This document shows positions 1 through 32,190 of a stretch of 32,190 nucleotides of DNA, piece after piece. The position numbers were made by a program, and so were the translations under genes. The stretch is from an uncultured Gammaproteobacteria bacterium. Lineage in GTDB: Bacteria > Pseudomonadota > Gammaproteobacteria > Pseudomonadales > UBA5518. The stretch is taken from contig CAIYPF010000146.1 in assembly GCA_903928015.1 (NCBI GenBank), forward strand, positions 1 through 32,190, given 5' to 3'. The stretch's first letter is position 1. Each line of letters opens with the position of its first letter. The notes beneath the pieces are model-generated. The model worked only from the letters and a program-made list of their open reading frames with translations, searched no databases and had not been told where the DNA came from.

Positions 1-1
1 C

Positions 2-577
2 GACAAGAGCAGCGCCCTTGATCTCGCGGGCACTGGCAAGCTCGGCGGAACCGGGGTGGACGTGGACGAGAACACGCAGTTCCTGCTGAACGTGACCTGG
101 ATGGCCAGCTCCCACGTCGGGCTGGAGCTGCTTGCCGCCACGCCATTCGAACACACGATCCACAGCAAGGGTCTGGCGGGGGTCGGGATGGAACTGGATC
201 TGTCGGATGTGGAAGTGGGCACAGTGAAGCAGTTGCCGCCCACGCTGACCGTGTTGTGGTATCCGATGGATGCGGGCTCGGCCTTCCAGCCGTTCATCGG
301 TGCCGGCCTCAACTACACGGTGTTCTTCCAGGAAGACACCAGCAGCGACGCACGTGCGGCGCTTGGCGCCCACAACCTGAAGCTCGATGACTCCTGGGGG
401 CTCGCGGCGCGCGCCGGTTTCGATTACATGCTTGACGACAGCTGGTCGCTGCACGCGGGCGTTTACTACATCGGCATCGACACCAAGGCCAATCTCGACA
501 CCGCGCTCGGCACGGTGGGCGTGGACGTGGATATCAACCCCTGGGTCTACACCGTGGGGCTGGGCTACCGCTTCTGA
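2..577 (+). CDS. ompW: OmpW family outer membrane protein (5' end outside the window)
   Basis: Small eight-stranded beta-barrel of the outer membrane, a family linked to passage of small hydrophobic or cationic compounds. The reading frame is open from base 2, so the signal peptide and first strand lie outside the window; 191 codons are visible. Family marks are the stretch LLNVTWMAS, then GLELLAATPF, the LPPTLTVLWYP strand, the FIGAGLNYT strand and a C-terminal aromatic residue (GLGYRF) typical of proteins inserted by the BAM complex. An internal GTG at base 56 is not the real start because coding continues upstream. The last 13 bases overlap the end of the SafE-like gene on the other strand. 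Family assignment is firm; substrate is unknown. Confidence 0.9.
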   Translation, partial: DKSSALDLAGTGKLGGTGVDVDENTQFLLNVTWMASSHVGLELLAATPFEHTIHSKGLAGVGMELDLSDVEVGTVKQLPPTLTVLWYPMDAGSAFQPFIGAGLNYTVFFQEDTSSDARAALGAHNLKLDDSWGLAARAGFDYMLDDSWSLHAGVYYIGIDTKANLDTALGTVGVDVDINPWVYTVGLGYRF

Positions 578-1338
578 TGCGGATGTGTGTGGCTCCCATG
601 ACCCTCGTGGTCCGGGAGCCCTTGCGCCTCGTGATGCATCTGCATCGGGCTGTGCTGGTGGCTGCCATGCATGCCGTGCGCGACAGGTTGCACCATCGTC
701 CAGATTCCGAATCCCATCATGAGTATCGCGATCAGGATCCGTAATCCGCGCTTTTGGAGCATCGTACGCAGACCTGCAGCCAACGCGCCGCTCGCCATTA
801 CGGCGGGCAGGGTGCCCAGCCCGAAGCCCGCCATCAACGTGGCTCCGCGCAGCGCATCGCCGCCGCTCGCAGACCACGCAAGCGTGCTGTAGACCAGCCC
901 GCAGGGAAGCCATCCCCACACCGCGCCCGCCACCAGCGCGCCGCCCCCGCTATCGAGGCGTGCGAGTCCGATCGCACGCGGGCCGATCCGCTGCCAGAGC
1001 CGGTGCCCGGCCCGCTCCAGCGGTGCCAATGCGACATTCCAGCCGCCTATCGACAAGCCCATCAATACGAGCAGAACGCCAGCGGCGATGCGTGCGAGCG
1101 GGAGTCCGCTTGCTGTCGTCGCTGGCAACAGCGCGCCGCCGAGTGCACCCAGCAGCGCGTAACTCGTGATCCGCCCGACACCCATCAGCCCGAGCAACAT
1201 CAGTCTGCGTGCAGGCGTTGTGCGCGGCGGCAGAGCGAAGGCGAGTGCGGCGCTCAGGCCGCCACACATACCGATGCAATGTGCGCTGCCGAACAGCCCC
1301 AGCAGCAGCGCCGGGCCGAAGGCCTGGAAGGTATTCAC
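565..1338 (-). CDS. SafE/TauE-like sulfite exporter family membrane protein with His/Met-rich C-terminal tail, last gene of the cbb3 operon
   Basis: Polytopic inner-membrane protein of about 257 residues, of the family often found at the end of ccoGHIS clusters and proposed to help metal handling during oxidase assembly. It opens with a hydrophobic helix carrying GSAHCIGMCGG, a motif typical of this branch, followed by several further hydrophobic segments. The last 39 residues contain 11 histidines and several methionines, suggesting copper binding. The GTG start at 1338 overlaps the ccoS stop as GTGA; an open frame extends upstream to 1464 but runs through ccoS, so I reject it. The stop overlaps ompW tail-to-tail by 13 bases. 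Metal role is inference. Confidence 0.85.
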   Translation of the reverse strand: MNTFQAFGPALLLGLFGSAHCIGMCGGLSAALAFALPPRTTPARRLMLLGLMGVGRITSYALLGALGGALLPATTASGLPLARIAAGVLLVLMGLSIGGWNVALAPLERAGHRLWQRIGPRAIGLARLDSGGGALVAGAVWGWLPCGLVYSTLAWSASGGDALRGATLMAGFGLGTLPAVMASGALAAGLRTMLQKRGLRILIAILMMGFGIWTMVQPVAHGMHGSHQHSPMQMHHEAQGLPDHEGHGSHTHPHQKR

Positions 1339-1532
1339 GGTGCGCCTTGCCCCGTGTTGTTCGTTGGCGTTGCTGGCGTTTCCTCCGCCGGCAACGCGTC
1401 CTCGAAAAGGATGCTGCTCGCTGCCTTGTCGAGATCGTCGAATTGCCCGCTCCCCACTGACCACAGCCAGGCGGCGAGTGCGATGCCGAGAAGCACCAGC
1501 GTCACAGGGATGAGTACGTAGAGGCTTTCCAC
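1335..1532 (-). CDS. ccoS: cbb3-type cytochrome oxidase assembly protein CcoS
   Basis: Single-span inner-membrane protein of 65 residues needed in other bacteria for putting heme b and copper into the CcoN subunit. One hydrophobic helix (residues about 5-25) is followed by the family signature QFDDLD and, shortly after, ILFED. The tail is a short polar stretch. I choose the GTG at 1532: it is preceded by a GGAG ribosome-binding site and lies 13 bases after the ccoI stop, and it begins the conserved ESLYVLIPV segment. The upstream frame (to 1592) lies inside ccoI. The stop overlaps the start of the next gene by four bases, which suggests translational coupling. Confidence 0.93.
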   Translation of the reverse strand: MESLYVLIPVTLVLLGIALAAWLWSVGSGQFDDLDKAASSILFEDALPAEETPATPTNNTGQGAP

Positions 1533-1545
1533 GGCGGCACTCCGG

Positions 1546-3951
1546 TCAGCGCGGCTGCGGCGCATGCTTGCGCAGCCGCAGAGCGTTGGCAACGACCAGC
1601 AGCGAACTCACCGACATGCCCACTGCGGCAAGCCAGGGCGCCACCACTCCTGCGGCGGCCGCGGGTACGGCGAGGAGGTTGTATAGCGTTGCCCACGCGA
1701 GATTCTGGCGGATCACGCGCCGGGATTGCCGCGCCACGCTGATGGCCTCTGCAACGCGATCCAGACCGCTGCCGAGCAACAGGCAATCCGCCTGGGCCCG
1801 CGTGAAATCCGTCGCTCCCGCAACGGCCACAGAGACACCCGCGCCCGCCAGCACTGCAACGTCATTCAATCCATCGCCCACCATGAGTGTGCGTTCTGGC
1901 GCATGCCCAGTCTCATGCAGCGCCCCGAGCTTTTCCGCGGCAGAGCACGCACCTCTCCAGCGCCCGATACCGAGCGTGGTGGCGATGCGTTCGACCTCTT
2001 CGTTTGCATCACCGCTCAGCAACGCGATCTCCAGTCCGAGTTCCCGCAGAGCGGCCAGTGCCGACGCTGCATCCGCACGGACCCTGTCGCCCAGACTGAA
2101 CCATGCCAGCGCGCCGGCATCGCCGTCGCCGAGCAGCACCCACTTCCCTGCGGATGGTGGTTGCACGCCGGAACGCGGTGCAGCATATGCGGCCACACCC
2201 ACGCGATAGCGCAGGCCATCGACGAAGCCCTCCACACCCATTCCCGGCTCGTTGCGGAAATCCGCGACAGGCAGAGTGCTGTGCTCCGCGAAGGCGCTCG
2301 CGACGGGATGGCGGGATCGCGATTCGACAGATGCTGCGATCGCGATGCAGCGCTCGGCACCGAGCGAGCCGAGCACCCGTGTTTCCTCGAGTTCGAGTCG
2401 GCCGTCGGTCAGCGTGCCCGTCTTGTCGAAGATCGCGAGCGTGGCCCCGGCGAGCGCGTCCAGCGCATGTGAGCGCGTCACGAGGAAACCTCTCTCACGA
2501 AGGCCCGCAGTTGCCGCGGCGAGGGCGGCAGGTGTGGCGAGCGAGAGCGCGCAGGGACAACTCACGACCAGCACGGAAAGCACCACCGGCAGCGCGCGAC
2601 CCGCGTCAGCGTGCAGCCAGTACACGCCGGTGATGACTGCGATTGCGAGCACCAGCAGCACGAAGCGGACGGCCCAGCGGTCCGCCAGTTGCTGGATCGC
2701 GGGTTTCTGCTGCTGAGCGCGATCGAGCAGCGCCAGCATCGCGCCAACACCGGACTGCAGTCCCGTTGCCCGGACCTCGATCTCTACCGCTCCGTCGACC
2801 ATGAGGCTGCCCGCTGCGAGGCTGTCTCCGGGACCCTTGCTGACGGGCATGGACTCGCCGCTCAGTCCCGACTCGTCACAGCTGCCCGCGCCCTCCAGAA
2901 CGCGGCCGTCCGCGGCCACGGATTCTCCTGCGCGCACAAGCACGCGATCGCCCGGACGCAGCCTGCCTGTGGGCACCTCCTCGACACCGCCTTCCGGAAG
3001 CAGGCGCGTCGCGCCCGCAGGCAGCAGCGAGAGCAGGCCGCCTCCGGCGAGCCCTGCGTTTTCCCGCGACCGCAGTTCCAGGTAACGCGCAAGCAGCAGC
3101 AGGAATGCGAACATCGAGACGGCGTCGAAGTAGACCTCGCCGCCTCCGCTCCACGTGAACCACGCGCTCGCCACGAAAGCGAGCGACATCGCCACCGCGA
3201 CGGGCAGATCCATGCCCGGTGCGCCATGGCGCAGCCCGCGCCACGCGCCGGCAAAAAACGGCGTGCAGGAGTAAAAGAGTACCGGCAGGCAAAGAACGAG
3301 GCTGCTTGCCCGCAGATAGTCCCGGTACGCGGTCTCCATGCCGTCGAACGCCCCGGCGTAGAGCGCGAGCGCAAGCATCCCGACCTGCATCTGCACGAGC
3401 CCGGCCACGCCCATGCGTCGCAGGAGCGCGCGGCCTTCGGCCCGGGTGTCCTGCTGGCGCGCGGAGGCGATCCACGGCCGCGGTCGGTAGCCCAGCGCAC
3501 GGATGCGCCCCATCACGGTGCTGAGCGGCAGTTGCGCCGACTGCCAGCGCAGGCTCGCGCGCCGCTCGGCGAGATTGACGTCGATGCGTTGCACGCCGGG
3601 AATCCGCGCCAGATCTGTTTCCAGCAGCCAGGTGCAGGCGCTGCAGTGGATGCCATCGATGGCGAGTTCGGCCCGGGAGTTGCCGTCGGCGTCGGAGGCG
3701 ACAAAGTCAGCGTTTGCGTCTGGGAGGTCGAAGAGGCTGTAGTCGGATGCTCCCTTGCCGGGATCTGCGGCAACCGACGCCGGCGCATCCCGGTGCCGGT
3801 AATAGCCCGCCAGGCCGCTACCGGCTATCAGCGCCGCCACGGCTGCGCAGCCGCTGCAGCACATGGGCCTCGCCTTGCCCTCGATGCTGACGCTCAGATC
3901 GGAGCCCGGGTCCACCGGCAGACCACAGTGGAAGCACTCCACGGCGGACAC
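1546..3951 (-). CDS. ccoI: CcoI-type copper-transporting P1B ATPase
   Basis: Inner-membrane ATPase of about 801 residues that pumps Cu(I) towards the periplasm for assembly of the CuB site of cbb3 oxidase. The N-terminus has a cysteine-rich metal-binding region (CFHCG near residue 6, MCCSGC near 30) and then a heavy-metal domain with HCSACTW near residue 102. Further on are the SGES actuator motif, the membrane CPC motif (SCPCALS), the phosphorylation motif DKTGT, SRSRHPVAS and the hinge GDGLND. The GTG at 3951 lies 2 bases after the ccoH stop; an ATG at 4023 would overlap ccoH by 70 bases. The location inside the cco cluster points to oxidase assembly rather than copper detoxification. Confidence 0.93.
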   Translation of the reverse strand: MSAVECFHCGLPVDPGSDLSVSIEGKARPMCCSGCAAVAALIAGSGLAGYYRHRDAPASVAADPGKGASDYSLFDLPDANADFVASDADGNSRAELAIDGIHCSACTWLLETDLARIPGVQRIDVNLAERRASLRWQSAQLPLSTVMGRIRALGYRPRPWIASARQQDTRAEGRALLRRMGVAGLVQMQVGMLALALYAGAFDGMETAYRDYLRASSLVLCLPVLFYSCTPFFAGAWRGLRHGAPGMDLPVAVAMSLAFVASAWFTWSGGGEVYFDAVSMFAFLLLLARYLELRSRENAGLAGGGLLSLLPAGATRLLPEGGVEEVPTGRLRPGDRVLVRAGESVAADGRVLEGAGSCDESGLSGESMPVSKGPGDSLAAGSLMVDGAVEIEVRATGLQSGVGAMLALLDRAQQQKPAIQQLADRWAVRFVLLVLAIAVITGVYWLHADAGRALPVVLSVLVVSCPCALSLATPAALAAATAGLRERGFLVTRSHALDALAGATLAIFDKTGTLTDGRLELEETRVLGSLGAERCIAIAASVESRSRHPVASAFAEHSTLPVADFRNEPGMGVEGFVDGLRYRVGVAAYAAPRSGVQPPSAGKWVLLGDGDAGALAWFSLGDRVRADAASALAALRELGLEIALLSGDANEEVERIATTLGIGRWRGACSAAEKLGALHETGHAPERTLMVGDGLNDVAVLAGAGVSVAVAGATDFTRAQADCLLLGSGLDRVAEAISVARQSRRVIRQNLAWATLYNLLAVPAAAAGVVAPWLAAVGMSVSSLLVVANALRLRKHAPQPR

Positions 3952-3953
3952 GC

Positions 3954-4457
3954 TCAGTTGCTGCCGGGCAACAGCCGGGCCCTGGTCCCGCCTCCGGCCT
4001 CCAGCACGCCGCGCAAGCGCCACTGGCTCGCTCCCCCGCCGGCCTCAAGCTGCAGATAGCGCTTGCCCACGGGATGTGTGGCGGTGCCGGTGTAGCGTCC
4101 ATCGGGCCCCGCTTTGAGCTCGAGCACTTCGTCTTGGGCCTGTGCGGTGGGATGGATCAGCTGCAGGCTGAGGCTGGCGGGCCGCTCCGAGGCGGGCTGC
4201 AACTGCACGTCGACAGAGCCCGAGGCGCTGAAGTGCAGCTCGGCCGCCATGCCGTGGCGCAGTGCCCAGGCGTCCTGTCCCAGACGGCGGGTTACCTCCA
4301 GGCCGTTGCGGTCGTACTCGTCGCGTACAACTGCCTCGGGTTCGCTGACGGCAAGGTAGAGCGTGTAGAAAGACGCGCAAACGGCGGCTCCGGGCAGCGC
4401 GATCAGGAACCACGGCCACGCCTGGCGGTACCACGGATGTGCTGGGTAAGTGCTCAC
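3954..4457 (-). CDS. ccoH: FixH/CcoH family cbb3 oxidase assembly protein
   Basis: Membrane-anchored protein of about 167 residues. In Rhodobacter and related bacteria CcoH/FixH associates with the cbb3 complex and is required for its stability. One N-terminal hydrophobic helix (WPWFLIALPGAAVCASF region) is followed by a periplasmic beta-rich domain with the conserved YDRNGLEV-like segment just after the membrane. The GTG at 4457 follows the ccoG stop by 4 bases and begins VSTYPAHPWYRQ; the alternative ATG at 4532 would reach 71 bases into ccoG. The position between ccoG and ccoI is the standard order. Confidence 0.9.
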   Translation of the reverse strand: MSTYPAHPWYRQAWPWFLIALPGAAVCASFYTLYLAVSEPEAVVRDEYDRNGLEVTRRLGQDAWALRHGMAAELHFSASGSVDVQLQPASERPASLSLQLIHPTAQAQDEVLELKAGPDGRYTGTATHPVGKRYLQLEAGGGASQWRLRGVLEAGGGTRARLLPGSN

Positions 4458-4461
4458 GCGG

Positions 4462-5871
4462 TCAGTGCCCTTGGGGTGAGAGGAAACGGCTCTCGGAGCT
4501 GGACTGCTCGGGAGCTTCGCCTTGCGAGGCAATGCCGAAGACTATGTCATGCCCTCCGCGCAGGTGCTCGCGCGGCGCGCGCACGCTCACGGGCAGTGCC
4601 AGCACTTCGCCCGGCGCCAGTTCAGGCTCCGTCTCTCCCAGCAGCACCAGACCTTCCATGCCGCTCACGCTGAGCCGCACGCGTCGCGGTGTCTCGGACA
4701 TGTTGCGCAGCTTGAGTGTGTAGACGTTCTCGATGCTGCCGTCGGCGGCTTCGCGGTAGAGCTGGCCGCGTTCCCGTATCGCCTCTATGCCCAGCGTCAC
4801 GCGTGAGAGCAGCACATCGGTGAACAGGCCTAGCATCAGCAGAACCGCCACGCTGTAGCCGATCAGGCGCGGCCGGAGCAGCCGCGAGGGTTTGCCCAGC
4901 AGGTTGTTTTCCGTGGTGTAGCGCACCAGACCGCGGGCGTAGCCCATGCGGTCCATCACCGAATCGCAGGCGTCCACGCAGAGCGCGCAGCCTATGCACT
5001 GGTATTGCAGTCCGTTGCGGATATCGATGCCGGTAGGGCAGACCTGCACGCAGAGCTGGCAGTCGACGCAGTCGCCGAGCCCCGAGCGCGCGTCCTCGCC
5101 GTGCTTGCGCGAGCCGCGCGGCTCGCCGCGTGTGCGGTCGTAGGAGACGACCAGCGTGTCGTGGTCGAACATCACCGACTGGAAGCGCGCGTAGGGGCAC
5201 ATGTACATGCACACCTGCTCCCGCATCCATCCCGCGTTGATGTACGTCGCCAGCGTGAAGAACACTGACCACGACGCCTCCCATGCGCTTGCGCGCAGCG
5301 TGGATAGCGACACCACCAGCTCGCGTATCGGCGAGAAATAGCCCACGAAGGTGATGCCCGTGAGCGCAGCCACGCCCAGCCACACGCCGTGTTTCGCGCT
5401 CTTTCGCAGGATCTTGTTGCTGTTCCAGGGGCCCTGGTCGAGGCGGATGCGCTGGTTGCGGGTGCCTTCAGTGACCTGTTCGCCCCACATGAAGATGCTG
5501 GTCCACACCGTCTGCGGACAGGTGTAGCCGCACCACACGCGCCCCGCGAAGACCGTGACGGTGAAGAGCGAGAATGCGGCGATGATCAGCAGCCACGCGA
5601 GCAGCGGGAAGTCCTGCGGCCAGAAGGTGAGTCCGAGGATGTGGAACTTGCGCCCCGGGAGATCGAACCACACCGCCTGCCGGCCGTCCCACTGCAGCCA
5701 CGGGACGCAGAAGTAACCAAGCAGCAGCGGCCATCCGGTGTAGAGCCGCAGGCGCTGGAAAAACCCCTCGACCTTGCGCGTGTAGATGCGCTCGCGCTTC
5801 TGGTAGAGATCGAGTTCGCCGACCTCCGAGGGTGCGAAGCTGTGTACGGGAATACGATCCGGATCGCTCAT
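4462..5871 (-). CDS. ccoG: CcoG (FixG/RdxA) iron-sulfur cbb3 oxidase accessory protein
   Basis: Polytopic inner-membrane protein of 469 residues with ferredoxin-type clusters; CcoG family members have been shown to reduce copper for cbb3 assembly. Visible motifs are WCGYTCPQTVW near residue 113, CMYMCPYARFQ, and two 4Fe-4S cysteine sets (CVDCQLCVQVCP and CIGCALCVDAC), with several hydrophobic helices before them and an immunoglobulin-like C-terminal domain. The ATG at 5871 overlaps the ccoP stop as ATGA, which fixes the start and rejects the longer open frame to 6207. It precedes ccoH by 4 bases. Confidence 0.96.
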   Translation of the reverse strand: MSDPDRIPVHSFAPSEVGELDLYQKRERIYTRKVEGFFQRLRLYTGWPLLLGYFCVPWLQWDGRQAVWFDLPGRKFHILGLTFWPQDFPLLAWLLIIAAFSLFTVTVFAGRVWCGYTCPQTVWTSIFMWGEQVTEGTRNQRIRLDQGPWNSNKILRKSAKHGVWLGVAALTGITFVGYFSPIRELVVSLSTLRASAWEASWSVFFTLATYINAGWMREQVCMYMCPYARFQSVMFDHDTLVVSYDRTRGEPRGSRKHGEDARSGLGDCVDCQLCVQVCPTGIDIRNGLQYQCIGCALCVDACDSVMDRMGYARGLVRYTTENNLLGKPSRLLRPRLIGYSVAVLLMLGLFTDVLLSRVTLGIEAIRERGQLYREAADGSIENVYTLKLRNMSETPRRVRLSVSGMEGLVLLGETEPELAPGEVLALPVSVRAPREHLRGGHDIVFGIASQGEAPEQSSSESRFLSPQGH

Positions 5872-6749
5872 CGTGCGGCTGACAGGCTCAGGACATACGC
5901 GGTAAGCAGGTGGATCCTGTCGCTGTCGAGCGTGGCGCCGAATGCGGGCATCTGTCCCATGCGGCCGTTGCGGATGCCGTGTTTCACCGTCTCGAGTTCC
6001 GAGCCGTACAGCCAGATTCCGTCCGTGAGGTTGGGCGCGCCGAGCAGTGTGTTGCCCTTGCCGTCGGCGCCGTGGCAGCTCGAGCAGATCGTCTTGAAGG
6101 TGGCTTCTCCGGCTGCGCTCTCGGTGCCTGCGGGCAATGCACCCGAGAGCGAGAGAGCGTAGTGCGCGGCGTTGTTGACGCCGTCTTCTCCCAGCATCTG
6201 GCCCCATGGCGGCATCCCGCCCTGGCGTCCGTTCGTGATCGTGGTGTGGATCGCGTCGGCGCTGCCGCCCCAGAGCCAGTCGCTGTCACGCAGGTTGGGG
6301 AATCCGCGCGCGCCACCGGCGTCGGAGCCGTGGCACTGCGAGCAGTTGTTGGCGAATATCCGCTGGCCCATGCGCAGAGCCTCGGGCTCCTTCGCAAGTT
6401 GCTCGACCGGCATATCACGGTACTTCGCGAAGACCGGCTCGTAGCGGGCCTTCGCGACATCCACTTCCGCTTGCCATTGCCCGGTCTGGCTCCAGCCGAG
6501 GAGCCCGGGGAAATTGCCCAGCCCCGGATAGGCCACGAGATAAGCGATGGCAAAGAGCAAGGTGATGACGAAGAGATACAGCCACCACGCCGGCAGCGGG
6601 TTGTCGTATTCCTCTATCCCGTCGTAGACATGGCCTGTCTTGGCCTCGCTGTCGGCCGGGCGTGTACGGTTGCCGAACAGGAGCAGGAAGCTGCCCACGA
6701 TCATGATCGCGGTGAGCGTGATGATGTAAATGCTCCAGTTGCCCGTCAT
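5868..6749 (-). CDS. ccoP: cbb3 cytochrome oxidase diheme subunit III, CcoP
   Basis: Membrane-bound diheme c-type cytochrome of 293 residues that passes electrons to CcoO/CcoN. Two membrane helices are visible (residues about 7-25 and 54-75, the second starting PAWWLYLF), then two periplasmic heme c domains with CSQCH at 136-140 and CSSCH at 222-226. Each domain has a downstream methionine motif (GGMPPWG and GQMPAFG) suited to axial ligation. The ATG at 6749 overlaps the ccoQ stop (ATGA), and the gene's own stop overlaps the ccoG start in the same way. Two transmembrane helices and about 300 residues are the usual size for the family. Confidence 0.97.
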   Translation of the reverse strand: MTGNWSIYIITLTAIMIVGSFLLLFGNRTRPADSEAKTGHVYDGIEEYDNPLPAWWLYLFVITLLFAIAYLVAYPGLGNFPGLLGWSQTGQWQAEVDVAKARYEPVFAKYRDMPVEQLAKEPEALRMGQRIFANNCSQCHGSDAGGARGFPNLRDSDWLWGGSADAIHTTITNGRQGGMPPWGQMLGEDGVNNAAHYALSLSGALPAGTESAAGEATFKTICSSCHGADGKGNTLLGAPNLTDGIWLYGSELETVKHGIRNGRMGQMPAFGATLDSDRIHLLTAYVLSLSAAR

Positions 6750-6916
6750 CGTTCGATCTCCCGCTGTGGCGAGTGCCCAGGCTCGTCGGCAAAGGGCAGT
6801 TGCGCTGCTTCCTCGAAGCGTGCCTTGCGGCTCGCGCTGAAGGTCCACACGCCGATCCCGCAGAGCGCCAGGAAAGCGAGCAGCGTGGCGATCCCCATCC
6901 AGTCACCCTGGCTCAT
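6746..6916 (-). CDS. ccoQ: cbb3 oxidase small subunit CcoQ
   Basis: A 56-residue membrane protein read directly from the bases between ccoO and ccoP. It begins MSQGDWMGIATLLAFLALC, has a single hydrophobic helix (residues about 8-25) ending in GVWTFS, then a basic stretch (SRKARFEEA) and the acidic segment PFADE, which is the usual CcoQ pattern. CcoQ stabilises the CcoNO-CcoP complex in studied bacteria. It starts 9 bases after the ccoO stop with a GAGGA-type ribosome-binding site and ends in a four-base overlap with ccoP. Position and sequence together make the call firm despite the small size. Confidence 0.93.
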   Translation of the reverse strand: MSQGDWMGIATLLAFLALCGIGVWTFSASRKARFEEAAQLPFADEPGHSPQREIER

Positions 6917-6925
6917 GGTTTCTCC

Positions 6926-7534
6926 TCAGCGCTCGCGCTTGAGCAGCGTGCCGAGCTGCTGCAGGTATGCGATCACGGCCTCGACCTCGGGCTTGCCAGC
7001 CACTGCGGCCTGCGCGCCCTCGATGTCGGCATCGGTGTAAGGCACGCCCACCATGCGCAGTGCGCGCATCTTCGTGGCGGTGTCCGTGCCGTCCAGCGTG
7101 TCGTCGAAGAGCCAGCCGAAAGCCGGCATGTTCGATTCGGGAACAACGTCGCGCGGGTTCATGAGGTGCGCGCGGTGCCAGTCGTCGCTGTAGCGGCCGC
7201 CCACCCGGGCGAGGTCCGGGCCGGTGCGCTTGGATCCCCACAGGAAGGGGTGGTCGTAGACGAATTCGCCGGCGACCGAGTAGTGCCCGTAGCGCTCGGT
7301 CTCCGCGCGCAGCGGCCGCACCATCTGCGTATGGCAGACGTTGCAGCCTTCGCGGATGAAGATGTCACGCCCTTCAAGCTGCAGGGCGGTGAGCGGCTTC
7401 AGGCCCGCCACCGGCTCGGTGGTCTGCTGCTGGAAGAAGAGCGGCACGATCTCGACCAGGCCGCCGAAACTGATGGCCACGACGATCAGGACGATCATCA
7501 GGCCGATGTTTTTCTCGATTTTCTCGTGGCGCAT
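6926..7534 (-). CDS. ccoO: cbb3 cytochrome oxidase monoheme subunit II, CcoO
   Basis: Membrane-anchored c-type cytochrome of 202 residues. It begins [10 protein letters not shown], followed by one helix (about 11-33), the family segment EIVPLFF, then the heme site CNVCH at residues 64-68 in the context [14 protein letters not shown]. Later motifs [18 protein letters not shown], and MPAFGWL (axial Met region) are all as expected. The ATG at 7534 is 12 bases after the ccoN stop. Full length, no anomalies. Confidence 0.97.
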
Positions 7535-7546
7535 GGCGTGTGCTCC

Positions 7547-8986
7547 TCAGGCCGGCTGCGTCTGCAGCGCCCGCTCGGGCGCCACGCCTGGCGAAACGGT
7601 CTTCCAGGTGTTCCAGGCCATCACCAGCATCCCGCTGAAGAACATGGCCCCGCCCAGCAGGCGCACGATGTAGCCGGGGTAACTCGCCTGCACGGATTCG
7701 ACGAAGGTGTAGGTGAGCGTTCCGTCGTTGTTGTAGGCCCGCCACATGAGCCCCTGCATGATGCCGTTCACCCACATCGAGGCGATGTAGAGCACGGTGC
7801 CGATGGTCGAGAGCCAGAAGTGCAGGTTGATGGCCGGCACGCTGAACATCTGGCGGCGGTTCCAGAGAACGGGGATCAGGTGATACATGGCGCCGATCGA
7901 CACCATTGCCACCCAGCCCAGCGCGCCGGAGTGGACGTGGCCGATGGTCCAGTCGGTGTTGTGGGAGAGCGCGTTGACGGTCTTGATCGACATCATCGGC
8001 CCCTCGAAGGTCGACATGCCGTAGAAGGACAGCGACACCACCAGGAAGCGCAGCGTGGGATCCGAGCGCAGTTTGTGCCAGGCACCCGAGAGGGTCATGA
8101 TCCCGTTGATCATGCCGCCCCAGCTCGGCGCGAGCAGGACCAGCGACATCACCATACCCAGACTTTGCGCCCAGTCGGGCAGTGCCGAGTAGTGCAGATG
8201 GTGCGGGCCCGCCCACATGTACACCGCGATCAACGCCCAGAAATGCACGATCGAGAGCCGGTAGGAGTACACCGGTCGCTCGGCCTGTTTGGGCACGAAG
8301 TAATACATGATCCCGAGGAATCCAGCGGTGAGGAAGAAGCCCACCGCGTTGTGCCCGTACCACCACTGCACCATCGCGTCGATGGCGCCGGCGTAGATGG
8401 AGTAGGACTTGGTGAGCGACACCGGCACCGCGAGGCTGTTCACGATGTGCAGCACCGCCACGGTGATGATGAAGGCGCCGAAGAACCAGTTCGCCACGTA
8501 GATGTGCGAGGTGCGCCGCTTCATGATCGTGCCGAAGAACAGCACCGCGTAAGCCACCCATACCACCGCAATCAGGATGTCGATGGGCCACTCGAGTTCG
8601 GCGTATTCCTTGCCGCTGGTGTAGCCCATGGGCAGTGTCACCGCCGCGAGCAGGATCACCAGCTGCCAGCCCCAGAACACGAAAGAGGCGAGTGCGTCCG
8701 ATATGAGCCTTGCCTGACAGGTACGCTGCACGACGTAGAGCGAGCAGGCGAACAGCGCGCATCCTCCGAACGCAAAGATCACGGCGTTGGTGTGCAGGGG
8801 GCGCAGGCGCCCGAAGTGCAGGTGCAGATCGCCGATGCTGAAGTTCAGTTGCGGAAAGGCGAGCTGCGCGGCGATCAGTACGCCCACCAGCATGCCTACG
8901 ATGCCCCAGACCACCGTCATGATGGTGAACTGCCTGACCACCGCGTAGTTGTAGACTGGATGCTCGTTGGTGGCGTTTGCGCTCAT
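7547..8986 (-). CDS. ccoN: cbb3 cytochrome oxidase catalytic subunit I, CcoN
   Basis: Catalytic subunit of 479 residues with about 12 hydrophobic helices, reducing oxygen to water at a heme b3-CuB centre. Residues matching the known Pseudomonas stutzeri structure, shifted by 5, are: His65 and His352 (heme b), His350 (heme b3), His212, His262 and His263 (CuB), Tyr256 (His-Tyr crosslink) and Glu328. Thus the active site is complete. The ATG at 8986 has a clear GGGGA ribosome-binding site and begins MSANATNEH; the frame continuing to 9067 lacks conserved sequence. It is the first gene of a nine-gene operon. A 14-base palindrome sits in its leader. I found no full FNR/ANR site. Confidence 0.97.
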
Positions 8987-9007
8987 TGTTGTGTCCCCGG
9001 ATGGCTG

Positions 9008-9021
9008 GCCCGACGTCGGGC
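9008..9021. promoter_or_regulatory. Perfect 14-base palindrome in the ccoN leader
   Basis: The bases GCCCGACGTCGGGC are a perfect palindrome lying 22 bases upstream of the ccoN start. It could be a regulator site or a short leader hairpin (five base pairs around ACGT). Such GC palindromes can occur by chance in DNA of this composition, so function is only a possibility. Confidence 0.3.
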
Positions 9022-9109
9022 TGGCGCTGCGCATTTTCTGCAGCTCGCCTTCGGGCCACCATGACATGGGTCAACCTTGGGTCGCTGATCAATCGCGTGG
9101 AGAAATCTG

Positions 9110-10078
9110 ATGCAGGGTGTGGTGCTCGATCTGGACAGTCTTCACCCTGCGGACCTCGACCTCGGGGGCCTCAATGCCGCACTGCCCGCTTGGCGGATGT
9201 ACGGATCGACGCCCGCCCGAGACGTGCGCTCCCGCATCGCCGGTGCGCAGGTCGTGCTGAGCAACAAGGTCGTGCTGGACCGTGAAACCCTGGCTGCTTC
9301 ACGCGAGGTGCGACTCGTCGTGGTAATGGCCACCGGCACCAACAACATCGATCTGGACGCGGCCCGGGAACTCGGGATCCATGTCTGCAATGTCCGCGGC
9401 TATGCGGTGGACTCCGTGGCCGAGCACACGCTGGCCCTCATGCTGGCGCTCTCTCGTGCCCTTGTGCCTTACCGGAAGAGCGTGCTCGATGGCGACTGGA
9501 GCCGAAGCCCCTTCTTCTGCCTGCATGGCCAACCCCTGCTGGAGCTTTCGGGACGGCGCCTCGGCGTGGTGGGCTGCGGTGAATTGGGCAGTGCCGTTGC
9601 CCGCCGCTGCGAGGCGCTGGGTATGGACGTGGTGGCGGCACAGTTGCCCGGACGCCCTGCAGCCCCTGCGCCATGGCCGCGGCTGCCGCTGGACGAATTG
9701 CTGGCCACCTCGGCCGTGACCAGCCTGCACTGCCCGCTGACGGCGCAGACCATGGGAATCATAGGTGCGCGTGAACTCGCGCTGATGCCGCGAGGCGCCT
9801 TGCTGCTGAACACCGCGCGTGGCGGTCTGGTCGATGAGGCCGCACTGCTCGATGCGCTCCGCCGCGGCCATCTCGGTGGTGCCGCGCTCGATACGCTGGA
9901 GACCGAGCCCCCGCGCGAGGACTCTGTCCTGCTGCAGGCTGCTCGAGAGATGGACAATCTGCTGGTGACACCGCACGTGGCGTGGGCGGGCCGTGCGGCC
10001 CGCCAACGTCTCGTGGATCAGATGGTAGAGGTCATTGCCGCCTTCCCTGGCGGCCAGTCGGCCAATCGGGTGGCCTGA
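9110..10078 (+). CDS. hprA: D-isomer 2-hydroxyacid dehydrogenase (HprA-like, hydroxypyruvate/glycerate type)
   Basis: Cytosolic NAD(P)-dependent dehydrogenase of 322 residues, most like hydroxypyruvate reductases acting on hydroxypyruvate or glyoxylate. Marks include ATGTNNID (74-81), the NVRGYA segment (94-99), the nucleotide loop GVVGCGELGSA (152-162), NTARGG with catalytic Arg237, the Glu266 region (ETEPP) and His289 in TPHVAWA. After the second Rossmann strand there is no acidic residue but QLPGRP, so NADP use is possible. The ATG at 9110 has a GGAGA site upstream. It is divergent from ccoN and ends 4 bases before the convergent receptor gene. Exact substrate is not certain. Confidence 0.85.
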   Translation: MQGVVLDLDSLHPADLDLGGLNAALPAWRMYGSTPARDVRSRIAGAQVVLSNKVVLDRETLAASREVRLVVVMATGTNNIDLDAARELGIHVCNVRGYAVDSVAEHTLALMLALSRALVPYRKSVLDGDWSRSPFFCLHGQPLLELSGRRLGVVGCGELGSAVARRCEALGMDVVAAQLPGRPAAPAPWPRLPLDELLATSAVTSLHCPLTAQTMGIIGARELALMPRGALLLNTARGGLVDEAALLDALRRGHLGGAALDTLETEPPREDSVLLQAAREMDNLLVTPHVAWAGRAARQRLVDQMVEVIAAFPGGQSANRVA

Positions 10079-10082
10079 GGGA

Positions 10083-12305
10083 TCAATACTCCCAGTTGAA
10101 GTCCACGCCCCAGGTGCGGCTTTCGCCGTAGGGCGCAACCATCGGGGACCAGGGGAAACCCTCGATGCCGTCGAGGAGGTATTCCTCGTCTGCGAGGTTC
10201 TTGCCCCAGATGGATACGGAGGCCCGGCCATTGCTCAGGCAGAGCTCACCCAGCGTGAGGCGGGCGTTCCACAGATCGTAGCCCGGGATGTTGTAGCCAC
10301 GACGCACGAATGACACGAAGTCCGCGTCGTCGACCTTGGAGTAGTTGACGTTCAGCGTCAGCTCGCCGTAGCCGAAGGACGGGAAGGTGTAATCGAGGTC
10401 TGCGGTGAAGGAGTTCTTCGGAGCCGAGGGCAGCACCACGTGGTCTTGCTCCACGGCAGGGGTCTGCGGGTTGTCAACCGGATCCACCGAGGTGTCGAGG
10501 TAGCCGTAGCCCAGCGTCAGCTTGAGGCTGTCGGTGATAAGGGTCGTCAGGTCGAGTTCCGCGCCCTTGATCTTGGCCTGGCCGGCGTTGTAAAGCACCA
10601 CGTTGGTCGGGTCGTTCAACTGCGCGAAGGACAGCTGGATGTCCTGGTAGTCGGAGCTGAAGACCGCGGCGTTCAGGCGTACACGGTTGTCGAGGAACTG
10701 GGCCTTGATGCCCGCTTCCATCGTCTCGACCGTTTCCTCGCCGAGCGGCAGGTTGGCGGCGACTTCGCTGGTGGCGCGGATGTTGAAACCGCCCGTCTTG
10801 TAGCCCTGAACGAACTTGGCGTAGACATTCACGTCGTCGGTGAGGTCGTAGGCCGCCGTGATGTCGAAGCTCTGGTTGTCCCAGGAGTCGTTGGGATTGG
10901 CGCTGAAGAACTGGAATCCGCCCGAGTAAGCGGCGGTTTCGACTTCACGGTCATCCTCGCTGTAGCGCAGGCCGAGCGTGATGTGAAGCTGGTCCATCGC
11001 GGCCGGCGTCCACACGAAGTGCCCATAGATCGCGCGGGCCTCGTTCTCGGCCGAGCTGACACGGGTCGGCAGCTCGATTTCGAGCAGATCGGTGTAGTTC
11101 GGCGGGAACGGCGGCAGGAATCCGAGCGGCAGGGTGATGTAGTCGGTGGTGTCCTCGTCGCCCTTCTCGGTGAAGTAGTACGCACCCAGCACGTAGTCGA
11201 CGCTGCCGTCCATCAGTTTGCCGAGCACCTGCAGTTCCTGCGAGAACTGGTCCTGGCTGTTGTCGAAGGGCACGTTGGCGAACAGGCGGGGCGTGAAGCG
11301 GTTGGCGCCATAGTCCTGGTAAATGCTCTGCTCGACCTCACGGTAGCCGGTCACCGACTTGATCTGGAGGTCGTCGCTGATGTCCCAGCTGACGGTGAGC
11401 CCGTGGCCCTTGATCTTGACGTTGCTTTCTTTGAAGGGGGTGCTGGGGCGCACGTCGTCAAGGCGGTCCTTCTGGTAGCGCACCTTGCTGTAGCCGAACA
11501 GCGAGGGGCCGATGTTCTGGTAGTAGATGGTGCCCGCGTCGGTGTCGGTGCTGTCGAAGGAGTAATCGACGTTCACGCTGTCTGTCGGCTGCCAGTTGAT
11601 GGCGATGCGGCCACCCAGGCTGTCGTTGTCGCCGAAGTTGGGGCCCGAGCCCTGGTTGTTCACCCAGCCGTCTTTCTTGGACTTGAGGAGGCTCAGCTTG
11701 GCGGCTACGCCACCGGCGCGCGGAGTGTCTACCTCGACGCGGCCGCGGGTGTAGGAGTGGCTGCCGGCGCTCAGGTTGCCCTTGAAGCCGAACTCGCCCG
11801 TCGGCTTGGCGGTGATCATGTTGATCGCGCCGCCGATCGTGTTACGGCCGTAGAGACTGCCCTGCGGGCCACGCAGCACTTCGATACGCTCGAGGCTGGC
11901 CACTTCGCTGCCGAGGCCGATGGAGCGGGCCACGTAGATGCCGTCGATGTAGACGCCAACGCTGGGGTCGGTGGACATGCCCACGTCGTTGTTGCCCACG
12001 CCGCGCATGTAGGTGCGCAGCGAGGCCTGGCTGTTGGGGAACTGGCGCATGTAGAGGTTGGGGACGCTGTGCTGGATGTCGCCCAGGTCATCTATGCCGA
12101 ACTTCTCGAGGTCTGAGGAGCCGAAGGCGAGCACCGATATGGGAGTGTCCTGCAGCGAGGTCTCGCGTCGCTCCGCGGTGACGATCACTTCTTCCAGACC
12201 TTGGGCGCTTGGGGCGTTGTCCTGTGCCGTAGCGAGAGTGGATATCGTGGTGCCGATCGCAATGGCGAGCAGCGAGCGGGCGAATGTGCCGGGTTTTGAC
12301 TGCAT
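10083..12305 (-). CDS. TonB-dependent outer membrane receptor
   Basis: Outer-membrane active transporter of 740 residues. A signal peptide ends near residue 27 (STLATA before QDN), followed by a TonB box EEVIVTA at about 38-44. The plug domain carries SLRTYMRGVG, VGVYIDGIYVAR, ERIEVLRGPQGSLYG and NTIGGAINMITAKP. The rest is a long beta-barrel ending in an aromatic residue (VDFNWEY). The type is common in marine gammaproteobacteria and sphingomonads, where substrates range from siderophores to sugars and steroids. There is no neighbouring transporter, TonB or degradative gene to suggest the ligand. The ATG at 12305 has a GGAGA site. Upstream lies a promoter-like element with an inverted repeat. 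Confidence 0.93.
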   Translation of the reverse strand: MQSKPGTFARSLLAIAIGTTISTLATAQDNAPSAQGLEEVIVTAERRETSLQDTPISVLAFGSSDLEKFGIDDLGDIQHSVPNLYMRQFPNSQASLRTYMRGVGNNDVGMSTDPSVGVYIDGIYVARSIGLGSEVASLERIEVLRGPQGSLYGRNTIGGAINMITAKPTGEFGFKGNLSAGSHSYTRGRVEVDTPRAGGVAAKLSLLKSKKDGWVNNQGSGPNFGDNDSLGGRIAINWQPTDSVNVDYSFDSTDTDAGTIYYQNIGPSLFGYSKVRYQKDRLDDVRPSTPFKESNVKIKGHGLTVSWDISDDLQIKSVTGYREVEQSIYQDYGANRFTPRLFANVPFDNSQDQFSQELQVLGKLMDGSVDYVLGAYYFTEKGDEDTTDYITLPLGFLPPFPPNYTDLLEIELPTRVSSAENEARAIYGHFVWTPAAMDQLHITLGLRYSEDDREVETAAYSGGFQFFSANPNDSWDNQSFDITAAYDLTDDVNVYAKFVQGYKTGGFNIRATSEVAANLPLGEETVETMEAGIKAQFLDNRVRLNAAVFSSDYQDIQLSFAQLNDPTNVVLYNAGQAKIKGAELDLTTLITDSLKLTLGYGYLDTSVDPVDNPQTPAVEQDHVVLPSAPKNSFTADLDYTFPSFGYGELTLNVNYSKVDDADFVSFVRRGYNIPGYDLWNARLTLGELCLSNGRASVSIWGKNLADEEYLLDGIEGFPWSPMVAPYGESRTWGVDFNWEY

Positions 12306-12334
12306 GAGTATCTCCAGTCGACGGGGTTTTAGTG

Positions 12335-12363
12335 CTTATAGAGGGTGCCAAAAAACATGGCAC
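12335..12363 (-). promoter_or_regulatory. Candidate sigma70 promoter of the TonB-dependent receptor gene
   Basis: On the minus strand a -35-like GTGCCA (12358-12363, four of six matches) and a -10-like TATAAG (12335-12340, five of six) are separated by exactly 17 bases. Transcription would start near 12328, leaving a 5' leader of about 22 bases that contains the GGAGA ribosome-binding site. Call is by pattern only. Confidence 0.45.
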
Positions 12364-12365
12364 CC
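12343..12365. promoter_or_regulatory. Inverted repeat overlapping the receptor promoter (operator candidate)
   Basis: Perfect 8-base arms GGGTGCCA and TGGCACCC separated by 7 A/T-rich bases. The repeat covers the -35-like box and most of the spacer of the candidate receptor promoter, the place where a repressor would act. It could also fold as a hairpin 30 bases after the valS stop, but there is no U-tract after the stem, so it is not a standard terminator. Confidence 0.45.
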
Positions 12366-12395
12366 CGATGGCATTCTGGCCCCCGTTCTCTGTTT

Positions 12396-15143
12396 TTACA
12401 AGGCGTTGCGCATCCCCTCCCTCTGGCGAGCCAGCGCGTTACGTGCGCCTGTCAGTTCCAGGACACGCGCGCGCTCGCGCGCCACGACCTCTGCCGGTGC
12501 CTTGTCGACGAAGCCCGGGTTCCCGAGCCTTGCCTCCAGTTTCTCGATCTCCCTGGCGAGTTTTTCTTCCTCGCGCTCAAGCCGTGCGCACTCGGCCTCG
12601 ACGTCGATCAGGCCGGCGAGCGGCACCAGCAGCTCGGTTTGCCCGATCACTTGTGTGGCCGAGGCGGGCGCCTCGGCTGTTTCCAGCACGGTGATCGACT
12701 CCAGTTTCGCCATCGTCGACAGCAGCAAGCCGTGCTCTGCCACGCGGCGCCGTTCATCGTCGCCTGCCTGGCGGAGCAGCAGTGCGAGCTTTCGGCCCGG
12801 CGGGATGCCGAGTTCGCCCCGGATGTTGCGCACGGCCACGATGGCCTGCTGCAGCCACGTGACATCCGATTCCGCCGCCGCATCCACCAGAGCGGCATCG
12901 CCCCGAGGGAAAGCGGCCAGCATCACCGTGTCGCCGCCCGCACCCGTCATGGGCGACACGCGCTGCCAGATCTCCTCGGTGAGGAAGGGAATGAACGGAT
13001 GGGCGAGGCGCATCAGCGTCTCGAGCACCGCGAGCAGGGTGGCGCGGGTGTCGCGCGCCACGGTGTCGTCCTGTGCCAGCAGCGGTTTGCTGAACTCCAG
13101 GTACCAGTCGCAGTAGTCGTGCCAGGCGAACTCGTAGATCGCCTGCACTGCCAGATCGAAGCGGTAGCTCGCGAGCGAGCGGTGCACCTCGTCTATCGCA
13201 TGCTGCAGGCGCGAGAGTATCCAGCGCCCGGCAATGGAGCCCGAGCCAGGAGTGCCGGAGCAGTCCTTGCCCTCGGTCTGCATCAGCACGTAGCGCGTGG
13301 CGTTCCAGATCTTGTTGCAGAAGTTGCGGTAGCCGTCCAGGCGGCCCATGTCGAACTTGATGTCGCGGCCCGTGGAGGCAAGCGCACACAGCGTGAAGCG
13401 CAGCGCGTCGGTGCCGTGCGCGGGGATGCCCTGCGGGTACTCCTTGCGCGTGGCTGCAGCGATCTTCTGCGCAAGTTGCGGCTGCATCATGCCGGCCGTG
13501 CGCTTGGCTACCAGTTCGTCGATGCCGATGCCGTCTATGAGGTCGATCGGGTCTATGACGTTGCCCTTGGACTTCGACATCTTCTGGCCGTGCTCGTCGC
13601 GGATCAGGCCCGTGACGTAGACGGTGCGGAAGGGCACTTCGTCCATGAACTTCAGGGTCATCATCGCCATCCGCGCGACCCAGAAAAAGATGATGTCGAA
13701 GCCCGTGACCAGCACATCGGTGGGATGGAAGCGCGCCAGTTCCGGCGTCTGCTGCGGCCAGCCTAGCGTCGAGAAGGTCCAGAGCGCCGAGGAGAACCAG
13801 GTGTCCAGAACGTCCTCGTCCTGACGCAGCGGCGTGTTGCCAAGGGCGTGGCGCTCGCGCACCTCCGCCTCGTTGCGGCCCACATAAACACCGCCCGCCT
13901 CGTCGTACCACGCCGGGATCTGGTGGCCCCACCAGAGCTGGCGCGAGATGCACCAGTCCTGGATATCCCGCATCCACGCGAAATAGGTGTTTTCCCACTG
14001 CTTGGGCACGAAGTTGATGCGGCCTTCCTCGACGGCGCGGATGGCAGGCTCAGCGAGCGGTGCCGCCCGCACGAACCACTGGTCCGTAAGGTAGGGCTCG
14101 ATCACCACGCCGCTGCGATCCCCGCGCGGCACCTTTAGTTTGTGCTTCTCGATACGTTCCAGAAGCCCCGCGGCCTCGAGGTCGGCCACCACGCGCTTGC
14201 GTGCCTCGAAGCGCTCGAGGCCCCGGTAGGCCTCGGGGGCTGCGTCGTTCAGCATGGCGTCGGGCGTCAGGATGTTGATCATCGGCAGCGCGTGCCGCTG
14301 ACCGATGGCGTAATCGTTGAAGTCGTGCGCCGGGGTGATCTTGACGCAGCCGGTGCCGAAGGCCGGATCCACGTAGTCATCGGCGATCACCGGGATCTCG
14401 CGGGCGGTGAGGGGCAGGGCGAGCGTCTTGCCCACGAGATGCCGGTAGCGCTCGTCTTCCGGGTGCACGGCCACTGCCACGTCGCCCAGCATGGTCTCGG
14501 GGCGCGTGGTGGCCACCACCAGATGGCCGCTGCCATCGGACAGGGGGTAGCGAAGGTGCCACATGTGGCCGTCTTCTTCTTCCTGCACCACTTCGAGGTC
14601 CGAGATCGCGGTGTGCAGTTTCGGATCCCAGTTCACCAGGCGCTTGCCGCGGTAAAGAAGCCCTTCTTCGTGCAGGCGGACAAAGACCTCTCGCACGGCG
14701 TCGGAGAGTTCCGGATCCATCGTGAAGCGCTCACGGGACCAGTCGACCGAGTTCCCGAGGCGACGTTGCTGCCGGGTGATGGTGCCGCCGGAGTGCTCTT
14801 TCCATTGCCACACGCGCTCGAGGAAGGCCTCACGGCCCAGTGCGTGCCGGTCCGTGCCCTCGGCTGCCAGCAAGCGCTCCACGACCATCTGGGTGGCAAT
14901 GCCCGCGTGGTCCGTGCCGCCCTGCCACAGGGTGTCGCGGCCGCACATGCGGTTGTAGCGGATCAGCGCGTCCATGATCGTCTGCTGGAAGGCATGCCCC
15001 ATGTGCAGGCTGCCCGTGACGTTGGGCGGCGGGATCACGATGCAATAGGGCTCGCCGCTGCCGGAGGGACGGAAGTAGCCGCGGTTCTCCCACGTCTCGT
15101 ACCAGCGCCGCTCGATGTCCTCGGGCCTGTAGGTCTTTTCCAT
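12396..15143 (-). CDS. valS: Valyl-tRNA synthetase
   Basis: Class I aminoacyl-tRNA synthetase of 915 residues that charges tRNA-Val in the cytoplasm. It starts [19 protein letters not shown], with the nucleotide-binding HIGH motif as HMGH (47-50) within [13 protein letters not shown] and the KMSKS motif as KMSKSKGNV. The editing domain ([10 protein letters not shown]) and the tRNA recognition helices are present, and the C-terminus is a charged coiled-coil arm ([18 protein letters not shown] region). Length is normal for the family. It is the last gene of the RDD-pepA-holC-small gene-valS series. Confidence 0.98.
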
Positions 15144-15216
15144 GGGAACTCGCGTGAAAACAGATAAGGTCGGGAGGATAACGTCGGGCTTTCGGCAGGG
15201 GCAACCGCGCTGCGGC

Positions 15217-15462
15217 TCAGTCGCCCAGCAGGGCGCTCACCCTCTGCTCCAGGCGCTCGCGCAACCGGGCCTCCAGCAGTGGCAGACACTCGTCGAGAAG
15301 TTCGTCGAGGATGTAGTGCGCCTCGGCCGCAAGTGCCGCGCGCTGATCCGCAGACAAGCGATGCGCTGCTGCAATTTCGCCCGAGCCGGCGTCGATGACG
15401 TCCAGCAGCACGGGTATCGCCTTCACGGCAAGCGTCGGGACGCGGCTGTCCTCAGTGCTCAC
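15217..15462 (-). CDS. Small conserved-position protein of unknown function between holC and valS
   Basis: A reading frame of 81 residues starting with GTG at 15462 and overlapping the end of holC by 11 bases. The protein has a VPTL segment and a similar [11 protein letters not shown] segment near the N-terminus and a mainly helical, Glu/Leu/Arg-rich C-terminal half ([20 protein letters not shown]). No signal peptide or membrane span is visible. Other gammaproteobacteria also carry a small unknown gene at this spot between holC and valS, which supports it being real; I do not recognise a named function. Overlap with holC suggests coupled expression. Confidence 0.75.
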
Positions 15463-15907
15463 TGCTGCCTCTCAGGTGCTGCATGTCGTGGTGGGCGAGC
15501 TCATAGCCGCGGTCCTTGTAGAAAGCCCAGCGGCGGCGGCTCTCGCTGCGGGCGGCGGGCTCGTTCAGCACCACTTCCGCGACCCGGTCGAATCGGGCAA
15601 AGAAAGAGGGTATTGCAGGGCCAAGGTTGAGCAGCACTTCATGGTGCTCGCCCGGGTCCTCTCCCGTGCCCACGACCACCGGGCAACCGGGGCGCGGTGG
15701 CATGCCAAGGGCGAGTTCGTGCGGCACGAAGGCGCTGTCGCGGAATCCCCAGAGCATGTCATCGAGCGCGCGCGCCTGTTCTTCGTCGGCGCCGTGGATG
15801 TAGACCCCATTGCCGGCCTGCCAGGCTTTCTCCGCCAGGCGGCAGGCAAAGCTGAGCGCCCCGTGCGGCTCGGCCACCGGCAATATGTAGAAGTCTATCC
15901 GTGTCAT
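15452..15907 (-). CDS. holC: DNA polymerase III chi subunit
   Basis: Cytosolic clamp-loader accessory protein of 151 residues that joins the replicase to single-strand binding protein. Typical features are the start TRIDFYILP, the segment ACRLAEKAWQAGNGVYIH, LDDMLWGFRDSAFVPHEL, and the C-terminal RWAFYKDRGYEL. The ATG at 15907 has a GGAG site upstream and lies 16 bases after the pepA stop. The pepA-holC-valS order is the standard gammaproteobacterial arrangement. The stop overlaps the start of the following small gene. Confidence 0.96.
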   Translation of the reverse strand: MTRIDFYILPVAEPHGALSFACRLAEKAWQAGNGVYIHGADEEQARALDDMLWGFRDSAFVPHELALGMPPRPGCPVVVGTGEDPGEHHEVLLNLGPAIPSFFARFDRVAEVVLNEPAARSESRRRWAFYKDRGYELAHHDMQHLRGSSEH

Positions 15908-15923
15908 TCCGGGCTCCGCGGGC

Positions 15924-17408
15924 TCAGGCCTGCGCGAGGAGGTAGCGCAGCAGCAGGCCCACCGGACGTCCGGTGGCGCCCTTGGCTGCGCCCTGTTCCC
16001 AGGCCGTACCCGCGATGTCGAGGTGCGCCCATTTTTCGCCAGTGGCGAAGCGGGAGAGGAAGCAGGCCGCCGTCACGCTGCCCGCGCTCGGGCCGCCGAT
16101 GTTGGCCACGTCGGCGAAGTTGCTCTTCAACTGTTCCTGATAATCGTCCCAGACCGGCATGTGCCAGGCGCGGTCGTGGGCCTCGTTGCCCGCCGCGAGC
16201 AATTCCGCGGCGAGGGCGTCGTCGTTGCTGAAGAGTCCGCTCGCGTGCTTGCCCAGGGCCACCACGCAGGCGCCGGTCAGGGTGGCAATGTCGACGATGC
16301 TGCGCGGCTTGAAGCGCTTCGCGTAGGTGATGGCATCGCAGAGGATCAAGCGTCCTTCGGCATCGGTGTTCAGGATCTCGATGGTGATGCCGGCCATGCT
16401 CTTCACCACATCGCCCGGTCGTGTGGCGCTGCCGCTCGGCATGTTCTCGCAGGCCGCCACCACGGCCACCACGTTCAGCGCGGGAGCGGTCTCTGCCAGC
16501 GCCTGCATGGTGCCCAGCACCGATGCGGCTCCGCACATGTCGAACTTCATCTCGTCCATCGCGGCGCCCGGCTTCAGGCTGATGCCTCCCGAGTCGAAGG
16601 TGATGCCCTTGCCGACCAGCGCGTAGGGGCGCTCGTCCTTGGTGCCGCCACGGTACTCGAGCACGATCAGGCGCGCGGGTTCGCGTGTGCCTGCGCTGAC
16701 GCTCAGCAGCGAATGCATGCCCAGCGCGAACATCTGTTTTTCGTCGAGTACGCGGCAGCGCAGTCGCGTGTGGCGGCGGGCGAGCGCACGCGCCTGATCG
16801 GCGAGATGCGTGGGTGTACAGATGTTGGGCGGAGTGTTGCCGAGTTCCCGAGCGAGATTCATGCCGCGACCGATGGCGCCGCCTTCGACGAGCGCGGCAG
16901 AGAGGGCGCGCGCAGGCTTGGTTGCGAGCGCGACGGCTATCCGCGCCAGGCGCGCGGCAGGTTCGGGCTTGGACAGCGTACGGCTGTAGCGATAGCCGCT
17001 GGTCTCGGAGAGGATTCCGACCTGTCGCAGCAGCCATGCCTGATCGCGGTCTTTGACGTCCAGGCCGTCCGCGAGCAGCACGGCATCGGTTGTGCCGGTG
17101 GAGCGGACCAGCCCGAGTGCGGCCGACAGTGACTTGCGCCAGCCACCCGCATCCAGCGCCCCCGCTTTGCCCACGCCCATCAGCACCACCCTCGCTGCTG
17201 CGAGGCCGGGTAATGCGTGGGCGATCAGCGTTCGCCCGGCCGCCCCCGTGAAATGCTCCGCGGCGATCAGCTTTGACAGCCTCAGGCCGCAGGCGCGGTC
17301 CACGAGTCCTGCAGCGCCCTGCATGCTTCCGCCTTCGGTGACGGGAAGTACCAGGCAGCCGGTGCGCAGTGCGGCGGGATCGGTCACGGTTTTCAGTGAG
17401 AGTTGCAT
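15924..17408 (-). CDS. pepA: Leucyl aminopeptidase PepA (M17 family)
   Basis: Hexameric di-metal aminopeptidase of 494 residues that removes N-terminal residues from peptides in the cytoplasm; in E. coli the protein also binds DNA in recombination and regulation. The catalytic region has LVGKGITFDSGG with the metal-binding Lys/Asp, MKFDMCGAASV, and the signature NTDAEGRLIL. The N-terminal macro-like domain is present from QLSLKTV. The ATG at 17408 is preceded by a CCGGAG site at good spacing; the longer frame to 17465 has no such support. It is 16 bases upstream of holC. Confidence 0.97.
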   Translation of the reverse strand: MQLSLKTVTDPAALRTGCLVLPVTEGGSMQGAAGLVDRACGLRLSKLIAAEHFTGAAGRTLIAHALPGLAAARVVLMGVGKAGALDAGGWRKSLSAALGLVRSTGTTDAVLLADGLDVKDRDQAWLLRQVGILSETSGYRYSRTLSKPEPAARLARIAVALATKPARALSAALVEGGAIGRGMNLARELGNTPPNICTPTHLADQARALARRHTRLRCRVLDEKQMFALGMHSLLSVSAGTREPARLIVLEYRGGTKDERPYALVGKGITFDSGGISLKPGAAMDEMKFDMCGAASVLGTMQALAETAPALNVVAVVAACENMPSGSATRPGDVVKSMAGITIEILNTDAEGRLILCDAITYAKRFKPRSIVDIATLTGACVVALGKHASGLFSNDDALAAELLAAGNEAHDRAWHMPVWDDYQEQLKSNFADVANIGGPSAGSVTAACFLSRFATGEKWAHLDIAGTAWEQGAAKGATGRPVGLLLRYLLAQA

Positions 17409-17465
17409 GCTGGCTCCGGATGACGATGCGGGACGGGTGGACGGGACGATTATATGCCCCGGCAA

Positions 17466-17960
17466 TCAGCGCTTGGGCAGCACGATTACCCGTGTGCCCG
17501 TCAGGCGGTCGTGCCAGGCGCGGCGCTCGGGGTCGATCAGTATCCACCAGTAGCCTGCGCCCAGGCAGATAAAGGACAGCAGCGCGAGCCCCAGTCTTGC
17601 CAGGCCCGTCCGCGCGCCGATCAATTCCCCGTCTTCGGTCTCGAGCCGGAGGCGCCAGCTCTGCATGCCTAGCGTCTGGCCCGAACGCACCCAGAACCAC
17701 ACGAAGAACACCACCACCGCCGCCAAGAGGGGCAGTTGGAGAAGCGGGCCGGATGCGGCCCTGCCGCCGTGAGTCTGGAGCTGATCGGCGCCATTCAACC
17801 ACACGCGCAGACCGATCACGGCTGCGGTGACGGTCCACGTCACGGCAAAGACGAGAAGGCTGTCGTACAGCATCGCTCCCAAACGGCGTGCGAGACCTGC
17901 ACGTTCGTGTTGAGAGCTGTCTGGTGCGGGCTGTGGCATGCGGGTATCGTTGACGGCCAT
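17466..17960 (-). CDS. RDD family membrane protein
   Basis: Integral membrane protein of about 164 residues with the RDD domain: AGLARRLGAMLYDSLLVF at the first helix (the RR...YD pattern that names the family), a second hydrophobic stretch LLAAVVVFFVWFW, then SGQTLGMQSWRLRL, and a final helix before WHDRLTGTRVIVLPK. Some RDD proteins act in sodium/proton exchange, most are uncharacterised. The start is uncertain: ATG at 17960 or 17939, neither with a good ribosome-binding site; an upstream TTG at 18005 seems less likely. It precedes pepA by 57 bases on the same strand. Confidence 0.88.
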   Translation of the reverse strand: MAVNDTRMPQPAPDSSQHERAGLARRLGAMLYDSLLVFAVTWTVTAAVIGLRVWLNGADQLQTHGGRAASGPLLQLPLLAAVVVFFVWFWVRSGQTLGMQSWRLRLETEDGELIGARTGLARLGLALLSFICLGAGYWWILIDPERRAWHDRLTGTRVIVLPKR

Positions 17961-18006
17961 CGTAGGGCGCGAAGCCTCGGGCCGCGACGCGGCAGGGAGC
18001 CGCAAG

Positions 18007-18020
18007 TTACCAAAAGGTAA
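18007..18020. promoter_or_regulatory. Inverted repeat TTACC-N4-GGTAA between the RDD gene and the response regulator gene
   Basis: A perfect dyad with five-base arms around AAAA lies in the 172-base divergent region, 47 bases upstream of the RDD start and 113 upstream of the regulator start. The position would suit an operator. No family can be named from the sequence, and a dyad this short can occur by chance. Confidence 0.3.
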
Positions 18021-18132
18021 GCGCGGCGCAAAGCAGCGTTAAACCTCCTCCCTCCACACTGCGTTCGCCAGTCGGGGAGGCGGTCCGGTGCAGTTCATTT
18101 CAGCGGTGAGGCGATCGCAGGGGTCAGATGGC

Positions 18133-18822
18133 ATGCGCATTCTCGTGATCGAGGACGACGCCAGTGTGCTCGACTACATCAGCAGGGGGCTGCGCGAGAG
18201 CGGCTTCGCTGTGGATCAGTCGGCCGACGGCAAGGACGGTCTGTACAAAGCCAGCGCGGAGGCTTACGACGCCCTCGTGGTGGATCGGATGCTGCCGGGC
18301 GTTGACGGCCTCACCATCGTGCGCACGCTGCGCGGCGCCGAAAACCACACGCCGGCCCTGATCCTGAGCGCACTCGGCGAGGTCGATGACCGTGTCAAAG
18401 GCCTGCGCGCCGGCGGTGATGACTACCTCGTCAAACCCTTTGCCTTCGCCGAATTGCTGGCCCGCATCGAGGCCCTGCTGCGGCGCAAGGAGTCTGCCGG
18501 ACCGGTCACGCGATTGCGCGTGGCGGATCTCGAGATGGACCTGCTCTCTCACAAGGTGGCGCGCGCCGGCAAGTCGCTGAACCTCCAGCCCCGCGAGTTC
18601 CGCCTGCTGGAATACCTGATGAAGCACGCGGGCCAGGTGGTCACCCGCACCATGCTCCTCGAGAACGTCTGGGACTATCACTTCGATCCCCAGACCAACG
18701 TCATCGACGTGCACATCAGCCGGTTGCGCCAGAAGCTCGACAAGGAGTTCGAGCGCCCCTTGCTGAAAACTGTGCGCGGTGCCGGTTACATGCTGGAGGA
18801 GCCCGAGCCCGTGGCGGGTTGA
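18133..18822 (+). CDS. OmpR/PhoB-family response regulator
   Basis: Cytosolic DNA-binding regulator of 229 residues. The receiver domain has the acidic pocket (Glu7-Asp8-Asp9), phospho-acceptor Asp51 in VVDRMLPG, Ser79 and Lys101 in LVKPF. The winged-helix domain (about 130-225) contains LNLQPREFRLLEYL and VIDVHISRLRQKLD with the final KTVRGAGYML. The DRMLPG form is like that of CopR/CusR-type regulators, but the signal cannot be named. I choose the ATG at 18133 because the receiver fold begins there; an in-frame start at 18088 adds 15 unconserved residues. The kinase gene follows after 12 bases. Confidence 0.95.
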   Translation: MRILVIEDDASVLDYISRGLRESGFAVDQSADGKDGLYKASAEAYDALVVDRMLPGVDGLTIVRTLRGAENHTPALILSALGEVDDRVKGLRAGGDDYLVKPFAFAELLARIEALLRRKESAGPVTRLRVADLEMDLLSHKVARAGKSLNLQPREFRLLEYLMKHAGQVVTRTMLLENVWDYHFDPQTNVIDVHISRLRQKLDKEFERPLLKTVRGAGYMLEEPEPVAG

Positions 18823-18834
18823 CGGTCCGCGCGC

Positions 18835-20214
18835 GTGAAATTGCTGAGGATTTTCCGCACCAGCCTTTTCCGGTACACGCTGAACTACATGGTGGGCGTG
18901 AGCCTCGCGGTGTTCGTGGTACTCGCCCTGGTCTACGGTTCCTACACGCTGGGATTCTTCCGCGAACTGAACAGTCTGATCGCCCGCGAGACGTCTGCGA
19001 TCGCCAGCCGTAATGCGAGCGGCGGCATCCCGGCAGTTTCCGCCTCCATCGCCGAGCGCATCCAGGCCCCCACCTTTCCCCGACTTTTCTACCTGCTGGT
19101 GGATGCGCGCGGCGAGAAGCTCGCGGGCAATCTGGCACGCTGGCCCGAGCGCCTCGGGCCGGCCGAAGACTGGATAGGGCCGGGCGTTGCCATACGCCAG
19201 TGGACCGAGACGGGCTTCCGTTTCGAGTTCGTGGGCTCCACGACGGTGTTTGCCGGAGGCGAGCGTCTGCTGGTGGCGCGCCACTACCAGGACATCACCG
19301 AGTACCTGCGCCTCACGCTTACCGTTGTTACGCAGTCGATGCTCGCGACCATCGTGCTTGGCAGCATCGGTGCCGCGTTGCTTGCGCTGCTGATGGAACG
19401 TCGCATCGTTGGCGTCAACCGTTCCATAGCCGGGATACTCTCGGGGGACCTCGCGCAGCGCATTCCGGTGGTGAACGTCAACGACGACGATTTCGCGCGG
19501 CTGATCGTGAACTTCAATCACATGCTCGATCGCATCGAGCAACTGATGGAGGGTGTGAAGCAACTCTCGGACAACATCGCCCATGACCTTCGCACCCCGC
19601 TCACGCGGCTGCGCAACGGGCTGGCCAGCGTGGAGCTCGACGAACTGGGCGAGCAACGCGGCACCGTAGCCGGACTGATCGAGGAAGCAGATGCCCTGCT
19701 AGCCACCTTCAGCGCGCTGCTGCGGATCGCGCAGATAGAGTCCGGAAACCGGCGCGCAGCCTTCGCGCCCAATGATCTCTCCACGATCCTCGCCGATGTC
19801 TGCGAGTTCTACGAACCGCTCGCCGCTGACCGCGGGCTTCAGATCCGCATGCGCCTTGTGCCCTCCTGTCGCGCGATCTGTGACCGGGACCTCCTGTTCC
19901 AGGCTTTCGCGAATCTCCTCGACAACGCCATCAAATACTCCCCGCCGGGAGGGGATGTCGATGTGGTGATAGAGGAGGGCGCGGCAGGCCCCGAGGTGGT
20001 GTTCGCCGACCAGGGTCCCGGCATTCCGGCGGCCGAGCGGCAGAAGGTATTCCAGCGCTTCTACCGGGTAGAGGAGAGCCGCAGCGGGCACCCCGGTAAC
20101 GGGCTGGGTCTCAGCCTGGTGCAGGCGGTGGTCACGCTCCACGGCGGTCGTGTGAGCCTGTCGGACAACGCGCCGGGCCTGCGCGTCAGCGTGACGTTGC
20201 CCCGGGGCGGCTGA
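18835..20214 (+). CDS. Sensor histidine kinase, partner of the adjacent response regulator
   Basis: Inner-membrane kinase of 459 residues. There is a first membrane helix at about 20-40, a periplasmic domain of about 125 residues, a second helix at about 165-187, a HAMP linker (ERRIVGVNRSIAGIL), the dimerisation box SDNIAHDLRTPLTRLRN with phospho-acceptor His250, and the ATPase domain with FANLLDNAIKY, DQGPGIP and GNGLGLSLV. All catalytic boxes are present. The periplasmic sensor region has no motif I recognise. Starts with GTG, 12 bases after the regulator stop, so the two genes are likely cotranscribed. It ends 6 bases from the convergent neighbour. Confidence 0.95.
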   Translation: MKLLRIFRTSLFRYTLNYMVGVSLAVFVVLALVYGSYTLGFFRELNSLIARETSAIASRNASGGIPAVSASIAERIQAPTFPRLFYLLVDARGEKLAGNLARWPERLGPAEDWIGPGVAIRQWTETGFRFEFVGSTTVFAGGERLLVARHYQDITEYLRLTLTVVTQSMLATIVLGSIGAALLALLMERRIVGVNRSIAGILSGDLAQRIPVVNVNDDDFARLIVNFNHMLDRIEQLMEGVKQLSDNIAHDLRTPLTRLRNGLASVELDELGEQRGTVAGLIEEADALLATFSALLRIAQIESGNRRAAFAPNDLSTILADVCEFYEPLAADRGLQIRMRLVPSCRAICDRDLLFQAFANLLDNAIKYSPPGGDVDVVIEEGAAGPEVVFADQGPGIPAAERQKVFQRFYRVEESRSGHPGNGLGLSLVQAVVTLHGGRVSLSDNAPGLRVSVTLPRGG

Positions 20215-20220
20215 ACGTCC

Positions 20221-20970
20221 TCAGAACCGCGGCGCTTCGATCGACAGGCCGCTGGTGTCCGGGTCCAGCGGCTTGCGGTCGGGTTTGATTTCGTCGAGAG
20301 GCGTTCCGGGTGGCGCGAGGCTGATGCCATCGAGATCGGGGAGCGCGACGGGCGGTCTCTCGTCTGCCGGAGCCAGCAGTTCCCCGGGCGCTGCCAGCGA
20401 GAGCGCGCTGGTGTCCGGCGGGGGTGGCGGCGCAGGAGAGCTGCGGCCTTCCCGCAGGTCCGCGCCGGGAGCGGCGATGCTGATGTGAGAGGTATCGGGC
20501 GCGGGAGGCGGCGTGAGTGCCGTACCGGCGTTGGCCATGAAGGGCGAGGCAAGCGTGATGCCGCTGGTGTCCACTGCAACGGCCTCGATGGCGCGCCGCT
20601 CGTGCGGGGCGAGCATGTCGGCCCCGGCGGGTGCCAGGCTGAGTGCACTTCCGGGCGTGGATGTCGCAGCCACCGGCGCGGGTGCCGCAGGTGCTGGCGC
20701 AGGCGGGGCCGACGTTGCGGCGGCAGCAGGCTCGACGGCAGCGGCGCGCAGGATTGCCCGTGCGCCGGCGCGCTCAAGCGCGGTCTCGTACTTGATGGCC
20801 GTGTCCCTGTCGGTGCCTCTCTTGAGCACGTGGGTGCCGCCATCCATCAGGCGTGCCACGGTGTCGGGCGAGGCCTTGAACAGTCGTGCGATGTTCTCTT
20901 CCACGCTCTCGCGGGAAAAGCCCTGCAGGATCTCGCCGGCGAACAGGATGTCGAAACGGGGTTCAGTCAT
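20221..20970 (-). CDS. Uncharacterised protein: small N-terminal domain plus six short DTSxLSLAxPG-type repeats
   Basis: Protein of 249 residues, no signal peptide or membrane span, so probably cytosolic. Residues 5-74 form a compact alpha/beta-like region (FDILFAGEILQGFSRESV, then LFKASPDTVARLM and YETALERAGARA). I recall similar modules at the start of uncharacterised proteobacterial proteins, but cannot name a function. Residues 75-105 are Ala/Pro-rich. From 107 to 249 a motif recurs six times: SALSLAPAGADM, DTSGITLASP, DTSHISIAAPGADL, DTSALSLAAPGELL, DLDGISLAPPGTPL and DTSGLSIEAPRF, spaced 25-28 residues apart. The ATG at 20970 has a GAGGGG site; it is divergent from the AraC-type gene. 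Confidence 0.85.
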   Translation of the reverse strand: MTEPRFDILFAGEILQGFSRESVEENIARLFKASPDTVARLMDGGTHVLKRGTDRDTAIKYETALERAGARAILRAAAVEPAAAATSAPPAPAPAAPAPVAATSTPGSALSLAPAGADMLAPHERRAIEAVAVDTSGITLASPFMANAGTALTPPPAPDTSHISIAAPGADLREGRSSPAPPPPPDTSALSLAAPGELLAPADERPPVALPDLDGISLAPPGTPLDEIKPDRKPLDPDTSGLSIEAPRF

Positions 20971-21014
20971 GGGGCCGCCCCTCGTCGATGATGACCGGAG
21001 TATAAGCGAGCAGA

Positions 21015-21031
21015 CCGGGGTGCTGCCCCGG
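21015..21031. promoter_or_regulatory. GC-rich dyad CCGGGG-N5-CCCCGG in the divergent region
   Basis: Perfect six-base arms around TGCTG, about midway between the divergent repeat-protein and AraC-type genes. It might be an operator or a leader hairpin. In DNA this GC-rich, such a dyad is not rare. Confidence 0.25.
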
Positions 21032-21039
21032 GAGCGGAC

Positions 21040-21050
21040 TATCAGTGATA
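21040..21050. promoter_or_regulatory. Palindrome TATCAGTGATA, identical to the core of a tet operator, overlapping a -10-like box
   Basis: A perfect dyad (TATCA-G-TGATA) lies 20 bases upstream of the AraC-type start. Its last four bases form part of a GATAAT -10-like hexamer (21047-21052) for that gene. The eleven bases equal the core of Tn10 tetO2, but the outer tetO bases are not kept and no tetR or tetA is in view. It may be the site of another regulator. Confidence 0.35.
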
Positions 21051-21070
21051 ATCCCCCCAAACCAGATGGC

Positions 21071-22180
21071 ATGAACCACGTGCGCAGTGTCCGGCCCCCG
21101 TCCCGCCCGCCCAACGAGAGCGTCCCTGCGCAGTTCGCGGCTTCGCTCGCGCGCATGCTGGCAGCCCGCGGCATCGACCCGCGCCGCGCCTGCGAGGAGT
21201 CAGGCATCGACCCGGCGCTGGTAGACGAGCCCGCGCGTTTCCGGGAGTCCACCGTCCCCATTTCCGCCTACAGCGCGCTCTATCGCCGCGTGATGACCAC
21301 GCTGCAGGACGAGACATTCGGGCTGCGCCGCGACGTCGGCATGAACCCCGGCGCCTTCAGGATCATGTGCTTCAGCCTCCTCAGTTGCCCCAATCTCGGG
21401 CGCGCCATACGCCGTGTGGTGGAGTTCCACCGGGTGTTTTTCGCCGGCAAACTCGAGATGCGCCTGCTCGCCGATACCGAGGGCGCGCAGTTGGAGATCA
21501 TCGCCTCTCCCGAGGTGCGCCTCGATCGTCCGGAGCCCGGTGGCCCCATGTCCGCGGTCGAGGCGGCGTGTTGCCTCTCGATGTGGCACCGTTTCTTCGG
21601 TTGGCTGATCGGGCATCCGCTGCCGCTCGAGTCGGTGCAGCTCACGGGGCGCAGACCCGATGGCCTCGAGCGCTACCGGCAGTTGTTCGGCTGCGAGGTG
21701 GAGGTCGAGGCGGCAACGCCGACGCTGCGTTTTCCGGCCGAGTATCTCGCCTACCCGCTGGTACATACCGAGGATTCGCTGCGCGAGTTCCTGCGGACCG
21801 CGCCCTACCAGTTGCTGATCATGCCGGCGGACCCCGGCAAGTCGAGCCTGGTCGATCAGGTCCGTTCCCTTATCGGTCACGATTTCAGCCGTGGTTTTCC
21901 GGGTTTCGATCGCATCACGGAGTTGCTCCACATGTCGGCTCCGACCTTGCGCCGGCGGCTCAAGCGCGAGGGCACCACGTTCCAGGAACTGAAGGACGCC
22001 TGCCGTCGCGACGCCTCCGTCGATTACCTGCGCAGGCCCGAACTCTCGATCAACGATGTCGCCATCCTGATGGGTTTCACCGACCCCAGCGCCTTCTATC
22101 GCTCGTTCAAGAAGTGGACCGGCCGCACTCCAGGCGAATACCGCGCCCTCGAGATGCAGCCACGCGTCGCGGGGCACTAA
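21071..22180 (+). CDS. AraC family transcriptional regulator (OruR/ArgR-like N-terminal domain)
   Basis: Cytosolic DNA-binding regulator of 369 residues. The N-terminal part has the pattern of the long ligand-sensing domain found in OruR-type AraC regulators (LARMLAARGIDPRRACEESG, then FGLRRDVGMNPGAF and MCFSLLSCPNLGRAI). The C-terminal 90 or so residues form the double helix-turn-helix: MSAPTLRRRLKREGTTFQEL and INDVAILMGFTDPSAFYRSF followed by WTGRTPGEYR. The ATG at 21071 begins the protein; the frame continues upstream to 20513 but through the gene on the other strand. The effector and targets are unknown; the divergent gene and the downstream thioredoxin-fold genes are the nearest candidates. 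Confidence 0.92.
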   Translation: MNHVRSVRPPSRPPNESVPAQFAASLARMLAARGIDPRRACEESGIDPALVDEPARFRESTVPISAYSALYRRVMTTLQDETFGLRRDVGMNPGAFRIMCFSLLSCPNLGRAIRRVVEFHRVFFAGKLEMRLLADTEGAQLEIIASPEVRLDRPEPGGPMSAVEAACCLSMWHRFFGWLIGHPLPLESVQLTGRRPDGLERYRQLFGCEVEVEAATPTLRFPAEYLAYPLVHTEDSLREFLRTAPYQLLIMPADPGKSSLVDQVRSLIGHDFSRGFPGFDRITELLHMSAPTLRRRLKREGTTFQELKDACRRDASVDYLRRPELSINDVAILMGFTDPSAFYRSFKKWTGRTPGEYRALEMQPRVAGH

Positions 22181-22291
22181 TACCCTCGCCGGGGTGGTGG
22201 CGGCTGGCGGGAGCTTGTCCAATAATGCGGCCGAACCCGCTGCAGCCTGCTGCACCGCCAATAGCGCCTAACGCCATCACGAGGAATCACC

Positions 22292-22810
22292 GTGCACATC
22301 GGTTCCAACGGAATCTGGACGCCACGCAGCGCAGCACGCGTTGTCTTTGCGTTTCTTCTGGTGCTGGGCCTTCAAGCCTGCGCCAGTGCGTCGGCCACGC
22401 CCGACAACAACCCGCGCCCCTACGATGCCAAGGCCGATGCGCGCGCCCAGATAGCCGCGGCGATTGCAGACAACCCGGGGCGCAAGCGCATCCTTCTGAC
22501 CTTCGGCGCCAACTGGTGCTCGGACTCCCGCGCTCTCGAGGCCCATTACCGCAGCCCCGGGATGGCAGCGCTGCTCGAGCGCGAGTTCAAGATCGTCCAC
22601 GTCGATATCGGCAGTTTCCACCGCAACCTGGATCTCGTCGAGGAGTACGGCAACCCCATCGACGACGGCATTCCTTCGGTGGTTCTGCTGGACGCCGATG
22701 GCAAATCCCTCTTCGTCAACCACGGGGCGCTCTCCAGTGCCGGCGATATGAAGGCCGCAGAGGTGCAGCGTTATTTCGAGAGGCTGGCCAAGGACAGCAA
22801 GGTCGACTGA
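22292..22810 (+). CDS. Thioredoxin-fold lipoprotein with a CxxS active site
   Basis: Predicted lipoprotein of 172 residues. The signal sequence ends at a lipobox LQAC with Cys30; the next residue is Ala, consistent with sorting to the outer membrane. The thioredoxin-like core has ILLTFGANWCSDSRAL, so the active site is Cys76-Ser-Asp-Ser79: the second cysteine of CxxC is replaced by serine. The cis-proline loop is present as DGIPSVVLLD. Such a site cannot do normal dithiol exchange but could work as a monothiol, or bind a ligand. The GTG at 22292 has a good GAGGA site. It lies 45 bases before cnoX, likely the same transcript. Confidence 0.85.
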   Translation: MHIGSNGIWTPRSAARVVFAFLLVLGLQACASASATPDNNPRPYDAKADARAQIAAAIADNPGRKRILLTFGANWCSDSRALEAHYRSPGMAALLEREFKIVHVDIGSFHRNLDLVEEYGNPIDDGIPSVVLLDADGKSLFVNHGALSSAGDMKAAEVQRYFERLAKDSKVD

Positions 22811-22855
22811 CTTCGCCGCTCCCGCCCCCGATCTCCCCGAACAGGAATCCGCGCC

Positions 22856-23710
22856 ATGTCAGAACTCTCCGTCGAGGTCACCCGCGAGAACGCCCAGCAG
22901 GCGCTCATCGATGCCTCTTTCAAGCAGCCCGTACTGGTCGATTTCTGGGCTGACTGGTGCGCGCCCTGCAAGGCGCTGCTGCCCATCCTCGAGAAACTCG
23001 TGCGCGAGAACCAGGGCAATCTGCTTCTCGCCAAGGTGAACTGCGACGAGCAGCAGATGATCGCCGGCCAGTTCGGCGTGCGCAGCCTGCCCACCGTCAT
23101 TCTCATGAAAGACGGCCAGCCCGTGGACGGTTTTGTCGGCGCACAACCGGAGTCTGCGGTGCGTGCCATGCTCGAGAAGCACCTTCCCAAGCCCTGGGAC
23201 GTGCTGCTTGCCGAGGCGCTGCGCCTGCTCGATGGCGGGGATCCAACCGCTGCGGCCGTGCCGGCTCGCGCCGCCTGGGAGCAGTCGGCCAAGCGCCCCG
23301 ACATCGGCAAGGTCTATGCGGAAATCCTGATCCGGACCTCCCGTCTGGAAGATGCCCAGGTGGTGCTGGCAGCCATACCGATGGTCGAGCAGGACGCCGA
23401 CTACGAGCGGCTGATCGCTGAACTCGAACTGAAGCAGCAGGCCTCCGACACCCCCGAGATCCAGTCGCTGCTGTCGGCCCTCGAGAAGGACCCGGACAAC
23501 AAGGACCTGAGCTTCCAGCTGGCGGTTCAGTTCAGTCAGGCAGGGCGTCAGCGCGAGGCGCTGGAGTTGTTGTTCTCGATCATCAGCACGGACCGTGAGT
23601 TCCGTGGCGGGGAGGCGCGCAAGACGCTGCTCGATATCATCCGAGCGCTCGGCAAGGGCGATGCCCTTGCCGCGGAGTACCAGCGCAAGCTCTTCTCGCT
23701 GATGTACTGA
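22856..23710 (+). CDS. cnoX: CnoX/YbbN-type thioredoxin-TPR co-chaperone
   Basis: Cytosolic protein of 284 residues with an N-terminal thioredoxin domain (residues about 1-110) and a C-terminal TPR-like helical region (LSFQLAVQFSQAGRQREALELL). In E. coli this protein partners with GroEL/DnaK under oxidative chlorine stress and has lost the redox CxxC; here the active site WCAPC (34-38) is intact, as in Caulobacter, so it may also reduce disulfides. The cis-proline loop is RSLPTVIL. The ATG at 22856 has an AGGAA site. It ends 4 bases from the convergent trhP. Confidence 0.92.
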   Translation: MSELSVEVTRENAQQALIDASFKQPVLVDFWADWCAPCKALLPILEKLVRENQGNLLLAKVNCDEQQMIAGQFGVRSLPTVILMKDGQPVDGFVGAQPESAVRAMLEKHLPKPWDVLLAEALRLLDGGDPTAAAVPARAAWEQSAKRPDIGKVYAEILIRTSRLEDAQVVLAAIPMVEQDADYERLIAELELKQQASDTPEIQSLLSALEKDPDNKDLSFQLAVQFSQAGRQREALELLFSIISTDREFRGGEARKTLLDIIRALGKGDALAAEYQRKLFSLMY

Positions 23711-23714
23711 GCGT

Positions 23715-25052
23715 TCAGAGGTAGCGGGCAAGCATCGCGAAGCGGGGCTCTGCCGGCACCACGGCGCCTTCCGGCAGCGGGATGCGCACGACGTGCCCGT
23801 TGCCGGGTGCCACCTCGCGGCTTTCGCCGGTCTCCGACTCCATGTTCCGCAGTTCGAAGTCCGTGGTGCCTTCCGGCCCCAGCAGTTCCAGTTTGTCGCC
23901 CACCGCGAAGCGGTTGTTCACCGAGACCGTGAGCCAGCCGTTTGCGTCGACCTCGCGTACCTCGCCCACGAACTGCTGGTAATCCCCGCGGGAAATGCCG
24001 CGCTCGTAGTTCTGGTACTCGCCGGTTGGATGGCGGTTGTAGAAGCCTTCGGTGTAGCCGCGGCTCGCGAGTTTCTCCAGTTCGTTCATCAGGCCCATGT
24101 CGAAGGGACGGCCTGCAGCGGCATCGTCGATGGCGCGGCGGTAGGCCTGCGCGGTACGGGCCACGTAGTAGTGCGATTTTGTGCGGCCCTCGATCTTCAG
24201 GCAGTCCACGCCGATCTCCATCAGTTGCTGCACGTGCTGTATGGCGCGCAGGTCCTTGGAGTTCATGATGTACGTGCCGTGCTCGTCCTCCCACGCGGGC
24301 ATGTATTCCCCGGGGCGGTTCTCTTCCTGAAGCAGGAAGATGCGGTCTTCGATCGGCTGTTGCTGCGGCTGTTGAACCACAGGTTCCGGTTCGTGGATCG
24401 CGACCACGTCGCCCGATGCGGTCTGTTCAGCCTCGTGCGCGGTGTATTTCCAGCGGCAGGTGTTGGTGCAGGCACCTTGATTGGGGTCGCGGTGGTTGAG
24501 GTATCCCGAGAGCAGGCAGCGCCCGGAGTAGGCGATGCAGAGCGCCCCATGGACGAACACCTCGAGCTCGATATCGGGGCACTGCTGGCGTATTTCGGTT
24601 ACTTCCTCGAGCGATAGTTCCCGGGACAGGATCACACGGGTGAGTCCCATCCGCTGCCAGAAACGCACGCTGGCCCAGTTCACTGCGTTGGCCTGCACGG
24701 ACAGGTGTATCGGCACGTCGGGCCAACGGTCACGCACCATCATGATGAGGCCGGGGTCGGCCATGATGAGCGCATCGGGGCCCATGGCTATGACGGGCTC
24801 CATGTCGCGCAGGTAGCTGCGGAGCTTGTCGTTGTGGGGCGAGATATTGCTCGCCACGAAGAACTGCTTGCCGCCCGCGTGGGCCTCGGCGATGGCTTCC
24901 GCCATGCGATCGATGTCGTTGAACTCGTTGTTGCGCACACGCAGGCTGTAGCGGGGTTGGCCCGCGTAAACCGCGTCCGCCCCGTAGGCGAAGGCGTAGC
25001 GCATTGATTTGAAGGATCCGGCGGGAGAGAGCAGTTCGGGCTTTCGCATCAT
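23715..25052 (-). CDS. trhP: tRNA uridine-34 hydroxylase TrhP (YegQ, peptidase U32 family)
   Basis: Protein of about 445 residues, close to the E. coli YegQ length of 453. YegQ/TrhP makes 5-hydroxyuridine at tRNA position 34 using prephenate, together with other factors. Family marks: KPELLSPAGSFKSMRYAFAYGADAVYAG, the Cys-rich GRCLLSGYLNHRDPNQGACTN(T)C region, RPGEYM, DEHGTYIMNSKDLRA and KIEGRTKSHYY. A Pro/Gln-rich segment (VVQQPQQQPIED) is in the same place as a variable loop in E. coli. Two tandem ATG codons (25052 and 25049) are both possible starts. It is divergent from bolA. Confidence 0.93.
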   Translation of the reverse strand: MMRKPELLSPAGSFKSMRYAFAYGADAVYAGQPRYSLRVRNNEFNDIDRMAEAIAEAHAGGKQFFVASNISPHNDKLRSYLRDMEPVIAMGPDALIMADPGLIMMVRDRWPDVPIHLSVQANAVNWASVRFWQRMGLTRVILSRELSLEEVTEIRQQCPDIELEVFVHGALCIAYSGRCLLSGYLNHRDPNQGACTNTCRWKYTAHEAEQTASGDVVAIHEPEPVVQQPQQQPIEDRIFLLQEENRPGEYMPAWEDEHGTYIMNSKDLRAIQHVQQLMEIGVDCLKIEGRTKSHYYVARTAQAYRRAIDDAAAGRPFDMGLMNELEKLASRGYTEGFYNRHPTGEYQNYERGISRGDYQQFVGEVREVDANGWLTVSVNNRFAVGDKLELLGPEGTTDFELRNMESETGESREVAPGNGHVVRIPLPEGAVVPAEPRFAMLARYL

Positions 25053-25170
25053 GGGTCGTGGTCGCGGCAGGCTGTACTTGTGGCTATTATCGGGGCCGCC
25101 GGCGCCGTGTGACAGGGAAATGCTGCCACCCGAGGTCCGCATCTTCCGCCCCACGGACCGGAACATCCCG

Positions 25171-25485
25171 ATGAGCGTACGCGACACCATCGTAAGCAAG
25201 CTGCAGCAGGCGCTCTCGCCGGCGCATCTCGAGGTCGAGAACGAGAGCCACGGCCACAACGTGCCCCGCGGCTCCGAGACCCACTTCAAGGTTGTGCTCG
25301 CCTGCAGCGCCTTCGAGGGCAAGCGCTCCGTGGCGCGGCACCAGCAGGTCTATGCAGTGCTTGCAGAGGAGCTCAGGGGCGGAGTGCACGCCCTGGCGCT
25401 TCACACCTACACGCCGTCAGAGTGGGCCGCACTTCCGGGTGCCGCGCCGCAGTCGCCCGACTGCATGGGCGGCAGCAAACACTAG
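25171..25485 (+). CDS. bolA: BolA family protein
   Basis: Small cytosolic protein of 104 residues that pairs with monothiol glutaredoxins to handle iron-sulfur clusters, and in E. coli also affects transcription and cell shape. It has the typical ENESHGHNVPRGSETHFKVV segment with conserved histidines, then FEGKRSVARHQQVYAVLAEEL and ALHTYTPSEW. The ATG at 25171 gives the standard length; an in-frame ATG at 25123 would add unconserved residues. It ends at TAG whose bases overlap the TAG of ppk on the other strand (shared CTAG). Confidence 0.94.
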   Translation: MSVRDTIVSKLQQALSPAHLEVENESHGHNVPRGSETHFKVVLACSAFEGKRSVARHQQVYAVLAEELRGGVHALALHTYTPSEWAALPGAAPQSPDCMGGSKH

Positions 25486-27557
25486 GGGCCCTCGTCCCGC
25501 TCGTCCTCTGCGTAGAGCCGCGCCAGCACCTCCTGCGAACGGAAACGCTTGCGCGTGCCGCGTGGCCGGTACTCGTTTTCCTGTGGGCCTGACAGGATCC
25601 TCGCCTTCACGTTGTCGGCCCACTGCGTGTCCATCAAGCGCTGCAAGCGCTGTTGCGCCACAGGGTCGTAGACGGGCGCTGTGACCTCCACGCGGTGGTC
25701 GAGGTTGCGGGTCATGAGGTCTGCAGAGGACATCAGGTACCGCGGCTCGCCATCGTTGTGGAAGATGTAGATCCGGCTGTGCTCGAGGAACCGGTCGACG
25801 ATGCTGATGACTTCGATGTTGCTGCTTTGTCCTTCCACGCCTGCCATGAGAGAGCACATGCCGCGCACGATTGCGCGGACCTTCACGCCGGCCTCGCTCG
25901 CCTCGTAGAGCCTCGCGATGATCTGCTCGTCCACCAGGTTGTTGCACTTGAGGAATATCGATGCCGGGCGGCCGGCGCGCGCGTTCAGCAGTTCGGTGTG
26001 AATGAGCCGCAGGAACAGCGAGCGGTTGGTGAGCGGCGATACAGCCAGGTGCCGGAACTTGTGCCTGCGGTAGGTGTGGCGGATGAAATCGAAGACATTG
26101 GCCACGTCTTCGGCGACTTCCTGGTTGGCGGTGAACAGGCTGATGTCGGTGTAGATCCGCGCCGTTTTCTCGTTGAAGTTGCCGGTTCCGATGTGCACGT
26201 AGCGGCGCAGCGTCGAGCCTTCCTGGCGGCTCACCATGATCAGCTTCGAATGCACCTTGAGACCGGGTATGCCGAAGATCACCTGCACGCCGGCCTCTGC
26301 GAGGCGCTGGGCCCAGCTCAGGTTGGCTGCCTCGTCAAAGCGTGCGCGCAGCTCGACGATGGCCGTTACTTCCTTGCCGTTGGCCGCAGCACAGACCAGC
26401 GAGCGGCCGATGTGCGAGTTCTTGGCCACCCGGTAGAGCGTGATCGAGATGCTGCGCACGGCCGGGTCGATGGCCGCGGTGCTGATCATCTGCTCCACGT
26501 AGCGGAAGGAGTGGTAGGGGTAGTTCAGAAGGATGTCGCGTTCGGCGATCGCGTCGAGGATATTCGCGCAGCGCTCGATGCGGCTCACCGGAAGCTGGGA
26601 AAAAGGCTTGTTCTCCAGAGTCTTCGGGCCCAGGTTGGGGAAGTCCATGAAGTCTTTCGAATTGTGGTAGCGGGCGCCGGGCAGGACGTTGTCGTAGCTG
26701 CCGAGGCGCAGCCGCTTCACCAGCGTGTCGAGCAGATCGGCGGGCATGCGGCGGTCGTAGACCAGCCGCACCGGATCCCCCTGCTTGCGTTTGCGCAGGC
26801 TGCTGGAGACCGCATCGACCACGCTCTGCGTGATCCCTTCACCCATCTCCAGTTCGGCGTCCCGCGTCACCTTGATGGTGTAGGCCTCCGCGCTCTGGAT
26901 GTCGAAGGTGCCGCGAAACACCGCGGGCAGGCAGGCCCGGATGATGTTGTCCAGCACCATGATCACCTGCCGCTGCGGCTGGCCCGCAGGGGAGGGGATG
27001 ACCACGAACCGCTCGAGCCGGTCCGTGGGGATGTTCACGATGGCGTAACGCGTGCTGCCGCCCTGCAGTTGCAGTCGCACTGCCAGGTATATCCAGCCGT
27101 CCTCGAGCTGGGCCGTGATGATGGTGTCGGCAATCATCAGCGGTGCCAGTTCCGGCAACACCCGGCTGTAGAAGTAGCGTTTCACGAATTCGCGCTGCTG
27201 CTGGTCGAGTTGGCGCTCGTCGACCAGGTAAATGCTGTTGCGACGCAACTCGTTCAGGCAGTTGCGGTAGACGGCATCGAAGCGGGCCTGCAGGTCTCCC
27301 GAGGCGTCGCGGATGTCGTCGAGCAGTTTCTCCCAGACCGCTTTCTCGCGGCCTTTGCTGAAGACCGCGAGCCGTCGCACATCTGCGTAGCGCACGCGGT
27401 AGAACTCATCGAGATTGTTGGAGAAGATCCCCATGAAGCGTACCCGCTCGATCAGTGGTACCGAGGGGTCCTCCGCCTCCTGCAGGACGCGGGCATTGAA
27501 CGACAGCCAGCTGAGCTCCTTGGCAAAGATCTGCGGCGCTTTCTTGCGCGTTGACAT
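25482..27557 (-). CDS. ppk: Polyphosphate kinase 1
   Basis: Membrane-associated enzyme of 691 residues that makes inorganic polyphosphate from ATP. It begins with ELSWLSFNARVLQEA and FMGIFSNNLDEFYRVR, as in E. coli Ppk1 (688 residues). The phospho-histidine region is GLKVHSKLIMVSR and YVHIGTGNFNEKTARIYTD, both catalytic histidines present. I choose ATG 27557 because a GGAG site precedes it by six bases; the ATG at 27587 has none. It is divergent from ppx. A Pho box with a -10-like hexamer lies upstream, so phosphate starvation is the likely inducer. Confidence 0.97.
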   Translation of the reverse strand: MSTRKKAPQIFAKELSWLSFNARVLQEAEDPSVPLIERVRFMGIFSNNLDEFYRVRYADVRRLAVFSKGREKAVWEKLLDDIRDASGDLQARFDAVYRNCLNELRRNSIYLVDERQLDQQQREFVKRYFYSRVLPELAPLMIADTIITAQLEDGWIYLAVRLQLQGGSTRYAIVNIPTDRLERFVVIPSPAGQPQRQVIMVLDNIIRACLPAVFRGTFDIQSAEAYTIKVTRDAELEMGEGITQSVVDAVSSSLRKRKQGDPVRLVYDRRMPADLLDTLVKRLRLGSYDNVLPGARYHNSKDFMDFPNLGPKTLENKPFSQLPVSRIERCANILDAIAERDILLNYPYHSFRYVEQMISTAAIDPAVRSISITLYRVAKNSHIGRSLVCAAANGKEVTAIVELRARFDEAANLSWAQRLAEAGVQVIFGIPGLKVHSKLIMVSRQEGSTLRRYVHIGTGNFNEKTARIYTDISLFTANQEVAEDVANVFDFIRHTYRRHKFRHLAVSPLTNRSLFLRLIHTELLNARAGRPASIFLKCNNLVDEQIIARLYEASEAGVKVRAIVRGMCSLMAGVEGQSSNIEVISIVDRFLEHSRIYIFHNDGEPRYLMSSADLMTRNLDHRVEVTAPVYDPVAQQRLQRLMDTQWADNVKARILSGPQENEYRPRGTRKRFRSQEVLARLYAEDERDEGP

Positions 27558-27658
27558 CGACTGCTCCAATGCGATGACGGGCGTCATTGAAAAGACCCGT
27601 CCAGCGATTACACTCTCGACCCTGCTGCCTCCCGGGGGTGATCCGCGGGGTGACGGCC

Positions 27659-27664
27659 ATTGTC
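27659..27664 (-). promoter_or_regulatory. Candidate -10 element of ppk
   Basis: On the minus strand GACAAT (four of six matches to TATAAT) starts 9 bases after the Pho box. PhoB-activated promoters usually have the -10 about 10-11 bases after the box, with the box replacing a -35. The leader to the ppk ATG would be about 95 bases. Confidence 0.45.
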
Positions 27665-27673
27665 GATCCGGAC

Positions 27674-27691
27674 GCTACAGTGTAATGACAG
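27674..27691 (-). promoter_or_regulatory. Pho box (PhoB binding site) upstream of ppk
   Basis: Read on the minus strand the 18 bases are CTGTCATTACACTGTAGC. This is two direct 7-base units 11 bases apart: CTGTCAT (perfect match to the PhoB consensus) and CTGTAGC (first four bases match), with an A/T-rich linker. Orientation points to ppk, whose start is 117 bases away, and a -10-like box lies at the expected distance. phoB itself is not in the window. Confidence 0.7.
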
Positions 27692-27725
27692 CCGCAATAC
27701 CAGCGGCAAGGTAATTCCCGCACAG

Positions 27726-29219
27726 ATGACCGAGGAAAACCGCTCCGTCTGCGCCGTGCTCGACCTCGGTTCGAACAGCTTCCACCTGCTCGTGGGCCGG
27801 CTTGACGAGGGTCGCCTTGTGACCATCGACCGCCGCAAGGATACGGTCCGGTTGGCGCAGGGCCTGCTGCACGACGGCCTTTTGTCCGAACCCGTGATGG
27901 CGCGCGCCCTGGAAAGCCTCGGCGTCTTCGCCCAGCAAGTGCGCGGTGTGCCCCGCCAGAACCTCAGGGTGGTAGGCACCAACACCCTGCGCGCAGCGCA
28001 CAACGCCGAGGAATTCCTCGAGCGTGCCGAGCGGGTCATCGGTGTTCCCATCGATGTGATCTCCGGGCAGGAGGAGGGGCGTCTCATCTTCCTCGGGGTG
28101 GTCAAGGGGCACGCGGGAAGCGCGGTGCGGCGTCTGGTGATCGATATCGGCGGTGGCTCCACGGAGTTCATCGTCGGCAAGCGCGTGGCCAAGCGTGTCG
28201 AGAGTCTGTTCATCGGTTGCGTATCGATGAGCGAGCGCTTCTTCCCTGATCGTCGCGTCACCGAAGAGCGCTATGCGCGCGCCCTGACCCTTGCGCGCGC
28301 CGAGATCCAGCACCTTGCCGAGGGCTACGGTGCCAGCCGCTGGGACGAGGCCGTGGGCAGTTCCGGCACGGTGCGTTACGTGGCCGCGGCCATCGACACC
28401 CTGATGCCCTGCGATCACCTGGTCACTCTGGAGGGGATCGAGCGGCTGGTGCGCCACATGATCGAGGCGCGCAAGGTCGAGGCCCTGGCCGATGTGGGAC
28501 TCAGCGCCGATCGACAGCCGGTCTTTCCCGGCGGTCTTGCCATCCTCCACGCGGCTTTTCTCGAACTCGGCATACGCGAGTTGCACGTGTCGGACTATGC
28601 GCTCAAGGAAGGCGCTCTTTACGAGCTTGCCGATCAGGGGCAGTACGAGGACACGCGCCGCAAGACCATCGAGTACCTCTGCAAGCAGTTCCAGATCGAC
28701 CGCCCGCAGTCCGTGCGCGTCGAGCGCCTCGCCCGGCAACTGCTGCCGCAGGTGCGCGATCAACTGGTGCTTGATCCCGTCTTCGCCGAGCAGGCCCTGC
28801 GGGCAGCGGCCGAACTCCACGAACTCGGGCTCCCGATCTCGCATAGCGGTTATCACAAGCACGGCGCCTACATCCTCGAGAACGCCGATATGCCGGGTTT
28901 CTCGCGGCGCGAGCAGACGATGCTGAGCTTCCTGGTGCTGAACCATCGCCGGAAGCTGCGGGTGCCGGAGACGAGCAGCTACCGGTTCAGCCCCGACTGG
29001 GCCTTGGTGCTGGTGCTGAGGCTTGCCTGCCTTTTCAACCGCATCCGCTCCGAGCAGAGATTCCCCGCAATGCGCATCCTGCCTGCGCGCAAGGGCTGGA
29101 CGCTGGAAATCCCGGCAGACTGGCTCGCGCAGCACCCGCTGGTCGAGGAAGACCTGCGCGCCGAGAACGAGTTTCTCGCCGCAGCCGGCCATGGGCTTGT
29201 CGTGAAGCCGGTCGCCTGA
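27726..29219 (+). CDS. ppx: Exopolyphosphatase (Ppx/GppA family)
   Basis: Enzyme of 497 residues that removes terminal phosphate from polyphosphate; related GppA enzymes hydrolyse pppGpp. The actin-like ATPase-fold core shows CAVLDLGSNSFHLLV, GTNTLRAAHN, ISGQEEGRLIFLGVV, IDIGGGSTEFIVG and SMSERFF. A C-terminal HD-like region (ELHELGLPISHSGYHKHGAYI) is present, as in full-length Ppx. The ATG at 27726 begins MTEENRSVCAVLD. Pairing with divergent ppk favours Ppx over GppA. It is followed after 9 bases by the ammonia-lyase gene, possibly on the same transcript. Confidence 0.94.
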   Translation: MTEENRSVCAVLDLGSNSFHLLVGRLDEGRLVTIDRRKDTVRLAQGLLHDGLLSEPVMARALESLGVFAQQVRGVPRQNLRVVGTNTLRAAHNAEEFLERAERVIGVPIDVISGQEEGRLIFLGVVKGHAGSAVRRLVIDIGGGSTEFIVGKRVAKRVESLFIGCVSMSERFFPDRRVTEERYARALTLARAEIQHLAEGYGASRWDEAVGSSGTVRYVAAAIDTLMPCDHLVTLEGIERLVRHMIEARKVEALADVGLSADRQPVFPGGLAILHAAFLELGIRELHVSDYALKEGALYELADQGQYEDTRRKTIEYLCKQFQIDRPQSVRVERLARQLLPQVRDQLVLDPVFAEQALRAAAELHELGLPISHSGYHKHGAYILENADMPGFSRREQTMLSFLVLNHRRKLRVPETSSYRFSPDWALVLVLRLACLFNRIRSEQRFPAMRILPARKGWTLEIPADWLAQHPLVEEDLRAENEFLAAAGHGLVVKPVA

Positions 29220-29228
29220 GGACCGCCC

Positions 29229-30203
29229 ATGAGCCAGAGCCCCGATTTGCCCGACCTCGCCGCTATCCATGCGGCAGCGCAGCGCATCGCCGCCGTGGTG
29301 GAGCGCACTCCGGTGATCCGCAGCGACACCCTGGACGCCCTCTCCGGCGCACGGCTGTTCTTCAAGTGCGAGCACCTGCAGAAAACCGGTGCATTCAAGG
29401 CGCGCGGTGCGAGCAACGCGGTCTTCGGCCTCTGCCCCGAGGAAGCGGCCCGCGGTGTCGCCACGCACTCCTCCGGCAATCACGGGGCGGCGCTGGCCTG
29501 GGCGGCGCGGCTGCGCGGCATTCCGGCCCATGTGGTTGTGCCGTCTAACGCCAACCGTGCCAAGCGCGCAAACATAGAGCGCTACGGTGCCCGCATTGTG
29601 CTGTGCGAGCCGACGCTCGCGGCCCGCGAATCCACTCTCGCCGCAGTGCTGGCCGAGACTGGCGCGAGCGCCGTGCCACCCTACGACGACGCCCGCGTGA
29701 TCGCGGGGCAGGGCACGGCCGCCCTGGAACTTGTTGAGGATACCGGCGGGCTCGATGACCTCGTCACGCCTGTAGGCGGAGGTGGCCTGCTCGCCGGCGC
29801 GGCAATTGCCGCGCACGGCCTCGATGCTGCCATCCGCGTTTATGGCGCCGAGCCCCTGGGTGCCGACGATGCAGCCCGCTCGCTCGCCGCCGGGGAGCGT
29901 CTGCCGCAAACCGATCCGCGCACCATGGCAGACGGACTTCGCACCTCGCTCGGCGTGCTCAATTTCGCCGTTCTCCAGCGTGAAGTGCGCGGCGTGATCA
30001 CGGTCACGGAAGCGCAGATCGCCACCGCCACCCGGCTCCTCTGGGAGATCTGCAAACAGGTGGTCGAGCCATCGTCCGCTGTCGTGCTGGCCGCAGTGCT
30101 GGCCCAGCCGGAGCGCTTCGCAGGCCGTCGCGTGGGGCTGGTGCTGAGCGGCGGCAACGTGGACCTCGAATCCCCTCTGCCCTGGACGGAGCACCCTGCG
30201 TGA
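29229..30203 (+). CDS. PLP-dependent serine/threonine ammonia-lyase or racemase family protein
   Basis: Cytosolic fold-type II PLP enzyme of 324 residues. The Schiff-base lysine is Lys57 in [10 protein letters not shown], with the substrate loop SSGNHG, the phosphate-binding GGGGLL and SGGNVD at the end. There is no C-terminal ACT regulatory domain, so it is of the short catabolic or serine racemase/hydroxyaspartate dehydratase type, not biosynthetic IlvA. The exact substrate (threonine, serine, hydroxyaspartate) cannot be read. ATG 29229 has a GAGGA site; the stop overlaps the following gene as GTGA. Confidence 0.88.
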
Positions 30204-30640
30204 GCATCCCTCCCTTTCATCTCGCACTTCCTGTCACGGATCTCGAGGCCTCACGTGCGTTTTACGTGGGCCTGCTCGGTTGCGGGACGGGCCGCGAGTC
30301 CACCCGCTGGATCGATTTCGATTTCTGGGGCCATCAGGTGGTTGCGCATCTGGTCGATCCTGCAGACCACCCGGCGGCTGCCCGCAACCCGGTGGACGGA
30401 GACGACGTGCCCGCGCTGCATTTCGGACCCGTGCTGGCGTGGGAAGATTTCGAGGCATTGGCGGCACGCCTGCGCGCCGCGGGAGTGGAGTTTGCAATCG
30501 AGCCGCGCGTACGCTTTGCAGGGACGGTAGGTGAGCAGGCAACCCTGTTCCTGCGCGACCCGAGCGGCAACCACCTCGAGTTCAAGAGCTTCCGTGATCC
30601 GTCCATGCTGTTTGCCCGCGGCGACGCCGGACAGTTCTGA
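30200..30640 (+). CDS. VOC (glyoxalase/dioxygenase) family protein
   Basis: Protein of 146 residues with the vicinal oxygen chelate fold. Opening motif [22 protein letters not shown]; possible metal ligands are His in FHLALPV, His in ALHFGP and Glu in [22 protein letters not shown] is the usual closing motif. Members catalyse isomerase, dioxygenase or epimerase reactions on many small molecules; the substrate here is unknown. The GTG start at 30200 overlaps the upstream stop by four bases (GTGA), so the two proteins are probably made together. Confidence 0.9.
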
Positions 30641-30702
30641 TCGGCCGATCCGGCGCCACACAAACCGGGTAGACACGTCGCTGCCGCAGTGGAACCGATA
30701 CC

Positions 30703-31089
30703 GTGCATGCCCCGACCCGCATCCTGACGATCTACTTCGACGGCGGATGCCCGCTCTGCCGGCGGGAAATCCGCTGGTATCAACATTTGCGAACGCGGGA
30801 GCCCGTGGCGTGGGTGGATCTCGATGAGCGGCGCGGCGAGCCGCCTGCACCGGATCTGGGCTTCGAGCAGGCGATGCGGCTCTTTCACGCGCGCTGCCCC
30901 TCCGCCGGTTTGCTCGTCGGTGTGGATGGCTTCATCCGGCTGTGGCAGGCGTTTCCGGTGCTGCGGCCGCTCGCGCTGATAGCGTCCTTCCGTCCGATCA
31001 AAGCCGTGCTTGGCAAGGCCTACGAGGTGTTTGCCGCGCGGCGCTGGCGCAAGCGCTGCGCCGATGGAGCCTGCGGCCTCGTTCCCTGA
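30703..31089 (+). CDS. DCC family thiol-disulfide oxidoreductase-like protein (DUF393)
   Basis: Protein of 128 residues with the family signature TIYFDGGCPLCRREIRWY (DxxCPxC), in which the two cysteines are spaced CxxC. The C-terminal half has the LWQAFPVLRPLALIA segment and two further cysteines near the end (RCADGACG). The family is predicted to be thioredoxin-like; few members have a known role. GTG at 30703 is the likely start, with GGAA upstream. It lies 62 bases after the VOC gene. Confidence 0.9.
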   Translation: MHAPTRILTIYFDGGCPLCRREIRWYQHLRTREPVAWVDLDERRGEPPAPDLGFEQAMRLFHARCPSAGLLVGVDGFIRLWQAFPVLRPLALIASFRPIKAVLGKAYEVFAARRWRKRCADGACGLVP

Positions 31090-31201
31090 GGCCGTGTGGC
31101 CACCCTTGCCAGCGGGCGAGGCGATCGGTGAGCATCCGCGCCTTCTGCAAATTCCCTCCCGCGCAACGCATGCCGTGGCCCCGGAGATCGAGGCCCCTCA
31201 C

Positions 31202-32190
31202 ATGGATTTTCCTGATACCACTCCCCGCGCCGGCCCCTGTGCCGGCAGTGCCCTGATGCGGGTCCTCCCCGAGGATTTCCGTGTGGACGAGCGTATCGAG
31301 ATGGCGCCCGAGCCTGCGGGTGAGCACCTGTGGCTCCGGGTGCGCAAGACGGGCGAAAACACCGACTACGTGGCGCGCCTTCTGGCACGCACGGCGGGTG
31401 TCGACGGGCGCGCCATGGGTTTTGCCGGCCGCAAGGACCGCCATGCGGTCACCACGCAGTGGTTCAGCGTCCAGTTGCCCGGCAAACCCGACCCCGACCT
31501 CTCCTCGCTGCCACCCTCGATCGAGGTGCTGGAGTCCGTGCGCCGCCAACGCAAACTCCAGACCGGGGGGCTCAGGGGGAATGACTTCGTGCTGCGCCTG
31601 CGCGATTTCGACGGCGATGCGGCCTTGCTTGGCCAGAGGCTGGAGCAACTGCGCAGCCACGGCGTGCCCAATTACTTCGGCGTCCAGCGTTTCGGGCGCG
31701 AGGCAGGCAACATCGAACGTGCGCAGGCCTGGTTTTCGGGCGCGCTCAGGGTGTGTGACCGCAACGAGCGGGGCATCCTGCTTTCATCGGCGCGCTCCGC
31801 GATCTTCAATGCGGTGCTCGCGCGACGCGTGGCCGAGGGCAGCTGGTCTGCCCTGCTGCCTGGCGAGGCCGTGCAGCTGGACGGCAGTGGTTCCTGGTTC
31901 CTGGACGATGGCACCGATGCCACGCTCTCCTCGCGCCTTGCCGCGGGAGACATCCACCCTAGCGGTCCGCTCTGGGGCTCTGGCGAGACAGCATCGCAGT
32001 CAGACGCGCGGCGTCTGGAGTGCGAGGTCGCAGAGCAGTACGCAGACCTCGCCCGAGGCCTGGAATCGAACGGCCTGCGGCAGGAGCGCCGTCCGCTGCG
32101 GCTGGTGCCGCGGGATCTCTCGTGGGAGTGGCTTGACGCCAGCACCTGCGAGCTGCGCTTCGGGCTGCCCGCCGGATGCTATGCCACCAC
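31202..32190 (+). CDS. truD: tRNA pseudouridine(13) synthase TruD (3' end outside the window)
   Basis: Enzyme that makes pseudouridine at position 13 of tRNA-Glu. The first 329 codons are visible and the frame runs out of the window. Family marks: MRVLPEDFRVDE, GEHLWLRVRKTGENT, the catalytic aspartate Asp79 in GFAGRKDRHAVTTQWF, and VPNYFGVQRFGREAGN. The ATG at 31202 has a GAGG site 8 bases upstream; a GTG at 31175 in frame is an alternative. In many gammaproteobacteria truD is followed by surE, which may lie just beyond the window. The 112 bases upstream hold no clear promoter. Confidence 0.95.
   Translation, partial: MDFPDTTPRAGPCAGSALMRVLPEDFRVDERIEMAPEPAGEHLWLRVRKTGENTDYVARLLARTAGVDGRAMGFAGRKDRHAVTTQWFSVQLPGKPDPDLSSLPPSIEVLESVRRQRKLQTGGLRGNDFVLRLRDFDGDAALLGQRLEQLRSHGVPNYFGVQRFGREAGNIERAQAWFSGALRVCDRNERGILLSSARSAIFNAVLARRVAEGSWSALLPGEAVQLDGSGSWFLDDGTDATLSSRLAAGDIHPSGPLWGSGETASQSDARRLECEVAEQYADLARGLESNGLRQERRPLRLVPRDLSWEWLDASTCELRFGLPAGCYAT

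Follow-up and report, generated by a model that had tools for sequence, protein, structure and literature searches.

Computational evidence for a domain distantly homologous to the C-terminal domain of ribosomal L7/L12, joined to a tail of conserved, regularly spaced motifs in Gammaproteobacteria

A 32,190-nucleotide stretch of DNA from an uncultured gammaproteobacterium of the order Pseudomonadales (the window) encodes a protein that joins a compact N-terminal part to a tail of short repeats, and the question is what these two parts are and what the combination does. The open reading frame with the repeats lies on the minus strand and specifies 249 amino acids plus a stop (ATG at 20970, stop at 20221-20223). 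A longer open reading frame of 346 amino acids (to 21261) is not preferred because homologues align from the ATG at 20970. The gene was divided as follows.

20221..20970, minus strand: whole gene, 249 amino acids plus stop; homologues align from the same start
20737..20970, minus strand: N-terminal domain (ND), residues 1-78; homology to the ribosomal L7/L12 C-terminal domain supported by AF2, Foldseek, VIA and profile-profile comparison
20656..20736, minus strand: Ala/Pro-rich linker, residues 79-105; lowest AF2 confidence (pLDDT means 36-41 in residues 81-110)
20611..20655, minus strand: motif copy 1, residues 106-120; a half copy that lacks D-T
20572..20610, minus strand: segment after copy 1, residues 121-133; HERR/DERR common to near relatives in the alignments
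20530..20571, minus strand: motif copy 2, residues 134-147; from sequence, D-core pattern
20455..20496, minus strand: motif copy 3, residues 159-172; by eye, the copy that varies least in the genus
20374..20415, minus strand: motif copy 4, residues 186-199; from sequence, D-core pattern
20296..20337, minus strand: motif copy 5, residues 212-225; reads DLD
20224..20259, minus strand: motif copy 6, residues 238-249; shortened by the C-terminus

The first-pass annotation of this DNA had described a folded-looking N-terminal region of about 70 residues, and structure prediction bears this out. In the AF2 model (built on 11 sequences) the ten-residue pLDDT means lie at 80-94 over residues 1-80, which predicts a folded ND, and the secondary structure elements follow the order strand-helix-helix-strand-helix-strand. 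A Foldseek search of the PDB with the whole model placed L7/L12 chains at ranks 1-5 (best E 2.7e-3, probability 1.00) and ClpS thereafter, none of them at E 0.001 or lower. With VIA, E. coli L7/L12 (1ctf, Z 9.1) was tied with ClpS (Z up to 9.0); mitoribosome chains, taken for L12, reached Z 9.6, a protein titled as malarial (4o2x) Z 8.0 and PBP3 Z 6.4, values to be read beside VIA's own note that models without a clear match reach best Z scores of 7-8. The fold of the ND is that of both L12 and ClpS, and it is the sequence, not the fold alone, that chooses between them.

When the family profile (A1) was compared with the PDB, all eight matches were L7/L12 (E 0.027-0.4), and the first natural match of an ND-only profile was again L7/L12 (E 0.0012). 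Designed TIM barrels rank above L7/L12 in the PDB lists and were disregarded, as their score is summed over several identical repeats. Profile-profile comparison of the ND with 20 L12 rows gave 95.8% (E 7e-9, 68 columns), and a smaller ND alignment gave 92.7% over 51 columns. In a run against 14 L12 rows the value was 94.1%, compared with 0.07-1.84% for ten column-permuted L12 controls and 0.08-0.11% when either side was reversed. Against 20 ClpS rows the match was weak (4.8%, and 1.5% with the smaller ND alignment). A search of the class with the family profile also reached short open reading frames that read as rplL in six fetched genomes. Overall, distant homology of the ND to the L7/L12 C-terminal domain is supported by computation, a relationship that was missed when the first-pass annotation stated that no known function came to mind.

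The Pfam model of bL12 (PF00542, Ribosomal_L12) sees this relationship dimly. It matched the ND genes of 55 related genomes at E 5e-4 to 0.1 only, and this search proves nothing by itself because many open reading frames of about 290-300 amino acids score alike. Among 22 family members, nine match PF00542 weakly (E up to 1, best 0.0047), and the model is absent among the matches listed up to E 10 for the window protein. The exception among the ND relatives is a protein of 89 amino acids (L223:570-836, genome G038), which consists of an ND plus one terminal DGLSII motif and passes the PF00542 cut-off (27.4 versus 25.9 bits). This minimal protein bridges the ND family to L12. Another short open reading frame (93 amino acids, G053:C1:1017932-1018009) also scores above the PF00542 cut-off, over profile positions 11-36 only.

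The ND protein is not an L12. It shares with bL12 the beta-alpha-alpha-beta-alpha-beta fold and the profile match described above, but the two differ in architecture: the N-terminal domain of bL12 dimerises and binds uL10, whereas the ND of the window protein starts at the first residues with no domain before it and is followed by the motif tail. The rplL gene of the same genome is found elsewhere (G000:C3:13009-13209, E 4.8e-31). The surface differs as well. L12 residues K65, V66, I69, K70, R73 and K84 are those that contact the translation GTPases. The positions aligned with V66, I69, K70, R73 and K84 are invariant in 20 out of 20 L12 rows and mostly replaced in the tail-type NDs; at the K65 position, L and P are commonest in the family and the window protein has a conservative R, the only basic residue of the set that its ND keeps. 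Since the factor-contact residues are replaced, the ND should bind something other than translation factors, presumably a different partner. D54, T57, K60 and Y61 in helix three, and the LFSG turn, are better conserved in the tail-type NDs than in the membrane-type NDs described below, which may mark another binding face. As for ClpS (PF02617), the fold is the same by Foldseek and VIA but the profile-profile match is weak, no ClpS match was listed in Pfam scans of the window protein and 22 family members, and PF02617 matches above the cut-off in the relatives sit at other places than the ND genes.

The tail of the window protein contains six copies of a short motif, at residues 106 (PGSALSLAPAGADML, without D-T), 134 (DTSGITLASPFMAN), 159 (DTSHISIAAPGADL), 186 (DTSALSLAAPGELL), 212 (DLDGISLAPPGTPL) and 238 to the chain end (DTSGLSIEAPRF). 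The copies follow each other in steps of 28, 25, 27, 26 and 26 residues, in agreement with the six copies at 25-28-residue steps reported at first reading. The D-T-S core that was said to be kept is found in its strict form in four out of six copies, the first copy lacking D-T and the fifth reading DLD; a half copy like copy 1 (xLSLAPxGxxL) also occurs in several relatives. Five matches to the D-core were counted in this tail, compared with a mean of 0.012 and a maximum of 1 in 20,000 shuffles of the same tail.

Across the family the motif core reads D-[TVIL]-S-x-[LI]-[STD]-[LVM]-A-x-x-G-x-x-L, usually with two to six motifs per tail. A total of 183 D-cores were found in 65 tails (mean 1.3, maximum 6 in 500 shuffles), and these tails come mostly from searches that included the tail, which inflates the share of motif-bearing proteins; the ND-only census given below avoids this bias. 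No D-core was found in 5 of the tails, one in 4, two in 18, three in 18, four in 11 and five in 9. The regular spacing holds, with 87 out of 123 steps of 25 or 26 residues and a further 17 of 27-28. In the 87 units with steps of 25-26 residues the profile is D (82), T/L/I/V, S (64), x, L/I, S/D/T, L/M/V, A (62), E/P, P/V/A, G (77), x, x, L (57). In 34 out of 60 core-bearing tails the last core is followed by just 1-3 residues, so that the partial repeat noted at the C-terminus of the window protein is a common feature of the family.

The suggestion that each copy is under selection fits the divergence within the genus. Mean pairwise identity among six members is 0.64 for the ND, 0.63 for the cores, 0.47 for the spacers and 0.43 for the linker (which here takes in copy 1), and pN/pS in the closest pair is 0.12, 0.15, 0.30 and 0.63 for ND, core, spacer and linker, respectively. 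The other 14 pairs add little (pS about 0.45-0.8), their core and ND ratios partly overlapping the spacer ratios. Sequence comparison thus supports motif cores that are kept by selection, about as conserved as the ND. AF2 placed no strand in the tail, either with the ND or alone (pTM 0.16 alone), in models built on only 11 and 9 sequences. The tail is predicted to be unstructured, and the shallow alignments leave room for folding on a partner. That a region predicted to be disordered should hold short motifs in such a conserved and evenly spaced array is, in our view, unusual for bacteria.

Relatives of the window protein are present in 38 of the 55 related genomes, and an ND-only profile matches at E 1e-5 or better in 41 of the 55. 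This ND-only search returned 61 distinct open reading frames, of which 36 are tail-type (34 by script, L194 and L218 by eye) and 18 carry membrane segments by a hydropathy threshold; the remainder comprises the minimal L223 and six others, among which three have CxxC pairs that resemble those of zinc ribbons. The first-pass annotation had named homologues that keep the N-terminal module ahead of a random tail as the finding that would speak against its reading. This is not the pattern seen among the tail-type relatives, but 25 of the 61 ND proteins have a different C-terminal part or almost none. Within the class, the ND profile matches 79 out of 339 genomes (at least one match, in G057, being rplL) and the tail profile 41 out of 339, the latter having been built from 9 rows so that distant tails can escape it.

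The partners to which the ND is fused are varied. A Pfam scan of ten ND proteins (only L086 being from the order of the window) gave DUF898 (two proteins), DUF805, Castor/Pollux with RCK, M48 and DUF7847 above the cut-off, DUF2628 (two proteins) and one zinc ribbon below it, and no match for two. The 11 named relatives are metagenome bins, mostly of gammaproteobacterial groups. The ND is widespread, and the copies of Pfam and NCBIfam that were used yielded no model dedicated to it. N-terminal cytosolic modules such as GYF_2 or SHOCT, probably of other folds, are placed in small membrane proteins much as the ND is, as a small domain ahead of varied membrane domains. Now that it can be placed by fold and ancestry, the ND offers a first handle on unnamed membrane proteins that bear it. 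In one of these (L080:1917-4301) it heads a Castor/Pollux-type ion channel. Another open reading frame (L075:1384-3327) has four tandem NDs, a linker repeating a GKANFLSDADN-like string and a long hydrophobic stretch, and gave no Pfam match.

The tail was found together with the ND. In 39 of the 41 genomes of the class with a tail match, the match coincides with the place of an ND when the two lists are compared by eye. In G336 it lies beside a masked stretch with the C-terminal half of an ND visible, and in G368 a fragmented tail lies near an ND fragment on one short contig. The tail-type gene of the latter genome (L238) is in pieces in different frames, either broken or mis-assembled. Among the 55 relatives, tail matches are present in 34 genomes and all are at an ND place (34/34). 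One extra tail match (G005:C296, E 0.0065) contains a stop and was taken as chance. Tail matches accompany the ND wherever this can be checked. The reverse does not hold: long ND open reading frames occur in some genomes that gave no tail match. In the window genome the ND has a single match, and an obligatory pair of hub and client is disfavoured on both counts.

A similar single motif follows some of the membrane-type NDs. Within the 70 residues that follow the ND, 12 out of 32 membrane-type proteins (a set that leaves out the tail-type L071) contain the loose pattern [WLIFM][STDG][LVIM][AVEDST], compared with 4.07 in shuffles (P 0.0003), and the reversed pattern occurs in 6 out of 32 (P 0.21); the pattern was chosen after examples had been seen, the rows are related and several of the 12 come from one genome. 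One of the 12 matches (L073) is not LSL-like, and 20 of the 32 linkers lack the motif. A stricter pattern (11/32, null 0.23) was devised after viewing the linkers and is not counted as evidence. Scored against the tail-type profile, the motif-bearing membrane-type NDs reach a median of 61.8 bits and the other 20 one of 48.0 bits (P 0.028). Shared descent of ND and linker could explain this association, in which case the pair would still be old.

Library searches gave the family no name. The window protein has one Pfam match under the cut-off (E 0.059) and no match in NCBIfam, where 22 family members touched five families with one member each (best E 0.00074). PHROGs returned weak matches only (best E 0.022). 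A defence system was considered and rejected, with no PADLOC match for three family proteins including that of the window, and so was phage or plasmid cargo, tblastn having found nothing in the phage or plasmid collection. A literature search with the motif strings, with L12-like and ClpS-like domains and with the domain combinations found nothing tied to the ND-tail family, and the main text of PMC9427106 contained neither of two terms looked for. In the databases searched (Pfam, NCBIfam, PHROGs and PADLOC) the family has no name, and it may have one in other libraries. We rate it as a known fold that occurs here in a new setting and bears a tail of a new kind.

What the protein does can be framed by the two alternatives that the first-pass annotation offered for the repeats, docking sites for one partner or strands of a small repeat structure. 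The docking reading fits best, and we give an even chance to a cytosolic adaptor whose serial motifs dock one kind of partner at several sites. The window gene product would be a soluble adaptor, its ND a repurposed homologue of the L7/L12 C-terminal domain, which on the ribosome recruits translation factors, and the Pro/Ala-rich, predicted-disordered string of motifs would offer multiple docking sites to one kind of partner. The likeliest partner may be the ND itself or a protein common to ND proteins, because the tail is found with the ND and a similar single motif follows some membrane-type NDs. Such a tail protein would gather several copies of the partner, with the copy number setting the valency. 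Against this reading as a whole stand the AF2 monomer, which puts no tail strand on the ND, steps of 25-26 residues that are tighter than plain docking needs, whole-model matches that stay above E 0.001 in Foldseek, the best Z of 7-8 that VIA's note allows models without a clear match, the 20 membrane-type linkers without a motif and the ND genomes without a tail match. The regular steps (87 out of 123), the tendency of arrays to start and stop mid-unit and the preference of the spacers for V at -6 (56 counts) and P, I or V at -1 would suit instead repeats that fold as a small beta structure with one strand (xLSLA) per turn of 25-26 residues, a fold that might need the ND or another chain to form. 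We consider this rather unlikely: AF2 predicts no tail strand, alone or with the ND (from shallow alignments of 9-11 sequences), the spacers contain Pro runs, and D-cores number just one or two in 22 out of 65 tails, few for a solenoid.

A homotypic arrangement, counted within or beside the docking reading, would have motif peptides bound to the ND through strand addition, the tail protein thereby cross-linking ND proteins, those of the membrane included. The coincidence of tail and ND places, the loose motif that 12 of 32 membrane-type proteins carry behind NDs closer in score to the tail-type profile, and the ND with one terminal motif in L223 all speak for it, but the AF2 monomer has no contact between ND and motif, common descent of ND plus linker would look alike and 20 of 32 linkers lack the motif, which leaves it a minor possibility. 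A more ambitious version, to which we give slightly less credit still, is a so far unrecognised gammaproteobacterial interaction system built on a ribosome-derived, L12-type domain that would bind an LSLxP-type motif and also stand next to it, with ND membrane proteins clustered from the cytosol; if true, the membrane proteins would carry one ND and one motif each, the tail protein would cluster them and the repeat number would be a tunable valency. Very improbable is a mimic of the ribosomal stalk, whose ND still binds a GTPase or the ribosome with the tail as a tether. It draws on the homology to the L12 C-terminal domain, described as the common site for translational GTPases in PMC10931766, and it has against it the mostly replaced positions of V66, I69, K70, R73 and K84 in the tail-type NDs, the genome's own rplL and the occurrence of the ND ahead of membrane domains. 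Near-identical repeats in some lineages (L048, L057) and the Pro/Ala-rich spacers would be expected of a plain spacer that tandem duplication has spread and that binds nothing, but the cores are conserved like the ND and recognisable across families, and we hold this explanation, too, to be remote.

The adaptor candidate appears to be encoded by a stand-alone gene, since its neighbours recur only among near relatives, besides scattered matches. Its convergent neighbours in the window are as follows.

18835..20214, plus strand: sensor histidine kinase, convergent neighbour; HisKA and HATPase_c, with HAMP just under the cut-off
18088..18822, plus strand: OmpR-type response regulator, adjoining the kinase; domain match

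The convergent kinase and response regulator are common to 7 out of 27 loci, and RDD and PepA follow in 8 out of 27; all loci that share either pair belong to the order of the window, and the link to the kinase is weak. A second comparison took in 35 loci, 15 of which also belong to the set of 27; there, apart from scattered matches at unlike places, a neighbour is repeated only between two close relatives or within small groups of them. On these two comparisons an operon partner was rejected. Genes of a single cluster, identified in L036 by Pfam as LptF/LptG, sit between the pepA and RDD genes in L036, L037, L093, L095 and L096; in the window (15924-18005) and the genus member L112, RDD and PepA adjoin with none of the LptF/LptG-cluster genes between them. 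Elsewhere in the window (22856-23710) a thioredoxin domain followed by TPR-type repeats (PF00085, PF14561) is encoded beside the gene for the tRNA hydroxylase TrhP.
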